Assembly (NCBI GenBank): GCA_025350695.1
Contig: JANXXI010000287.1
Coordinates: 1 to 64,000, forward strand
Direction of reading: 5' to 3'
Source: Acidobacteriota bacterium
Lineage (GTDB): Bacteria; Acidobacteriota; Terriglobia; Bryobacterales; Bryobacteraceae
DNA: 64,000 nt
Each line of letters begins with the position of its first letter. Position 1 is the first letter of the stretch. This document shows positions 1 to 64,000 of the stretch, piece after piece. The notes under the pieces are model-generated. The model made no database searches. It was not told the DNA's origin and saw only the letters and a program-made list of their open reading frames with translations. A program made the position numbers and the translations under genes.

Positions 1-2901
1 TTTGATCTGCAACTCATCGGCATTCACCAAATAATTGGTAGTAACGCCAAAGCGGCCGCTCGCAACCTGTTTGATGGAACTGCGCTTGGAATCGCCATTG
101 GGCAATTGAATGAAGCGTGCCTCGTCTTCGCCGCCTTCGCCGGTGTTGGAACGGCCGCCCATGCGGTTCATGGCGATGGCCAACGTTTCGTGCGCTTCCT
201 TGCTAATAGAACCGAACGACATGGCCCCGGTAGCGAAACGTTTCACTATTTCCTTGGCCGGTTCCACATCGTCAATTGGAATCGGTTTGACCTTACTGGT
301 CTTGAACTGCATCAACCCGCGGATGGTGCAATGCTGCTGATTCAGTTCGTTGATGGCCGAAGAATATTCCTGGAACGTTTTGAAATTCTCGTTGCGCACG
401 GCGTGCTGCAGTTTGCTAACGGTGGTTGGATTGAACAAGTGATATTCGCCGCGAACACGATAAGCGTATTGACCACCAGGTGGGAGCAGTTGATCTGCTC
501 CGGTGACGGCATCGAAAGCATGTTCATGCTTCATCTTCGCTTCGCGCGCCAGCACGTCCAGCCCGACGCCTTCAATCTTCGAGGGCGTGCCGGTGAAGTA
601 CTTATCCACGACCTGTTTGTTCAGCCCGATGGCTTCAAAAATCTGCGCTCCACGATAGCTTTGCAGCGTGGAGATGCCCATCTTCGAGAAAACTTTCAAC
701 AGCCCCTTGTTGATGGCTTTCTTAAAGTGCTTTAGCGCTGTTTCAAAGCTGACGCTGATCTCGCCGGTGAGCGCCATGTTCTCCAGCGTCTCAATAGCAA
801 GATATGGATTGATGGCGCTGGCGCCGTAGCCGATCAGTAACGCGAAATGCATCACCTCGCGCGGCTCGCCCGATTCCACAACCAACGCGCATTGTGTGCG
901 CAACCCTTCGCGGATCAAGTGATGATGCACGGCAGTCATCGCAAGCAAGCTGGGGATGGGGGCGGAATCCTCATCCAAGCCACGGTCAGATAGAATAAGA
1001 ACCGTGTAGCCGCTCTTAACGGCCCAACTGGCGCGTTTATTCAGGCTATCGAGCGCCCGCTCCAACTCTACTTCGCCGCCATGGACGTTATAAAGCGTGG
1101 GCAGCGTGTAAGCCAGAAAATCGCCGGTGGAAACGCGCCGCAATTTCTCCAGGTCACGATTAGTCAAAAGAGGATGTGGCAACTTCAGGGTGTGGCAATG
1201 CTGCGGCGTCTCGGCAAGAATATTACGCTCGGTGCCGATGTAACTAGTCATCGACATCACCAACTCTTCGCGAATGGGATCGATGGCCGGATTGGTAACC
1301 TGCGCAAACAACTGCTTGAAATAATTGAACAGCGGCTGTGGCTTATCGGAAAGGCAAGCCAGCGGCGTATCAGTCCCCATGGAGCCAAGGGGCTCCTCCC
1401 CTTTCTCGCCAAGCGGTTTCAAAAGCGTCCGTAGATCTTCTTCCGTGTACCCGAACGCCCGCTGGCGTTGCAGTAACGTTTCATGATCCGTTGTGTACAC
1501 CCGCGGTGGTTCGGGAAGCTTGTCCAGCGTAATCTGGTTGTCACGAATCCATTGTCCGTATGGCTGGCGTGAATATAGCCGCTGCTTCAATTCCTCATCC
1601 GGAATAATGCGCCCTTCCACCGTGTCGACTAACAGCATCTTGCCTGGCTGCAAGCGGCCCTTTTGGCGAATGTCTTCCGGCTTAAACGGCAACACACCGG
1701 TTTCCGACGACATGATCAATAGGTCGTCCTTGGTAACCGTGTAACGCGCCGGACGCAAGCCATTTCGGTCAAGCGTCGCGCCAACCACGCGGCCATCGGT
1801 GAATGCTACTGACGCGGGGCCATCCCACGGTTCCATCAGCGAAGCGTGATATTCGTAGAAAGCTTTCTTGTCAGGGTGCATGGTGGGATCGTTGTCCCAC
1901 GCTTCGGGAATCAACATCGCCATCGCATGCGGCAGAGACCGGCCCGATAGCATTAGCAGTTCAACGGCATTGTCAAGCGCCGCGGAATCGCTTCCGTTGG
2001 GTTGAATAATAGGGTACAGCTTCTTGATGTCATCGCCCCACAACTCAGAGGCCATCACAGCTTGCCGCGCCGCCATCCAGTTGGCATTGCCTTTTACCGT
2101 ATTGATTTCCCCGTTATGGCAAATGTTGCGGAACGGGTGGGCAAGTTGCCAAGTGGGAAACGTGTTGGTGGAGAAGCGCTGGTGCACCATGCAAATGGCG
2201 GACATCGCGTCGGGATCGGCCAAGTCCGTGTAGAACCGTTCAATCTGAGGGGCCAGCAACAACCCCTTATAAATAATGGTGCGGCACGACATCGACGGTA
2301 TATAGAAAAACTCGCTGTCCCGGATATCAGAAGCTGCTACTTCCTTCTCAGCGCGCTTACGCACCATATATAGCTTGCGTTCAAACTCGTCTTCGGTCAT
2401 CGAAGAAGGTTTGCGGATAAAAACCTGCTCGATATAAGGTTGCGAGGCACGCGCCACGCGGCCAATCGCATCGGAAAAAATTGGAGTGTCGCGCCAACCA
2501 AGCGGCTCAAGCCCTTCATCACGGGTGATGCGTTCGATCATACCTTCTACAAGAAGGCGCGCGGTATGCTCAACCGGCAGAAAGCACATGCCGATGCCGT
2601 ATTCGCCCGCCTCAGGCAACGTCATGCCCAGCTTGCGGCATTCCTTGTCGAAGAACTTGTGCGGAATCTGAATCAACACACCAGCGCCGTCGCCTGTTTC
2701 CGGATCGCAACCACAAGCGCCGCGATGCGTCAGGTTGATCAAAATCTGAATGCCTTTAGTGATGATGTCGTGCGAGGCGTGGCCTTTGATGTTGACTACA
2801 AAGCCAATGCCACAAGCATCATGCTCGTTGCGAGGGTCGTACAATCCTTGGGCTGGCGGCAGCCCCTTGAGTGTTGGCTGGTCTTCTTGATTTGTTGGCA
2901 T
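1..2901 (-). CDS. gltB: Glutamate synthase large subunit, 3' part cut by window edge
   Basis: Makes glutamate from glutamine and 2-oxoglutarate; this is the large GOGAT subunit. The frame is open from the start codon to base 1 (967 codons), against about 1500 in the family. Near the N-terminus lies YDPRNEHDACGIGF, where Cys30 would be the glutaminase nucleophile exposed after propeptide removal, followed by HRGACGCD and TGDGAG. Further on PLGSMGTDTP and KPQPLFNYFKQLFAQVTNP are typical of the central domain. The window ends in NADELQIK, just before the FMN-binding part. A GGAGGT sits at 2914-2919, 12 nt from this ATG and 9 nt from an in-frame GTG at 2904, which is an equally good start. An upstream in-frame ATG at 2940 falls at or before the predicted transcription start and is unlikely. 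The gene is divergent from a LysR regulator. Confidence 0.95.
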   Translation of the reverse strand, partial: MPTNQEDQPTLKGLPPAQGLYDPRNEHDACGIGFVVNIKGHASHDIITKGIQILINLTHRGACGCDPETGDGAGVLIQIPHKFFDKECRKLGMTLPEAGEYGIGMCFLPVEHTARLLVEGMIERITRDEGLEPLGWRDTPIFSDAIGRVARASQPYIEQVFIRKPSSMTEDEFERKLYMVRKRAEKEVAASDIRDSEFFYIPSMSCRTIIYKGLLLAPQIERFYTDLADPDAMSAICMVHQRFSTNTFPTWQLAHPFRNICHNGEINTVKGNANWMAARQAVMASELWGDDIKKLYPIIQPNGSDSAALDNAVELLMLSGRSLPHAMAMLIPEAWDNDPTMHPDKKAFYEYHASLMEPWDGPASVAFTDGRVVGATLDRNGLRPARYTVTKDDLLIMSSETGVLPFKPEDIRQKGRLQPGKMLLVDTVEGRIIPDEELKQRLYSRQPYGQWIRDNQITLDKLPEPPRVYTTDHETLLQRQRAFGYTEEDLRTLLKPLGEKGEEPLGSMGTDTPLACLSDKPQPLFNYFKQLFAQVTNPAIDPIREELVMSMTSYIGTERNILAETPQHCHTLKLPHPLLTNRDLEKLRRVSTGDFLAYTLPTLYNVHGGEVELERALDSLNKRASWAVKSGYTVLILSDRGLDEDSAPIPSLLAMTAVHHHLIREGLRTQCALVVESGEPREVMHFALLIGYGASAINPYLAIETLENMALTGEISVSFETALKHFKKAINKGLLKVFSKMGISTLQSYRGAQIFEAIGLNKQVVDKYFTGTPSKIEGVGLDVLAREAKMKHEHAFDAVTGADQLLPPGGQYAYRVRGEYHLFNPTTVSKLQHAVRNENFKTFQEYSSAINELNQQHCTIRGLMQFKTSKVKPIPIDDVEPAKEIVKRFATGAMSFGSISKEAHETLAIAMNRMGGRSNTGEGGEDEARFIQLPNGDSKRSSIKQVASGRFGVTTNYLVNADELQIK

Positions 2902-2943
2902 CACTGTAAATGCACCTCCGGCGGACAAAGATGGAGTCATCGC

Positions 2944-2973
2944 AGTATAACGGACCTCGAAAGTATTAGTCAA
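2944..2973 (-). promoter_or_regulatory. Sigma70-like promoter of gltB
   Basis: On the minus strand TTGACT (2968-2973) and TATACT (2944-2949) are separated by 18 nt. Transcription would begin near 2937, leaving a short leader that carries the GGAGGT ribosome site. The neighbouring AT-rich stretch up to the LysR gene is where such a regulator would bind. Confidence 0.6.
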
Positions 2974-3080
2974 ATGAATTCTTAAAAATTAGTACTATCG
3001 AAATTATTAATGTTGTAATATTCGTGTTTCCACCACAGGAAGCGGTTGACATAAGGCGTACTTATGATATTCTGGCCTTA

Positions 3081-3992
3081 GTGAACTTCGCGCACCTCAA
3101 GCTTTTTAAGGACATTTGCCAAGGCCGAAGTGTCAGCAAAGGGGCCTCCCAAAACAACATTAGCCAATCGGCGGCCAGCCAGCATATTCAGGAATTAGAA
3201 AAAGACCTTTCGGTTCAACTGCTTGACAGGACCACCCGGCCCTTGACGCTCACTCCTGCCGGTAAGCTTTATTACGACCTGTGCCGCGATGTTTTACGCA
3301 AACGCGAGGAGTTCGGCTCGGCGCTCGGGCATTTGCTTGCCGAAGTGGAAGGCACAGTGCGAGTAGCTAGTATCTACTCAGTGGGACTTTCCGAAATGTG
3401 GCGCGTTGAGACCGAATTCGCCCGTCGCTTCCCGGAAGCGAATTTGCGGGTTGATTATCTTCGGCCGGAAAAAGTTTACGCGGCGGTTGAGGCTGATCAA
3501 GCCGACCTGGGTTTGGTGAGTTATCCCGAAGCCGCCAAGGACATTGCAGTGATTCCGTGGCGCAACGAGGAGATGGTGTTAGCCTGCCGGCCTGATCATC
3601 CCCTGGCGTCGCTTCCTGAGCTGAGGCCCGAGGCGCTTGAAGGCATCGACTTCATTGGTTTCGACGACGATCTTCCGATTCGCCGCGAAGTGGATCGCTT
3701 CCTCCGCGACCACGACGTGAGCGTGAACGTGGTGATGCATTTCGACAATTTGCAGATGATCAAGGAAGCGGTTGTGCTGGGTAGCGGCGTGAGCATTGCG
3801 CCGGTGCGGGTGATTGAGGCGGAAGTGAACCAAGGACGTCTGGCCGCGGTCAAGCTTCGACAGCCGGGGCTTTACCGGCCGCTAGGGATCATTCATCGCA
3901 AACGGAAAAAATTCAACCGCGCGACGCAGAGTTTTCTGGATTTGCTACAAGAGGCTCCGCAAGTAGTGGGTGTGCTGGTTGGGGTGGGATGA
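3081..3992 (+). CDS. LysR-family transcriptional regulator, divergent from gltB
   Basis: This is a DNA-binding regulator of about 303 residues with an N-terminal winged helix (SQNNISQSAASQHIQELEKD, then LLDRTTRPLTLTPAG) and a C-terminal two-lobed effector domain of the CysL/Cbl kind. I chose the GTG at 3081 because it gives the usual LysR beginning (NFAHLKLFKDICQ). A GTG at 3024 adds 19 residues without family support, and neither start has an obvious ribosome site. TTGACA at 3046 and TATTCT at 3068 are 16 nt apart and would give a nearly leaderless message. Divergence from gltB recalls Bacillus GltC controlling gltAB, so control of glutamate synthase is a reasonable inference, but the effector is unknown. 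Confidence 0.85.
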   Translation: MNFAHLKLFKDICQGRSVSKGASQNNISQSAASQHIQELEKDLSVQLLDRTTRPLTLTPAGKLYYDLCRDVLRKREEFGSALGHLLAEVEGTVRVASIYSVGLSEMWRVETEFARRFPEANLRVDYLRPEKVYAAVEADQADLGLVSYPEAAKDIAVIPWRNEEMVLACRPDHPLASLPELRPEALEGIDFIGFDDDLPIRREVDRFLRDHDVSVNVVMHFDNLQMIKEAVVLGSGVSIAPVRVIEAEVNQGRLAAVKLRQPGLYRPLGIIHRKRKKFNRATQSFLDLLQEAPQVVGVLVGVG

Positions 3993-4016
3993 GTGCGCGC
4001 CAACAAATTCGTGATG

Positions 4017-5352
4017 CTACTTCCTATCCACCCCGCAAGCCTTCCGCACCGCCTCTACCATTCGCCGCTGCCCGCTTTCCACCGTCGCCATAATCGACCT
4101 TACTTTTGCCTTCGCCGCAGCCGGGTTCCGATGAATTGCCGCTAGCTGCGACCATAGCTCGTCGCCACCGGTCTCGTCTATTTCAAAGAATCAGTTGTCC
4201 GATCCGAAATCGCGATACATCTGGCCCTTGCATGTGTCGGTAGGCTGCCGCACATAGAACGTAGGCGTGCCGTTACGAAGGGCTATCAACGGGGAGTGAC
4301 ACTCGACGCTTACCACTGCTTGCGCCTGCGAATAGATAGACGCGGCTTCATCGGGCAACCAATAAGTATTCCGCCAGACCACGTTCTTCTTAATGTCGGC
4401 CGGCAGTGGATCCACCAGAACTTCCTTTGCCATCTCCACTTGATAGGTCATCTCCGCACAGGCCATCACTTTATTGCCTGTACCCTTGACATAGGCAACG
4501 ATCATGTCGCGAAGCTTGCCATGGTCACGTTCGGTGGTGCGGTTATTGATGGCGTCCTTCACGTCGTCATCGGCAACGCGCGGAGTGTTTCGGATGCGGT
4601 AGTAGGGCGTGTAACGCAGTCGCGGGATTACGCAAATGAACTTGCCGGCTTCCAGCCCGTTGTCACGCAGCCAAACGAAGCCTTTCGCGTCGTCACGAAG
4701 AGGCATTCCAAGCTGGGCGTCGGGTCCAAAGTCAAGAATTGGCGTCTTAACGCGCTGAGCCTTCAAGTAGTCGCGCGTGATCGTATCGCGGCAGAAAAAA
4801 ATGCCGAGCGGTCGATGATGTACCGCAGGTTGGCCGGAAGGTGGTTGGCCGGCAGCTTCAGCGATTTTGTGCGCAGATCCTTGAGCGTGCCGCCTTCCGG
4901 TTCCCTGCCTTTTTCCAGACCAGAGATTGGATCGGCGCTGACACCGAACACGCCAACCGGTTTGCCCGTAGCCTTCTGAAACGCGACGGCATGGTTGCTA
5001 GCGGGAAACCCCGAACCAGAGCCGCTCAGGTAGAGGTCCGCCTCGCTCCAGGCTTGGGTGAGTGCGAGGGTGGTGGGACGGCCCGGCTGATCCAGGCTCC
5101 CTTCTGCGATTTTCAGCTTCGGATATGCTTTGGTGAGAAGCTCACGCGAGCCGTGGCCAAGTTGCCCTGGCCAGAGTGTTACTTCGGCTTCGGGAAAATA
5201 CCTTCCGATTAGCGACACCGCGCCCGGGGTATGACCGATATCGCCGATGTTGACGCTCTGCCAGGAACTGCGGAGCAGAATGCGGGTGGGTGGGCTGCAG
5301 CCGCAAGAGCACTTACAGCGGAGAGCGTGGACAGAAACTGGCGGCGGCGCAT
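4017..5352 (-). pseudogene. Polysaccharide pyruvyl transferase family gene with three lesions
   Basis: Read on the minus strand, the ATG at 5352 opens a Tat-type leader (MRRRQFLSTLSAVSALAAAA). The frame must then shift near 5280-5295 to reach RSSWQSVNIGDIGHTPGAV, the conserved start of the pyruvyl transferase fold. It shifts again in a run of seven A (4795-4801 on the plus strand), after which CRDTITRDYLK restores the family sequence. A TGA at 4191-4193 then stands where DN-W-FFEIDETGGDELW is expected; the frame continues to a TAG at 4017. The domain would otherwise be full length (about 445 codons). Three independent disruptions argue for a decaying gene rather than one sequencing error. It follows the leucine-rich-repeat gene by 44 nt on the same strand. 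Confidence 0.75.
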
Positions 5353-5396
5353 AGTTTCAATCTACACCCAATGGCAAACCCAAATCGGCTCTAAAT

Positions 5397-7037
5397 TTAC
5401 GATGAGTAATTCACCCGAACCGCGGCCGGGATTGCTGCAATGCCGGCCCGAGTCACATTTGCCATTGATTCAAGCCTTAATTCCCGCAGCCCAGGCAGCT
5501 GCGCCAATGCCTTCAGCCCCGCATCTGTCACACCCGCGCAATTCCAAAACGTCAACTGCTCCAGCGACGCCATCGCTGACAGCAACTCCAAACTCCGATC
5601 CGTGATCTTCGTCTGCCCCGCATAGTAAGTCTTCAACTGGGATAGCCCCGTAATTTGCTCCGTCGCCGCATCCGACGTCTCGCGGCAATACATGCACCAT
5701 AGCGCCTCTAGCCTTGCGCACTTGCCAACATGGCGGAACCCTTCATCCGGCACATTCATCGGCATGAACTCAACTAATGACGGAAATGAGGGTAGGGTCG
5801 AAAGCGCCCCATCGTCCACGTTCTTGCAACTCACCGACAACCCGCGCAGCGCTGGCATCCCAGCGATCGCCCGAAACCCGCGCCCGCCTAGCCCGTAACA
5901 GCGCCGTCCCCAAATGTACTCGATACTCCGCGACTTGCTCAAGGCTACAAATCCATCGTCGCCTGAAACCGTGTCCTGGCACATCAGCATCCGAAGCCGC
6001 GGCATCGCGGCAATATGCGGCATCGCCTCGTCGGTAGCATCGAAGCCCAGCCAACCTAAATTAGGTAACTTCGCTAGCGGCTTCAATCCCGCCGCCGTCA
6101 CGCGCAAATTACGATCATCCAGATTAAGGGCAAACAGACCGTCCAGCCCCACAAGCTTGGCCACCCCCTCGTCCGTGAATGTCCCACGCAGCAGCAGATG
6201 ATTTGGTTCGGCTGAAAATTCCATCAACCCAATCTTGCCTTGGCCGCCGCGCCAATTCTTGTAGACCGGGAAGTGATGCAGTAACTCCAATCCCGCGTTG
6301 GTCACTCTATTGCCCGTCTTCAGATGACGAAGCGCCGGCTTTTCCGCTAATGCCTTCAAAACGACATCGCCAGAATTTGTCCCCAAAAGATCCACGCGCT
6401 CCAACCGTTCACATGTCTCTAGGTGCGCCAATCCCTCATCGGAAACTCCAGAATGGTGATACAGAAAAAAACTGCGCAGCTCCCGCAACTCTCCCAACAC
6501 ACCAAGCCCAGCATTTGTGATTGGACAGCGGGTCAATTCCAAATGCTGCAACTGGGGCATCGCCGCCAGATGCCGCAGACCCGCATCCGTCACGTCGCTG
6601 GCATCCAAGTTCAGGTGTGTAACATGTTCCAGGTTGCTGACAGCAACCAGCACGTCATCCGTCATCTGCCCCATCGCTCTTATTCCGGTGATGCGCGATT
6701 CCTTCACAACCTCAAGAATCTTGGACCAATCTTTCAAATCAAAGGGAAGACGGAGTTCGATTATGTTCTCCTCCCAATCAATCCGATAGAAAGGCGGCGC
6801 CGCGGAAAGCCCATGAGGATCGGAGCGCACGTCCAAATGCCGTTTCAGCGCGGCCCAAGTTGCAAAACCATGCTCCCGCGCCAACACAAATTGCACATCA
6901 GCCAACACTGGTTTCGTGCCTGCTCCGATACGAGCCACCGCTCGCGCATCGTCCGCACGGTAATCACGCAATAATTCCTTAGCCTGTTTTTGAAGTTGCT
7001 CCAGCGACGGACGCGCAGGGAGATTGAAGTTAGACAT
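5397..7037 (-). CDS. Leucine-rich-repeat protein with N-terminal helical domain
   Basis: This 546-residue protein has no signal peptide. Residues 8-70 (LEQLQKQAKELLRDYR to FATWAALKRHL) match the short helical module that precedes ankyrin or LRR repeats in many acidobacterial and planctomycete proteins. From about residue 120 onward there are roughly fifteen leucine-rich repeats of the GALA/AMN1 type, recognisable by TDAGL, TNAGL, SDEGL and TDEGV at the repeat ends. Such repeats form a curved protein-binding surface; the partner cannot be told. A GGGG ribosome site precedes the ATG by about 7 nt. The gene is divergent from the DUF1549 gene, with 200 nt between them. Confidence 0.85.
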   Translation of the reverse strand: MSNFNLPARPSLEQLQKQAKELLRDYRADDARAVARIGAGTKPVLADVQFVLAREHGFATWAALKRHLDVRSDPHGLSAAPPFYRIDWEENIIELRLPFDLKDWSKILEVVKESRITGIRAMGQMTDDVLVAVSNLEHVTHLNLDASDVTDAGLRHLAAMPQLQHLELTRCPITNAGLGVLGELRELRSFFLYHHSGVSDEGLAHLETCERLERVDLLGTNSGDVVLKALAEKPALRHLKTGNRVTNAGLELLHHFPVYKNWRGGQGKIGLMEFSAEPNHLLLRGTFTDEGVAKLVGLDGLFALNLDDRNLRVTAAGLKPLAKLPNLGWLGFDATDEAMPHIAAMPRLRMLMCQDTVSGDDGFVALSKSRSIEYIWGRRCYGLGGRGFRAIAGMPALRGLSVSCKNVDDGALSTLPSFPSLVEFMPMNVPDEGFRHVGKCARLEALWCMYCRETSDAATEQITGLSQLKTYYAGQTKITDRSLELLSAMASLEQLTFWNCAGVTDAGLKALAQLPGLRELRLESMANVTRAGIAAIPAAVRVNYSS

Positions 7038-7241
7038 AAAGATCCCCTTTCGATAGGGCTCGCGTCCGCACGACGAGCTGAAAGAAGATCACCGACATAA
7101 AACTCGATAGAACTACCCGGTGGGCTCGGCCCTTTCCCGCGGACAGGATGCGCCCGTTGCGCTACGGGTCCAATTTACCGCCAAGCAGTTCCTCACGTCA
7201 AGGCCAATTACCTAAGGTTGAAATCCGCCTTCAAATTCGAT

Positions 7242-9830
7242 ATGGTTGTTGTCGTGCTTCGCTCCAACTTTATCCTTATTAGCGCCGTCTCCGTGATGTG
7301 CGTCGCCGCCGCGCCCGCGAACGTAAGTCTCAACGGCCCCGTCAAGGTCGAAATTTTCGAGCAGCTAAAACCTGCCGGCCTGTTGTCGCCGCCAGCCGAC
7401 GCCAAGCCCATCGAAATTTACCAGGAACCTGCCTTCGCTTTCGTCCGCATCCCCACCAAATTCTCAGGCAACGCGCTGCCCATGGATCGCTCCGTCCCCT
7501 TCACCTTGAAGGCTACGTATGAGCGCGTGATCACCGCCGGCGAATACCGCTTTCGCCTCCGCGCCCGTGGCGCCGCACGCCTGGAGATCGACGGCCAAGT
7601 CGTCGCTGAATCGAAGCCTCAACCACCCAACGTAACCGGCGATGATCCCGTTCCCCCGCAGCCTGTCCGCGAAGATTCCCCGCTGCGTCCTGCCTCCTAC
7701 CCGCACCAGGACATCCTGTATAGAGTCACGCTTCCAGCAGGCGTTCACAAATTCGTTCTAACCGCCGTGATCGGCGGCAGGGGCCTCTATCCAACCCCCG
7801 GCGAACTTGCCGTCAGCTTCGCACCCATCGGAAAATTGGACCGCCTGCTTGGCCCGGCATCAGCACCGTACCTGACCGACGAAGAATGGACCCGCTACGT
7901 AGCCACCATCAACAAGCGTCACGAAGAAGCCGACGTGGTTCGCCGCCGCCTGGCCTCGACCGAAGTCGCCGCCGAATGGAGGACGCGCCACGACAGAGTT
8001 CGCACGGAACTGCTGAAGATAGCCGCACCCACTGCGCCAGCCCTTAAATCAGCGCTTCCCGTTCACAACGATATCGACCGTTACCTCGGCGCGCGCCTCG
8101 AAGCTGAAAAACAACTGCCCACTGAAAGCACCAACGACCTCGAATTTTTCCGACGCCTCTCGCTCGACGCAACCGGCATCATCCCAACTCCCGTCGAGAT
8201 TCGTAGCTATCTCGCCGACCCACCAAAAACCCGCCGCACAAAAGCTATCGAACGCCTGCTCGCCTCCAGCGGTTGGGCCGATCATTGGGTCTCCTACTGG
8301 CAAGATGTGCTCGCCGAAAACCCCGGCATCTTGAAGCCCGACCTCAACAACACCGGCCCCTTCCGCTGGTGGATTCATCAATCCTTCGCCGACGGCATTC
8401 CGTTTGATCGCTTCGTTGCCGAACTGCTAAGCATGGAAGGCAGCGCCTACCAAGGTGGCCCCGCGGGCTTCGCCCAAGCAACTTTGAACGATGCGCCAAT
8501 GGCCGCAAAAGCCGAAATCGTGGCGCAGGCGTTCCTCGGCCAACGCATGGGTTGCGCCCGTTGCCACGATGCGCCTTTCCACCCCTTCAAGCAGAAGGAT
8601 CTCTTCAGCCTGGCCGCCATGATGCAAGGCAAGGAAATCAAGCTTCCGAAAACTTCCACCGTCCCGATGATCGAAGGCGGTCGCAAGCCTGCCGTCACCG
8701 TGGCGTTAAAGCCCGGCGAAGCAATCGGCCCCGCATGGCCCTTCGCGACGTTAGCCGACCATGCCGAAACCGGTGCGCTGCCCAACAAAGCCGCCGTGCC
8801 CTCGCGTAATGAAGTGGCCGCGCTCATTATCTCGCCCGATAACAAGCGCTTCCCACAAGTCATCGTCAACCGCATTTGGAAACGCTACATGGGCCTGGGA
8901 ATTGTTGAGCCCGCCGACGATTGGTCGCGCGGCAAAGCTTCGCATCCTGAACTGCTCGATTACCTCGCCCGCGAATTCGCGCTCAGCGGTTACGACATCA
9001 AGCACGTCGCCCGCCTCATTTTCACCTCGCACGCCTACCAACGCAAGCCCATCGCCGACCCGTCCATTTCCACAGGCGAACAAGCCCGCCTCTTCGCCGG
9101 TCCCATCCGTCGCAACATGACCGCCGAACAGTTGGTGGATTCGCTCCATCTTGGCGCAGGCAGGCCGTTTGAATGCGAAGACATGAATCTGAACCCATCC
9201 GGCGACCGCTCCCCCAGCCAGTTCCTGAACATGGGCAAACCCGAGCGCGCCTGGCAGATGACGGCCCTGTCGAACGAGCGTGACCGCCCGGCGCTAGCGC
9301 TTCCCATCGCGCAATCCATCGTGGATGTGATGTCTGTCTACGGTTGGCGTCAATCGCGCCAGAACGCCGCAACGTCTCGTGATGATGCCCCTTCGCCCAT
9401 GCAGACTCTGATTCTTGCAAACGGCATCCTAGGCACCCGCATGATTCGCCTTACCGACGATAGCGAGCTCACGGAACTCGCTCTGTCAGACGTTCCGCTG
9501 GAAAAAATGGTGAACGAAATGTTCCTCCGCGTTCTGTCGCGCCCAGCTAGCAAGGAAGAGGTTCGCGTGTTGTCGAGCCTGCTCGGCGATCTGTATCCGG
9601 CACGTAAAGTGAAAGGCGCCGCTAAGGCCGATTCGTCCACCAAGAGCGATAGCCGCGTAAGCTGGTCGAACCACCTCAGCGCCGAAGCGACCGTGATTCG
9701 CATGGAAGAAGAAAGAGCGCTACGCATGGGCGCCAAGCCAACCGCGCGACTGGAAGCCAAGTTCCGCGAGCGTTTGGAAGATGCCCTGTGGGCCATGTTC
9801 AACTCCCCAGAATTTGTGATGGTGCCCTAA
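7242..9830 (+). CDS. Exported DUF1549/DUF1553 protein with PA14-like N-terminal domain
   Basis: The protein (about 862 residues) begins with a hydrophobic leader ending in VAAAPA. Residues 40-190 look like a PA14-type beta sandwich (ITAGEYRFRLRARGAARLEI). DUF1549 spans about 275-480, starting at FFRRLSLDATGIIPT and including a CxxCH-like CARCH at 438-442. DUF1553 follows ([34 protein letters not shown]). I chose ATG 7242 because it starts directly at the leader; a TTG at 7218 is an alternative and neither has a good ribosome site. The function of the family is unproven; it is always found with a DUF1501 partner, which here overlaps its stop by one base (TAATG). Unlike the second pair at 55.6 kb it lacks an N-terminal cytochrome domain. 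Confidence 0.85.
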   Translation: MVVVVLRSNFILISAVSVMCVAAAPANVSLNGPVKVEIFEQLKPAGLLSPPADAKPIEIYQEPAFAFVRIPTKFSGNALPMDRSVPFTLKATYERVITAGEYRFRLRARGAARLEIDGQVVAESKPQPPNVTGDDPVPPQPVREDSPLRPASYPHQDILYRVTLPAGVHKFVLTAVIGGRGLYPTPGELAVSFAPIGKLDRLLGPASAPYLTDEEWTRYVATINKRHEEADVVRRRLASTEVAAEWRTRHDRVRTELLKIAAPTAPALKSALPVHNDIDRYLGARLEAEKQLPTESTNDLEFFRRLSLDATGIIPTPVEIRSYLADPPKTRRTKAIERLLASSGWADHWVSYWQDVLAENPGILKPDLNNTGPFRWWIHQSFADGIPFDRFVAELLSMEGSAYQGGPAGFAQATLNDAPMAAKAEIVAQAFLGQRMGCARCHDAPFHPFKQKDLFSLAAMMQGKEIKLPKTSTVPMIEGGRKPAVTVALKPGEAIGPAWPFATLADHAETGALPNKAAVPSRNEVAALIISPDNKRFPQVIVNRIWKRYMGLGIVEPADDWSRGKASHPELLDYLAREFALSGYDIKHVARLIFTSHAYQRKPIADPSISTGEQARLFAGPIRRNMTAEQLVDSLHLGAGRPFECEDMNLNPSGDRSPSQFLNMGKPERAWQMTALSNERDRPALALPIAQSIVDVMSVYGWRQSRQNAATSRDDAPSPMQTLILANGILGTRMIRLTDDSELTELALSDVPLEKMVNEMFLRVLSRPASKEEVRVLSSLLGDLYPARKVKGAAKADSSTKSDSRVSWSNHLSAEATVIRMEEERALRMGAKPTARLEAKFRERLEDALWAMFNSPEFVMVP

Positions 9831-11098
9831 TGAACCTGACTCGCCGCGACCTATTGAAATCCGCCGCCCTGGCCCCCGCACTTGCCGGTGCGGCCACCGT
9901 TGTGAAATATCCGAAGGGCAAGGCCGACGCCTGCATTCTTCTATGGCTAGGCGGAGGCGCCGCCCACATCGACACGTTCGACCCCAAACGCAAAGGCGAC
10001 GGCAAGAAGGTTGCCGGGTCGTACTACAACGCCATCAACACGGCAGTGAAAGATGTGCAGGTTTGTGAACACCTGAAGCACACCGCCCCACTGCTTGACC
10101 GTTGCGCGCTGGTCCGCACTTTATCGCACGACATAGTCAGCGAGCACGGCGCCGCATCGAACCTGGTGCACACCGGCCGCATGCCCAGTGGGACAATTCA
10201 GTACCCGTCCATCGGCTCAATCATCTCGAAGGAACTTGGCTCTAAGGATAAGGCCGTGCCGTCCTACGTCGTGATGGGCTACCCCAACATCACGCGCGAC
10301 CCCGGTTTCCTCGGCGCGAAGTACGGCTACATTTACCTCACGCAAACCGAGACGGGCCCCAACGGTTTCGTCCGCCCAGGCGATGTGGATAACGGTCGGC
10401 AGGATCGCCGCGAGACGCTGCTGGCCCAACTGCGCAAGGGCTTCGAGCAACGCAACCCCGATGACCAAATGATCCGCGCCCAATCGTCCATCAGCGAGCA
10501 AGGCTTCAAGATGGCCGGCCCGAAATTCATGAACGTGTTTGAGTTGGGCAAGGAATCGAAGACGTTGCGTGAATCGTACGGCGGCGAGTTCGGCCAGCGC
10601 TGTTTGTTGGCGCGTCGTCTGGTCCAATCCGGCGTTCGTTTCGTCGAGGTATCGTTCAACTTGAACTTCCTGAACGGCAGCGGTTGGGATACGCATAACG
10701 ATGGCCAGGTAAAACAGCACCTTCTTATCCAGGATTTGGACCAAGCCTTCGCGACTCTCTTGACCGACCTCGAAAAGACAAAGCTGCTGGACACGACGCT
10801 AGTAGTCATCGCGACCGAATTCGGCCGTCCCCCAGAGTTCGATTCCGGCGGTGGACGAGGGCATCACTCAAAGGTGTTCAGCGGCGTGCTGGCCGGTGGT
10901 GGCCTTCGGACCGCGCGGGCGATTGGCGTGTCCGATGAGCTGGGCGTGAAACCTGTGGATCGTTCGGTGAGTATCCCCGATTTCCACGCCACCATTCATT
11001 GTGCGTTGGGCATTGATCCGTCGAAGAATTTGTATGCGGGGGACAGGCCCGTGCCGATTACGGATAAGGGTGTGCCGGTTACCGAGTTGTTCGGATAA
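9830..11098 (+). CDS. Tat-exported DUF1501 protein
   Basis: A protein of 422 residues starting at the ATG that overlaps the preceding stop (TAATG), which implies translational coupling to the DUF1549/1553 gene. The N-terminus LTRRDLLKSAALAPALAGAA is a twin-arginine leader. The body shows the DUF1501 landmarks LWLGGGAAHIDTFDPKR, the central SYGGEFGQRCLLARRLVQ, GWDTHNDG and VVIATEFGRPP, a sulfatase/alkaline-phosphatase-like fold with likely metal-binding Asp, His and Glu. Enzymatic activity is not established for the family. The pair is probably periplasmic and co-exported. Confidence 0.88.
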   Translation: MNLTRRDLLKSAALAPALAGAATVVKYPKGKADACILLWLGGGAAHIDTFDPKRKGDGKKVAGSYYNAINTAVKDVQVCEHLKHTAPLLDRCALVRTLSHDIVSEHGAASNLVHTGRMPSGTIQYPSIGSIISKELGSKDKAVPSYVVMGYPNITRDPGFLGAKYGYIYLTQTETGPNGFVRPGDVDNGRQDRRETLLAQLRKGFEQRNPDDQMIRAQSSISEQGFKMAGPKFMNVFELGKESKTLRESYGGEFGQRCLLARRLVQSGVRFVEVSFNLNFLNGSGWDTHNDGQVKQHLLIQDLDQAFATLLTDLEKTKLLDTTLVVIATEFGRPPEFDSGGGRGHHSKVFSGVLAGGGLRTARAIGVSDELGVKPVDRSVSIPDFHATIHCALGIDPSKNLYAGDRPVPITDKGVPVTELFG

Positions 11099-11160
11099 TG
11101 TGGCTGCGAACTTTAGTTGCTGGCTTAATAATAACCGCCATTGTCGTACTCGCCATCTGA
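11098..11160 (+). CDS. Possible 20-residue membrane micropeptide
   Basis: An ATG overlaps the DUF1501 stop as TAATG, exactly the arrangement used between the two preceding genes. It opens a 20-codon frame whose product is almost entirely one hydrophobic segment (after MWLR, residues 5-20 are all A, G, I, L, T, V). A single transmembrane micropeptide made by translational coupling is possible. The frame is so short that chance is the main alternative. Confidence 0.2.
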   Translation: MWLRTLVAGLIITAIVVLAI

Positions 11161-11182
11161 ATTCTGGTGGTCTGTGGCGTCG

Positions 11183-11209
11183 CCGTAATCCGCCTGAAAA
11201 GGATTACGG
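11183..11209 (+). terminator. Nine-base-pair hairpin after the DUF1501 gene
   Basis: CCGTAATCC (11183-11191) and GGATTACGG (11201-11209) form a perfect 9-bp stem with a 9-nt loop shortly after the gene. No T run follows, so it may be an RNA 3' stabiliser or a weak terminator rather than a classical intrinsic one. Confidence 0.35.
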
Positions 11210-11850
11210 TCGAACGTAAGTTCCTTGAACAAAGATTTAGTTTAGTTAAGTAACCCTCACTGGGATCTTTACGAACTCCGCTACAGCGCCCTGCGCCGAA
11301 CACTTTGCGTGAAATCTGTTACAAAGAAGGGGTTAATAACTGGCGGAAAAAGGCTCCATTATGGTGGCCTTGAAGTCAGTTCTGAGCCGATTGCCGCGCC
11401 AGAATTGTGCGATATTTCGGAAATCGAAGCGGTCCCAATCGCAAGCACCTACTTTGGCGAGATCATGAAGACTAATCCAAGTCTTTCCTAGACTCAAAGC
11501 CGTGTCTAAAATCGACTAAGCAAGAAAAGCTTGCAAGCCTTCTGGCATCTTTCTCCCACCTTCGTGATCGAACGTAGATCAGAATCGGACCGCGTAGGCA
11601 TACTCGTGCAAGGATCGGCGGGCCGCGGGCCGTATGATAGGTTTCAATCCGGATAACGATGCCAGACCCTTAGCCTCTTGAATCAACACCTTGCAAGCCC
11701 CCGTACACTCCAATTCCCAACTTTCCCCACTCACCCCCCTTTTCGCCCCATTCAACCCCACCTATTTGGCGCCGTACTACGCTTCGCCTACACTAGTACT
11801 TTGGTAACTGTAGGCGTTTGCAGCGCCTTAACCAAAACTTGCAGCATCTA
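11210..11850. other. Long intergenic region without recognised genes
   Basis: About 640 bases separate the DUF1501 hairpin from the ribosome site of the radical SAM gene. Two 60-codon open frames exist (11309-11491 plus; 11579-11761 minus) but neither has a ribosome site or a recognisable product. The minus one (ending in RPAARRSLHEYAYAVRF) has a protein-like composition and could be a gene remnant. No tRNA or clear promoter was seen. Confidence 0.5.
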
Positions 11851-11866
11851 ACCCACGAGGAGATCA

Positions 11867-13975
11867 ATGCCCAAAGCTATCAAATTCGCTGAAAAGGCTC
11901 TAACAGTATCGGCGAACGCCGCCTGGCACGTTTACGACACGCTGAATTCGCTCATCGCCCCCAATCCTTCCTTCACCCCGAAGTGGTCCGACAAGCCCCT
12001 GCTCAAATCCCACGAAAAGATGATGCCGCAGCTCGGCTGGCCCCGCGAAACCGATTCTCTGTGCCCCAAGTGCATTCCCGAAGTCCGCAAGGAAATCCTT
12101 GACGGAAAGAAGGACTACAAGATCCTCATCAACGAAAAGCCCGGCGAGATCAAAGCCCGCATCATCGAAAAAGACGGCAACATCGTCATGATCAAAACTT
12201 GCCCCATCCACGGCGAATTCGAAGATCTGATGTCCATCGACCCCGCCTTCTCCAAACACCTCGAAGACGTGTTCCCCGGCCGCGACATCCGCGCCCACAA
12301 CGACGAAAAGCTTCACAACCACGGTAGTTCCACCGTCACTCATGGCCGCGGCTCGGTCCTCACCATCGATCTCACCAACCGCTGCAACATGATGTGCGAT
12401 CCCTGCTTCATGGACGCCAATCAAGTCGGCTTCGTCCACGAACTCGGCTGGGAAGACATCAAGACCATGCTCGACAACGCGGCGCAGATTAAGCCGCGCC
12501 GCCAAATGTCGGTGCAGTTCTCCGGTGGCGAGCCCACGCTTTCCCCTTACTTCCTCGACGCGGTTCGTTATTCGCGCAAGGTTGGCTACAACTCAGTGCA
12601 GGCGGCGACCAACGGTATCGAATTCGCCAAGTCCCCCGAGTTCTGTAAGCAAGCCGCCGAAGCCGGTCTCCGCTACGCTTATCTGCAGTTCGACGGCATC
12701 GGCAACGAAGCCAACTCGCATCGCTTGGTTGGCAACTTGTTCGACGTGAAATTGCGCGCGATTCACAACCTACACAACGCAGGTGTGGACATCGTACCGG
12801 TCATCACGCTGATCAACGGCATCAACAATGAACAGGTCGGCGCGGTGATTCGCTTCGCTCTCGACAATCCGAAGATCATCAGCTTCCTTAGCTTCCAGCC
12901 CGTTTCGTTCACTGGCCGCGATGAAGCCGTTTCCGACGAACGCCGCGTTGCTCAGCGTTATACCTTGAGCCACCTTGCGCATGACGTTAAGAATCAGGTT
13001 GGCCTCGGCGAGCCGGTTCGCGATTGGTTCCCTATTTCGTTCATGAGCACCTTCTCCGATTTCGCTGATTTGGTCCACGGGCCTCAGGCGGAATGGGGTC
13101 AGCTCTCCTGCGGATGCCACCCCAACTGCGGCATCGGCATGGCGCTGATGATTGATAAAGAAACTAAGGAAGCCCGTCCGGTGACCGCGTTCCTGAACGC
13201 CGAACAGCTTGCAAAGGACATCGCTCGCATCAACGACGCTGCCCGAAGCAAGAAGATTTCGGTGCTGGGCGTTACGTTGGCGCTGCTTCGCAACTACGAA
13301 CCTTTTGAAGCTCCGACCCACTTCCAACTCAAAGATCTGGTGAAGAAGTTTGACAAGTGCTTCGGCATGACCAAGAAAGATTACGGTAAGGTAACTGGCG
13401 ACCGTTCGATGAATGACATCGAAAAGCGCCGCGCCGACCGTTGGAACTTCCTGTTCGTCGCCGGCATGTGGTTCCAGGATCTGTTCAACTACGATTTCCG
13501 CAGAACCGAACAGTGCATTATTCCTTACGCTACCCAGCAAGGCGAAATCAGCTTCTGCGCCTACAACACGGGCGTCGGCTGGCGGAACATCATCGAGAAG
13601 ATGCACATGACCGCTACCTTGACTAAATGGTATGACGAGCATGGCCGTCACGAAATCTTCGCCGGGGGTAAGAAGGTGAAGTTGGAAACGGATGCCACCA
13701 AACTGGTCCTAAACCAGGTGGACGTGGATAAGGAACGGCAACACGATCTGGACGGAATCGGCGTGGCTAAGAATGCTCGCGAAGAGAAGGTTCGGGCCCG
13801 TGACGAGAAGATGAAAGAATCGGCTTATAACTCGCACATGTCGAAACTGTATCGCGAACATGTGTTGCAGGAACAGCCCGCTCCAGCCGGCTTCGTACCG
13901 CTCGGCGCAATCGGTGGAATTGCTCCGGCCCCGAAAGTCCAAGAGCAGAAAGAAGTCGGCTCCTTCGGCGACTAA
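11867..13975 (+). CDS. Radical SAM protein resembling tetraether/membrane-spanning lipid synthase (Tes)
   Basis: A 702-residue radical SAM enzyme behind a GAGGAG ribosome site (11857-11862). The N-terminal half has LCPKC (C66, C69) and the TCPIHGEFEDL block (C112). The SAM-cluster motif is C173-NMM-C177-DP-C180, followed by SGGEP at 219-223. Further conserved cysteines occur in SCGCHPNCGIG (C415, C417, C421) and near the C-terminus (C498, C550, C564). The CPxC/CPxHG head plus several auxiliary cysteine clusters is the layout of archaeal Tes, which joins lipid tails by carbon-carbon bonds, and of its bacterial relatives. Acidobacteria make iso-diabolic acid and branched GDGT lipids, so a tail-coupling role is a plausible inference. 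Another radical SAM chemistry cannot be excluded. It stands alone, closed by a strong terminator. Confidence 0.65.
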   Translation: MPKAIKFAEKALTVSANAAWHVYDTLNSLIAPNPSFTPKWSDKPLLKSHEKMMPQLGWPRETDSLCPKCIPEVRKEILDGKKDYKILINEKPGEIKARIIEKDGNIVMIKTCPIHGEFEDLMSIDPAFSKHLEDVFPGRDIRAHNDEKLHNHGSSTVTHGRGSVLTIDLTNRCNMMCDPCFMDANQVGFVHELGWEDIKTMLDNAAQIKPRRQMSVQFSGGEPTLSPYFLDAVRYSRKVGYNSVQAATNGIEFAKSPEFCKQAAEAGLRYAYLQFDGIGNEANSHRLVGNLFDVKLRAIHNLHNAGVDIVPVITLINGINNEQVGAVIRFALDNPKIISFLSFQPVSFTGRDEAVSDERRVAQRYTLSHLAHDVKNQVGLGEPVRDWFPISFMSTFSDFADLVHGPQAEWGQLSCGCHPNCGIGMALMIDKETKEARPVTAFLNAEQLAKDIARINDAARSKKISVLGVTLALLRNYEPFEAPTHFQLKDLVKKFDKCFGMTKKDYGKVTGDRSMNDIEKRRADRWNFLFVAGMWFQDLFNYDFRRTEQCIIPYATQQGEISFCAYNTGVGWRNIIEKMHMTATLTKWYDEHGRHEIFAGGKKVKLETDATKLVLNQVDVDKERQHDLDGIGVAKNAREEKVRARDEKMKESAYNSHMSKLYREHVLQEQPAPAGFVPLGAIGGIAPAPKVQEQKEVGSFGD

Positions 13976-13994
13976 GCCTCAATCAAATTCGATC

Positions 13995-14034
13995 AAAACA
14001 ACGCCGGGCCAACCAGCCGGGCGTTGTTTTGTTT
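13995..14034 (+). terminator. Intrinsic terminator of the radical SAM gene
   Basis: AAAACAACGCCGG and CCGGGCGTTGTTTT pair in a long stem around a short CA-rich loop, followed by GTTT. The flanking A and T tracts make it effective in both directions, so it may also end the convergent ccm operon. Confidence 0.85.
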
Positions 14035-14058
14035 AACGATCGCCAGATCAACTTGGCT

Positions 14059-14208
14059 CTAACGTTTTCCATCCACCATCTTCTTCAACGATTCCACTTG
14101 GCTGTTGATGTTCGACTGCCGGCGCAGCAATCCAATGGCGTAAAGGGCGATGATGCCCCATGCCACTGAGAAGCCATAAAACATGTACGTAAAATTGCGT
14201 TCATCCAT
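14059..14208 (-). CDS. ccmD: Heme exporter protein CcmD
   Basis: A 49-residue single-pass membrane protein, the last gene of the ccm operon. It begins MDERNFTYMFYGFSVAW, continues with a transmembrane segment (GIIALYAIGLL), and ends in a charged cytoplasmic tail (RRQSNINSQVESLKKMV), the normal CcmD plan. CcmD releases holo-CcmE from the CcmABC complex. An AGGA ribosome site lies about 10 nt upstream. It starts 15 nt after ccmC. Confidence 0.85.
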   Translation of the reverse strand: MDERNFTYMFYGFSVAWGIIALYAIGLLRRQSNINSQVESLKKMVDGKR

Positions 14209-14223
14209 TGATAAGTTCCTTTG

Positions 14224-14910
14224 TTAACCGGCGTGAGCCCAGCGGCGCATGGCGTCAAGTTCGCGCAGGGCGCGCTCCTGGCGAATGCGGATCGAAATAA
14301 ATACAATTGCAAGTAACAGTAGCGGGATCCAGTTTTGGTAGATCATCCGTTCCACGCCCGCATCCAGTTTGCCGTCGGCGCCACGAATAGACAGGACCGG
14401 ACCTGGGTGCTGCGTTCGCCACCAAACGATGGCCTTCCAGGTAATCGCCACGCTTGAGAAAAAGAAGATATTGGCCACGGCGGAAATATTGGCGCGCTCG
14501 CTGGGATCGTCAATCGCTTTGCGCAGCATCAAGTATCCGAAGTAGACCAGCCATGAAATCAATGCCCACGTCAGGCGCGGATCCCATGCCCACCAGATGC
14601 CCCAAATAATGCGGCCCCAAATCATTCCAGTAATCAGGTTCACCGCGGCAAACGGCAGGGCAACTTCAGTTGCGGCCATGGCCAATGCGTCGGCCCGAAG
14701 GTCCTTCTTCCACAGGTAATAGATGCTGGCCAGCATGGCCACTATGTAACATACCCCGGCGGTAAAGAATCCGGGGATGTGGAAAAACATGATGCGGTAA
14801 ATGGCGCCTTGGGCCACTTCATCGGGAAGCACCGTCAGTATGATCTTCAAATTCCAAACCAGCATGATACCGGCAAGGGCAGCGGTCGCGGTCAATAGTT
14901 TGTCGCGCAT
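14224..14910 (-). CDS. ccmC: Cytochrome c maturation heme transporter CcmC
   Basis: A 228-residue polytopic membrane protein that attaches heme to CcmE in System I. It has the tryptophan-rich WWD motif WGIWWAWDPRLT (residues 103-114) on a periplasmic loop, with flanking histidines H44 (FFHIPGFF) and H168 (WWRTQHPGP) as the expected heme ligands. About six transmembrane segments are visible. It begins 4 nt after ccmB. Confidence 0.95.
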   Translation of the reverse strand: MRDKLLTATAALAGIMLVWNLKIILTVLPDEVAQGAIYRIMFFHIPGFFTAGVCYIVAMLASIYYLWKKDLRADALAMAATEVALPFAAVNLITGMIWGRIIWGIWWAWDPRLTWALISWLVYFGYLMLRKAIDDPSERANISAVANIFFFSSVAITWKAIVWWRTQHPGPVLSIRGADGKLDAGVERMIYQNWIPLLLLAIVFISIRIRQERALRELDAMRRWAHAG

Positions 14911-14914
14911 ATCT

Positions 14915-15598
14915 CTATCTCACCAAAACGAAGTCCACCAGCGCTAGTGAAAGCGAGGTAAAAATAATATCAAAAGCCACCAGCACTTTCAGCCAAACGA
15001 GATCTTCCCCGGCTATTGGCTCATTCGCCAGAGCTAGCGACGTAAGGCGGATGGCTCCCATCAGCGCCGGTATCAACATCGGATACAGCAGCATCGGCAG
15101 CATCAATTCGCGCAATCGCAAGTTGACGGTGAGGGCGCTGAACAGCGATCCGATCACACTCATCGCCCAGGTTGTTAGCCCAAGCGCCACTGCCAGCCAT
15201 GCGGGCTGACGCCACCAGGTGATGTTGTAGAAAATGCCAAACACTGGAATGCTGATCAACTCAATTATCATCAGCAGCACAAAGCATGCAAACGCCTTTC
15301 CCAAAAACAAAGCTGCCGGAGGAACGGGCGAAGCGATCAGCACATCCAGGCAATCGTTCGGCAATTCCCGCGAAAAGCTGCGATTTACAATCAGCGAGCC
15401 GGCAAACATGAATACCAGCCAGAGAAGCCCCCCGGCGAATTCCTTGGTAGATTCGGCCCCGGGGTCAAAGGCAAAACTGAACATCAACAGCACGACGATG
15501 GAAAACGAACACGCCGAGTTTAGGGCTTCCTTTGTCCGCCATTCCGATTGAATATCTTTGGCCGCAATGGCGAAACTCAAACGGAAAAAGCGGATCAT
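14915..15598 (-). CDS. ccmB: Heme exporter membrane subunit CcmB
   Basis: A 227-residue integral membrane subunit of the CcmAB transporter that works with CcmC to release heme-loaded CcmE. It starts at MIRFFRLSFAIAAKDIQSEW, and the ATG overlaps the ccmA stop (ATGA). Longer upstream reading adds an Arg/Ser-rich stretch with no family support. The conserved VNRSFSRELPNDCLDVLIAS and LLYPMLIPALMGAI are present, with six predicted transmembrane helices. Confidence 0.93.
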   Translation of the reverse strand: MIRFFRLSFAIAAKDIQSEWRTKEALNSACSFSIVVLLMFSFAFDPGAESTKEFAGGLLWLVFMFAGSLIVNRSFSRELPNDCLDVLIASPVPPAALFLGKAFACFVLLMIIELISIPVFGIFYNITWWRQPAWLAVALGLTTWAMSVIGSLFSALTVNLRLRELMLPMLLYPMLIPALMGAIRLTSLALANEPIAGEDLVWLKVLVAFDIIFTSLSLALVDFVLVR

Positions 15599-16272
15599 GG
15601 CTCGCCTCCGTGATCTCGATACAGCGCTGCCGGATCGTCTGCCATTGCTTTCGTTCGCGGCCCGCAATAGGCAATTTGACCGCGGCGCAACAGCACGACA
15701 TTGGTCGCCAGTTCCAGAGCCTCGCGAAGCTGGTGCGTCGAAAGAATGATCGTCGCTCCGCGCATCCGCGCTTCGCGCATCAAGCCTTGCAGCAACGCAA
15801 TGGCTTGATCATCGAGCGAGGTGAAGGGCTCGTCAAGCAGCAGCATTTCCGGTTCGTGAATAAACACGCGCCCCAACGCCAATCGCTGGCGCATGCCTCG
15901 TGAAAACTCGCGCGCCGGGGAATCCGCCACATGCGCCAGATTCACCCGCTCCAGCCATTTAGCCGCAGCTTGCTTAACGTTGGGAACTTCGTACAGCCTT
16001 CCAAACAGCTTCAGATTTTCCAGCGCCGAAAGCTCATCGTAGATGCCGATGTTGTGGCCAAGGTAGGCAGTTCTCCGGCGATCCGGCAGCTTCACCGCGC
16101 CCTTCGACGTTCCCGAAAGACCGGCAAGGATGCGCAGCAGAGTAGTCTTCCCTGCCCCGTTGCGGCCGAGTAGCGCCAAGCAGGTTCCAGCGTCGATAGT
16201 GAAGTTTACATCGCGTAAAGCGGGGTAATCGCCAAAATACTTCCATACGTTTTCGACTGAAACGGCGGCCAT
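15595..16272 (-). CDS. ccmA: Heme exporter ATP-binding subunit CcmA
   Basis: A 225-residue ABC ATPase. It has Walker A GRNGAGKT (36-43), the signature FSRGMRQRL (about 123-131), Walker B LLLDE (144-148) and the switch histidine in STHQL (H180). In System I its ATP hydrolysis drives release of holo-CcmE. It follows the carboxypeptidase-regulatory gene by 3 nt and overlaps ccmB by 4 nt. Confidence 0.95.
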   Translation of the reverse strand: MAAVSVENVWKYFGDYPALRDVNFTIDAGTCLALLGRNGAGKTTLLRILAGLSGTSKGAVKLPDRRRTAYLGHNIGIYDELSALENLKLFGRLYEVPNVKQAAAKWLERVNLAHVADSPAREFSRGMRQRLALGRVFIHEPEMLLLDEPFTSLDDQAIALLQGLMREARMRGATIILSTHQLREALELATNVVLLRRGQIAYCGPRTKAMADDPAALYRDHGGEP

Positions 16273-16275
16273 GGC

Positions 16276-17382
16276 TTAGGCCTGCTTTCGTAGCTGACGA
16301 AGAAAGCTAAGCAGCAGAATGGCCCCGGCCAAACCAACTACATAATACTTTCGTTCCATCACCCTTGCCGGCGAAACTTGAATTTCCGGACCGTCGTCCT
16401 CATTCCGGCTCGTTCCGCTTTCCAGTTCTCCCGTTCCATTCATCTCCACCGTGAACTTATCCGTGATGACCGAGAAGATACTAGCCTGCGTTTTAGGTTC
16501 CTTGCCGCGCTCTTCAATCCCTTCCCCTTTCACTTCCACTCCGGCGGGGATGGCCATCATGGTGCTTTCCGCCTTTTCGAGCGAACGGCCGGAGAACTTA
16601 CCGGGAGATTTGAAGTCTACTTTGTAGGCTAGATCGATGCGGGTCTCGCCTGGCTTTACCGGAAAGTCGACCTTCATCACGCCGGGCTCATCGGTTTTTT
16701 CGGGTGCGCGGCGGATAGGCATTCCTTGCGGCGCCGTGGCGTTGACTTCAACGTTGCCTCGCGAACCGGCCGGAATTTCAAACCGTAGATTGCCTCGGGC
16801 AGCATCGTTCCAAGTGGTCTTGCCGTCGTTCTTATAGAAGAAAGATTCACGCACCGACAACTCGGTGGCGGAAGGTTCCAACAGAATCATGTGCTGCGTG
16901 ATTTTCACCGCGCCGCGCTGTGGAGTGCTGTTGAAGACGTTGACCATCAAACCGGTGGAGGGCATTCCGGGGGGTAGCATCTTGTTATAAGTAACGCCAT
17001 CGTAGGCGGCTTGCAGCAAGTGCGGACCACCGGCCGGATTTTGATTGATCGTGAATTTACCGTCGGCCGAACTCTTAACGGATTCGAGGGAGGTTGGGCC
17101 TTCGTTCGATACTTTGTACAGGGTGACCGTGGCTCCGGCTTGTGGCTTGCCCGTGGTTTGATTTACGACTACGCCGTCAACGGCTGCGTTCGCGTTGAGG
17201 GCAAAGAGTAGCATGAAACCGATTAGCCAGGGCGTTGGCGCGCCGGAACTCCTGAACGCCGGCCGGATCCTGAAAGGGTCGACCAGGGGGTCGACCGCGG
17301 ACCAGGGGGTCCGCCCTACTTTTGCTTTCCTGTTTACTTTGCTGGTGGCTGTGTATTTGGGAACGCTATTCTGAAGGCTCAT
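16276..17382 (-). CDS. Membrane protein with carboxypeptidase-regulatory-like domain, in ccm operon
   Basis: About 368 residues from the ATG that overlaps the stop of the preceding gene (ATGA). Residues 20-52 come largely from an inserted palindromic repeat (VGRTPWSAVDPLVDPF), followed by a leader-like segment (LIGFMLLFALNANA). A carboxypeptidase-regulatory/SpaA-like beta sandwich follows (VDGVVVNQTTGKPQAGATVTLYK), then a beta-rich region, and a C-terminal anchor (VVGLAGAILLLSFL) with a basic tail. The function is unknown; its position between ccmH/I-like genes and ccmA suggests a periplasmic accessory role in cytochrome assembly. The repeat may have displaced the original start, so the real N-terminus is uncertain. 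Confidence 0.7.
   Translation of the reverse strand: MSLQNSVPKYTATSKVNRKAKVGRTPWSAVDPLVDPFRIRPAFRSSGAPTPWLIGFMLLFALNANAAVDGVVVNQTTGKPQAGATVTLYKVSNEGPTSLESVKSSADGKFTINQNPAGGPHLLQAAYDGVTYNKMLPPGMPSTGLMVNVFNSTPQRGAVKITQHMILLEPSATELSVRESFFYKNDGKTTWNDAARGNLRFEIPAGSRGNVEVNATAPQGMPIRRAPEKTDEPGVMKVDFPVKPGETRIDLAYKVDFKSPGKFSGRSLEKAESTMMAIPAGVEVKGEGIEERGKEPKTQASIFSVITDKFTVEMNGTGELESGTSRNEDDGPEIQVSPARVMERKYYVVGLAGAILLLSFLRQLRKQA
17276..17319. repeat. Tandem palindromic repeat inside a coding region
   Basis: Two 18-nt hairpins, 17278-17295 and 17297-17314, lie one base apart. Each has a 7-bp stem and the same AGGG loop; the stems are GTCGACC/GGTCGAC and GCGGACC/GGTCCGC. The unit ends in CCGCCCTAC. Such REP-like elements are common between genes in this lineage, but here the element is read through as protein. 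Confidence 0.8.
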
Positions 17383-17777
17383 GCGGCCTCCATCGGCTTG
17401 CCGCATTGGCCGCAAAACTTCAGATTCTCTTTGAACTTGGCGCCGCAATGGATGCACTTTCCTTTGGCCGCCTTCGCTAAAGGAGCCACGTTCGCCACCC
17501 GTACTCCCAATTGCTGCTTCAACTGTTCAACATCGGAAAGAACGCGAGCTAACTCGCCTTGTAGTTCCTTCTTTGTGCGAGCGTAATCTTCGTCAGAGAG
17601 CTTCCCCAACCTGTACTCAAACTGCAGGTCGCGGAGGTTTTCGTAAATGCGCGCTTTGGTGTCATCCAGGTTTTGAAATGGATTCACCGGCTCCGGTAGG
17701 GGAAGGTCTTGCTCACGGACAAACATGGTATAGACGAGGCCGCCTATACCGATCAGGACTGCTATGAAGACAAGCAT
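17379..17777 (-). CDS. Membrane-anchored zinc-ribbon protein, CcmI-like N-terminus
   Basis: A 132-residue protein with one N-terminal transmembrane segment (VFIAVLIGIGGLVYTMFV) and a helical middle (YENLRDLQFEYRLGKLSDEDY, KELQGELARVL) resembling the short coiled region of CcmI. A C-terminal zinc ribbon has CxxC pairs at C108/C111 and C122/C125. CcmI presents apocytochrome to the heme lyase; a reduced version of that role is inferred from position directly behind ccmH (no gap). The zinc ribbon is not part of classical CcmI. Confidence 0.7.
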   Translation of the reverse strand: MLVFIAVLIGIGGLVYTMFVREQDLPLPEPVNPFQNLDDTKARIYENLRDLQFEYRLGKLSDEDYARTKKELQGELARVLSDVEQLKQQLGVRVANVAPLAKAAKGKCIHCGAKFKENLKFCGQCGKPMEAA

Positions 17778-18248
17778 TTAGTCTAGCTTTTCCATTTCCT
17801 TTTCCGCCGCGGCGCGAAACCGGTCGAGCACCTCGGGATGCACGGGATTCGAGATGGCCATAGCCGCTTGCCGTTGATTACGCTGGATGAACCAGTATAT
17901 GGCATAGAGGCCGAAGGTGATCATGATGAACGGCATGACTAGCGCCATGGCGTTGAATCCTTGCTGCGGTGGTTCGGACAGAGCCTGCAATCCAACTTCC
18001 TTGACGATTACGTCGACGATGGATTGATCGGACATGCCCTTAGCCTGCATGGCGGCAATCTGATCACGTTTGGGAGCCGTGTAATGACAGCCCATCATGT
18101 CGCAAGTGCCCACCGTATTCTTACAAACACCGCAGAGGCAGGAAAGCTTTTCGCCCACGCGACGCACGGCCGGTGACACCAGCGAATCCTGCGCTAAGCA
18201 AAGCGCCGCTACCAGTAATAAGAGACTACTTTTCCACTTGGACAGCAT
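17778..18248 (-). CDS. ccmH: Cytochrome c maturation thiol protein CcmH, Cys-rich variant
   Basis: A 156-residue protein with a leader, a periplasmic cysteine domain and a transmembrane segment (LVMPFIMITFGLYAIYWFI). CcmH keeps the apocytochrome CxxCH thiols reduced. Instead of the classical LRCxxC it has LSCLCGVC plus further cysteines (C37, C39, C42, C49, C54), the variant seen in several non-proteobacterial systems. Its ATG lies within the end of ccmF (23-nt overlap), implying coupling. Confidence 0.85.
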   Translation of the reverse strand: MLSKWKSSLLLLVAALCLAQDSLVSPAVRRVGEKLSCLCGVCKNTVGTCDMMGCHYTAPKRDQIAAMQAKGMSDQSIVDVIVKEVGLQALSEPPQQGFNAMALVMPFIMITFGLYAIYWFIQRNQRQAAMAISNPVHPEVLDRFRAAAEKEMEKLD

Positions 18249-20241
18249 TTCTCTCCACGACGCCGACCACTTGAGTACGAGCGTATTCCAGACGAACTTT
18301 ACTTGGGATCAAGCAAACGATAGTGCCGGCAAGCATCACCCAGAAGCCGATCCAAATCCAAGTCACCAACGGGAACACGTAGGCTTGAATTACAGCCTTC
18401 TTCCCGTCAGCGGAAACATTGGCGAAGTTTAGATACAGATCTTCATTCAAGCGCCGAATAATAGCCACTTCATGGTAAGGCTCATTCTGCTTCTTGAACA
18501 CACGGCCTTCCGGTTCCAACAAGCCGTATTGTTTACCGTCAACTGTCGCTTCAATCAAAGCGCGGCGGAAGACGTAGTTGTCGTTCTCGCCGAAAGTTAT
18601 GTTCTTCATGGCCAACTGGTAGCGGCCTATGTTCATGGTTTGACCTTCGCCGATTTCTGAAGTCATGTTCAGATTGAAAGCTGCGCCAGAGAAGCCGACT
18701 ACGCAAATTACCACGCCCATATGGATGAGGTATCCACCATAACGGCGCGTGTTGCGATGCGTTAGCTCAACCATCGCGGGTAAAAAGCCAATGCCGTCTT
18801 TAGCCGCGATCGACCTTGAACCTTTGTAGAATTCCGAGCTAATCGTTAGCGTGACGAACATGCAAAGCGCGAACGAAATGAGCGCATATGGGTGGCGCAT
18901 ACCGGCCGCCATAAGGCCTGCCGCTACAATAAGGCCACCAAGAGCGGGAAACATAAAGGCGCGTTTCAGACTATCCCAAGTGCTACGCCGCCATGCGATT
19001 AACGGACCAACGCCGGTTAGGAACATCAGGAACAGGCCAATGGGAATATTGACGCGGTTGAAAAACGGAGCTGAGACACTGATCTTTTCCCCGGTCACAG
19101 CTTCGGAGATAACCGGGAACAATGTGCCCCAAAGGATGGCAAAGCAGCTGGCTAACAGAATCAGATTGTTGAATAGGAAGCTGGACTCGCGGCTGACAAC
19201 GCTTTCGAGCGGCACTTCCGATTTTAGGAATTCCAGCCGGTCGAGTATCAGCCAGGTGGTAATAACAATGCCTAACGCAAGGTAGGTGAGGAAGTATGGC
19301 CCCACGGGCGACTGCGCGAAAGCATGCACCGAACTGACGATGCCCGAACGCGTTAGGAACGTACCAAAGATGGAAAGGAAGAAAGTTGCCGAAACAAGAA
19401 CGATGTTCCAAACCTTCATCATGCCTTTCTTTTCCTGCATCATTACCGAGTGCAAAAAGGCAGTAGAAGTAAGCCACGGCAAAAAGCTGGCATTTTCAAC
19501 CGGATCCCAAATCCAGTAGCCGCCCCAACCAAGGACTGAATAAGACCAGCCCGCGCCAAGTGTGACGCCAGCGGTCTGGAAAAGCCAAGTGACGAGCGCC
19601 CAGCGGCGAGTGGTGTGGATCCAGTTGTCACCGGGTTGCTTTGTGATCAACGACGCCAGAGCAAAAGCGAAGGGTACGACGAACCCGACGTAGCCCATAT
19701 ATAGGATAGGCGGGTGAATCAACATCGTCCAATATTGAAGAAGTGGATTGAGCCCCTTGCCATCGGGCACCGCGGTGATGCCTCTGCCAACGGTAAGCAC
19801 TTCAAACGGATTGGCGGCGAAACAGATCAGCACCAAAAACAGGATTTGCGTGCTCATCAGGATGGCCGTCACATACGGCATGATCTGACGGTGTTTGTTG
19901 CGGTTGAGCAACAAAACCACGGCGGCATAGCTGGCCAGAATGAAGTTCCACAAAAGTAGTGAGCCAGCCTGCCCACCCCACCACGCGGCGAACTTGTAAT
20001 ACCACGGCATAGCCAAATTGGAGTACTGAGCGGCATAGACAAGTCGGAAATCTCCAGTGACCATGGCATTGACCAGAATTCCCGACGCCAGCGCAACGAG
20101 TCCCCAAACAACTAGGGCTGCCCGTTCGGCACTGCGTACAAGGAAAGCATTCTTTTTCCAAGCGCCGGTGAGCGAGGCAATGAACGAATAGGTCGCCAGA
20201 CAAAGCGCCAGCAATATGGATAGAGCGCCTAAATTCTCCAT
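18226..20241 (-). CDS. ccmF: Cytochrome c heme lyase CcmF
   Basis: A 671-residue polytopic membrane protein that transfers heme from CcmE to apocytochrome c. It carries the WWD motif WGGYWIWDPVENASFLPWL (about 239-257), the conserved MLIHPPILYMGYV with His176, and AFLHS with His264. A large periplasmic C-terminal domain and a last helix (VTWIWIGFWVMLAGTIVCLI) complete the usual plan. It starts 20 nt after ccmE and overlaps ccmH. Confidence 0.95.
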   Translation of the reverse strand: MENLGALSILLALCLATYSFIASLTGAWKKNAFLVRSAERAALVVWGLVALASGILVNAMVTGDFRLVYAAQYSNLAMPWYYKFAAWWGGQAGSLLLWNFILASYAAVVLLLNRNKHRQIMPYVTAILMSTQILFLVLICFAANPFEVLTVGRGITAVPDGKGLNPLLQYWTMLIHPPILYMGYVGFVVPFAFALASLITKQPGDNWIHTTRRWALVTWLFQTAGVTLGAGWSYSVLGWGGYWIWDPVENASFLPWLTSTAFLHSVMMQEKKGMMKVWNIVLVSATFFLSIFGTFLTRSGIVSSVHAFAQSPVGPYFLTYLALGIVITTWLILDRLEFLKSEVPLESVVSRESSFLFNNLILLASCFAILWGTLFPVISEAVTGEKISVSAPFFNRVNIPIGLFLMFLTGVGPLIAWRRSTWDSLKRAFMFPALGGLIVAAGLMAAGMRHPYALISFALCMFVTLTISSEFYKGSRSIAAKDGIGFLPAMVELTHRNTRRYGGYLIHMGVVICVVGFSGAAFNLNMTSEIGEGQTMNIGRYQLAMKNITFGENDNYVFRRALIEATVDGKQYGLLEPEGRVFKKQNEPYHEVAIIRRLNEDLYLNFANVSADGKKAVIQAYVFPLVTWIWIGFWVMLAGTIVCLIPSKVRLEYARTQVVGVVERNAVQVEK

Positions 20242-20261
20242 GAAATTCTCCTTTGGAGCGG

Positions 20262-20699
20262 TTACGACTTGTTTTCGAGCTTCTTCGGATCGATCCGCTG
20301 ATAGTTGCCGCCGGGCTTCACTTCATACTTAGATGCGCACTTCGCGGAAAGAGTGCTGGCATGTAATACGCCGTCGTTTTCCAGCTTGCCTTCGGCCAGG
20401 GCTTCGGCACCGTCTTTGAAGGTATCGGGAAGCGCGTCGGAGCCATTATAGAGAACGTTCAATTTACGTTCGTTCTGGGTGATGGTGAATTTCACTTCCG
20501 CGCCGTTGCGTTCGATTGATCCCGGCTGAATGAACCCACCAATTCGAAGCCGCTTGGTCTTCATTTTGGCGTCCATCTTTTCCACTTCTTCAAGGGTTTT
20601 GAAGTAGGACTGAGTCTCCTGAATTCCACCAACGGCGAGCCACGTTAAGGAGCCAATCACGATGGCGACCAAGCTGCCGAACTTAATGTAGTTATTCAT
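20262..20699 (-). CDS. ccmE: Heme chaperone CcmE, CxxxY type
   Basis: A 145-residue periplasmic heme chaperone with one N-terminal anchor (FGSLVAIVIGSLTWLAVGG) and an OB-fold domain (LRIGGFIQPGSI, FTITQNERKLNVLYNG). The ATG at 20699 has a GGAGG site 5 nt upstream; longer reading is unsupported. In most bacteria heme is bound covalently through His in HxxxY. Here the motif is C121-ASK-Y125, the Cys variant known from Desulfovibrio and archaea. It is the first gene of the ccm operon. Confidence 0.9.
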   Translation of the reverse strand: MNNYIKFGSLVAIVIGSLTWLAVGGIQETQSYFKTLEEVEKMDAKMKTKRLRIGGFIQPGSIERNGAEVKFTITQNERKLNVLYNGSDALPDTFKDGAEALAEGKLENDGVLHASTLSAKCASKYEVKPGGNYQRIDPKKLENKS

Positions 20700-20784
20700 A
20701 CGGCCTCCGTAACCTTCAGTATAGTCGAATGGTGTAAGCGATTTGTTAAAGAAGCTAAGGATTTTACCGGGCAGTTCAGGATCG

Positions 20785-21384
20785 TCATTGAGATGGCGAT
20801 TCTTTCGAATTGGGTTCGTTTCGCAGGCAGCAATTTTTAGATTTTCTACCCGAATGGCAGGGACAGAGCTGGTCGTGTCCAATGTTGGGTTCGGAACGTG
20901 TGGAGGGCTCGCAGCCGCGGGAAATGTATTTGGGTTCGTTTTTCAGGATTGGTTTTTGTTGGGGCGAGGCGGCCTGGGTGGCTCGTAATTCCTTGAGGGA
21001 TTTGTGGAAGGCACGTTCGGCGCGGGCGCGTGCGGCGGCGATGCGGTCGAAGGCTTTGTTTTCGGAAAGCAGGGGGTCGAACCCTTCGGCGGTGGCGAGA
21101 TCCGCTTCGAGGCGATTGGCTCGCTGGATGTTCCAGGCGGCTAGTACGAGTTGAGTGAACAGGGTTCGTTCGACTGGGGTGTGGGGGTTGAGTTCGTATT
21201 CGTAGGTGGTGGTGAGGGTTAGGAATTCCTGGTAGTCTTCGGCGGTGATCAGAACGGCTTGTTTGGCGTAAAGGCCGAGTTTTGTGGCGTTGGCGGATGA
21301 GCGGGCCTTGCCTTCGGGGGTGGTGGGGCCGGTGGAGAATTGGGTGTTGGTTTGATTGGCTTCGATTTGCGCGACGGATGACAT
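20785..21384 (-). CDS. Hypothetical protein with C-terminal SEC-C metal-binding motif
   Basis: A 199-residue soluble protein. The N-terminus (STGPTTPEGKARSSANATKLGL) belongs to a family abundant in acidobacteria, often in many copies. The helical middle is Ala/Glu/Arg rich, and CPCHSGRKSKNCC at the end is a SEC-C zinc motif as in SecA tails. An AAGGAG site precedes the ATG. The function is unknown. It lies 85 nt upstream of ccmE on the same strand. Confidence 0.7.
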   Translation of the reverse strand: MSSVAQIEANQTNTQFSTGPTTPEGKARSSANATKLGLYAKQAVLITAEDYQEFLTLTTTYEYELNPHTPVERTLFTQLVLAAWNIQRANRLEADLATAEGFDPLLSENKAFDRIAAARARAERAFHKSLKELRATQAASPQQKPILKNEPKYISRGCEPSTRSEPNIGHDQLCPCHSGRKSKNCCLRNEPNSKESPSQ

Positions 21385-21411
21385 TTGAGTTTGCTCCTTT
21401 TGAAATGGCGA

Positions 21412-21446
21412 AGGGCGGTGGCATTCCGTTGGAAAGCGCCCGCCCT
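21412..21446. repeat. REP-like nested palindrome
   Basis: AGGGCGG (21412-21418) pairs with CCGCCCT (21440-21446), and inside it TTCC-GTT-GGAA forms a second stem. The outer ends resemble those of the element at 17276-17319. It lies just upstream of the SEC-C gene. Confidence 0.55.
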
Positions 21447-21786
21447 ACGATTCAACTGTGGCATGGGGATGCAAGGCTTTTGTCTCGGGCTGGGGCGCAG
21501 GTGCTTGATTTTGCTTGGATAAGAGGAATTGCAATTGACAGTGATGGAAAAAATAACATCCCAGGAGTCGCTTGATTTGGCCAAACGCATTTTCTCGTTA
21601 TGGATAACAGCTAACTTCAACAACTAACTGAGGCCTATGTGGTCAAATTGGTAGCCGTTCGAGGTGAGTCTTGCCAAATCATCAGCGCTTACTAAAGATC
21701 CGGGAAGCCCGCAGTGGCTAGTTGAGAAGATTGATCCGACACTTCCGCGGTTTGGGCTTCATGGCGACAATAGCAGCCGTTCGCTC

Positions 21787-21903
21787 TTACTTTAAATCCA
21801 GAATCCTCACTAGGTCGCGAATCACCGTCCCACGGGCAACTGCCAATTGCCCGTGGCTGGGCGAAACGGCGAACCCACGAATATCTACATTGTCCGAGAT
21901 TCC
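21787..21903 (-). pseudogene. C-terminal remnant of a beta-propeller (protein kinase-type) gene
   Basis: The minus strand encodes DNVDIRGFAVSPSHGQLAVA, then RGTVIRDLVRILDLK and a stop. This is the usual last blade of acidobacterial TolB-propeller/serine-threonine kinase proteins (VSPDG, LAVARGT, RDVV). Nothing upstream continues the protein, so it is an isolated relic. Confidence 0.5.
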
Positions 21904-21944
21904 CAATTGAAGAAGAAGAACGTCTTGTCCTTGCCATTATAAAA
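21885..21944 (-). pseudogene. Short remnant of an Oar-like TonB-dependent receptor gene
   Basis: The minus strand encodes FYNGKDKTFFFFNWES followed by a stop. This matches the conserved segment after the plug domain in Oar-like receptors. It is joined, with overlap in another frame, to the propeller remnant, so two unrelated genes were fused by deletion here. Confidence 0.45.
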
Positions 21945-22118
21945 ACTGATTGCGGTTCAAGCGTGCATTGGCCAGGATGTGGAAACCCGTTACCGACGCT
22001 ATTTCCGACAACCCGAACACGAACATACACCTTGCTATTTGTCCGGCGAACTCCAGCGTGACGACAGGTGCGTGTTTGGGCGTTATCAAAGAAACCCGAG
22101 TTCGTTTATCTCCTAAAC
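21945..22118. other. Rest of the decayed region upstream of rpsO
   Basis: Together with 21447-21786 this stretch holds no intact gene. Frames are broken and nothing was recognised beyond the two remnants listed. No tRNA is complete here. Confidence 0.5.
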
Positions 22119-22147
22119 TTGCTACTGGGCTAGTATGTTGCTATCCT
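22119..22147 (+). promoter_or_regulatory. Probable promoter of rpsO-pnp
   Basis: TTGCTA (22119-22124) and TATCCT (22142-22147) are 17 nt apart, and the message would start about 45 nt before rpsO. Both boxes match consensus at four of six bases. Confidence 0.4.
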
Positions 22148-22198
22148 GTAATAGTAAAAAAACGATTAAGGTAAGACTGAAGGAGTATCGACTCGAGC

Positions 22199-22468
22199 AT
22201 GGCACTGGCGACAGATTCAAAGCAAGAAGTAATTCAGCAGTACAAGATCCACAAGAACGATTGTGGTTCGCCAGAGGTGCAGGTGGCCGTCCTCAGCCAG
22301 AAGATTCTTCAACTGCAGGACCATTTCAAGGCCCACAGCAAGGACCATAGCTCCAAAAGGGGATTGCTAACCATGGTGGCCCGTCGCCGCCGTTTGCTCG
22401 ACTATCTAAAGAGCCGCACCCCTGCACGCTACAAAACCCTGATAACAAGCCTGGGAATTCGCCGGTAA
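22199..22468 (+). CDS. rpsO: Ribosomal protein S15
   Basis: An 89-residue small-subunit protein that binds 16S rRNA early in assembly. It has the full S15 signature: [34 protein letters not shown] and [10 protein letters not shown]. An AGGAG site lies 13 nt before the ATG. It is followed after 72 nt by pnp, the classical rpsO-pnp pairing. Confidence 0.98.
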
Positions 22469-22540
22469 GCAGCAGCAAGCTTCTAGTTGTAAAAAACTCC
22501 GCGTCGCCTTGATCCCTTATAAGGAAGGTTCAAGGATCGA

Positions 22541-24664
22541 ATGCATTCCGTTGAAATTGATGTATTTGGTGTCCCAGTCACCATTGAAACTGGTAAATTA
22601 GCCAAGCAAGCCAATGGTTCGGTGGTTGTAAAAGCCGGCGAATCGGTCGTATTGGTATCTGCTTGCGCAAACACGAAGCCCAAGGAAAACGCGGATTTTT
22701 TTCCGCTGACCGTTGATTACCGCGAATATACTTATTCCGCCGGTCGTTACCCCGGTGGATTCATTAAGCGCGAAGGGCGCCCCTCCGAAAAGGAAGTTCT
22801 CACTAGCCGGCTAATTGACCGGCCTATTCGTCCCTTATTCCCTGAAGGATTTTCGCATGAGACGCAGGTGATTGCCATGGTGCTTTCAGCTGACCCCCTG
22901 GGCGACCCCAGTCCGCTGGCCATTATCGGCACTGCGGCGGCTCTTGCTATTTCCGACATACCGTTCCATCACTTGTTGGCTGGAATGCGAGTCGCTAAGC
23001 TCAAGGGCGAATACATCGCATTCCCCACCTACCCGCAAGCCAAAGAAGCCACGTTGGTCATCACTGTGGCCGGCACCGAAAATGGCATTGTGATGGTGGA
23101 AGCTGCGGCGCAACACGCCTCGGAAGCAGACGTGGTGGAAGCCATCGATTTCGGACACACCTGCTGCAAGAAAGTTATTGCGGGCATCAAGGAATTAGTC
23201 GCCAAGTGCGGAAAGACGAAGTGGGTTTACACGCCCGCTCCCATTGACGCGGTTTTGGCTTCGAAGATTGAGGCTTTGGTTGGCGCTGATCTCAAGGATG
23301 CGCTCAACACTGAGAAGTATCCCAAGCTTGAGAGCTACGCCAAGGTTTCCGCCTGTAAAGACAAAGTAAAAGCCGCCGCCACTGAAATGTACCCTCTAGA
23401 GCCGGCAAAGGTGAAGGAAGCCACTAAGCTTTTGGACGCTTTGAAGGAAAAAATCTTCAGAGAGGAAATGCTCAGCGCCAAACGCCGGCCAGACGGCCGC
23501 AAGTTCGATCAAATCCGCAAAATCACCTGTGAAGTGGGCTTCCTGCCCCGCACGCACGGTTCGGCCTTGTTCACCCGCGGTGAAACGCAGGCGCTGGTTA
23601 CCACCACGCTTGGCACCAAAGACGACGAACAGCGCATTGAGCTGCTTGACCCGACCGAAACGTCGAAACGCTTCATGCTGCACTACAATTTCCCACCCTT
23701 CTCGGTGGGCGAAGTAGGCTTCATGCGCGGCGCTGGACGGCGCGAAATCGGCCACGGTATCCTGGGTGAACGTTCGCTTTCCGCTGTTGTCCCGAGCGAA
23801 AAAGAATTTCCCTACACGGTCAGGATCGTGTCGGACATTCTGGAATCGAACGGTTCGAGTTCCATGGCTTCGATCTGCGGCGGCACCTTATCCATGATGG
23901 ATGCCGGTGTTCCGATTAAGCAGCCGATTGCCGGCATTGCGATGGGTTTGGTGAAAGAGGGCGATAACCACGCCATCCTAACCGACATCGCAGGCGCCGA
24001 AGATCATTACGGCGATATGGACTTCAAGGTTGCAGGATCGAAAGATGGCATCACTGGCCTGCAGATGGACATTAAGGTCCCCAACGTCACAAGCGGATTG
24101 ATGAAGGAAGCTCTGGAGCAGGCGCGACGCGCTCGTTTGGAGATTCTGGACATTATGAACGCAACGTTGAGCGAATCGCGTAAGGAACTGTCTGCTTATG
24201 CGCCGCGTATCTTCACCTTGTCTATCCCGACGGATAAGATTCGTGAACTGATCGGCCCTGGCGGCAAGATAATTCGCGGTATCGTGGAAGCAACCGGAGT
24301 TAAGATCGACGTTGCCGACGACGGCACAGTGAATATTTACGCCATTGATGGAGATAGCGCCAAGAAGGCTATCCAAATGGTGACCGATATTTGCGCCGTG
24401 GCCGAGCCGGGCAAGACCTACCTGGGCAAAGTGGTCCGCATTGTGGACTTCGGCGCTTTTGTGGAAATCTTCCCTGGAACCGATGGCTTGCTGCACATCA
24501 GCGAAATCTCCGAAGCGCGCGTGAAGAACGTGCGGGACGAGTTGAACGAAGGCGACCAGATTATGGTGAAGGTGCTGGCGCTAGAAGGGAACAAGATCAA
24601 GCTGAGCCGCAAAGCGGTTTTGAAAGAACAGCGCGATAAGATGAAGAAGACGGACGACGAGTAA
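22541..24664 (+). CDS. pnp: Polyribonucleotide nucleotidyltransferase (PNPase)
   Basis: A 707-residue phosphorolytic 3'-5' exoribonuclease. It has two RNase PH-like domains (first around GRYPGGFIKREGRPSE; second with FMLHYNFPPFSVGE and GHGILGERSL), a KH domain (IRELIGPGGKIIRGI, about 560-620) and an S1 domain (GKVVRIVDFGAFVEIFPGTD) at the C-terminus. An AAGGTT/AAGGA ribosome region precedes the ATG. Confidence 0.98.
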   Translation: MHSVEIDVFGVPVTIETGKLAKQANGSVVVKAGESVVLVSACANTKPKENADFFPLTVDYREYTYSAGRYPGGFIKREGRPSEKEVLTSRLIDRPIRPLFPEGFSHETQVIAMVLSADPLGDPSPLAIIGTAAALAISDIPFHHLLAGMRVAKLKGEYIAFPTYPQAKEATLVITVAGTENGIVMVEAAAQHASEADVVEAIDFGHTCCKKVIAGIKELVAKCGKTKWVYTPAPIDAVLASKIEALVGADLKDALNTEKYPKLESYAKVSACKDKVKAAATEMYPLEPAKVKEATKLLDALKEKIFREEMLSAKRRPDGRKFDQIRKITCEVGFLPRTHGSALFTRGETQALVTTTLGTKDDEQRIELLDPTETSKRFMLHYNFPPFSVGEVGFMRGAGRREIGHGILGERSLSAVVPSEKEFPYTVRIVSDILESNGSSSMASICGGTLSMMDAGVPIKQPIAGIAMGLVKEGDNHAILTDIAGAEDHYGDMDFKVAGSKDGITGLQMDIKVPNVTSGLMKEALEQARRARLEILDIMNATLSESRKELSAYAPRIFTLSIPTDKIRELIGPGGKIIRGIVEATGVKIDVADDGTVNIYAIDGDSAKKAIQMVTDICAVAEPGKTYLGKVVRIVDFGAFVEIFPGTDGLLHISEISEARVKNVRDELNEGDQIMVKVLALEGNKIKLSRKAVLKEQRDKMKKTDDE

Positions 24665-24697
24665 GTTCGCCAGGCAACCGACAAACAAAGAGAGTAT

Positions 24698-24717
24698 AGG
24701 GCCCCAACCGGGGCTCT
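24698..24717 (+). terminator. Probable intrinsic terminator after pnp
   Basis: AGGGCCCC and GGGGCTCT form an 8-bp GC-rich stem with an AACC loop, followed by TGCTATTT. The T tract is short. No other signal was seen up to the convergent response regulator at 24898. Confidence 0.6.
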
Positions 24718-24897
24718 TGCTATTTCGAATGGAATTTAATCACGTGCTCCCTACCATGGATGCGAGCCGTGCGACGACGTGTTTCAACGACTTCGATTGA
24801 CCATTTTAACCAAACAGGAAGCAAGACACACACCAGAGCGCTCGGGAGGGAAACAAAATCGCACTTCCCGTCTAATAGTCCGAGAGGTATCAAACCT

Positions 24898-25626
24898 TTA
24901 ATGCGTTTCTGAACTTGTTTCTTTACGCAGCTTCTGGACCAGCCGATAACCCACGCCACGTACTGTTTGCAAATACTGGGGTTCTTGCGGATCGTCCTCT
25001 AAATAGCGCCGCAGGCGGACAATGAAGTTATCAATGGCCCTGGTGTCAGTATCCTGCCGGACGCCCCATACGGATTCCAAAATCTGCTTGCGGCTAACCG
25101 CCTGTCCTTCGTGGCGCACCAAGAACTGAAGTAGATTTGCTTCCATCAAAGTCAGCATCGACTTCTTTTCACCCGTAATGATTTGCTGTGACTCGAAATC
25201 AATTTTCTTCCCATTGACTTCAACCGGCTCAGCGGACTTAGCCCCTACCTCAGCCCAGCGGGAGCGGCGCAATAATCCATTGACTCGCGCCTGTAAAATC
25301 TTCAACTCAAATGGCTTGGCCAGGTAATCATCAGCGCCCGCTTCAAAACCTTCAAGGACATCGTCCTCGCGGCTGCGGGCGGTCAACATCAGAATTGGAA
25401 TGTAACACCCGCCGGCACGCAACTCACGCGCCGCGGTGAAGCCATCTTTGCCGGGAAGCATGACGTCCAAAAGAAGCGCGTCGAATTTCTCTTTGTCGAC
25501 CAGCAGTAGCTTCAAGGCTTCTTCGGCTTTGTCGGTGACAGATACGTCGAAACCGTCTGCTTCGAGGTTAAAGCGCAAACCCTCGGCCAGATGCTTTTCA
25601 TCTTCGACAATCAGAATACGGCTCAT
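24898..25626 (-). CDS. OmpR-family response regulator
   Basis: A 242-residue regulator. The receiver domain (1-120) has the acidic pair VEDE, phosphoacceptor Asp54 in LLLDVMLPG, the Thr of LMLTARS and the Lys of LAKPF. The winged-helix output domain (about 140-232) ends RAIDNFIVRLRRYLEDD, YLQTVRGVGYRLV. Its start overlaps the histidine kinase stop by 4 nt. Target genes are unknown. Confidence 0.95.
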   Translation of the reverse strand: MSRILIVEDEKHLAEGLRFNLEADGFDVSVTDKAEEALKLLLVDKEKFDALLLDVMLPGKDGFTAARELRAGGCYIPILMLTARSREDDVLEGFEAGADDYLAKPFELKILQARVNGLLRRSRWAEVGAKSAEPVEVNGKKIDFESQQIITGEKKSMLTLMEANLLQFLVRHEGQAVSRKQILESVWGVRQDTDTRAIDNFIVRLRRYLEDDPQEPQYLQTVRGVGYRLVQKLRKETSSETH

Positions 25627-26570
25627 TTGACAGGCAGCTCCAAAGTGAACATGGAGCCCCGGCCCGCTCCTTCACTTTCAGCATACACGCGGCCGCCATG
25701 CTTTTTCGCCACCGATTGCACGATGAACAAGCCAAGCCCGGTGCCTTTGACCCGCGTCGCCACGACGCCGGGAATACGGTAGAAGCGTTTGAAAATATGC
25801 TTCAATTCCGATGGCTCAATCCCCACGCCTTGATCCCGTACACGCACGGCGATATGCCGTTCACTGGGTCGCGCCAACTCAAGAAGGACCCGCACCTGAT
25901 TGCCTGAATATTTGATCGCATTGTCGAGCAAGTTGCTTACCGCCGCCTTCAGTTCGTCAATGTCTCCAATGACGGTGGTGGATTCACCCGACGGGCACTT
26001 CTGCGCGTAGTTCAGGCACTCCGGCCCAAGGTGGTGACGGGTACGGGCAAGCGCCAGGCATTCCTGAGAAAGAACTGCAAGGTCAATACGGGATGCGTTC
26101 AACTTTGCCCCGAGTTTGGCGGCGCTACCGGCGCGCAAAACCTGCTCGATGGTGCCGTGCAAGCGCTCGGTATCGTCCAGCATGATCTGATAAAACTCTT
26201 TGCGCTTGCCATCGTCCACTTGCCTCGATTGCAAGGTTTCGAGGTACAGCCGAATAGAAGCAACGGGCGTCTTCAACTCATGGGTCATGGAATTGAGAAA
26301 AGCGTCGTGCTGTTCATTGCGCCGCATCTCGCGTACTAGAAAGATGGTGTTCAAAGCCACACCGGCGATTAACAGGATAAAGAAGATGGCGCCAAGGACC
26401 AGCATCACACCGGTGCGCCAATTGTCGACGAACCAGCCGATGTTGAGGAAAATAGCCATCAACACCAGGCAAATGCCCAGTGCGCCGATCAGGAATGTAG
26501 GACGTTTGCTTGTTGTACCGACCATGTACGGTATTCGCTGGCCGAGCCAACCAATACTTAATTCTGGCAC
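25623..26570 (-). CDS. Membrane sensor histidine kinase
   Basis: A 315-residue kinase partnered with the downstream regulator. Two transmembrane helices (about 25-50 and 55-80) flank only a short loop, so there is no sizeable periplasmic sensor domain. The H box is FLNSMTHELKTP (His97), followed by the N box NLLDNAIKYSG, RVRDQGVGIEP and KGTGLGLFIV. I chose the GTG at 26570 because AGGGAA lies 6 nt upstream; an ATG at 26525 and a TTG at 26606 are alternatives. The signal is unknown. Confidence 0.9.
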   Translation of the reverse strand: MPELSIGWLGQRIPYMVGTTSKRPTFLIGALGICLVLMAIFLNIGWFVDNWRTGVMLVLGAIFFILLIAGVALNTIFLVREMRRNEQHDAFLNSMTHELKTPVASIRLYLETLQSRQVDDGKRKEFYQIMLDDTERLHGTIEQVLRAGSAAKLGAKLNASRIDLAVLSQECLALARTRHHLGPECLNYAQKCPSGESTTVIGDIDELKAAVSNLLDNAIKYSGNQVRVLLELARPSERHIAVRVRDQGVGIEPSELKHIFKRFYRIPGVVATRVKGTGLGLFIVQSVAKKHGGRVYAESEGAGRGSMFTLELPVK

Positions 26571-26627
26571 GATTCGTTCCCTAACTGAAAAAGGTGAGAC
26601 GGGCAAAACGGATCCGCCTTTCGACTG

Positions 26628-27488
26628 CTAAGCCGCTTCGCGTTCGGCCATTGGCGCGTCGACGCGAGGATAGCGCACTCGAGTGGCGATTCCGAGTTTT
26701 TCCATCAACTGGATGTGGAGCCAGCTGATGTCCAGTTCATACCACTTGAGCCCATGGCGCGCCGAAGCCGGCAGCGCATGATGATTGTTGTGCCAACCCT
26801 CACCGAAGGTCAGCAAAGCGACCCACCAGTTATTGCGCGAGTCATCGGTAGTATCAAAACGGCGGCTGCCCCAAAGATGCGTGGCTGAGTTCACAAGCCA
26901 GGTGGCATGGAGTCCGGCAACGACGCGGAGGGGACCAGCCCAAAGAAACATCGGCCAACCACCTATAAGGAAAAGTATGATGCCGGAAATGGTGAGTGGC
27001 AGCCAATGCCAATTGGTGAGCCAAACGTAGAACGGATCTTTAGCAAGATCGGGAGCAAATCGGCTCATCGCCGCGGCATCGTCATGCTTCGATTCCCCGG
27101 AAACAATCCAACCCATGTGCGACCACCAGACCCCGTCGCGAGGGGAATGCGGATCGCCGTGTCTGTCCGATTTCTGATGATGAACGCGGTGCGTGGCCAC
27201 CCAGAAAATGGGGCCACCTTCAAGGGTCATGCTGCCGCAAAGTGCAAAGAAATGCTCCAGCCACTTGGGGGCAACATACGAGCGATGAGTATGTAGGCGA
27301 TGGTAACCAAGCCCGATGCCCCAGCAGATACAGCAATAGTACAGGATGAAGGCAGTTACTACCGCTTGCGTGGTGATATTGAAGAACGCGGCAACTGCGC
27401 CTACGTGCAGGGCGGCCAACACGATGATGTTGACCCAATTAGGCTTACGATCCTGGAAATTGATTTCGACGACTGTGGGATTGCTCAT
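26628..27488 (-). CDS. Acyl-CoA/fatty acid desaturase
   Basis: A 286-residue membrane di-iron desaturase of the delta-9 type. The three histidine boxes are present: HRLHTH (63-68), HRVHH (100-104) and HNNHH in the GEGWHNNHHALP block. Four transmembrane segments are visible. It introduces a double bond into membrane fatty acids. It lies upstream of the two-component genes on the same strand (57 nt from the kinase start), so co-transcription and a membrane-related signal are possible. Confidence 0.93.
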   Translation of the reverse strand: MSNPTVVEINFQDRKPNWVNIIVLAALHVGAVAAFFNITTQAVVTAFILYYCCICWGIGLGYHRLHTHRSYVAPKWLEHFFALCGSMTLEGGPIFWVATHRVHHQKSDRHGDPHSPRDGVWWSHMGWIVSGESKHDDAAAMSRFAPDLAKDPFYVWLTNWHWLPLTISGIILFLIGGWPMFLWAGPLRVVAGLHATWLVNSATHLWGSRRFDTTDDSRNNWWVALLTFGEGWHNNHHALPASARHGLKWYELDISWLHIQLMEKLGIATRVRYPRVDAPMAEREAA

Positions 27489-27625
27489 CTGGCGGAAGAC
27501 GAATCTCCTACTGTCAGACTAACAGCGGTAAGTCAAGGGGGTTGTAATAGTTGTGTAATTCCCCGATTCTTTTAGCGAGCCAGACTTGCGCAATCACAGA
27601 TCCGCCTCTGCACCGGGATGCGCGC

Positions 27626-27659
27626 TTGCAATCTACATCGGAATCTACTAATTTGTAGA
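27626..27659 (+). promoter_or_regulatory. Promoter and operator of the toxin-antitoxin pair
   Basis: TTGCAA (27626-27631) and TAATTT (27649-27654) are 17 nt apart. TCTAC (27644-27648) and GTAGA (27655-27659) form an inverted repeat whose 6-nt centre is exactly the -10 box. A further TCTAC stands at 27632-27636 next to the -35 box. This fits autorepression by the ribbon-helix-helix antitoxin encoded 10 nt downstream. Confidence 0.65.
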
Positions 27660-27669
27660 CAGGTCCCAA

Positions 27670-27936
27670 ATGCCAACAACAACCACAGTCCGCATCAGTC
27701 GCGAGACGCAACAGGTACTGCAAACGCTGGCGGCAATTGAAGGGGAAACGATCAGAGGAGTATTGGAAAGGGCCGTTTGGAGCTACCAACGACGCGCCAT
27801 GCTCGAGGAAGGTAATCGTGCCTACGCTAAGCTACGAGAGAGTCCCAAAGATTGGGCGGAAGAATTAGAAGAACGTCGAATATGGGAAGCGACGCTATCC
27901 GACGGCCTGAAGGCGAAGCGGCGGAAGACTAAGTGA
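27670..27936 (+). CDS. Ribbon-helix-helix antitoxin of a MazEF/PemIK-like pair
   Basis: An 88-residue protein. TTVRISRETQQVLQTLAAIE is the DNA-binding ribbon-helix-helix and GVLERAVWSYQRR closes the dimer. The C-terminal half (AYAKLRESPKDWAEELEERR, LSDGL) is the segment that wraps the toxin in this family. The stop overlaps the toxin GTG (GTGA). It would neutralise the toxin and repress its own promoter. Confidence 0.85.
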   Translation: MPTTTTVRISRETQQVLQTLAAIEGETIRGVLERAVWSYQRRAMLEEGNRAYAKLRESPKDWAEELEERRIWEATLSDGLKAKRRKTK

Positions 27937-28274
27937 TAAGGCCCAAACGTGGAGAAGTGTGGATGATTGACCTGAATCCTGTTCGAGGGCACGAACAAGC
28001 TGGTCGCCGCCCCTGCTTAGTTGTTTCCGATGATCTATACAATGCAGGGCCAGCGGAAAAGCATATCGTCGTTCCGATTACCTCGAAGGATAAAGGGATT
28101 CCGTATCACGTCAAAGTTTCTCCTCCCGAAGGTGGGTTGAAAATGCACAGCTATTTGATGTGCGACGACTTACGGTGCGTCTCAAGGGAGCGATTCGTAG
28201 CTCGATCTGGCGTCGTCTCCTCCCAGGTGATTGGAATGGTTGGAAGCTGTCTAAACATTCTGCTTGGTACTTAG
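27933..28274 (+). CDS. MazF/PemK-type endoribonuclease toxin
   Basis: A 113-residue PemK-fold toxin starting at a GTG that overlaps the antitoxin stop. The family hallmarks are RGEVWMIDLNPVRGHEQAGRRPCLVVS near the start (Arg and His region), VVPITSK in the middle and the CDDLRCVSRERF block. MazF proteins cut mRNA at short sequences; the site recognised here cannot be predicted. Its end overlaps the convergent TPR gene by 4 nt. Confidence 0.88.
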   Translation: MIRPKRGEVWMIDLNPVRGHEQAGRRPCLVVSDDLYNAGPAEKHIVVPITSKDKGIPYHVKVSPPEGGLKMHSYLMCDDLRCVSRERFVARSGVVSSQVIGMVGSCLNILLGT

Positions 28275-29086
28275 CCCTGCCGAGCCTTCTCCAACTTCTC
28301 CTCCAACGGAGGCAAGAACTCATCAGCGCCATCCGCCTTCAATTGATCCACCGCATTTTGGTAATGCTCCACGGCTGCTTCCCGCTCCCCAAGTTCCATG
28401 CGCACATCGCCCACATACCCTTCAAGCAGCGCCCAATCAAACGGAAACTCATCCTGTGTGTGAATTTCGAGGGCTTCCTCAAAACAGGTCAACGCATTCC
28501 GCAGATTGCCCGCTACATCGCCTTCGGAAAGTCCGGCCCAAGCCAAGCCTGTGTTGGTCTGCGTCTGCGCCCACGCATCCGGCACTTCATCCCGATCTCG
28601 AACCTCCAGCGCGTATGCAAAACAGATGATCGCCTTCTTCAAATGCTCATCGCGATCCACCGTAATCAGGCTGGAATGAATGATGCCTAGCTGATTCTGA
28701 ATTTCGGCCCAGACGAATGGATCCTCTTCTTGCGACTTTACATCGAGCGCCAATTCATAGCTCTCCAGGGCCAACGGCAAGTAATTCGGCTGGTCGCCCT
28801 TGGCCAGTTCCACGTAGGCTTGCCCTAACGCCTGGTGCGTGAGGCCATACTCTTCAGGAGTATCCTCGGCAGTGAAAATCTCCAGCGCTTGATGGAAGCA
28901 TTCCACCGCTTGCTCGGCGTGCTCGGGATGATTCTCAAGATCCCAATCGAGGTACGCCGCGCCCAGGTTGAATTGGACGGTGGCCCATTGTTCGGGATAC
29001 TCCTCCCGGTCATAGCGCGACAGCTCATTCTGATAGTGGGCGACAGCTTCCGCTTGGGGTTGTTCAATTTCGGCGTCGAAACTCAT
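28271..29086 (-). CDS. Tetratricopeptide repeat protein
   Basis: A 271-residue soluble, acidic protein made of about six TPR-like repeats, each with an AxxxFxxALEI or ALEV pattern (CFHQALEIFT, SYELALDVKS, CFAYALEVRD, CFEEALEIHT). There is no signal peptide or enzymatic domain. It is presumably a protein-interaction scaffold; the partner is unknown. Confidence 0.8.
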   Translation of the reverse strand: MSFDAEIEQPQAEAVAHYQNELSRYDREEYPEQWATVQFNLGAAYLDWDLENHPEHAEQAVECFHQALEIFTAEDTPEEYGLTHQALGQAYVELAKGDQPNYLPLALESYELALDVKSQEEDPFVWAEIQNQLGIIHSSLITVDRDEHLKKAIICFAYALEVRDRDEVPDAWAQTQTNTGLAWAGLSEGDVAGNLRNALTCFEEALEIHTQDEFPFDWALLEGYVGDVRMELGEREAAVEHYQNAVDQLKADGADEFLPPLEEKLEKARQG

Positions 29087-29164
29087 ACTCTTCGATTATC
29101 CTTGACTGAGCTTGCAGAGTAAAATCCCTTACACTGGTAGTTCCCCGCTTCAAACAGAAAAACG

Positions 29165-30211
29165 ATGAGTTCCAGAAAACCGATCCAATATAAAGACGCT
29201 GGCGTAAATATCGACGAGGCCGACCGCGCCGTAGGCTTCATCCGCTCGCACGCCCGCAAGACCTTCACCAAAGGGGTGATGACCGACATCGGCAGCTTCG
29301 GCGCGGGCTTCTCCCTTGCCGGGTGGAAAAAGCCCGTACTGATCAGTTCTGCTGACGGCGTTGGCACGAAGATCAAGGTTGCCTTTGAAACCGGCCGCCA
29401 CAACACCGTGGGCGAGGATTTGGTGAACCATTGCGTCAACGACATTGCCGTGCAAGGCGCCACGCCGTTATTCTTCCTCGACTATTTCGCCGTGGGCAAG
29501 TTGAATGCCGACGTTGCCGGAGCCGTTGTCGAAGGCATCGCCCGAGGTTGCAAGGCCAACGGCTGCGCTCTGATCGGCGGCGAAACGGCCGAGATGCCGG
29601 GACTGTATAAAGATGGCGAATACGATCTGGCCGGCTTCATCGTGGGCGCCGTGGAAGCCAAGCAAATGCTCACCGGCAAGGATGTGAAGGCGGGCGATGT
29701 GCTGATCGGCCTTCCGTCAACCGGCCTGCATACCAACGGCTATTCGCTGGCTCGCAAATTATTTTTTGAGGTGGCGGGACACAAGCCCTCCACCCATATC
29801 CCGGAATTGGGCTGTACGGTGGCCGATGAGCTGTTGAAGGTGCACCGCAGTTACTTGAAGGCAATTCGCATGCTCACCGATGCAAAGCTGCTGAAAGGCG
29901 CGGCGCACATCACCGGCGGCGGCATCACCGACAACACTCCACGCATGTTGCCCAAAATGTTGGCGGCTCGCATTGATCTCGCGTCCTGGAAGATTCCGGC
30001 TGTCTTCGAATGGATGCGCGCCACCGGCTCCGTTTCCGCCGATGATTACCGCCGCACATTCAACCTGGGTGTGGGCATGATTCTGTGCGTCGGAGCAAAA
30101 CAGACCCAAAAGGCGCAAGCTGCGCTTAAGAAGATCCGTGAGCCCCATTTCGTCATCGGCGAAGTGGTTAAGCCCAAGCGCGGGGCCACGCATCGGGTGA
30201 TCTACGAATGA
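29165..30211 (+). CDS. purM: Phosphoribosylformylglycinamidine cyclo-ligase (AIR synthetase)
   Basis: A 348-residue enzyme of purine synthesis converting FGAM to AIR with ATP. Diagnostic stretches are YKDAGVNIDEADRAV, SADGVGTKIKVAFETG, LVNHCVNDIAVQGATPLFFLD and GGETAEMPGLY. The start is at ATG 29165. Its TGA overlaps the purN ATG (ATGA), so the two are translated together. Confidence 0.97.
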   Translation: MSSRKPIQYKDAGVNIDEADRAVGFIRSHARKTFTKGVMTDIGSFGAGFSLAGWKKPVLISSADGVGTKIKVAFETGRHNTVGEDLVNHCVNDIAVQGATPLFFLDYFAVGKLNADVAGAVVEGIARGCKANGCALIGGETAEMPGLYKDGEYDLAGFIVGAVEAKQMLTGKDVKAGDVLIGLPSTGLHTNGYSLARKLFFEVAGHKPSTHIPELGCTVADELLKVHRSYLKAIRMLTDAKLLKGAAHITGGGITDNTPRMLPKMLAARIDLASWKIPAVFEWMRATGSVSADDYRRTFNLGVGMILCVGAKQTQKAQAALKKIREPHFVIGEVVKPKRGATHRVIYE

Positions 30212-30822
30212 AAAAACTCGGCGTGCTGCTTTCCGGCCGCGGGTCTAACTTTGAGGCGATCGCAAGAAACATAGCCGACGGGAAGTTAAAGGCGGAAATC
30301 GCCGTGGTGATCTCCAATCGCCCCGAAGCTCCAGGCCTTGAAACCGCCCGTCGTCTCGGATTGCACGCCGTCGCTCTTCCATCGAAAGGCTTGCCGCGGG
30401 AAGAGTTCGACAGCCAGGTGGCGTCCATTCTCGATCAGCATAATGTGGATCTCGTAGTGCTCGCCGGATATATGCGCCTGTTGAGCGGTGCGTTCGTAAA
30501 GCATTTCGCTATGCGCATTGTGAACATTCATCCGTCGTTACTGCCGGCATTCCCCGGCTTGGACGCGCAGCATCAGGCGTTCGAATACGGAGTGAAGATC
30601 GCCGGATGCACCGCGCACTTCGTGGATGAGCATCTCGATTCAGGACCAATTATTCTACAGGCGGCTGTGGCGGTTGAGGAAGCCGATACTGCAGAGACAC
30701 TTTCGGCGCGGATCTTAAAGAAAGAACATCGTATATATACGGATGCGATACGGCTGGTGCTGTCAGGCGAGTGGCGGATTGAAGGCAGGCGCGTCGTTAG
30801 CAGCCGCATGCCTCTCAGGTGA
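30208..30822 (+). CDS. purN: Phosphoribosylglycinamide formyltransferase
   Basis: A 204-residue folate-dependent GAR transformylase, the third step of purine synthesis. It shows LLSGRGSNFEAI at the start, LAGYMRLLS, the catalytic Asn and His in IVNIHPSLLPAFPG, and the Asp in VDEHLDSGPII. It overlaps purM by 4 nt. Confidence 0.97.
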   Translation: MKKLGVLLSGRGSNFEAIARNIADGKLKAEIAVVISNRPEAPGLETARRLGLHAVALPSKGLPREEFDSQVASILDQHNVDLVVLAGYMRLLSGAFVKHFAMRIVNIHPSLLPAFPGLDAQHQAFEYGVKIAGCTAHFVDEHLDSGPIILQAAVAVEEADTAETLSARILKKEHRIYTDAIRLVLSGEWRIEGRRVVSSRMPLR

Positions 30823-30888
30823 GAACAGTTATACAATAATCAGTCGTGCGGGCCAGTTCCGCCATCTAAGTTTGAGGAGACCTTATAG

Positions 30889-31092
30889 ATGTCAGTAGCC
30901 AAAGTAACCGAAATCATCGCCTCGTCCGACAAGAGTTTCGAAGATGCAATAGCTGTCGGGATCAAGCGAGCCGCCAAAACGCTTAAAAACGTCACGGGCG
31001 CCTGGGTACAGGACCAGAACGTGGTAGTGAACAAGGGAAAAATCACCCACTATCGCGTCAACCTAAAAGTGACGTTTGTGCTGAACGACTAG
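30889..31092 (+). CDS. Dodecin flavin-binding protein
   Basis: A 67-residue protein that forms hollow dodecamers storing flavin. VTEIIASSDKSFEDAIAVGI, then LKNVTGAWVQDQ and the closing YRVNLKVTFVL strand are typical; the Trp in GAWV stacks on the isoalloxazine ring. A GAGGAG site precedes the ATG by 10 nt. A hairpin terminator follows. Confidence 0.93.
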   Translation: MSVAKVTEIIASSDKSFEDAIAVGIKRAAKTLKNVTGAWVQDQNVVVNKGKITHYRVNLKVTFVLND

Positions 31093-31105
31093 GATTATCC
31101 CGAAG

Positions 31106-31160
31106 CCGGTGACTGACGCTTGGATGCTATCAATCAGTCACCGGTACAACAAACTTTTTT
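31106..31160 (+). terminator. Terminator-like hairpin after the dodecin gene
   Basis: CCGGTGACTGA (31106-31116) and TCAGTCACCGG (31134-31144) form a perfect 11-bp stem with a 17-nt loop. A run of six T follows after 10 nt. The gap between stem and T run is longer than usual. Confidence 0.6.
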
Positions 31161-31270
31161 GAGGGGAGTCGTTCCAACAAACTACCCGCAGAAGCGAGTC
31201 GATTCTAACCCCCGCGAGAAACACAAACTAGGGTGATTTCCGCCACCCTCTCTTCCCTTATCATTGTATC

Positions 31271-32542
31271 GTGCCCACTCCGCCCGCCTCGCGCGTCCGC
31301 TGGCTGATTCTCTCCCTGATCTTCCTTGCCACCACCATCAACTATGTAGATCGGATCATGTTCGGCGTGCTAATGCCGAAGATCCGCGAGAGCATGACTA
31401 TCGACGCCGAGACCTACGGCAGGCTGACGGCCTCGTTCGAGTTGGCTTACTCCATAGGCTTCCTGATAATGGGCAAGTTCGTCGATAAATTTGGCACCAA
31501 GCTAGGCTACGCAGTGGCAACTATTTGGTGGTCCGCCGCCTCTATCTTCCATGCTTTCGCGCGCACTCCAATGGACCTCGGCATCGGACGTTTTCTACTT
31601 GGGCTGGGCGAAGCGGGTAACTTCCCCGCAGCCATTAAAGGTGTGGCTGAATGGTTCCCTAAACGCGATCGAGCCTTTGCTACAGGCATCTTCAACGCGG
31701 GCACGAACGTTGCCTCCATGATCGGGCCACCGGTCTTCGCCTGGATGTTGACACGCTTCGATTGGCGCGCCTGCTTCTGGATCACGGGCTCGCTTGGGGC
31801 TGTATGGTTCGTGCTCTGGCAATGGTATTTCAAGTCGGCGGAACAGCACCCCGGGGTTAGCGCCGAGGAATTGGCATACATCAAAAGCGACGTAGAAGAG
31901 CCGGTCGAAAACATTGGCTGGATAGAGGCGCTTAAATATCGGCAGACGTGGGGCTTTGCATTCGGCAAATTGCTGACCGACCCCGTTTGGCGATTCTACA
32001 GTTATTGGCTGCCACTATACCTCTTCGACGTCCTCAAGTTTGAAATGAACAAAGTGGGCTGGGTGCTGCCGGTCATCTACTTGATGGCTGACTTCGGCAG
32101 CGTCGGCGGTGGTTGGTTGTCGGGGTTTTTCATCAAAAGAGGCTGGCCTGTGGGCAAAGCCCGTAAGACCACCATGGCGATATGCGCCGCGTGCATGCCA
32201 CTGGCCGTCACCGCCGTGTTGTTTGAAAATCCGGTGGTCGCAATCGGTCTGATGAGCCTCGCCACGGCAGCGCATCAGGGCTGGTCGGCCAACTTGTACA
32301 CCACCGCCTCAGACGTGTTCCCCAAGCAAGCGGTGGCCTCTGTAATCGGCATTGGCGGCGCGATGGGAGGCTTCGGCAGTTTCCTATTGGCCACGCTGAT
32401 TCCAGGAATCGTAATCAAGCGGTTCGGCTACACACCCGTGTTTTTGACCTATGGCGTGTTCCACTTAACGGCACTGCTGCTGCTCCACATTTTCATGCGG
32501 AACCTGGAACCAATCAAGCTGCGCCCCGCACCCAGAAAGTAA
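31271..32542 (+). CDS. MFS transporter, hexuronate/galactonate (ACS) type
   Basis: A 423-residue, twelve-helix major facilitator. The N-terminal TTINYVDRIMFGVLMPKI and the RFLLGLGEAGNFPAAIKGVAEWFP block are characteristic of the anion:cation symporter group (ExuT, DgoT), whose members import sugar acids with protons or Na+. The WFP(K)RDRAFATGIFNAGT motif agrees. The actual substrate is unknown. It starts at GTG 31271 without a visible ribosome site. It has no neighbouring catabolic genes. Confidence 0.88.
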   Translation: MPTPPASRVRWLILSLIFLATTINYVDRIMFGVLMPKIRESMTIDAETYGRLTASFELAYSIGFLIMGKFVDKFGTKLGYAVATIWWSAASIFHAFARTPMDLGIGRFLLGLGEAGNFPAAIKGVAEWFPKRDRAFATGIFNAGTNVASMIGPPVFAWMLTRFDWRACFWITGSLGAVWFVLWQWYFKSAEQHPGVSAEELAYIKSDVEEPVENIGWIEALKYRQTWGFAFGKLLTDPVWRFYSYWLPLYLFDVLKFEMNKVGWVLPVIYLMADFGSVGGGWLSGFFIKRGWPVGKARKTTMAICAACMPLAVTAVLFENPVVAIGLMSLATAAHQGWSANLYTTASDVFPKQAVASVIGIGGAMGGFGSFLLATLIPGIVIKRFGYTPVFLTYGVFHLTALLLLHIFMRNLEPIKLRPAPRK

Positions 32543-32712
32543 GTACTCTTCTGGCTATAGGGTACCTATGATCTCCGATGCGTGGGGGAAATCCCCCCAT
32601 CCATGGCGCCTCGACTCCGAATTATCCTATGGGACAAATACCTTAAGGATCAGTAAGAATAAGATTTTCCAAAAGTAGTCAAAACAAAAACAAGTTCCTA
32701 CTAGGGGTTGTC

Positions 32713-33714
32713 ATGCTCATTGATCCAGAGCCGCATAGACGGCAAGAAATTCAATTGACCTTATGGAATGCGGACGCCCCGCGCAAGCCCGACGTGATAC
32801 CCTCCGGCTTTCTTAGCGTCGACGCGGCAATGCAAATCGGAGGATTGCCGCGCGGACATATGGTGGAATTGTTCGGACCCGAATCCACCGGAAAATCGAC
32901 GATTGCGCTGCAAGCAATAGCTGCCGCGCAACAGGCCGGATGCCAAGCAGTCTATGTCGACGCCGAACGGGGCTTCGACGCAGCCTATGCCGCGCGCCTG
33001 GGAGTCGATCTGGGCTCCCTGCTGTTCATCCAGCCAGAAGGTGGCGAGCAGGCTTTCCGCATTTTGCTGAAGCTGGTGCAATCGGGCACGGTCGACTTGG
33101 TGGTGATCGATTCGCTTGCGGCTTTGTCGAGTGATAGTAACGACCCCTTCGTCCACAGCGGGCTCTGCGCCAGCTTCCTGCGGCGCCTGTCGACAGCACT
33201 GACTCGCAGCCACTGCTGCCTGCTGATGCTGAACCAACTGCGCTCCCGTGTGATCGAGATTGGTAACGGGCCGGAAGAAACCACGACCGGTGGCTGGTCC
33301 GTAAAGCTGTATGCCTCCATTCGCGCCGACATCCGCACGGTGGAGATCCTGCAGCGGCGAGGCAAGCCGTTTGGTCAGCGCATGAAGATGAAGATCGTGA
33401 AAAATCGCTTGTCGCCTGGATTCAAAGAAGCGCAACTTGTGATGACGTTTGGCGAGGGCTTCTCGCCGCAACTGGATCTGTTATCGCACGGTTTGGCCGA
33501 GGAACTGATCGAACAGGACGGAGACGATCTTATCTATGGCGGCTTGTTGCTGGGTTCCACAATGGAAGAAGCAGCCGCGTACTTGAAGCAACGTCCGAGG
33601 CTGGAGGATAGCTTGTGCAACCTGCTGCATCAAGTGATGGGCCTGCCACGGAGAAAGCCGGTGGTGCGAGAAGCTGTGGCGCCGGAACGTGTCATGTCGG
33701 CTCTCGTAGGGTAG
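32713..33714 (+). CDS. Divergent RecA paralogue
   Basis: A 333-residue RecA-fold ATPase. Walker A is GPESTGKS (55-62), catalytic Glu in VDAE (82-85), Walker B LVVID (129-133), and the L2 switch region NQLR (174-177) with ETTTGGWSVKLYAS. The N-terminal oligomerisation helix of true RecA (with FGKG) is absent, and the DNA-binding loop L1, normally GEMGDSHMGLQAR, is replaced by SDSNDPFVHSGLCAS. The C-terminal domain is short. It is therefore probably not the housekeeping RecA; a regulatory or accessory recombination role is inferred. An AGGGG site lies 5 nt before the ATG. No LexA-box-like operator was recognised. Confidence 0.85.
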   Translation: MLIDPEPHRRQEIQLTLWNADAPRKPDVIPSGFLSVDAAMQIGGLPRGHMVELFGPESTGKSTIALQAIAAAQQAGCQAVYVDAERGFDAAYAARLGVDLGSLLFIQPEGGEQAFRILLKLVQSGTVDLVVIDSLAALSSDSNDPFVHSGLCASFLRRLSTALTRSHCCLLMLNQLRSRVIEIGNGPEETTTGGWSVKLYASIRADIRTVEILQRRGKPFGQRMKMKIVKNRLSPGFKEAQLVMTFGEGFSPQLDLLSHGLAEELIEQDGDDLIYGGLLLGSTMEEAAAYLKQRPRLEDSLCNLLHQVMGLPRRKPVVREAVAPERVMSALVG

Positions 33715-33723
33715 CTTGGCCGG

Positions 33724-34896
33724 CTAGTAGCGCCTGGCCTGCACGCTATTCCGAACCGCCTCCAGATACGCTTCGCGGACTTTATATCGATCACGGTCAG
33801 TGGCCACGGGCCAAGCGCTCAACGATATAACCACCAGCTTTTCGTCAGGGAAGAACTGGACGTGTTGGCCAAAAATGCCGGTGGCGAAGAATGTTCCACC
33901 AGCGCCAGTCCACCACTGGTAACCGTAACCTCGGCCCAAGTCCTTGTTCAAAGAAAACAGCGTCGGTTGCGTGGCTTGCGCCATCCAATCCGGCGCGAAC
34001 ACTCGGCTGCCATTGATCGCGCCTCCGTTTTGAATGAACAGTGCAAATCGCCCATAATCACGCAGGCTAACGCTAAGACAGCATCCGCCCATTTCCAAGC
34101 CGTCGCCGCTGCGCATCCAGAAGGCATCCTGCTCCATGCCCAGTTTTGACCAAACCTTTTCCGATAAATAAGTAGCCAACGGCTTGCCCGTGGCTGCTAT
34201 CACGATTTTCCCCACTAGATGTGTTTCCCCGGTGTTGTAGTTGAACTTAGTTCCCGGCTCGGCTGCACGGGGCAGCTTCGACATATAGGCCAACGAGCTA
34301 CTATCGGGCGTAAGAACATCCGACTTAGGATCGGTATAGTCTTCATTCCACTTGACGCCGGAGGCCATGTTCAAAACGTTCCGCAAGCTGACCCCGTCAT
34401 AAGCGCTACCCTTCAGCGCGGGCAAGTACTTCGTAACCGGATCCTCGAGACTCTGAATCTTGCCATCGCGAACGGCCGCGGCCACCAGCGTTGAAGTGAA
34501 AGATTTGGCGACGGAGAAAGAGGTCCATCGCCCGTTTTCCGTCAACCCCAGTGCATAGCGTTCCAGCAAAATTTTGCCTTCGTGAAGAACCAGCAGGCCA
34601 GCAACGTTATTAGCCTCCATGAAGCGGTCAGTATTCCAAGCCGCGCCCTGGAACCGGTACTCAACGGCCAACTCACGCGGCGCGTAAGGCAGCGAAGTGA
34701 CTCGACCGCCGCGCTTCACCACATTACCCGGCGCGATCTTCTCCATGTTGCGAAATCCGAACGGCTTTTCTTGCGCCGACCAGAAAGCCAGCTTGGCGCG
34801 TTCTGGGTATTTCTCTACCGGCTTAGCTGCTTGCGAAAACACGAACGCCGGTGCGGCGAACAGCAGCAGAAAGAGTGTTGTGGGCTTGTTCAGCAT
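33724..34896 (-). CDS. Exported serine hydrolase of the beta-lactamase/class C family
   Basis: A 390-residue secreted protein with a leader ending VFSQA. The nucleophile motif SVAKS (SxxK) and the YNTGE motif (YxN equivalent) are present, followed by the MGGCCLSVSLRDYGRFA block. Such proteins include esterases, D-amino-acid peptidases and class C beta-lactamases; substrate cannot be assigned. It is convergent with the RecA paralogue (9 nt) and divergent from the TIGR03435 gene. Confidence 0.88.
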   Translation of the reverse strand: MLNKPTTLFLLLFAAPAFVFSQAAKPVEKYPERAKLAFWSAQEKPFGFRNMEKIAPGNVVKRGGRVTSLPYAPRELAVEYRFQGAAWNTDRFMEANNVAGLLVLHEGKILLERYALGLTENGRWTSFSVAKSFTSTLVAAAVRDGKIQSLEDPVTKYLPALKGSAYDGVSLRNVLNMASGVKWNEDYTDPKSDVLTPDSSSLAYMSKLPRAAEPGTKFNYNTGETHLVGKIVIAATGKPLATYLSEKVWSKLGMEQDAFWMRSGDGLEMGGCCLSVSLRDYGRFALFIQNGGAINGSRVFAPDWMAQATQPTLFSLNKDLGRGYGYQWWTGAGGTFFATGIFGQHVQFFPDEKLVVISLSAWPVATDRDRYKVREAYLEAVRNSVQARRY

Positions 34897-34973
34897 CGCC
34901 TAATGCTAGCAAAGTCCCTAATTGAAGTAAGATGGAATTTGCCTGGAAGTCCAGATCTATCGGGGTTGATCCC

Positions 34974-36098
34974 ATGCACAAATTGTTCTTACTCGCGCTC
35001 TTAGCATTTGCCCAAACTTCTCTATTCGCCCAAAACGCAGCCGGTACGTGGCAGGGCACACTCAAAGCAGGAGGCCGCGAACTCCGCATCGCATTCAAAA
35101 TCACGCGCGTCGATGACGAAACCCTGAAGGCCCAACTGTTTAGCCTCGATCAAGGCGGCCAATCCATACCCGTCAGTTCGGTCAAGCAAAATGGATCCGC
35201 AATTACGATGAAGATTGACGCTATTGGAGGTGGCTTCGAGGGAACCATGAATAAAGAGGCCACTGCCCTAACCGGCACTTGGACCCAAGGCCCGTCGCCG
35301 CTTCCCCTAGCCCTGGCGCGCGCCACGCCGGAAACCGCCTGGACCATTCCGGAACCAACTCCACCACCGAAACCCATGGACCCGAAAAGCAATCCAACCT
35401 TCGAAGTCGCCACCATCAAGCCAAGCCGGCCTGACGCACAGGGCAGGATGTTTCGGCTACAGGGCAGCCAGGTTGTAACCCACAATACCTCCTTCAACAA
35501 CCTTATTTCGTTCGCCTACGATATGCACGAACGCCAAATCGTCGGTGGAGCGCCTTGGATGGATGCGGACAAATACGACATCACCGGGAAGCCGGACGTC
35601 CCTGGCCAACCCAACTTAACGCAGATGAAGATCATGATGCGGAAGCTGCTCACCGAGCGCTTCCAACTGAAATTTCACCGCGATAAAAAGGAACTGTCTG
35701 TATACACGATCGTGATCCCTCCGAAGACCACGCACAAACTCACACCCAGCCAATCTAGCGGTTCCACCCCTGGACTGATGTTTCCTCGCCTGGGTATGCT
35801 GCCGGCGCGAAATGCCACGACGGCTGAATTCGCCCAAGTGATGCAGGGCGCTGTTTTCGACCGCCCCGTAGTAGACAAAACCGGACTGGAAGGACGCTTC
35901 GATTTCACTCTGAACTGGACCCCTGACGAATTCCAATTTGCGAGCCTTGGCGGTGTGAGGCCGGGCCAGATCCGGGACGACGGTACGCCAAATATCTTCA
36001 AGGCATTCCAGGAACAACTTGGCCTGAAACTGGAAGCGACTAAAGCCCCGGCGGATGTGCTGGTCATCGATCGGTCAGAGAAACCGTCGGACAATTGA
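34974..36098 (+). CDS. TIGR03435 family exported protein with extra N-terminal beta domain
   Basis: About 374 residues with a signal peptide (LFLLALLAFAQTSLFAQ). I chose ATG 34974, which begins at the leader; an ATG 42 nt upstream is less likely. Residues 20-120 (GTWQGTLKAGGRELRIAFKI, LFSLDQGGQSIPV) match the small beta domain often fused to serine or dienelactone hydrolases. From about 145 onward it is a TIGR03435 protein: FEVATIKPSRP, DADKYDITGKP, MMRKLLTERFQLKFH and the closing GLKLEATKAPADVLVIDR. TIGR03435 is largely confined to soil acidobacteria and its function is unknown. Confidence 0.85.
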   Translation: MHKLFLLALLAFAQTSLFAQNAAGTWQGTLKAGGRELRIAFKITRVDDETLKAQLFSLDQGGQSIPVSSVKQNGSAITMKIDAIGGGFEGTMNKEATALTGTWTQGPSPLPLALARATPETAWTIPEPTPPPKPMDPKSNPTFEVATIKPSRPDAQGRMFRLQGSQVVTHNTSFNNLISFAYDMHERQIVGGAPWMDADKYDITGKPDVPGQPNLTQMKIMMRKLLTERFQLKFHRDKKELSVYTIVIPPKTTHKLTPSQSSGSTPGLMFPRLGMLPARNATTAEFAQVMQGAVFDRPVVDKTGLEGRFDFTLNWTPDEFQFASLGGVRPGQIRDDGTPNIFKAFQEQLGLKLEATKAPADVLVIDRSEKPSDN

Positions 36099-36229
36099 AA
36101 CCTAATCGTGAAAATCGTTACAATCGAACCGCGTGAGGGGATGAGACCGCTGAGATCCGCACAGACCCCTTGAATGTCCCGCCAAACAGGAGTACATTAC
36201 AATAATATTGATTCGCTGAGGTGAAACTA

Positions 36230-39200
36230 ATGTTCTTACGCACGTCCTTACGCACAATGACACTCGCGGTGTTTGCATCCGCGGTCACCCTTCTTGCCCA
36301 ATCCTCATCAGGCACATTCCTGGGAACCGTTCGCGATTCCACCGGAGCAATCATCCCCGGTGCCACCGTCTCCGTCCTCAACCAAGACACCGGTTTCCGC
36401 CGCGATACTGTCTCCAACGCGGCCGGCGAATACGAATTGCCTTATGTGCCCTTGGGCAATTATACGGTCACCTGCAAGTCGAAAGGTTTCAAAAGCGTGG
36501 ACCGGACCGGCATCAACCTTCAAGTCGATCAAAAAGCCAAATTGGATTTTTCGCTAGCCGTCGGCGAAGTTAGCGAAACAATCACCATCACCGAAGCGCC
36601 GCCCCTGGTGAAGGCTTCGTCCAGTGAGTTCGGCGAAGTGGTGCAGAAGCGCGCCGTTCAGGAACTGCCGTTAAACGGTCGCAATTACGTGCAACTGGTT
36701 CACCTCACGGCGGGCGTCACCACCGGCCAGCAGGGCGGAAACATTGAGGGCGCCGGAGCCTTCGTTCCGCGCGGCACCGGCAGCTTCAACGCCAACGGAC
36801 AGCGTGGCCAGAACAATAACTTCATGGTGGATGGCATCGACAATAATGAGAGCTGGATCAACTCCACCATCCTGCAACCCTCCGTCGAAGCCACTAACGA
36901 ATTCAAGGTCTACACCGCCAATCCTCCGGCGGAATTCGGCCGCGCATCGGACGGCGTGGTTAACGTGCAGACGCGCTCAGGCACGAACGAAATTCACGGC
37001 AGCGTATACAACTATCTGCGCAATTCCGCGCTCGATGCTCGTGACTTTTTCCAACGCAAAACCGACACCAACCAACGTCGCATCCCCGCGTTCCGCCAGA
37101 ATCAATACGGCGTCACCTTCGGTGCGCCCATCAAGAAAAATAATTGGTTTATCTTCGGCGATTTTCAAGGGCTGCGCCAAGGCCGGGGCCTTAATGTGAT
37201 TTCCACCGTTCCCACGGTCGCGCAAAAGGCCGGCAATTTCGGCGCAACCAACGTGTTCGATCCCCTCACTAACCGCATCAACCCAGCCACCGGCCAGACG
37301 GTTCGCGATCAGTTCGCGAATAACGTGATTCCCGCATCCCGCATTCCGCGCCCATCCCGTCTGCTAACGAACCTCTATCCGGACCCCAACGTCGGCGCCA
37401 ATCAGTTCTTCTTCTCGCCAAATCGGATTCAGCACGATGATGGATTCAACATTCGTACCGACAAGGCCATTTCCTCGAAGAACAACATGTTCATCCGCGT
37501 CAGCCGCGGCAAGAATTATACCGATCTTCCCGGAGCCTTACCCGCGCCCGCCAATGCCGGCTTCGCAATTGGCCCTTACGCCGGCGGCGACACCGCCCAG
37601 TTTGCCGACGCAGCTGATTTTAACCTCACCACCTGGGGCGCCGTGCTTAGCGACACGCATGTGTTCAAACCCAATTTGGTCAGCGAATTTAAGATGGGTT
37701 TTTCTCGCTTCGATCTGTTTGCCGTTCCCAAGGATATGAACATCAATTCCGCCAAGGAATTGGGCATCCCCGGCGTTAATGAAGCCCTGCCGCCATTCTC
37801 TGGCGGCTTGCCCGCTATCCGTCCAACCGGCTTCGCCTTTCTCGGCGCCAACACTCCAATCCCCTCGATTTCGCAAAACACCAACTACCAAATCAACGAA
37901 AATGTCACCCATATCCTGGGGCGCCATTCCATCAAATATGGTGGGCAAATTATTCGACGGCATTTGAATTTTTTTGAATCGCAAGATCCGGCGCGTGGCT
38001 TCTGGAACTTCAACGCCGAATTCACCAACAATGCTTCCGGCGCAGGTGGCAGTCCGATCGCTTCGCTGCTGCTGGGCTACCCCACCCAAATCACCCGCGC
38101 CACGCTATTCGGCACTTTCGGATTGCGCGCCTGGGAAGACAGCTTCTATGTTCAGGACGATTTCAAAGTCAGTCAGCGCCTTACGCTGAACCTCGGCCTG
38201 CGGTATGAACTGTTCCTCCCACTTACGGAGGTGGCCGGACGCCTGGCAAATTTCAATTTCGACCCCACCAATCCGGCCGTCAGCCTGATTCCCGCCCTTG
38301 GTGGCGACAAATATGCCGGACGCAAGGTGGACAACAATAACTTCGCGCCCCGGCTTGGCTTCGCCTACGATGTCACCGGCAAAGGCCGCACCGTTGTCCG
38401 AGGCTCCTTCGGATTGCACTACGTGAGCGTTCATTACGCAGGTCAAGGCGCGTTGGGACGCAACGTACCCTTCATGCCCATTCAAAATTTCTCCCCCGGT
38501 TCGTTGAACGTCGGCCGCAATCTTATCGATGGCATTCCAATTCCCGGCTTCAACGTCTTCGATACAGCGGCCAAACTGCAAGCCGGCGCCGCGGCGGGGC
38601 AAGTGGGCACGGTGCAAGCGGTGGATCCCAATACCAAAATTTCCAGTTCCCCGCAGTGGGGCCTAAACATTCAGCATGAATTGAAGCAGGGCCTGCTGAT
38701 GGATGTCGGCTACGTGGGCACGCGTGGCCTGCACTTGTTCTCGGCCTACAACCTGAATCAAGCGCAACCCGGATCCACTCCGTTGGCCTCGCGCCGTCCG
38801 CTGCAACCCATCTCAAACGTAGCTAACGTAAATTATCTCGGTTACTTCGGCGCTTCCACTTATCACGCTTTGCAGATGAAGGTCACTCAACAGTTTAAGA
38901 GCGGCGTAAACATTCTCGCTGTTTATACTTTTGGTAAATCCATTGACGATTCCATCGCAGCTTCAAGCGGACAAAACAATCGCAGCGGCGGTTATCAGGA
39001 CATAAACAACCGCCGGGGGCAACGCGGACCATCCACTTTCGATACCGCCCAACGCTTCGTGCTCAGCGGTGGATACCAATTGCCATTCGGCGCTGGAAAA
39101 CGTTTTGCCTCAAGCGCCGGCCCCGCCATGCAGCGCTTCATTGGCGGCTGGCAGTTGACCACCATCACCACTCTGCAAACCGGGCTTCCTTTTTCTCCAA

Positions 39201-39586
39201 CCATGGCCGCGTCGAATCTGAACAATGCCGGCGCCTTCCAAATGCCTAACAGAGTTTGTGAAGGGTCGATTTCTTCCTGGACCATTCAAAGGTACTTCGA
39301 CACCAGTTGCTTTGTAGCCCCAGCCGCGTTCACCTACGGAAATTCGGGGACCAATGTTTTACGCGGCCCAGGCCTTGAAACCGTGGATTTCGCCATGCAC
39401 AAAAACTTCCGTCTGTGGAGTGAGGCAAGCCGCCTGCAGTTGCGCATGGAGGGTTTCAACATCCTGAACAATGCCAACTTCCGCCTGCCGAACATCAATA
39501 TTGGCGTTCCAGCGGGCGCAACCATCAGCAACACGACCACAGGCTTTGGCCGTCAATTCCAAGCCGTGGTTAAGCTTGAATGGTAG
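36230..39586 (+). CDS. Oar-like TonB-dependent outer membrane receptor
   Basis: A protein of 1118 residues. The leader ends near TLLAQ. A carboxypeptidase-regulatory domain follows (FLGTVRDSTGAIIPGATVSV), then a plug domain (VQELPLNGRNYVQLVHLTAG; FMVDGIDNNE) and a long beta barrel ending in the aromatic-terminated strand AVVKLEW. The ATG at 36230 is preceded by GAGGTG with 6-nt spacing; a GTG inside that site at 36221 is not the start. Such receptors are numerous in acidobacteria and probably import plant or microbial polymers. TTGAAT and TACATT about 17 nt apart lie 30-50 nt upstream. Confidence 0.92.
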   Translation: MFLRTSLRTMTLAVFASAVTLLAQSSSGTFLGTVRDSTGAIIPGATVSVLNQDTGFRRDTVSNAAGEYELPYVPLGNYTVTCKSKGFKSVDRTGINLQVDQKAKLDFSLAVGEVSETITITEAPPLVKASSSEFGEVVQKRAVQELPLNGRNYVQLVHLTAGVTTGQQGGNIEGAGAFVPRGTGSFNANGQRGQNNNFMVDGIDNNESWINSTILQPSVEATNEFKVYTANPPAEFGRASDGVVNVQTRSGTNEIHGSVYNYLRNSALDARDFFQRKTDTNQRRIPAFRQNQYGVTFGAPIKKNNWFIFGDFQGLRQGRGLNVISTVPTVAQKAGNFGATNVFDPLTNRINPATGQTVRDQFANNVIPASRIPRPSRLLTNLYPDPNVGANQFFFSPNRIQHDDGFNIRTDKAISSKNNMFIRVSRGKNYTDLPGALPAPANAGFAIGPYAGGDTAQFADAADFNLTTWGAVLSDTHVFKPNLVSEFKMGFSRFDLFAVPKDMNINSAKELGIPGVNEALPPFSGGLPAIRPTGFAFLGANTPIPSISQNTNYQINENVTHILGRHSIKYGGQIIRRHLNFFESQDPARGFWNFNAEFTNNASGAGGSPIASLLLGYPTQITRATLFGTFGLRAWEDSFYVQDDFKVSQRLTLNLGLRYELFLPLTEVAGRLANFNFDPTNPAVSLIPALGGDKYAGRKVDNNNFAPRLGFAYDVTGKGRTVVRGSFGLHYVSVHYAGQGALGRNVPFMPIQNFSPGSLNVGRNLIDGIPIPGFNVFDTAAKLQAGAAAGQVGTVQAVDPNTKISSSPQWGLNIQHELKQGLLMDVGYVGTRGLHLFSAYNLNQAQPGSTPLASRRPLQPISNVANVNYLGYFGASTYHALQMKVTQQFKSGVNILAVYTFGKSIDDSIAASSGQNNRSGGYQDINNRRGQRGPSTFDTAQRFVLSGGYQLPFGAGKRFASSAGPAMQRFIGGWQLTTITTLQTGLPFSPTMAASNLNNAGAFQMPNRVCEGSISSWTIQRYFDTSCFVAPAAFTYGNSGTNVLRGPGLETVDFAMHKNFRLWSEASRLQLRMEGFNILNNANFRLPNINIGVPAGATISNTTTGFGRQFQAVVKLEW

Positions 39587-39708
39587 ACAGGCATTCGACC
39601 GATTGGTCGACAGAGGCGCACTTCTCAAACCACCGAAGATTGGACGTTAAGAGCCAAAAGACTACGGCTAATTTTTGACAGGGAACTTGTTAGTATTGAA
39701 GTTCGCAC

Positions 39709-41502
39709 ATGCGCCTATTGCACTATATCGAGATAGAGAACTTCAAAACGTTTGGAAACAAGCAGAGGATTGAACTAGACCATCCGGCTGTCATCATTGG
39801 GCCCAATAACTGCGGAAAAACGAGTGTAATCCAGGCCATGGCCTTTTGGAGCCAGGCCGTTAAAACCTGGCGCGCGGCGCGGGAGAGTTCTGCTGCGAAG
39901 GAAAGAGCGGGAACGCCGCTCAATCGCCTTAGCATCCTTAATGTCCCCGTTCAGCGAACACGCTTTTTCTGGCACGAGACAAAAGTGCGCACTGGTAACA
40001 ATGATATTCCCTTGGTAATCACCGTCGGAGTTTACTTTCAAGGTAAAGTTGAACCCGTTTCGATTCGTTTCCGAAATCAGGGCGAGGATTTGGTTTATTG
40101 CTCTCTTGATGAAGCGATCCGTCACAACGATGACTTGGTCGCCTATGCGTCCAAGATCAACGTTGAATTACTTTATCCAATGAGTGGACTTGAGATCGAA
40201 GAGCCCGTCCTGCAACCAGGGCGTATAGGAGTTCTGCTCGGACAGGGCCAGACCGCGCAGGTTCTTCGCAATCTTTGTTTGATGGTTTATGAGAACTCCA
40301 AAGAGGACTGGAACAAAATTGCAACGCTAATGAATCGTTTGTTCCATTTGGAAATGGGTATTCCAGTACAAAATTCGCGCGGCGCGATCGAACTAACCTA
40401 TACGCAGATTGGCGTAAAAGAGCCGCTTGCTCTTTCGTCTTCGGGACGCGGCTTCCAACAGATGTTGCTTATTTTCGCCTATCTCTTTTCTCACAAGGGT
40501 AGTGTGCTTCTTGTTGACGAGCCAGACGCTCATCTTGAGATTCTGCGCCAGAAGCAAGTCTTTGTGCTACTCCGGGACATTGCCACGGACAATCAATCGC
40601 AGGTGGTGTTAGTGACCCATTCGGAGGTCATCCTCGACGCAGCTCTCGAGACCAACCTGACCCTTCTATTAGATGGCCGGGCGGATAATTTAGCCCAAAA
40701 GAAGGCAATTCATGAAAGCCTGAAGCTGTTCGGTACGGCGAACTACGTTCGAGCACGGCAGCGAGGATATGTTTTCTACGTCGAGGGCGGTACGGGCGTC
40801 GACATCCTTCGTGCAATGGCCGTGAAATTAAAACATCCCGCGGCAGATGTCTGGGACGAAAATTCGAATGTCTACTTTGTCGAAAATAACTACCCTGAGG
40901 CATCATTGGATGGTGAACTTGAAAGAGTAGAAGGCGGATTCGGCATCACTGCGAAGGACCACTTCAACAATCTTCGGAAGTTAATTACCGGCTTGCGAGG
41001 ATTGGCCATCCTGGACAACGATGGGAGAAACAGGCAGGATTTTGACGACCAGAGCTTTTGCGTACGGTACTGGAAACGGTACGAAGTTGAAAACTATTTC
41101 ATTACGCCAAGCCTATTGCTAGCATATGTTGCGAATATAAATCTGGGATTGGGGCTCTTCTCGGTGGATTCGCAACAGGCGGACGACGTGCTGAGCGGAC
41201 TGATCGAAGAACGGATCTTTGCGGGCAATCGAGAAAATTACCTTGTCTGGAAATCCTCCCCGCCCAACGCTGCCCGTTTGATTTGGGAAGGCAATACACA
41301 GAACCTGAAGCTGAGTAGTTTCGCGGAGGACTTTTTCCGGCAGCTTAGGGATAGGACCGGGCTCGAAATGCTTCTTACAAAGGGCGAATTTCATAGGTTG
41401 GTGGAATTTGCGGATCCGGACACGATCCCAAGAGAAGTACGGGAAAAGCTCGATTTAGTGGCGAAGCTGTTTCAGGAAGCGGTGGCGATAGAGCCGACTT
41501 AA
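39709..41502 (+). CDS. Stand-alone OLD-family ATPase with TOPRIM nuclease domain
   Basis: A 597-residue protein. The ABC-type ATPase has Walker A in IIGPNNCGKTS (29-39), signature LSSSGRGFQQ (242-251), Walker B LLVDEPDAHLE (267-277) and the switch His of VTHSE. From about 352 a TOPRIM-like domain follows: YVEGGTGVDI (Glu359), LAILDNDG (Asp436, Asp438) and RYEVENYF. This is the OLD architecture of nucleases involved in phage defence and DNA processing. No UvrD helicase (GajB), reverse transcriptase or other partner gene is next to it. It looks less GC-rich than its neighbours, which hints at acquisition; this is a visual impression. Confidence 0.85.
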   Translation: MRLLHYIEIENFKTFGNKQRIELDHPAVIIGPNNCGKTSVIQAMAFWSQAVKTWRAARESSAAKERAGTPLNRLSILNVPVQRTRFFWHETKVRTGNNDIPLVITVGVYFQGKVEPVSIRFRNQGEDLVYCSLDEAIRHNDDLVAYASKINVELLYPMSGLEIEEPVLQPGRIGVLLGQGQTAQVLRNLCLMVYENSKEDWNKIATLMNRLFHLEMGIPVQNSRGAIELTYTQIGVKEPLALSSSGRGFQQMLLIFAYLFSHKGSVLLVDEPDAHLEILRQKQVFVLLRDIATDNQSQVVLVTHSEVILDAALETNLTLLLDGRADNLAQKKAIHESLKLFGTANYVRARQRGYVFYVEGGTGVDILRAMAVKLKHPAADVWDENSNVYFVENNYPEASLDGELERVEGGFGITAKDHFNNLRKLITGLRGLAILDNDGRNRQDFDDQSFCVRYWKRYEVENYFITPSLLLAYVANINLGLGLFSVDSQQADDVLSGLIEERIFAGNRENYLVWKSSPPNAARLIWEGNTQNLKLSSFAEDFFRQLRDRTGLEMLLTKGEFHRLVEFADPDTIPREVREKLDLVAKLFQEAVAIEPT

Positions 41503-41538
41503 GCCAGCCGAAGCAATCAGCGAAGGGCAAACGACTTC

Positions 41539-41709
41539 TTAAGCCACCGCGCTGCCGCTGGAATCGCTTGGGTTCGTCCATTGGGTGGAGCTTTCGCCGA
41601 ACCGGTCCACTAACTCCCCGCAAGTACGGCAGCACGGCAGTAGAAGCAGGATGATCTCCATCTGCTCACTTTTTGATGGCTCGCCCTGCTTGTAGGAAAC
41701 TCCTAACAC
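41539..41709 (-). CDS. Possible 56-residue Cys-containing small protein
   Basis: A minus-strand frame starts at a GTG at 41709 (or an ATG further in) and ends at 41539. It reads protein-like: SYKQGEPSKSEQMEIILLLL, then PCCRTCGELVDRFGESS. It has no convincing ribosome site and no recognised family. The rest of the gap up to the DUF1080 gene at 42006 holds nothing I recognise. Confidence 0.25.
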   Translation of the reverse strand: MLGVSYKQGEPSKSEQMEIILLLLPCCRTCGELVDRFGESSTQWTNPSDSSGSAVA

Positions 41710-42005
41710 CGCGTGCTTGTTTAAATTACTGATCCGCTATGCTTTTTACGATACGTGGAAAGGCGTACGTTTACAAGACCTCTCACAAAGTGACAGGCGG
41801 GTGGCCTTCAGTTCAACTATTTCAGCCATTATGTTGGTAGCATAACTTGATAGGCGATGGCGGCTAGGCTGCGATTGCGCGTCCCCCGTCAACTGGGCTA
41901 CAAGGATTGAAGTACATTACCCGCATGACCGTCACCGATAGCGTGAAAGGCTTCGGCAAAGGCCTGAGCGCGATTATACGTTGTACGCGGGCATCTGAAG
42001 GTTTC

Positions 42006-42632
42006 ATGCGGCGCCTTCCTCCAATCGTTTTGATCCTAGCCACCGCGGCTAACGCTGAGCCACAACCTCATTGGACGTCCCTGTTCAACGGGAAATCCTT
42101 GGGCCAATGGAAAGCCACGCCCTTTACCGGCAGCCCTACCCCTCGCGTCGAAAACGGAGCCATCGTTCTTACCGCGGGGCATCCACTCACCGGTGTCACT
42201 TGGTCCGGCAAGTTCCCCGAATTCGGATATGAGCTACGCTTCGAGGCGGCGCGCCTACGGGGCGGCGACTTCTTCGCCAGTGTCACGTTCCCCGCCGGAG
42301 GTAACTTCGCCACCTGGGTCCTCGGCGGTTGGGGCGGCGACATTGTCGGCATTTCCTCCCTTGACGGATGGGACGCTTCCGACAACGAAACCCGTTCCTA
42401 TTTCAATTTCGATACCGGACACTGGTACGCCTTCCGCCTCCAAGTCACCGCCGAAAAAATCATGGCATTGATCGACAACCAACGCATCGTCAATGTCGAA
42501 ATCCGTGGACGCGCCATCAGCCTTCGCCACGGCGATATCAAGTTGTCCGCCCCTCTCGGATTCGCCTCTTACAACACAACGGGCGGCATCCGAAAAATCG
42601 AATACCGCCCGCTAATTGAAAAACAAAACTAG
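42006..42632 (+). CDS. Exported DUF1080 (3-keto-disaccharide hydrolase-like) protein
   Basis: A 208-residue concanavalin-like beta-sandwich protein with a leader ending ATAANA. FNGKSLGQWKA is the hallmark start of DUF1080, and YAFRLQVTAEKIMALIDNQRI and GFASYNTTGGIRKIEYRP its end. Some family members act on 3-keto-disaccharides; most are untested. The ATG at 42006 is preceded by GAAGG and begins directly at the leader, so longer upstream reading is rejected. It is convergent with the Gfo/Idh gene (3 nt), a frequent partner type for keto-sugar metabolism. Confidence 0.85.
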   Translation: MRRLPPIVLILATAANAEPQPHWTSLFNGKSLGQWKATPFTGSPTPRVENGAIVLTAGHPLTGVTWSGKFPEFGYELRFEAARLRGGDFFASVTFPAGGNFATWVLGGWGGDIVGISSLDGWDASDNETRSYFNFDTGHWYAFRLQVTAEKIMALIDNQRIVNVEIRGRAISLRHGDIKLSAPLGFASYNTTGGIRKIEYRPLIEKQN

Positions 42633-42635
42633 CCG

Positions 42636-44240
42636 CTACCCGTCCAACGTCCAACCCGAACGATAGCTGCGCTTCAGCCAATCGTTGGCCTCCGCCATGT
42701 TTGTCACGCGGCCCGTCTTCGCATCGTATTCAATCTTCTTGCCTGCCCGATGCGCCACCAAGCCCAACAGCATTTGCTCCATCATCGAGCCCGCGTAGTC
42801 GAAGTCACAATGAGTTTTACTGCTGGTCCCGTTCACCACATTCGTTCGCCGCCCTTTGCACGCCTCAATCCAATCCAACTGGAACACATCCGGCCGCCCG
42901 GGCAATGGCTGACCAGCTTTTTCCGCCGCCGCAATCGCCTCCACACTGCCATTGGGCATTCCAATCGCTGGAGGAATATTACCGGCCATCATCTGTATCG
43001 TGGGAAATCCATTCGGCCCCACCTCGGCGCTTGGCATCGAAGTCATGCCGCCAGGCAGTGCTTGCCTACTAGCTCCGGCAGCTCTCGAAGCCTGCGGCCG
43101 CGCTGCCGCCTGCGATGGTTGGCCCGACCCCATGATCAACGGCAACAATTCATCCTTGCTCCGCCGCTTGTAATACGTAAGGTCTCCGTCGTCGTTATTC
43201 GGAATAATAACGCGAGTGGTGAAGTCCGCCAATATACTTCCCTTCGCACCCTCAAAGATGGCGCCATTCGCGATGCGGGAAACGTCAATATAACCCTTAG
43301 GCGCTTCCGGCTTCAGCCCGCCTTGATACCACACCAGCTTCACTGGCCCGCGCCATGCGTTGGCCGGATGATCGAACATCGCCTTCAACTTCACCGGGCA
43401 AATGTTCGGATCATATTTGTCACTCAAGTCCCAATCAATATCGATGGACGAAGGCGCCCCGGCGTCAACCACGTTCCATACCAGGTCCATCGTGTGAGCA
43501 CCCATGTCTCCCATTTGGCCCACGCCGAAGTCACGGTACATATTCCAAAATAGGCAATTCAGCCCGCTTGATCCGCCAAAATATTGCGGACTGTAAGGAT
43601 GATAGGGCGATGGTCCAATCCATTGTTCGTACTGCAAATAGGACGGTGGCTGCCCTTCGCCCGCCGGATATCCAGGACGAGGCAAACGCCGGGCATCCCA
43701 ACTATGCACCGTTTTCAATTCGCCGATAGCCCCATCCAGCACCAGTTCGCGAATCCGTTCAAAGTTCGGAAAGGCATGCCGCTGTGTACCATGCTGCGTC
43801 GCAACTTTTGCTTTCCTGCCCAGATAATTCGCCCGCACCGTACGCACTTCATCCACGCAAATACCTAACGGCTTTTCGCAGAAAACATGCTTGTCACGAT
43901 TCAACGCCCAGTTGGCGATAAAAGCATGATGGTGGTCAGCCGTGCAGACGATCACCGCATCCACATCTTTTTGATCCAGCAGCTTTCGCCAATCCCAATA
44001 AGCTTTCGCCTTCGGAAAAATCTGCAGCGCCTCTTTTGTGCGGAGCTCATTCACGTCACAAATCGCCACCACATTTTCGTTCTTCAGCGAGGCGTAGTGC
44101 GCCGTGCCCCGCCCCCAAACGCCTATCAGCGCAATATTGAGTTTATTGCTGGCGGCAGTTTGCCCTCGCAGAAGTCCACTCTTAAGGATCGTCAAACCAG
44201 CCGCCGGGGCCGCGGCGCTCAGCAGATCTCTTCTGTTCAT
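42636..44240 (-). CDS. Tat-exported Gfo/Idh/MocA family oxidoreductase
   Basis: A 534-residue protein with a twin-arginine leader (MNRRDLLSAAAPAAGLTIL). The NAD(P) fold starts at NIALIGVWGRGTAHY, followed by VVAICDVN, the ADHHHAF stretch and the conserved EKP motif in HVFCEKPLG. The C-terminal substrate domain has GQMGDMGAHTMDLVWNV. Members oxidise or reduce sugars and related compounds. An Ala/Pro/Gly-rich linker around residues 370-430 is unusual. A GGAG site precedes the ATG. Confidence 0.9.
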   Translation of the reverse strand: MNRRDLLSAAAPAAGLTILKSGLLRGQTAASNKLNIALIGVWGRGTAHYASLKNENVVAICDVNELRTKEALQIFPKAKAYWDWRKLLDQKDVDAVIVCTADHHHAFIANWALNRDKHVFCEKPLGICVDEVRTVRANYLGRKAKVATQHGTQRHAFPNFERIRELVLDGAIGELKTVHSWDARRLPRPGYPAGEGQPPSYLQYEQWIGPSPYHPYSPQYFGGSSGLNCLFWNMYRDFGVGQMGDMGAHTMDLVWNVVDAGAPSSIDIDWDLSDKYDPNICPVKLKAMFDHPANAWRGPVKLVWYQGGLKPEAPKGYIDVSRIANGAIFEGAKGSILADFTTRVIIPNNDDGDLTYYKRRSKDELLPLIMGSGQPSQAAARPQASRAAGASRQALPGGMTSMPSAEVGPNGFPTIQMMAGNIPPAIGMPNGSVEAIAAAEKAGQPLPGRPDVFQLDWIEACKGRRTNVVNGTSSKTHCDFDYAGSMMEQMLLGLVAHRAGKKIEYDAKTGRVTNMAEANDWLKRSYRSGWTLDG

Positions 44241-44413
44241 CTAGGCAGGTCTCCTTGAACCTCCTCACATCTTATCCAAGCTTCAGTTCCATTGCTGAGG
44301 TGCACGGCATGCAGCGAAATCCCTGCTGTTCCGCGGCCCGACGCCCCCGTCCGCCTTTTCCGGCTACGAAAATCGCTCGAAACCGGTGACAAGTTCTTCA
44401 ACACTTCTACGCC

Positions 44414-45106
44414 TCAGACCCCATCCTCAGCAACCTCAACCAGAAGAGGCCGATGGTCGCTGCTCTCCTTCCAATCGGAATAGGACCCAACCTCAACCCG
44501 CCGCAAGTTCGCAGCCCATTTCGCCGGAATAAAGCAATAGTCGAGGTGAAATGGGCGCTCCTCCTTCCACTGAAAATAGTAGGTCGCCTGCTTTTCCTTG
44601 CCGTGAGCCTCACGATGAAAATGATGATAGCTACTCACAAGGCCGAGGTCGGATAGTATCCCCACTAAATGGCTATGACTTTTGCCGGTGGCGTGCCCTG
44701 CGTCCCAAATAGCGTTTGAATTAAGGTCGCCGGCCAGAACGGTTGGATACTTGAATAGATTGCGATAAATCTCCACCGCCCGGATCACTCCTTCCACATA
44801 GGGATTGTCCTTGTCTGCTTTCGACCAAATGGCAATCAAAATGAAATTCATTGGCCCAGTAACCTCAATTGGAATCACATATGGCGGAACATCGGCAGCC
44901 GCCGCGAGAGCTCGAATCCGATACAATCCGTTGGCTAAGACAGCGATGCCTTGACGCGAATTATCTCCAAACCATAAGCACTGGTCAGTCTCAGCCGTAG
45001 GCTTCGCGCATTCCTGAAGAACCGCGATGTCTGGCCCAAGCACTTCCAAAAGCGCCGCATTCTTCAGATAGGGGCCACGGCAACAGTTCCAGGTTACTAA
45101 CCGCAT
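44414..45106 (-). CDS. Endonuclease/exonuclease/phosphatase family protein
   Basis: A 230-residue EEP-fold hydrolase without a leader. It shows RLVTWNCCRG (Asn of the metal site), VLQECAKP (Glu), AGDLNSNAIWD (Asp/Asn pair) and the closing SDHRPLLVEV (catalytic Asp-His). The family covers DNA repair nucleases and phosphatases; the substrate is not predictable. The ATG at 45106 has GGGGA 5 nt upstream; an ATG four codons earlier is part of that site. Confidence 0.85.
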   Translation of the reverse strand: MRLVTWNCCRGPYLKNAALLEVLGPDIAVLQECAKPTAETDQCLWFGDNSRQGIAVLANGLYRIRALAAAADVPPYVIPIEVTGPMNFILIAIWSKADKDNPYVEGVIRAVEIYRNLFKYPTVLAGDLNSNAIWDAGHATGKSHSHLVGILSDLGLVSSYHHFHREAHGKEKQATYYFQWKEERPFHLDYCFIPAKWAANLRRVEVGSYSDWKESSDHRPLLVEVAEDGV

Positions 45107-45457
45107 GATCGTCCCCATGTTGTGGCCATCACCACTCGGTCAAGAATCATTTCTCCCACAATACCAGCCACTTAACGCGTCCGCTCCATTCAACCAAACA
45201 CATACCTCGCGCTACTCTTTAACCAGAAGTACGATTGCTGGCCAGCAAACTTCTACGGAAAAGTCCGCGCGGTATCCAAATTGTTAGTTGCAAGTAACCG
45301 GTCGCAAGGCGATGAGAGACCCGAAGCGTTCGAAGGGTTGGGGAATCCAATGGACGAGCCTCTAACGCGAGGCAAGCGCTGTTATGGTGGCAGCGCTAGA
45401 GGGAAGAAATCGCCTAACGGCCGGAAGCTTCATTCCACGCCCGCGGCACACGTGTGT
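45107..45457. other. Intergenic region without recognised features
   Basis: About 350 bases between the EEP gene start and the end of the propeller gene. An open plus-strand frame runs through it into the propeller gene but has no ribosome site or recognisable product. No terminator, tRNA or repeat was found. Confidence 0.5.
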
Positions 45458-46651
45458 CTAAATATCGACAAGGTACATCTGCCTACCCTGCCCGGCATGC
45501 GTCGAATCAATCACAACCTTCCGCCCATCGGGACTAAACCGCGGATGCAAATCGCAGCGCCACTCACCGGCATACGCCACTGGCGAATGAAAATCGCCCA
45601 ACGCAACCCGCTCACCCGAAGCAATCCTGTACAGATACAAATGCTGCAACCGGTCCTTATCCGGATAGGTGTCGTTCAGCACCACTTGATTCCCGGGCAA
45701 ATAAGTGCAATGACCGTTCACCGTCATCACATCCGGACCAACCGCCATCACACTATCGGTCTTATCCCTGTAAAGATAAAACTTGTTCTGCTGCGTGGGA
45801 TGCCATGCCCATGCCAGAACATTCGTTTCATCGCGCCAGATGAAATGCGAAGTGTCGCCATAAGGATCCAGAACATATAAATCCTTGCCCTCGGCCGAAG
45901 CCGTGAACATGCGCGTCGAAAACGTCTTGTCCGCCGGCGCGCGCCACCGATGCAGAAAAATGAAGCGCGTACCGTTCGTGTTGTACAGCAAATGATTGAA
46001 CCAATGCTTAGCCCCCGGTTTGGGTTCGTTCCGCGGATAGGGAATCTTCGCCGCCTCACTAAATGGGATGATCAGGTTGCTGTTGCCGTTGCGCAGATCC
46101 ATCCGCCAAATGCCGGCGTTGTCAGGAATCAGCGTGTTGAAATTGGGATCGGGAACTCCCACGTAGCCGTAGCCAGGCCGAGTGTCATTCAGCCGCCGGA
46201 AATCCGGATAGACCGCCCAGCGCCCATCCGGACTCAGCGCATATATAGGATTCGGCAGCGTCCGCCGCTTGCCGCTGCTGATATTGACGATGTGCGAAAC
46301 GAACCCATTTTCCTCGCGGTCGTTCCAAATCACTTCGTTCTTATACTGCGGAAGCCATTGCAGCATCGCGCCTTGCTGCCAGTTCCAAGCGCGCGTTTCG
46401 CCCAGTTGCGTCCAGCGGTCCCGGGAGGCAGTGTCCACCATGCCCAATTGAATGACGTCGTCCGGTTTGGGAGATCGATGTTCAAAGTCAACCTGATTCC
46501 CCAGGACCAAGCGGCTTTGCGGATCGAACTGGAGTTTGTCGTAGTAGCCGAACCAATGAAACTTGGGGCCCTTGGTAATGGCCCGAACCGGAGCCGCCGC
46601 GCCTCGCGATGCGCCCGCTGAAAGGAGAGAAGCAAATGTTCGTCGAGTCAT
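45458..46651 (-). CDS. Tat-exported TolB-like beta-propeller protein
   Basis: About 397 residues starting at an ATG that overlaps the ThuA stop (ATGA). The leader is twin-arginine (TRRTFASLLSAGASRGAAAP). The rest is a six-bladed propeller judged from repeated blades such as IYALSPDGRWAVYPDFRR, GIWRMDLRNGN, WRDETNVLAWAWHP and the closing HPRFSPDGRKVVIDS. The fold is also used by oligogalacturonate lyases, but no catalytic residues could be assigned. It is the last gene of the receptor-ThuA-propeller operon. Confidence 0.75.
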   Translation of the reverse strand: MTRRTFASLLSAGASRGAAAPVRAITKGPKFHWFGYYDKLQFDPQSRLVLGNQVDFEHRSPKPDDVIQLGMVDTASRDRWTQLGETRAWNWQQGAMLQWLPQYKNEVIWNDREENGFVSHIVNISSGKRRTLPNPIYALSPDGRWAVYPDFRRLNDTRPGYGYVGVPDPNFNTLIPDNAGIWRMDLRNGNSNLIIPFSEAAKIPYPRNEPKPGAKHWFNHLLYNTNGTRFIFLHRWRAPADKTFSTRMFTASAEGKDLYVLDPYGDTSHFIWRDETNVLAWAWHPTQQNKFYLYRDKTDSVMAVGPDVMTVNGHCTYLPGNQVVLNDTYPDKDRLQHLYLYRIASGERVALGDFHSPVAYAGEWRCDLHPRFSPDGRKVVIDSTHAGQGRQMYLVDI

Positions 46652-47541
46652 TCTACATCCCCGCTCAACAGAATTTTGTCGGGCAAGGGAAATTGTTTGG
46701 GCGCAGCAAGAGTCACGCGCCCAGTAGCAGCCCACTCCGTTCCGCGCGCCAGAAGTGTCTCAAAACCCACACACCGCAAGTTGGGATTCTTCTCGTTGCG
46801 CCAAGTGTGGCCCAGCATCGTGGTATACACTCTCCCCTTCCCCCAACGCCGCACCCAATCCATCGGCTCATTTCGATGAGAATCCTTCGATGCCGCATAA
46901 GTGAGGATGTGCAAAGCATCCTTCGCAGCGCCGCGCTTCGGATTGGCCACAGCATGTTGGCCATGCGTCAGTTGCTCCGAAGGATGCATCCAACGTTTAG
47001 GAAAACCCCTCGTAATCGGGTGCTTCAAGTCCAAAGTGGTCATCTGAAAATCATGCCGTGGCCCATGACCCGGACCAAGCCCTTCGCCGCCCGCAACCAT
47101 TTTCACTTTTTCATGTTCGTCGATAACCAACTCAGGCCCGAAGGTCTTATCCCGCCAGCCAAGGCCAATGATTTCGTTATAGGCCTCCCACTTCAAAAAG
47201 GCGTTGTTGGCCGCATGAAAGTTCACCAGTCCGCCGCCATTTTCAAGGAATGCCTCAAGCGACTTTTCCATCTCCAGTGGCCAGCGTACGCCATCATCCT
47301 TGTGCCCGCCGTTGAAGTTGTTGATCACAACTCGGTAACGGCTGAAGTCAGGAAGCGAGGCAAAAGGGAAAGTCTTCACCGTGACGGTGAAGGCTCCTGT
47401 CGCTTCCAGGATTCGCAGAATACCGTTCGTTCCCGCTTTCCAATCGTGGTTGTTCATCCCATCGATGATCAAAACGGAAATCTTCCGCTCAGCGGCAAGC
47501 ACAGGAGCGCTCAACAGCAGAGCACGGCGCGAAATTGTCAT
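46648..47541 (-). CDS. Exported ThuA-like protein
   Basis: A 297-residue protein with a leader SRRALLLSAPVLAAE. The glutamine-amidotransferase-like fold of ThuA is seen in SVLIIDGMNNHDWKAGT, VVINNFNG, LENGGGLVNFHAAN and the closing GRVYTTMLGHTW. ThuA proteins are linked to 3-keto-disaccharide and trehalose use. It starts 15 nt after the siderophore-type receptor and overlaps the propeller gene by 4 nt, so it belongs to their operon. Confidence 0.88.
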   Translation of the reverse strand: MTISRRALLLSAPVLAAERKISVLIIDGMNNHDWKAGTNGILRILEATGAFTVTVKTFPFASLPDFSRYRVVINNFNGGHKDDGVRWPLEMEKSLEAFLENGGGLVNFHAANNAFLKWEAYNEIIGLGWRDKTFGPELVIDEHEKVKMVAGGEGLGPGHGPRHDFQMTTLDLKHPITRGFPKRWMHPSEQLTHGQHAVANPKRGAAKDALHILTYAASKDSHRNEPMDWVRRWGKGRVYTTMLGHTWRNEKNPNLRCVGFETLLARGTEWAATGRVTLAAPKQFPLPDKILLSGDVE

Positions 47542-47556
47542 GCCTTTAATTGTCCA

Positions 47557-49857
47557 TCAAAAACGGAAAATCAAACCAGCACGAACGCCGAATGGTTGCC
47601 CGGGCGAAATGTTGGTGTTGCTATCGGCATTCAAGAAGTAGCGCCGGTTCAAAAGGTTTTCGGCATTCACTTGCAGCCGCAACCGTTCGGTAAGGTTCGC
47701 GAACAAGGCAGCATCCACCCGGGAATAACCGGGCAGCGTTACCGTATTGTCCACCGCGGCGAACATGCCGGAACGGTTCACAACGCCCAGCCCCGCGCCC
47801 CATCGCCGATGAATTTGATAGTTGTTCCAAAGCGAAAAAGAATGATGCGGTACCTGCGCCACCTGCGCACCGGCCCGCGCCGCGATAGTGGCATTGCGGA
47901 TGAAAGCGTCCTGGAAAGCGTACCCGCCAGAGACTCGCCATTTCCGCGTAATCGCACCCTGCACTCCAAACTCCACGCCGTTGGTTTCAGTCGATCCAGT
48001 CTGAATAATGCGCGTCGGATCGTTGGGGTCGATAGCTCTTGTGTTGGTGCGGTCCAGCCGATAGATCGCTGTTGTGAAGGCAAAGTTTTTCGACACATCC
48101 CACTTCACGCCCCCTTCATAGTTAATGAATTTCTCCGGCTTCACTTGTTGCGTAACCGTCGTCAACGAAGAGAACTGGTCGCCGGAACTTGGCAAGTAAG
48201 AAACACTGTAGCTGCCATAGAGCGATAGGGCGCGGACCGGCTTGACGACAATTCCCGCACGGGGAGAAATCAAGTTGTCGATGCGGCGTAAATAGTCGCC
48301 GTTGCGGTTGTTGCTGTATCGCAAATCGAAGTGGTCGAAGCGGACTCCGCCCACCAATTGAATGCGCCTCGTTAACTGAATCTGATCCTGTACGTAGGAT
48401 GCGTCCACCAGCGCCTTCAAATGATTATTGGCATCGGTACTGCTTTGCCGGAACGTCACCGGGGTTGTGATGGTTGGATCGGCGAATGGAATGAAGATGG
48501 CCGCATCCGTATTGCGGAAATAGCCTGTATTGCGAAGATTGTCCGTCGCTTGACGGCCGAATTCAGCCCCAGCCAGTAATGTGTGCTTGATTCCAGCTGT
48601 TATAAAGGAGGTGGTAACGTCAGTTTGGTTGAACAGATTCAGCCTCTGGCTTGCGTTGTTGTACGCGGAAAGGGACACTAGCGTTTGAGCCGAGTTCACC
48701 GCCCCTGGGACATAGTTTTGATAGAAACGGTCATATCCCCCAAATTGGGTGCGGTTCCGAATGTTGAACCGGCCAGCCTGTTGTTCCACGAATACCGAAG
48801 CCAGGTCGACCGCGGATTCCACGTGGCTATCCTTCGGATTTCCGAAGAAGGTGGAAACCGGGCTATCGACGGGACGGCCTTGCAAGGAGGGCATGCCGCG
48901 ATCGGCCACGCGTCGGTCGTTCAGATGCTCGTAACTCAGCAGGATTTTCGTCTGCTTGAATGGCAATAGCGTGAGTCCGGAACTGATGCCGCGGCGTTCA
49001 AGATTTACGAAACGCCGAAAGCTGTCCGAGTTTTCATACATGCCGTTCAACCGCACTCCTGCCTTTGTACCAAGCGGTTGATCGAAGTCCGCCGAAAGCC
49101 GCTTGAAGCCGAACGAACCGCCTTGAATTGCAAGCTCGCGGATAGGAGAAAACGTCGGCTCCTTGGTAACTCGATTGACCACGCCGCCTCCGCCGCCGCG
49201 GCCGAAGATCATGGCGTTGGGACCTTTGAGCACTTCAACCTGCTCCAGATTGTACAGATCGCGGTAGTATTGCGCATCGTCTCTAACACCGTTCACAAAG
49301 AAGTCGGCCGAAGAACTATTTCCGCGAATCACGATTTGGTCGCGATTGTTCTCCCCTTGATGGGCAGTAACCCCGGGAACATAACGAACCACGTCGCCCA
49401 GGCTCATCATCATCTGATCCCGTACTTGTTCTTTCGCCAGTATGACGACCGATTGAGGAACGTCGCCCAGCGGCACGCGTGTCTTTGTGACGGAAGACGT
49501 TGACTCCACGCGGTAATTGTCGGAGCGCACTTCCACAAGGATAGTTTGATCTAATGTTCGTATTTGCAACACAACAACAACTGGAGTGTTGTTCATAACC
49601 GGCGCAGATAAACGTCTAAAAGTGTCTGTGAACCCTGGTTTTGTGAATTTAACGGTGTTCCATCCGGACCCTACTGCGAGGGTGAAAACGCCGTCTGTTC
49701 CTGTTACAACGGAATGCGCCCCAGCGCTCACTTGCACTTGCGGAATGGGAAATCCTGCGGGGTCAACCACTTTACCGCTCAATAGCAACGGCGTCTGAGC
49801 GTCAGCAAAAACGCCAGTAATGATTGAAAGTACAAGTAATTTATACAATTTGGACAC
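47557..49857 (-). CDS. TonB-dependent siderophore-type receptor
   Basis: A 766-residue outer-membrane receptor. The leader ends at VFADA. An N-terminal carboxypeptidase-regulatory domain (GKVVDPAGFPIPQVQVSA) precedes the plug: DVPQSVVILAKEQVRDQ, DVVRYVPGVTAHQG, FFVNGVRDDAQYYRDLYNLE and VEVLKGPNAMIFGRGGGGG. The barrel ends NAENLLNRRYFL and GVRAGLIFRF. The plug signature is that of ferric-siderophore receptors (TIGR01783 type). A consensus promoter and a palindromic operator-like site lie upstream. The ThuA and propeller genes follow in the same operon. Confidence 0.93.
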   Translation of the reverse strand: MSKLYKLLVLSIITGVFADAQTPLLLSGKVVDPAGFPIPQVQVSAGAHSVVTGTDGVFTLAVGSGWNTVKFTKPGFTDTFRRLSAPVMNNTPVVVVLQIRTLDQTILVEVRSDNYRVESTSSVTKTRVPLGDVPQSVVILAKEQVRDQMMMSLGDVVRYVPGVTAHQGENNRDQIVIRGNSSSADFFVNGVRDDAQYYRDLYNLEQVEVLKGPNAMIFGRGGGGGVVNRVTKEPTFSPIRELAIQGGSFGFKRLSADFDQPLGTKAGVRLNGMYENSDSFRRFVNLERRGISSGLTLLPFKQTKILLSYEHLNDRRVADRGMPSLQGRPVDSPVSTFFGNPKDSHVESAVDLASVFVEQQAGRFNIRNRTQFGGYDRFYQNYVPGAVNSAQTLVSLSAYNNASQRLNLFNQTDVTTSFITAGIKHTLLAGAEFGRQATDNLRNTGYFRNTDAAIFIPFADPTITTPVTFRQSSTDANNHLKALVDASYVQDQIQLTRRIQLVGGVRFDHFDLRYSNNRNGDYLRRIDNLISPRAGIVVKPVRALSLYGSYSVSYLPSSGDQFSSLTTVTQQVKPEKFINYEGGVKWDVSKNFAFTTAIYRLDRTNTRAIDPNDPTRIIQTGSTETNGVEFGVQGAITRKWRVSGGYAFQDAFIRNATIAARAGAQVAQVPHHSFSLWNNYQIHRRWGAGLGVVNRSGMFAAVDNTVTLPGYSRVDAALFANLTERLRLQVNAENLLNRRYFLNADSNTNISPGQPFGVRAGLIFRF

Positions 49858-49977
49858 ACTCCTATCAGCCCATCAAAAAAGCATGATGGATCCGGAAGAA
49901 AGACAAATGTGGGAAGTCGGCCGACTTTAAGGCGGCAGCAGTTGTCGCCGATTTTTGATATGCGACTACTTTAGTCC

Positions 49978-50006
49978 ATATTAAAACCAAGGCTACCCGC
50001 TGTCAA
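49978..50006 (-). promoter_or_regulatory. Strong promoter of the receptor operon
   Basis: On the minus strand TTGACA (50001-50006) and TAATAT (49978-49983) are 17 nt apart, a near-consensus sigma70 promoter. The message would start near 49971, giving a leader of about 110 nt. Confidence 0.75.
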
Positions 50007-50014
50007 GCATTTTT

Positions 50015-50029
50015 TGCAACTGACTTGCA
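50015..50029. promoter_or_regulatory. Palindromic operator-like site, Fur/Mur-like
   Basis: TGCAACTGACTTGCA is an inverted repeat (TGCAA, 5-nt centre, TTGCA) placed 8 nt upstream of the -35 box of the siderophore-type receptor operon, between two divergent genes. Its length and form resemble binding sites of Fur-family metal regulators. The regulator is not in the window. Confidence 0.5.
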
Positions 50030-50080
50030 TATAGAAGCGTGTAAAAACAGATGCGCTAAGCATTGCGTTAAACTGGGACC

Positions 50081-51628
50081 ATGCGAATGGGATTTCTTCT
50101 TTTCATGACGGCCCTTGCGGCCTTCGGGCAGGGCTCGGACATCAGCGGTTCGCGAATTCGCCCACACTTGAAGTTTCTGGCAAGTGATTTATTGGAAGGC
50201 CGCGGAGTGGGAACTCGGGGCGGCGAACTGGCGGCGAGCTACATTGCATCCCAGTTTGAGGCCTCCGGCTTAAAGCCCGCCGGTGACAACGGAACGTTCT
50301 TTCAAAAGGTATCGCTCGTGGGCGTGGAGCCTGAAGCATCGTCGTCGCTATCGGCTGTAGCCGGCGGCAAGCAAGTTCCGATCAAATGGCTCGATGGGTT
50401 CGTGGGCAACACGCAACAACAGAAAACGCAATCCACCTTCGACGCCGAAGCAGTCTTCGTCGGACACGGAATCACCGCCCCTGAATTCGGCTGGTCCGAT
50501 TACGAAGGCATCGACGTGAAGGGCAAAGTAGTGGTGCTTTTCACCAACGAGCCACCCTCCACCGACGACAAATTCTTTGAGGGCAAAGCCCTCACCTACT
50601 ATGGCCGCTGGACTTATAAATACGAAGAGGCCACACGGCGCGGCGCCATCGCCTGCATCATTTTTCATACCACTCCAACCGCCGGATACAACTGGAGCGT
50701 GGTGCGTGGTTCATGGGGCAAGGAAGATCCGCAAGTGAAATTGAACCCAGGCGAGCAGACCATGGCATTGGCCGGTTGGGTCACCGAAGAAGCAGCTGGA
50801 CAGTTGGCTGGACTCGCCGGAAAGAATGTGGCGCAGTTGCTCGAAGCAGCCAATACCAAGGGTTTCAAAGCATTTCCCCTGGGCTTCCGGATCAAGGGGA
50901 CCATCAACGCGAAGATCCGTCCGATAGAGACGTCCAACGTTGCCGGCATCGTGCCGGGCAGCGATACAACCTTAACGAAGGAAGCCATCATTTTCTCCGC
51001 TCATTGGGACCACTTAGGCATCAGCGTGCCAGTCAGCGGCGACAACATCTACAACGGGGCGGTGGATAACGCATCGGGCTGCGCAATGCTAATTGAGATG
51101 GCCCGGGCCTGGTCCACCCTATCTCGTAAGCCGAAACGGAGCGCCCTGTTCCTTGCCGTAACAGCGGAGGAGAGCGGCTTGCGTGGATCGGAATATTACG
51201 CCAAACATCCGCTGCTGCCCACAGCAAAAACGCTTCTGAACTTGAATTTCGACAGCTTCTATCCGTTCGGCCGGGTGAAGGACGTTGTTGTAACCGGAGC
51301 GGAGCGAACCAAGTTTTTTCCAGTTGTGCAGGAAGCCGCTCGGCGCTTCAATTTGAAGATCACGCCCGACCCGGAACCGGAGCAGGGCCACTATTTCCGG
51401 TCCGATCACTTCGAGTTTAATAAGGTCGGCATTCCGGCGTTCTCGATCAACATGGGCAAGGAATACGAAGGCAAGCCCGCCGACTTTGGAACCACCATCT
51501 TCGAAAAATATAACGAGAAGAATTACCACAACCCGTCCGACGAGTATAAGGACGATTGGGACTTCGCCGGCATCGAGCAGATGGCCCGATTCGGATTCGC
51601 CATCGGGCTGAGCGTAGCCAATCGCTAA
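50081..51628 (+). CDS. Exported M28 family zinc aminopeptidase
   Basis: A 515-residue secreted metallopeptidase with a short leader (LLFMTALAAFGQG). A protease-associated insert spans about 100-260. The M28 metal and catalytic residues are seen in FSAHWDHLG (His, Asp), GAVDNASGCAML (Asp), TAEESGLRGSEYY (Glu pair), NLNFDSF (Asp) and the late NYHNPSDEY (His). It removes N-terminal residues from peptides. Its stop overlaps the convergent P450 gene by 4 nt. Confidence 0.93.
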   Translation: MRMGFLLFMTALAAFGQGSDISGSRIRPHLKFLASDLLEGRGVGTRGGELAASYIASQFEASGLKPAGDNGTFFQKVSLVGVEPEASSSLSAVAGGKQVPIKWLDGFVGNTQQQKTQSTFDAEAVFVGHGITAPEFGWSDYEGIDVKGKVVVLFTNEPPSTDDKFFEGKALTYYGRWTYKYEEATRRGAIACIIFHTTPTAGYNWSVVRGSWGKEDPQVKLNPGEQTMALAGWVTEEAAGQLAGLAGKNVAQLLEAANTKGFKAFPLGFRIKGTINAKIRPIETSNVAGIVPGSDTTLTKEAIIFSAHWDHLGISVPVSGDNIYNGAVDNASGCAMLIEMARAWSTLSRKPKRSALFLAVTAEESGLRGSEYYAKHPLLPTAKTLLNLNFDSFYPFGRVKDVVVTGAERTKFFPVVQEAARRFNLKITPDPEPEQGHYFRSDHFEFNKVGIPAFSINMGKEYEGKPADFGTTIFEKYNEKNYHNPSDEYKDDWDFAGIEQMARFGFAIGLSVANR

Positions 51629-52959
51629 CGTGCTTCAACCCGCATTTTGATTCCATTCTTAGGGCGAAGCGTGATCAGCGGCTTGGGCTCAACGATGTGT
51701 CCGGGCACAAGCCGCAACCGCCATTTTTGCGCGATGGCGGTGATCATCAGAACCGATTCCATCCACGCGAATCGCTCGCCGATGCACAGCCTGGGGCCAC
51801 CACCAAAAGGAAAGTACGCGAACTTAGGCCTGTCATTCGCAGCCGCCCATCGTTCTGGATTGAACGTCAGCGGGTCGGGCCAAAACTCCTTCGATCGCTG
51901 CGTGACGTAAGGACTCATCAGCACAATCGACTTCGCTGGAACGTTATAGTCTCGAAGCGTGAACTGCTCCCTGGCTTGTCGTCCGATGACCCATGCCGGA
52001 GGATAGAGCCGCATCGATTCCGCCACCACATGCTCCACATAAGAGAGCGTCGGCAAGTCATTGAACTCCGGAAGGCGGCCGTCTAGAGCTTGATCGATTT
52101 CCTGATGCATGCGTGATTCAACGTCGGGATGTAGGCTTAGCAGGTACCAGGTCCAGGCCAACGCATTGGCCGTCGTTTCGTGTCCGGCGATAAACAAAGT
52201 AAGGGCCTCATCGCGCACCTGCTTGTCGGTCATGCCGGAGCCATCGCCTTCTTCGTCACGGGCATCGAGCAGCATGGAAAGCAGGTCGCCATGGTCGCGG
52301 CCCTCGGCGCGCCGCTGACGAATCAAGCCGTAGATGATGTTGTCGAGCGAAGCCTGGGCCTTGCGGAACCGCTTCATCACTGGTAACGGGAGCTTTTCCA
52401 AAATGTTCGAGAATGGCAGCATCACGAACTTGAACATGCCGAGCAGTGTCTCCATCGCCTCGCCAACGTCACGTGCTTCCGATTCGACATCGGCGCTAAA
52501 CAGTGTCTTGCCGACGATGGCCAGGGTAAGCCGCATCATCTCTTTGTCGATGTCGACTTGGGCTCCGTGTTGCCAGCCATCGCGAAAACGGTCACCGATC
52601 GCCACCATGTCCGTCGCGTAACCCATCAGCCGTTCCCTGTGGAATGCTGGCTGCACCAGACGACGTTGGCGAAGATGGTTCTGGCCTTCGACCGTGAGCA
52701 AACCATCGCCTAAAAATATGCGAGCTCGCTGCAGCACGCGACTCTTGGTGAAGTTTTGGTTCTCAGTGACCAGCACCTGTTCAATCAGTTTAGGATCGTT
52801 GAGGAAGTAGACGTTTTGATTGCCAAAGCGAACGAAAACGAGGTCTCCGTATTTTGCAGTCAGGCCTTCAAGAAAGGCGAGGGGATCTTTGCGAAATGCC
52901 GGAAGCTGCCCGACGATGGGCCAACTGATTGGACCCGGAGGACAGGCAACTTCCGGCAT
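51625..52959 (-). CDS. Cytochrome P450
   Basis: A 444-residue soluble P450. It has the oxygen-binding I helix AGHETTANALAW, the K helix ESMRLYPP (ExxR), the FNPERW stretch and the heme ligand motif FGGGPRLCIG. The sequence is closest in style to the CYP102/CYP4-like fatty-acid or terpene hydroxylases, without a fused reductase; the substrate is unknown. It starts only 3 nt after the copper monooxygenase-like gene, so both are probably one transcript. Confidence 0.93.
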   Translation of the reverse strand: MPEVACPPGPISWPIVGQLPAFRKDPLAFLEGLTAKYGDLVFVRFGNQNVYFLNDPKLIEQVLVTENQNFTKSRVLQRARIFLGDGLLTVEGQNHLRQRRLVQPAFHRERLMGYATDMVAIGDRFRDGWQHGAQVDIDKEMMRLTLAIVGKTLFSADVESEARDVGEAMETLLGMFKFVMLPFSNILEKLPLPVMKRFRKAQASLDNIIYGLIRQRRAEGRDHGDLLSMLLDARDEEGDGSGMTDKQVRDEALTLFIAGHETTANALAWTWYLLSLHPDVESRMHQEIDQALDGRLPEFNDLPTLSYVEHVVAESMRLYPPAWVIGRQAREQFTLRDYNVPAKSIVLMSPYVTQRSKEFWPDPLTFNPERWAAANDRPKFAYFPFGGGPRLCIGERFAWMESVLMITAIAQKWRLRLVPGHIVEPKPLITLRPKNGIKMRVEAR

Positions 52960-52962
52960 CTA

Positions 52963-54243
52963 TTACTTGCTGCGCTTGCTGACGAATGGCAGGCCCTGAC
53001 GGTCGAACACCACGCCTACGAAGCCGATGCACATCTCGTCCTCGGTACCTTCGCCCCATCCAACACGCACGGGCGGGTTGTTCGGTTGGCGCGGGTTCTT
53101 ATCGGAATTGTCAAAGGTGCAGGTGACTTTCATCTGCGATAGGGCAGGCAACCGCATGGGAGTCTCGAAAGAATAGAATCCTTGCCAGTTGAAGTTCCAG
53201 TCATTGATGTAGACAAGGGGTTCAACTTTTTTGTCGGAACCGATTTTCTCCACCTTAATTTGGCGCCCGAGAAGATGCATATGGGGCGCTACCAGATAGG
53301 CCGTCGCATCATAAAAAGGAGGGATCGGGAATTGCGCCGTAACCTCGGCATTTTCGTCCCCTGGTTTTAGCTTGAAGGAGGTGTTAACAATTGGGATGAA
53401 AACCAGTTGCTTATTCTCAGCGTTCTTTGAATAGTAAATGCCCAGCTTGGTCTGATCGGTCTGATCTTTTTTCCCATTTGTGAAGTAGTGAACCTGCAGA
53501 ACGATTCGTGAACCTTTAGGCAGTTTCATCGCTATGCCGTCGGGAAGAAAACGTGGACGCACGCCTGGAGCCCATCCGCCCAGCATGGAACTGGCATCCA
53601 GACTGACGCCGTCGCCCGGTCCACCGAAGCATTCGTATCCAGGTTGGCCGTCTTTGCCATCGTACTGTTCCGAGACGCCGGTCTTATCGAGATAGGCAAT
53701 TACGTGATGAACAACTTGCTTGTTGCCTGGCAGGTACTGGACTGCGCTGACCCATTTATCTTCCGTCAGTTCACTCGGGATGACGAAGCAACGGTAGGTG
53801 TCCTTCTTTGAGGGAACGGCAAAGTTGACGGGCATCCGCACAATTTTATCCGGATCGCCAAGCAGCCACTCACCGGTGTTCGGAAGCGGCTCCGGCAGGT
53901 CGGCCGAATCGCCTTCGACCATTCCGCCGTCAATCCAGTTTACGATCATGGTGCGCTCTTCGTCGCTCAGCCCCCAAGCATCGCGAAAGCTGTTGAAGCC
54001 ATCAACGGGCTTCCAGGGCGGCATGCGCTTTTCCTTAACCGCAGCCTTAATGTCGTCGGCCCAGGTGGTAGCGGCCGAGTAAGAATCAAGCGCGAATGGA
54101 GCAATGTCGCCTTCGCGGTGGCACTGCTGGCACTTGGCTTGGAAGATACGCGAAATGTCTTTGGAGTAGTTGTACTGTGCGTTGGCGGAGCCAGTAAGAT
54201 AGAGGGCCGCGAAAAGGGCGAGAGTATGGCGGAGTGTCGGCAT
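52963..54243 (-). CDS. Exported cytochrome c / PHM-like copper monooxygenase
   Basis: A 426-residue periplasmic protein with a leader ending GSANA. An N-terminal cytochrome c domain has CQQCH (38-42). The C-terminal two-domain jelly roll matches copper type II, ascorbate-dependent monooxygenases. A His-His pair (H179, H180) and H252 in LQVHYF correspond to the CuH site, and HMH (H321, H323) plus M404 in EDEMCIGF to the CuM site of peptidylglycine monooxygenase. All six expected copper ligands therefore appear in order. The heme domain could supply electrons in place of ascorbate; this is inferred. The substrate is unknown. It leads a two-gene operon with a P450. Confidence 0.85.
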   Translation of the reverse strand: MPTLRHTLALFAALYLTGSANAQYNYSKDISRIFQAKCQQCHREGDIAPFALDSYSAATTWADDIKAAVKEKRMPPWKPVDGFNSFRDAWGLSDEERTMIVNWIDGGMVEGDSADLPEPLPNTGEWLLGDPDKIVRMPVNFAVPSKKDTYRCFVIPSELTEDKWVSAVQYLPGNKQVVHHVIAYLDKTGVSEQYDGKDGQPGYECFGGPGDGVSLDASSMLGGWAPGVRPRFLPDGIAMKLPKGSRIVLQVHYFTNGKKDQTDQTKLGIYYSKNAENKQLVFIPIVNTSFKLKPGDENAEVTAQFPIPPFYDATAYLVAPHMHLLGRQIKVEKIGSDKKVEPLVYINDWNFNWQGFYSFETPMRLPALSQMKVTCTFDNSDKNPRQPNNPPVRVGWGEGTEDEMCIGFVGVVFDRQGLPFVSKRSK

Positions 54244-54284
54244 AGCGCTTCTACCATTATGAACGCTTTAAAGGCCTTTTAGTT

Positions 54285-54767
54285 TCACCTTTTTTCAAGA
54301 AGGACCACGGCCTGGGCTTCGGCGGATAAACCCTCACCTACGGGTCCTACTTTTTCAGCGGTTTTAAACTTTACGGAGACACTCTCTAGAGACAACTCTA
54401 AGATCCGGGCAAGACTCTCGCGGATTTTCGCCCTGTATTCTCCGAGCTTCGGTTTTTGGAGGACAATCGTGGAATCGACGTTCACTAAGTGGAAGCCTTT
54501 TTGGGCGGCCAGTTTTAGGGCCTGGCGGAGGAATTGATCGCTTGAGGCGCCCTTCCAGGTTGGGTCGGTGTCGGGGAAATGCATGCCGATGTCGCCCAAC
54601 GCCATCGCACCCAGGACAGCATCGGTAATGGCGTGCAGCAAAATGTCGGCGTCGGAATGGCCGTCGAGGCCGAAGTCACAAGGGATGTGGACGCCCCCAA
54701 GAATCAGCGCGCTGCCTTCTTTGATTCGGTGGTTATCCCAGCCCTGGCCGATTCGCAAGCTGGTCAT
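54285..54767 (-). CDS. ispF: 2-C-methyl-D-erythritol 2,4-cyclodiphosphate synthase
   Basis: A 160-residue enzyme of the non-mevalonate isoprenoid pathway. It has the zinc ligands in GWDNHR (Asp11, His13) and the DGHSDADILLHAITDA block, plus FKTAEKVGPVGEG at the end. Its start overlaps the ispD stop by 4 nt (ATGA), a common ispD-ispF arrangement. Confidence 0.97.
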   Translation of the reverse strand: MTSLRIGQGWDNHRIKEGSALILGGVHIPCDFGLDGHSDADILLHAITDAVLGAMALGDIGMHFPDTDPTWKGASSDQFLRQALKLAAQKGFHLVNVDSTIVLQKPKLGEYRAKIRESLARILELSLESVSVKFKTAEKVGPVGEGLSAEAQAVVLLEKR

Positions 54768-55519
54768 GCGGGGATTTTCGCGGCGGCCTTTTCCTGTTCG
54801 AGATAAAGACGGGCCAGTTCAATGTCCGTTGGTTTGGTGATCTTGATGTTCCGGTCGGAACCGGCGACAACGTGGACTTCGACCTTGTCCAGACGCTCCA
54901 CTAGGCTGGCTTCGTCGGTGCCGGCAAAGCTGTCATCGCCTGCTTTCGAGTATGCTTCTTTGAGCAAAGCGAAGCGGAAAACTTGCGGGGTTTGGGCCAG
55001 CACAAGCTTGTCGCGCGGAATGGTGGCGCGGATGATGTGGCGATGGACCTGCTTCACTGTGTCGACCGGAACGATACCCAAAATGGCGGCTCCACATTCG
55101 GCGGCTTCGCGGATCACTGCATCGATTTGTTCCAGATCGACGAAGGGGCGGACCGCGTCATGAACCGCGACGAGGTCGGTCGCGGGATCGATGATCTCGA
55201 GAGCGTTCTCCACCGATTGCTGGCGGGAATCACCGCCGATGACCAGCCGCACGGGTTTGGGCAAGGCGGCTTTGTCGACCAATTCCTGGACATAAGCGAT
55301 GTCATCGCCTCGGAGGGAGACGACGATTTCGTTCACAAGTGCGGATCGGGAAAACTTGCGGATGGTGTGAAGCAACACGGGTTCGCCATCAAGCAGCAGG
55401 AACTGCTTGCGGCCAGAGGCATTCTTTTCCGGTTGACTTTTGGTCATGCGGGTTCCCAAACCCGCGGCTGGTAGGATTACGGCGACTTTCATTCGCTTTT
55501 GGACGCTCAGTAGATCCAT
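54764..55519 (-). CDS. ispD: 2-C-methyl-D-erythritol 4-phosphate cytidylyltransferase
   Basis: A 251-residue enzyme joining CTP and MEP. Signatures are LPAAGLGTRM, KQFLLLDGEPVL, VAVHDAVRPFV and TPQVFRFALL. I chose the ATG at 55519 because AAGGGA lies 6 nt upstream; the ATG nine codons later starts at the fold itself and is an alternative, and longer reading is unsupported. It is co-translated with ispF. Confidence 0.95.
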   Translation of the reverse strand: MDLLSVQKRMKVAVILPAAGLGTRMTKSQPEKNASGRKQFLLLDGEPVLLHTIRKFSRSALVNEIVVSLRGDDIAYVQELVDKAALPKPVRLVIGGDSRQQSVENALEIIDPATDLVAVHDAVRPFVDLEQIDAVIREAAECGAAILGIVPVDTVKQVHRHIIRATIPRDKLVLAQTPQVFRFALLKEAYSKAGDDSFAGTDEASLVERLDKVEVHVVAGSDRNIKITKPTDIELARLYLEQEKAAAKIPA

Positions 55520-55579
55520 TGTACATCCCTTGTGATGAGTTCGATGATGTTCGTTGGTATAAACTGTTGACAGCAACCA

Positions 55580-58500
55580 ATGCAACTTCCCTTTGTTACC
55601 CTATTTCTGTTTGGCATGGCCGGGTTCGCGGCGAGCCCGGCGCTCGATTACGGCAGGGATGTGCGCCCCATTCTCGCGGAGAATTGCTTTCATTGCCATG
55701 GTCAGGATGCATCGAAGCGTTTGGCGGACCTGCGTCTGGATACTTTTGCCGGAGCAACGGCTGATCGCAAAGGACACGCGGCGCTGGCGCCGGGCAAGCC
55801 GGACGCGAGCGCTTTGTATCAGCGGATTACATCGGACGAAAAGGCCCGGCGCATGCCGCCTGTTTCCTCAAATCGAACTTTGACCGGTGAGCAGGTCGCT
55901 ATCTTGAAACGTTGGATAGCGGAAGGTGGGACTTACTCAAAGCATTGGGCCTTCACTCCTCCGGTGCGTCCTGACACGCCAATAACAGCTAACAAGAGCT
56001 GGCCTAAGCAACCTCTGGACGCATTTGTGCTTCATCGGCTTGAAGCCGAGGGCCTGCGACCGAGCGCGGAAGCGGCTCCAGGCGCCTGGCTGCGGCGCGT
56101 CTCGCTGGACCTGACCGGGCTGCCTCCTACGCCGGAGGAAATTGAAGCTTTCGTGAAGAGTGTGAGGAGCACGGGGGAAGCTGCCTACAAGTCCGCGGTG
56201 GCGCGGTTGCTGGATTCACCGCGCTTCGGCGAGCGCATGGCGATGGACTGGCTGGACGTGGCGCGTTACGCCGATACGCATGGGTTCAACAATGACTCGG
56301 CGCGATCCATGTGGCGTTGGCGAGATTGGGTGATCCAGAGTTTCAATGCCAACCTACCTTATGACAAGTTCATCACCGAGCAGTTAGCCGGAGACCTACT
56401 TCCCAATGCCACCCTGGACCAACGCATCGCGACTGGATTCGGCCGCAATCACGTGATCAATTCCGAGGGTGGAATTATTGAAGAGGAATACCGGGTTGAG
56501 TATGTGTCGGATCGCGTGCGGACGTTGGGCATGGCGTGGTTGGGGATCACGCTTGAATGCGCGCGTTGTCACGATCATAAGTACGACCCGATTTCGCAGC
56601 GTGACCATTACCGCTTTTATGCTTTCTTCAATAACGTTTCTGAATTAGGTGAGGACGGGCGTGTGGCCAATGCGGCGCCGATGATTGCGGCTCCTACCGC
56701 GGAGCAGCAGAGGCGAATGAAGGAGTTGGAAGCGGCCATATCTACCGCGGGGCATAGAGATGTCAAATGGGTTGACAATGCAACGGGAGGAAAGGCTCAC
56801 GATTCGGCGGTTCTCGGAATTCACTGTGATACCGCGGAAGAAGGCGTGAAACTTTCCGAAGGTATCGTAGGCGCGGGTTGCCAGCTTGATGGCGCGTCCG
56901 CCAAACCAATGACGAAGTCGATGCCTGTATCGAAACGAGACGGCATGACTTTTAGCATTTGGGTGAAACCGGCGCAAGAGGACACTGATGTTCCACTGCT
57001 TTCGGCGATGGATTACGCTCGCAACCCTGCATCGGTCACCTACGGCGCTGGGATTGAGTTGCGCTTGGTTGGCGGTGAGCTTGAGTTTCGTTTTGCGCAG
57101 CGCTTTCCTGCTTACTCCATGAGGGTGCGGTCTGAAGGAGCGAAGGTCGAAGCCGGCAAGTGGCGCCAACTCACGTTGGTTTATTCAGGTATCCAAGATA
57201 AGTCATCCATGCGTGCTGAAGCTGCCTGGGTGCGCACGTTTGTCGACGGACAGGAAATAGAAACCCGAGTCTTGAATGATGGACTTGGAGTGCCGGACGA
57301 AAAATCGAAGCCCACACCAACGAAATTTCGAATCGGGTGGGACACCGGTGGGGCGCACTTTACGGGCCAATTTGACGAGATAGGGACCTGGACGCGCGCA
57401 CTTACTCCAGACGAAATTTCCGGTGAATTTGAGAGCGCGGCCAAGTTTTATTTGCGGCCTGATCCGAGAATTACTAAGTTGCGCGGCGACTTACTGGCGC
57501 TGAAGCGCAGTTTTCCAACCGTGATGGTAATGGATGAATTAGCAACGCCGCGTCAAACACATATTTTGATGCGTGGCGGCTACAATGCTCCTGGAGAAAA
57601 AGTGGAGCCGGGCGTGCCGGAAGACTTGCTGGGGGCATGGCCGGTGGGTGCTCCAAAGAACAGGCTGGGACTTGCCCAGTGGCTGACGAAGCCCGATCAT
57701 CCACTCACTTCCCGTGTGGTGGTGAATCGCTTTTGGCAGCAGTTGTTTGGGCAGGGGCTGGTGAAGACTAGTGAGAATTTCGGGGTCCAAGGGGAATCTC
57801 CGAGTCATCCGGAGTTACTTGACTATCTAGCGCGTGACTTTGTCGATTCCGGTTGGGACGTGAAACGCCTGGTTAGTCAAATAGTCCTTTCGGCGACTTA
57901 CAGGCAGAGTTCAGCGACTACGCCCGAGTTGACGGCGCGCGACCCTGAGAATCGGCTGCTTGCCCGGGGGCCTCGGTTCCGGCTACCTGCTGAAGTGCTG
58001 CGGGACCAGGCCTTGCAACTTGCTGGATTGCTGAAACATGAAATTGGCGGACCTAGCGTGCATCCATATCAACCGGCCGAACTTTACAAGGGTATTGTTG
58101 TGGCGGCTGATTACCCGGGGACGAACTGGATTGAGAGTAAGGGCGACGACCTGTACCGTCGCAGCCTTTATACGTTTTGGAAGCGGACGGCGCCGCATCC
58201 AACGATGACGGTGTTTGATGCACCGGATCGCGAGTTTTGCATCGTCCGGCGCTCCTCTACCAATACGCCGCTACAAGCGTTGACGCTACTGAACGATCCG
58301 ATCTTCGTGGAAGCATCGCGCAAGTTGGCGGAGCGGGCCATCCTCCAAGGCGGCAAGAGTGCGGAGGCGCGGATTGAATATGCCTTCCGGCTGGCCACTG
58401 GGCGCGAGGCGGATGCGCAGGAAATGAAAATCCTGACGGAGACGTTGCGGAAAATGCTGACTGCTTACGCGGCCGATGCAGCAGGCGCGAACGCGTTGCT

Positions 58501-58612
58501 CAAAGTTGGCGCATCTACTAGCAACTCTGCGATCCCAGCGCATGAGTTGGCAGCTTACACGGCGGTGACCAGCATGATTCTGAACTTAGATGAAGTAATC
58601 ACCAAAGGGTAA
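55580..58612 (+). CDS. Planctomycete-type cytochrome/DUF1549/DUF1553 protein with LamG insert
   Basis: A 1010-residue exported protein. After a leader (to GFAAS) comes the PSCyt1 cytochrome-like domain with CFHCH (36-40). DUF1549 follows ([31 protein letters not shown]), then a concanavalin/LamG-like insert about residues 400-610 ([36 protein letters not shown]). DUF1553 closes it ([33 protein letters not shown]). Family function is unproven; heme or metal binding by both CxxCH motifs is likely. The DUF1501 partner starts 6 nt later. Confidence 0.9.
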
Positions 58613-58618
58613 CTACAC

Positions 58619-60031
58619 ATGAACTGCAATAACTACTCACGATTTACTTCCCGCCGAGAACTGCTTATGCGGACGGGCTTTGGGTTGGGCGCGGCGGCGC
58701 TTCAGGCGTTGGGCGCTGAGCGGGCGTTCCCTAACTTCACGCCTCGCGCGAAGCGTGTCATTTTTCTGTTTCAGGCGGGGGGGCCCTCGCACCTCGACTT
58801 ACTCGATTACAAGCCGGAGATGACGAACCGGTTTGATCAAGACATTCCTCCTTCCATCTTCGGAGCGCAACGAATTACGGGAATGGTGGCGCATCAGGAC
58901 CGGTTCCCTATCGTGCCCACGATGTATGGTTTCAAGCAACAAGGCCAGTGCGGCCGTTGGCTGAGTGACCTGCTTCCGCACACTGGTAAAGTTGCCGATG
59001 AGTTGTGTGTGGTCCGGTCGATGAATACCGAGGCGATCAATCATGACCCGGCAATCACGTTTCTTCAAACAGGCAGCCAATTGCCGGGCCGTCCCAGCAT
59101 GGGTTCCTGGATCGACTATGGATTGGGTGCGGCCAACGAGAATTTGCCGGCGTTTGTTGTTTTGAATTCGCTGCCGGGCAACGGTATGGCCGATCAAGGT
59201 CTGCTGTCGCGGTTGTGGGGGGCAGGCTTTTTACCGAGCCGCTATCAAGGTGTTCAATTTCGCTCTGGCGGTGACCCGGTGCTGCATCTTTCCAATCCTC
59301 CTGGGGTGACGCGTGAAATGCGCCGCACGCAGTTGGACGGGCTGGCGGCGCTGAATGAAAAAGCGCATCAGCGGGAAGGCGACCCAGAGATTGAGACGCG
59401 GATCGCGCAGTATGAAATGGCGTTCCGGATGCAGGCGAGCGTGCCGGAATTGGTGGATACATCGAAAGAGCCGGAGCATGTTCATGCGCTGTACGGGCCG
59501 GACTCGCGCAAGCCGGGGAGCTTTGCGGCAAACTGTTTACTGGCGCGACGGCTGGCTGAGCGAGATGTGCGTTTTATTCAGCTTTACCACCGAGGATGGG
59601 ATCATCATGGGGGGCTCACGGACAAGATTCCATCGATGGCGCGCGACGTGGATCAACCGTCGGCGGGGCTCATTGCCGATTTGAAGCAGCGCGGGATGTT
59701 GAAGGAGACTTTGGTGATTTGGGGCGGCGAGTTTGGGCGGACGCCTTACGGGCAGGGTCCGGTGAAGCCGAACAGTTATGGGCGCGATCATCATGGGCGT
59801 GTGTTTTCGTTGTGGATGGCGGGTGGGGGCGTGAAGCCTGGGCATGCTCATGGCAATTCCGACGAGTTTGGTTTCAATGTGGCTGAGGATGGAGTGCATG
59901 TGCATGACTTACAGGCAACGGTTTTGCACTTACTGGGGGTTGATCATCAGAAGCTAACTTACAGGTTCCAAGGGCGGCAGTTCAGGCTGACGGATGTGCA
60001 TGGGCGGGTAGTGAGGGAATTGTTGAGTTAG
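58619..60031 (+). CDS. Tat-exported DUF1501 protein
   Basis: A 470-residue partner of the preceding gene. The leader SRRELLMRTGFGLGAAALQA is twin-arginine type. DUF1501 features include FLFQAGGPSHLDLLDYKPE, FIQLYHRGWDHHGG, VIWGGEFGRTPYGQGP and GRDHHGRVFSLWMAGGGVK, rich in potential metal ligands. It is longer than and clearly diverged from the DUF1501 protein at 9830. Confidence 0.92.
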   Translation: MNCNNYSRFTSRRELLMRTGFGLGAAALQALGAERAFPNFTPRAKRVIFLFQAGGPSHLDLLDYKPEMTNRFDQDIPPSIFGAQRITGMVAHQDRFPIVPTMYGFKQQGQCGRWLSDLLPHTGKVADELCVVRSMNTEAINHDPAITFLQTGSQLPGRPSMGSWIDYGLGAANENLPAFVVLNSLPGNGMADQGLLSRLWGAGFLPSRYQGVQFRSGGDPVLHLSNPPGVTREMRRTQLDGLAALNEKAHQREGDPEIETRIAQYEMAFRMQASVPELVDTSKEPEHVHALYGPDSRKPGSFAANCLLARRLAERDVRFIQLYHRGWDHHGGLTDKIPSMARDVDQPSAGLIADLKQRGMLKETLVIWGGEFGRTPYGQGPVKPNSYGRDHHGRVFSLWMAGGGVKPGHAHGNSDEFGFNVAEDGVHVHDLQATVLHLLGVDHQKLTYRFQGRQFRLTDVHGRVVRELLS

Positions 60032-60130
60032 CTTCTAAGGAACGCACAAACGGAGTTGCGACGGCTAGGCTTCGTGTTTATTTACCTGCAACCAGAAAGA
60101 CTTCGCAGACTGGCTCGGAAAGCCTCGCAC

Positions 60131-60223
60131 GGCGCGACTTTGGAGGCGCGCGAATCCCCCTATTTCGTAGGGGGCTAGTATGAAAATGTGCAAACTCCAG
60201 AGGCGCGACTTTGGAGTCGCGCG
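60131..60223. repeat. Two REP-like hairpins flanking a stem-loop
   Basis: GGCGCGACTTTGGAGGCGCGCG (60131-60152) and its near-copy with AGTCGCGCG (60202-60223) are 22-nt imperfect palindromes in the same orientation. Between them CCCCCTA (60156-60162) and TAGGGGG (60168-60174) form a perfect 7-bp stem with a TTTCG loop. The cluster lies between the DUF1501 gene and the end of the PIN-TRAM gene and may help end both transcripts. Confidence 0.7.
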
Positions 60224-60252
60224 CCGACGGAGCGTTTGCCCAACCGGGAGAG

Positions 60253-61305
60253 CTAGCCTGCTGCGGCCTGTTCGCGCATTTTTTCCATGGGGGGCTTTTC
60301 CATGACGGAGTGAACCCGGTCGTCGAACTTACCGAATATCATTTTGCCGGCGGTGGTCTGCAGCACACTGGTGACGGAGATCTCGATGGTTTTTGAGATT
60401 AGCCGGCGGGCGTTGTCCACCACAACCATGGTTCCGTCATCGAGGTAAGCAACACCTTGATTGTGTTCTTTACCTTCCTTCAGAATGAAAACGCGCATGA
60501 ACTCGCCGGGCAGGACAACAGGCTTCAATGCGTTTGCCAGTTCATTGATGTTTAAGACCACGACGCCGTGCAGTTGGGCAACCTTGTTTAAGTTGAAGTC
60601 ATTGGTAACGATCTTCGAGCCTAAAAGCTTCGCCAACTCGATCAGCTTTAGATCCACTTCCTTCACGTGAGGAAAGTCCTGCTCGACGATCTCCACGCGG
60701 AAATGCGGCATTTTTTGAATTTGCTGGAGGATGTCGAGGCCACGGCGGCCGCGATTGCGTTTGAGCGAATCAGCGGAATCGGCGACGGTTTGCAGCTCCT
60801 TGAGGACGAACTGAGGAAGGATAAGCGTTCCTTCGAGAAAGGAAGTTTCGGCGATGTCAGCGATACGACCGTCGATAATAACGCTGGTATCGAGGATCTT
60901 AGCGGCGCCCATGGAGATTCCCGCCACGGGTTCCTTAAAAGCGATTCCGTTTAGTTGGCCTCCCTTAGCCGAACCGACTACAATCCCCATATAGCCGAGG
61001 CCGAGAAGTAAAACTATCTCAAGAAATCCGGCTGTGTCCGGGCTGGAAGGCATGGCCTGATATAGGATCCTTCCGGAAAAGAAGGCGGCAATGATACCGA
61101 GCAAACCTCCAAGAGCAGCACCGAAAGCGCGTGTCGGACTGACCGAAAGTGTACGCCTTTCAAGGAAGATCATCATCAACCCAAGGCCGGCGCCAACAAG
61201 AGCGGCAAATAGAGGAGTGAGTTGGAACGGCCGTAAGTAGGCAGATGCGGACGCTAGTAGTACTAGAAATAATATTCGTAGCAGTATGAGATCAACGAAT
61301 GACAT
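60253..61305 (-). CDS. Membrane PIN-TRAM domain protein, YacL-like
   Basis: A 350-residue protein with four transmembrane helices in residues 1-115. A PIN nuclease-like domain follows (KILDTSVIIDGRI, IVTNDFNLNKVA with the conserved Asp residues), then a TRAM domain (EGKEHNQGVAYLDDGTMVVV). YacL-like proteins are widespread; RNA binding or cleavage is suspected but not proven. It is the last gene in a minus-strand run behind motAB (31 nt gap). Confidence 0.92.
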   Translation of the reverse strand: MSFVDLILLRILFLVLLASASAYLRPFQLTPLFAALVGAGLGLMMIFLERRTLSVSPTRAFGAALGGLLGIIAAFFSGRILYQAMPSSPDTAGFLEIVLLLGLGYMGIVVGSAKGGQLNGIAFKEPVAGISMGAAKILDTSVIIDGRIADIAETSFLEGTLILPQFVLKELQTVADSADSLKRNRGRRGLDILQQIQKMPHFRVEIVEQDFPHVKEVDLKLIELAKLLGSKIVTNDFNLNKVAQLHGVVVLNINELANALKPVVLPGEFMRVFILKEGKEHNQGVAYLDDGTMVVVDNARRLISKTIEISVTSVLQTTAGKMIFGKFDDRVHSVMEKPPMEKMREQAAAG

Positions 61306-61336
61306 ATTATGCGCGGAATTCCGTTGGGTAAGTATA

Positions 61337-62131
61337 TCACTTTGTTGATCTTTCCGCAGAGGGTTGATCTAGTACTCCCTGGGCGGACAGAATTACTATA
61401 TCTACCCGGCGGTTTCTTGATCGCCCCTCTTCGGTTTCGTTCGGTGCGATTGCGACTGTATCGGCGTAGCCGCCGATGGCCATACGGGATTCCGGGAGTT
61501 CGAATTCGTGGGTCAAAAGATCCATCATTGATATGGCGCGGGCAGCAGAAAGCTCCCAGTTACTATGGAAACGGGAAGTGCGGATGGGACGCGAATCGGT
61601 GTGGCCCTCAAGCCGGATCGGATTCGGCAGCTTGTTCACAATTTGGGCCACTTTGCCAACACTTTGATAGGAACTTAGAGCAACCATGTCGTCGCCCGAA
61701 GGGAAGAAGGCGGCCTGTTGCATGGTGACTACCACGCCGCGACCGGTCATGTGGACTTCCATCGAGCCAGCGTCAATCTCCGCCCGCAGTTCCTGCTTCA
61801 AACGTTGCATTGCTGGAATGAGCTCAACAATTTCGGGTGGGGGAGTTGGCGTGGTATCGGGTTTGGTGCCGCCAGGGCCTTTCATCATGGCATTTCCCTT
61901 GCCTGTGTCATCAGCCACGCCACCCAAGATGCCCTGCATAGTGGCGGTAAAGCGGCTTTCTTCCATGGCGCTTTTTATAGACTCGGACATTTGCTTCTGC
62001 TTGCCTTTGTCGGTCTGGGAACTGGCAAACATCACCACGAAAAAGGCAAACAGTAACGTAATGAAATCGGCATAGGAGACGAGCCAGCGTTCATGGTTTT
62101 CGTGTTCGTGCACTTTCTTTTTTCGCGCCAT
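61337..62131 (-). CDS. motB: Flagellar motor stator protein MotB
   Basis: A 264-residue protein. The single transmembrane helix WLVSYADFITLLFAFFVVMF carries the proton-binding Asp22. A plug/linker region is followed by an OmpA-like peptidoglycan-binding domain (LEGHTDSRPI; NWELSAARA; RSRNRRVDIVI). It anchors the stator to the cell wall. It begins 2 nt after motA. Confidence 0.95.
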   Translation of the reverse strand: MARKKKVHEHENHERWLVSYADFITLLFAFFVVMFASSQTDKGKQKQMSESIKSAMEESRFTATMQGILGGVADDTGKGNAMMKGPGGTKPDTTPTPPPEIVELIPAMQRLKQELRAEIDAGSMEVHMTGRGVVVTMQQAAFFPSGDDMVALSSYQSVGKVAQIVNKLPNPIRLEGHTDSRPIRTSRFHSNWELSAARAISMMDLLTHEFELPESRMAIGGYADTVAIAPNETEEGRSRNRRVDIVILSAQGVLDQPSAERSTK

Positions 62132-62133
62132 CT

Positions 62134-62928
62134 CTAAGTTCCTTTGGCCGCTGCTTTGGCCGGGTCGTGATCTGTGAGGTAAGCTTCGAGCTTCACCTTG
62201 ATGAGCTTTGGATTCAATCCCTCAACCATGGCGCTGACGCCTTCAAGAATCAGTTCCTTGCGCTGAACTTCACCCTGAATGCGACTCTTTATTTTGTTGG
62301 CGGCTGGGAGAAACAGGATATTTGAAAAAGCAACGCCATAGACAGTGGCGACAAAGGCAACGGCAATTCCGTGGCCCACTTCGTCAATATTGGCCAGGTT
62401 CTTCATAACCTGGATTAAGCCCATGACGGCGCCAATGATGCCGATGGTTGGGGCATAGCCTCCGGCGCTTTCCCAAACCTTAGCTTCCTGGCCGGCGTGA
62501 TGCTCATCCTGATCGATTTGCAACTCAAGCATGCGGCGTAGCTCTTGGAGATCGGTTCCGTCAACAGCAAGTCCAAGGGCCTTTTTCAGAAATGGCTCTG
62601 AGGTGGAGTTCATATCCTCCTCTAAAGAGACGATGCCCTGCTTGCGCGCTTTGGCGGCCATTTCGACGATCAGATCCACGATTTGATGCATGTCCTGCGA
62701 ATTGTCGATGAAGACGTGCACGAAGCGCTTCATGCCGCCAATTACAACGGGCAGAGGGAAATTGATCATGACCGCGCCAAAGGTGCCGCAAATGACAATG
62801 ATTGCGGCGGTGTGCTGCAGAATGTCGCGAACAGAGCCACCCTCAAGCAACAGCCCACCGATGATTCCGCCGCCGGCTAAGATCAGGCCGGCAATGGTAG
62901 ACAGATCAGGACGAGAACCCGATGCCAT
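62134..62928 (-). CDS. motA: Flagellar motor stator protein MotA
   Basis: A 264-residue, four-helix membrane protein forming the ion channel with MotB. Visible landmarks are LILAGGGIIGGLLLEGG, the cytoplasmic loop with charged residues that meets FliG, and APTIGIIGAVMGLIQVM and the VAFVATVYGVAFSNI helix with conserved prolines nearby. It overlaps flbD by 23 nt. Confidence 0.95.
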   Translation of the reverse strand: MASGSRPDLSTIAGLILAGGGIIGGLLLEGGSVRDILQHTAAIIVICGTFGAVMINFPLPVVIGGMKRFVHVFIDNSQDMHQIVDLIVEMAAKARKQGIVSLEEDMNSTSEPFLKKALGLAVDGTDLQELRRMLELQIDQDEHHAGQEAKVWESAGGYAPTIGIIGAVMGLIQVMKNLANIDEVGHGIAVAFVATVYGVAFSNILFLPAANKIKSRIQGEVQRKELILEGVSAMVEGLNPKLIKVKLEAYLTDHDPAKAAAKGT

Positions 62929-63184
62929 CGTGTTCTCCTTTTTTGGATGCTTCGCCTTTTGATTCTGTTGGATCCGACAAGGTGATTGGAGCGGCCTCGG
63001 TTTTCAGTAATACCAAGCGGCGCCACGCAAGCACGCGGCGAATGATTTCATCGGCGTCTTCCTGTACGCGAATTTTTTGCCCACTGGTAAGGCAGATCAC
63101 GGTATCGGGAGTCACCTCCATGTGCTCAATGAGATCGGAATTCAGAACAATCGCGGTCTTGTTCAGACGAGTGAGGGTAATCAT
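62906..63184 (-). CDS. flbD: FlbD family flagellar protein
   Basis: A 92-residue protein whose first 60 residues (MITLTRLNKTAIVLNSDLIE; TPDTVICLTSGQKIRVQED) define the small FlbD family encoded next to motA in many flagellar operons. The tail is charged and variable. The precise role is unclear. It is the first gene of the flbD-motA-motB run. Confidence 0.9.
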   Translation of the reverse strand: MITLTRLNKTAIVLNSDLIEHMEVTPDTVICLTSGQKIRVQEDADEIIRRVLAWRRLVLLKTEAAPITLSDPTESKGEASKKGEHDGIGFSS

Positions 63185-63242
63185 GGTTTGCTGGTATAGA
63201 GGGCTTATCGGTGGAAAGGGGGGAAATAGGAGGGGGAGTTAG

Positions 63243-63674
63243 TTAGCGGAGTGATTTCAATAGTTCGCGCAGGTCGGCGGCAATGGAACGAATTGTCTCG
63301 CGATCCATCGGATCTTCGGTGGGGAATAACTGAGCCTGGGCCTTTTGCTCACGGCGGGGCTTCTCCTGCTTTTTGTCAACAGCAGCGGATAGGGGCTTAC
63401 CCTTGGTTGAAAGAAAGTTACGGGCGCCTTCGATGGTGAAGCGCTTCTCATAAAGAAGGCGCTTGATTTCAAGTACTAGCTCCACGTCCTTGCGGCGGTA
63501 CAGCCGATGGTTAGTACCGGACTTCTTAGGACCGAGCGAAGGAAACTCTGATTCCCAGTAACGCAGGACATAGGGCTTCACGCCCGCGATTCGGCTGACA
63601 TCGCCAATGCGGAAGTAGAGTTTGTCAGGAATTTCCTGCGAAGCTAGTTCTGTCTGAACGGCCGGACCCGGCAT
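63243..63674 (-). CDS. MerR-family transcriptional regulator
   Basis: A 143-residue regulator with an N-terminal winged helix (YFRIGDVSRIAGVKPYVLRY, then WESEFPSLGPKKSGTNHRLY). The C-terminal part (QEKPRREQKAQAQLF) is short and polar, without an evident ligand or metal-binding domain. I chose ATG 63674; a GTG five codons earlier is possible. It is 58 nt upstream of flbD on the same strand and divergent from rlmB. Targets are unknown. Confidence 0.85.
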   Translation of the reverse strand: MPGPAVQTELASQEIPDKLYFRIGDVSRIAGVKPYVLRYWESEFPSLGPKKSGTNHRLYRRKDVELVLEIKRLLYEKRFTIEGARNFLSTKGKPLSAAVDKKQEKPRREQKAQAQLFPTEDPMDRETIRSIAADLRELLKSLR

Positions 63675-63770
63675 TTTCTTTATCGTCACCCTAGGCAAGT
63701 AAACGGCTTTACCATTATGCCGCCCCAAACGTCTCCGCACAACTGGCAAACTAGAATGTAAGGAACTGTC

Positions 63771-64000
63771 TTGCCAAATCTATCGGGGATTCACCCCATT
63801 CTTGAAGCCCTGAAGGCCGGAACCGCTATTGAACGGGTAATGGTGGCGAAGGGCGCGGGCGGACCTAGGGTCCAGGAAATCATCGAATTATGCCGGGTAA
63901 AGCGAATTCCGCTCCGTTTTGAGCCGCGGCCGACGCTGGACCGGAGCTGCCAATCGACGGCGCATCAGGGCGTGGTGGCTGTGACCGGGGCGTCGCACTA
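63771..64000 (+). CDS. rlmB: 23S rRNA 2'-O-ribose methyltransferase, 5' part cut by window edge
   Basis: Only the first 76 codons are in the window. They encode the substrate-binding domain of SpoU/TrmH-type methyltransferases: GIHPILEALKAGTAIERVMV, a central IIELCRVKRIPLRF and THE closing HQGVVAV of the RlmB/TrmH group. The start is a TTG preceded by AGGA at a good distance; the only upstream ATG is followed at once by a stop. RlmB modifies G2251 of 23S rRNA; another SpoU member cannot be excluded from this part. Confidence 0.85.
   Translation, partial: MPNLSGIHPILEALKAGTAIERVMVAKGAGGPRVQEIIELCRVKRIPLRFEPRPTLDRSCQSTAHQGVVAVTGASH

Follow-up and report, generated by a model that had tools for sequence, protein, structure and literature searches.

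Iso-diabolic acid (13,16-dimethyloctacosanedioic acid) is a membrane-spanning fatty acid and the backbone of the branched GDGTs (brGDGTs), which serve the reconstruction of past temperature and pH; to our knowledge, the acidobacterial coupling enzyme for it is unproven. The closest described system is the archaeal tetraether synthase MjTes (GDGT-MAS, MJ0619), whose metal sites have been reported (PMC9433317, Lloyd et al. 2022): C9, C12, C33 and H36 hold a rubredoxin-type iron; a surface domain carries the N-terminal [4Fe-4S] cluster, bound by C73, C77, C80 and a His; the SAM cluster follows; and the C-terminal [4Fe-4S] cluster has Met439 as a labile ligand. For bacteria, 456 Tes homologues, Acidobacteria among them, were proposed to be brGDGT makers (Zeng et al. 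2022, PMC8941075), and one or both of the S. usitatus homologues were proposed to couple diethers (Halamka et al. 2022, PMC10087280). Mss (membrane-spanning lipid synthase) and Ger come from the work of Sahonero-Canavesi et al. 2022 (via PMC13274423 and PMC11868695); Mss, known here by description only, shares with Tes a proposed coupling of fatty acyl tails, and its AlphaFold models are reported to have the Tes architecture (PMC13274423). In the same source, 17 cultures from SD1 and SD3 are reported to have iso-diabolic acid at 20–40% of their fatty acids. Tes homologues have already been put forward in print as couplers in bacteria; a clade of them that is free of the N-terminal cluster, and the distribution of such a clade, were not found described in the open literature (subscription papers and supplements may differ). 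The gene analysed here belongs to such a clade, termed clade A, which on the sequence data is most likely a Tes-derived coupling enzyme minus one metal cluster and the iso-diabolic acid synthase of Acidobacteria.

The window is the whole analysed stretch of 64,000 nucleotides (contig JANXXI010000287.1, positions 1 to 64,000), and its source genome comprises 7.19 Mb in 391 contigs. By ORF, homology and profile scans, 11867..13975 on the + strand was assigned to a 702-aa radical SAM protein of clade A, related to Tes; the ORF and its coordinates, first given in a sequence-only reading of the window, are real. That reading had called the gene monocistronic, with a ribosome site and a terminator, and the features behind these calls are there: the gene is solitary, 768 bp from the upstream ORF and followed by a convergent CcmC-like gene; GAGGAG (11857..11862, +) stands 4 nt 5' of the ATG; and a hairpin followed by a U-run (13994..14031, +) folds at -25.8 kcal/mol with z -6.0, though a simple terminator scan, which found 2 terminator-like sites and thus fewer than the shuffle mean of 4.3, did not list it on the + strand. 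The hairpin is likely a bidirectional terminator for both convergent genes. One full-length copy of the clade A gene was present in the source genome, and a search there for a second copy, or for a second canonical Tes, returned none. An acidobacterial host, as supposed from the start and here taken to belong to subdivision 3, was confirmed by seven loci 83–84% identical to the query, three of them titled Bryobacterales, Bryobacteraceae and Candidatus Sulfopaludibacter and four 'Acidobacteria bacterium'; the best 80 of 587 confirmed matches in a contig scan were likewise acidobacterial by title, one mislabelled entry aside.

No clear lipid gene cluster was seen in the neighbourhood within the window. 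The neighbours recurred little in 80 named loci (CcmC-like gene in 2/80; ABC ATPase in 13/80, at 28–33% in the six shown), and a lipid gene cluster around the clade A gene was rejected because no window neighbour was widely recurrent in them. Clustering of the flanking ORFs gave no evident lipid partner, a weak result since the ORF picker often took antisense frames.

The best PDB match of the protein was MjTes (7TOL/7TOM; phmmer 7.1e-64, residues 95–579). An AlphaFold2 model of middling quality (mean pLDDT 71, pTM 0.77, with extended stretches below 50 in the SAM and C-cluster loops) matched MjTes in Foldseek with 1.2e-23 vs 6e-5 for the next fold, and in VIA-align with Z 20.7 (rmsd 4.0 over 429 residues) vs Z 13.6 for the next fold. 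Pfam returned Radical_SAM (PF04055, 67 bits) and Zn_ribbon_HMPTM. The top NCBIfam match was the Tes equivalog NF045702, at 314 bits and below its curated cut-off of 450; the second was TrsS (NF045646), a relative with a related radical SAM core, for which the query is far below the cut-off (199.5 bits vs 490) and whose TrsS-like proteins formed the tree outgroup. On the Tes profile, the query and the three other clade A proteins scanned reached 291–344 bits; canonical bacterial Tes (clade B) belong to the same family but keep the N cluster and pass the cut-off, with 493–619 bits for the six canonical acidobacterial Tes scanned. Identity to MjTes was 30.6–32.5% for six clade A proteins (31.6% for the query) and 37–48% for eleven canonical ones, and screens at 30% identity to archaeal Tes nearly miss clade A. 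Kinship of the radical SAM enzyme with Tes is thus borne out by sequence and fold, and also by the tree described below.

Thirteen Cys are present in the protein. Six stand in the head and SAM motifs, which had been named as CPxC, CPxHG and CxxxCxxC and occur as CPKC (C66, C69), CPIHG (C112, H115) and CNMMCDPC (C173, C177, C180); the 'at least six further cysteines' of the sequence-only reading were counted as seven (C260, C415, C417, C421, C498, C550, C564). Of the features by which Tes is recognized, the rubredoxin-type C-x2-C ... C-x2-H site was found at C66, C69, C112 and H115 (12062..12211, +; Zn_ribbon_HMPTM in Pfam, alignment, with ligand roles as in PMC9433317) and the radical SAM core CX3CX2C at C173, C177 and C180 (12383..12406, +; Pfam and alignment). 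The residues of the catalytic C-terminal cluster, labile Met included, were found by alignment: M534 (13466..13468, +) aligns with the labile Met439 ligand (PMC9433317), C421 within CGCHPNC (13109..13129, +) aligns with a conserved Tes Cys taken as a C-cluster ligand, and C550 and C564 (13514..13558, +) align with the other two, so that C421, C550 and C564 are taken as the putative Cys ligands of the C-terminal [4Fe-4S] cluster. H150, H152, C415, C417, C421, M534, C550 and C564 were invariant in 26/26 rows of a diverse alignment and in 80/80 rows of a close alignment, A3 (query included in both); C260 and C498 were variable in the latter. The earlier comparison of the further cysteines with archaeal tetraether synthase therefore holds for C421, C550 and C564 only, as the three N-cluster Cys are absent and C415 and C417 have no counterpart in MjTes.

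In place of the Tes N-cluster motif Cx3Cx2CxxH the protein has the loop LHNHGSSTVTHGRG with H150 and H152 (HxHG; 12311..12352, +), and alignments and a motif census show the cluster to be lost. The N-terminal [4Fe-4S] motif, Cx3Cx2C plus His, was absent from the query and from all 16/16 clade A rows aligned with MjTes. In the census (178 entries, duplicates kept), 152 entries were A-type, with HxHG and without the N-cluster motif, 20 had the N cluster (three of them TrsS-like: L064, L168, L170) and 6 were unclassified (L048 and L061 truncated; L165, L166, L167 and L169 TrsS-like). At an identity to the query of 45% or more, 152/153 entries were A-type, L048 being truncated before the motif, and among the 25 more distant entries 20 kept the N cluster and 5 were unclassifiable, so the loss marks the whole lineage. 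The CxCHxxC pattern was found in 151 of the A-type entries, the C-cluster pattern in 150 and the rubredoxin pattern in 147; the eight entries that miss one pattern reflect partly truncation and partly the limits of the regular expressions.

Compared with MjTes and other archaeal Tes, the query thus has the same fold, rubredoxin-type site, SAM cluster and C-cluster residues including the Met, but lacks the N-terminal [4Fe-4S] cluster and has CGCHPNC and HxHG instead, with longer N- and C-termini; it is no plain Tes, and its profile score (314 of 450 bits) falls short as well. Since the SAM and C-cluster loops are modelled at pLDDT below 50 over much of their length, no new metal site is claimed for C415, C417, H150 and H152. 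The C-terminal extension (13604..13972, +; PDB sequence match and model) runs about 120 residues past the MjTes match; residues 601–700 are poorly conserved (0.47–0.56 identity) and the model end is below pLDDT 50. Absence of the Tes auxiliary-cluster ligands had been named at the outset as a finding that would speak against the assignment; half of it was found, the N-terminal cluster being missing clade-wide and the C-cluster residues being intact.

Clade A, with 43 of the 68 rows of the tree, formed a single group inside the Tes family with support 100/100, on a long stem of 1.48 changes per column. The neighbouring proteins L051, L052 and L053 are acidobacterial, keep the N cluster and group with it at 100/100. 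A second tree, from which the N-cluster loop and the three longest outgroup rows had been removed, gave the same nesting, again with L051–L053 at 100/100. Placement by phylogeny, which the sequence-only reading had proposed as a check, therefore puts clade A within Tes in both trees, with the qualification that an AU test did not reject a single clade of the other Tes plus MjTes that excludes clade A (p 0.23). C415 occurs in L051, L052 and L053, and C417 also in L052; C417 without C415 occurs in L054, L056, L058, L060 and L064. The presence of these residues in N-cluster-bearing relatives suggests that the extra Cys were gained before the cluster was lost.

The distribution was surveyed in 396 Acidobacteriota genomes with at most two candidates scored per genome. 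A Tes-family match was found in 219, comprising 184 with clade A, 25 with canonical Tes as best match and 10 with weak matches, and 177 were unmatched; bands were assigned by E-value (clade A, E <= 1e-190; clade B, 1e-45 or lower; weak, the rest), and broken genes are possibly misbanded. Clade A was present in all 47 genomes sampled from the window's class, among them the source genome itself, and the best match in the 46 others had 64% identity in one genome and 74–80% in all the rest, far beyond chance. Among genomes at least 99% complete, the window's family had 39; clade A was found in 37 of them (in some in pieces at contig ends) and canonical Tes in 8. The clade-wide loss of the N cluster might suggest a Tes remnant that is inactive or regulatory, but this is scarcely credible in view of the 74–80% identity across the 46 other class genomes (one excepted) and of SAM and C-cluster residues that are invariant in 80/80 rows of A3. 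Families f33 and f59, which we take to hold Chloracidobacterium (SD4) and Luteitalea (SD6), have clade A; by E-value bands, none of the genomes of family f24 (inferred Holophagaceae; at least 37 genomes) has it. Of seven surveyed subdivisions, SD1, 3, 4 and 6 are reported to have iso-diabolic acid (PMC13274423), and the distribution of clade A fits the reported producers, the fit to subdivisions being partial. COX1 was found in 175/184 clade A genomes vs 13/25 with clade B as best match. The N cluster may have been lost in adaptation to an aerobic lifestyle. Aerobic lifestyle as the sole account of clade A presence was rejected, because 149/324 COX1-positive genomes lie outside the clade A band.

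Lipid evidence from the same strain is available for Edaphobacter modestus DSM 18101, for which 30.4% iso-diabolic acid is reported (PMC11354219, Table 1). At E <= 1e-15 its genome (L164) yields a single Tes-family match, a clade A protein with 78% identity. Canonical Tes was found in 0/10 of the genomes of Acidipila, Granulicella, Edaphobacter and Acidobacteriaceae to which E. modestus belongs; these ten were picked for having clade A, so that its presence in them is by construction. With clade A as the only Tes-family match, it follows that if a Tes-family enzyme makes the iso-diabolic acid of E. modestus, the enzyme is clade A. Cultured strains of this kind offer one candidate gene, which reduces the question to a single experiment. 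It is unlikely that clade A forms another C-C or C-S bond on lipid or hydrocarbon chains and that iso-diabolic acid comes from Mss or another enzyme: the Tes SAM-cluster and C-cluster residues are kept in clade A, and in E. modestus a 30% share of iso-diabolic acid goes together with a single Tes-family match, which is clade A, against which stand the reported coupling of fatty acids by Mss in other bacteria, Mss homologues reported in 11/97 Acidobacteria MAGs from the Black Sea (PMC11868695) and the long clade A stem, which permits a change of function.

Our preferred reading, which builds on analogy with MjTes and which we consider likely, is that this cluster-reduced offshoot of Tes joins two iso-C15 acyl chains of membrane phospholipids by their tails to give iso-diabolic acid. 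The query substrate would then differ from that of MjTes and likely be bacterial iso-fatty acyl lipids; iso and phytanyl tails share a terminal isopropyl group, which allows the coupling chemistry to be the same. The SAM cluster would generate a 5'-deoxyadenosyl radical, which would abstract a terminal-carbon H from one of the iso chains; the resulting carbon radical would bond to a sulfide of the C-terminal [4Fe-4S] cluster (putative ligands C421, C550, C564 and M534), and a second SAM cleavage would place a radical on the second chain, displace the sulfur and make the C-C bond. With the surface N-terminal cluster dropped and the CGCHPNC/HxHG feature added, electrons would probably arrive by another route. 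If this is true, Tes chemistry works minus one of three [4Fe-4S] clusters. The role in membrane-spanning lipids that had been proposed for the gene is upheld in part, by Tes kinship, by the SAM and C-cluster residues and by the fit to iso-diabolic acid producers; its ether (brGDGT) part was not supported for this organism.

For the ether part, PF09989 was chosen by us as an imperfect marker of PlsA/Ger-like proteins. PlsA/Ger-type reductases convert ester into ether bonds, and PlsA is described as a 2-hydroxyacyl-CoA dehydratase family member that has two activation domains (PMC12838417), a build matched by proteins in which PF09989 is combined with two BcrAD_BadFG stretches. Only Thermotoga maritima and Lactococcus lactis were positive among the controls at 1e-10, with Thermus composti and Deinobacterium chartae also positive at E 0.001, and the PF09989 proteins were split into two types by eye (frame length and E-value). 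PF09989 was found in 69/121 genomes of the window's family, namely in 35/35 with canonical Tes among the matches listed vs 34/86 others; in the phylum draw it was found in 14/25 genomes with canonical Tes as best match, a weaker link than in the window's family. Fisher values for PF09989 against canonical Tes are not probabilities of independent events, as the genomes are related. PF09989 was also present in f24 genomes without clade A and in 9/43 genomes of family f2. Edaphobacter lichenicola M8UP30, which has an extra weak match of 28%, was the sole carrier among the ten genomes named above, and the E. modestus genome had none.

A profile search found no PF09989 (PlsA/Ger-like) gene in the source genome, and with no second canonical Tes there either, the brGDGT link drawn for this organism by the sequence-only reading was not borne out. 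For the same reason ester-bound iso-diabolic acid is the likelier product, and the source organism's product is probably ester-bound. That clade A itself works on ether lipids as a genuine tetraether (brGDGT) synthase is very improbable, since the source genome and E. modestus carry clade A without PF09989 and iso-diabolic glycerol ethers are reported as undetected in six Edaphobacter strains, unlike in earlier work, for which the authors blame growth conditions (PMC11354219). Such a function would accord with PF09989 in 35/35 genomes of the window's family with canonical Tes among the matches listed, with the PF09989 gene that adjoins clade A in genus g221, with small amounts of an iso-diabolic glycerol ether and a brGDGT reported for E. 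aggregans (PMC13274423), and with S. usitatus, which is reported to have two Tes homologues and to make brGDGTs (PMC10087280). The same report of undetectable iso-diabolic acid in S. usitatus speaks against our preferred reading, although one place in PMC13274423 credits the species with iso-diabolic tetraesters. Beside the reading of clade A as a coupler of ester-bound chains, we tentatively put forward a modular scheme, which might well be wrong, in which tail coupling in Acidobacteria would start from the widespread clade A as iso-diabolic acid synthase and brGDGT-type ethers would arise where a PlsA/Ger-like reductase, often with a second canonical Tes, has been added.

Genomic context ties clade A to the ether-lipid pathway in a few lineages, and in the source organism the coupling step alone is evident. 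Direct adjacency was seen in genus g221 only, where three species (L185, L186 and L187) have a PF09989 gene immediately upstream of clade A and in the same orientation. Two genomes from separate genera (L189 and L190) carry clade A and canonical Tes in tandem, and canonical Tes adjoins a PF09989 gene in genome G203 (L172). Genome G442 (L188) has clade A and PF09989 about 3 kb apart on opposite strands and was left out of the adjacency count.

Clade A, the acidobacterial Tes-derived group that includes the window gene, was found paired in tandem with canonical Tes, the homologues that keep the N-terminal cluster, in two genera within the window's family (L189:5986-10119, reverse strand, and L190:6042-10024, forward strand). 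In a g221 genome a further radical SAM gene (L187:4872-5963, reverse strand; about 364 aa) was located immediately downstream of the clade A gene; the top curated profile for its product was PqqE, at 73 bits against a cut-off of 381, and the product scored well under all cut-offs shown. This protein may modify the same lipids as clade A.

The acidobacterial clade A gene (79%) also occurs in L122 (CALQCC020000001.1), whose title reads 'MAG: Bordetella parapertussis isolate HRS-HS12-bin-180'. The contig of L122, at 241,555, is identical in length to G187:C1 of the window's own family, and the record is mislabelled. A single in-frame TAA or TAG was present within the aligned clade A copy of four genomes (G355, G196, G143 and G245), and some of these copies may be pseudogenes or contain sequencing errors.

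Within the window, a PSCyt2/PSD1 (DUF1549/DUF1553) and DUF1501 gene pair (7218-11098, forward strand) lies upstream of the radical SAM gene (11867-13975). At 26628-27488 the reverse strand carries a fatty acid desaturase gene; next after it, in the same orientation, come genes for a histidine kinase and a response regulator, a set possibly serving membrane-fluidity control.
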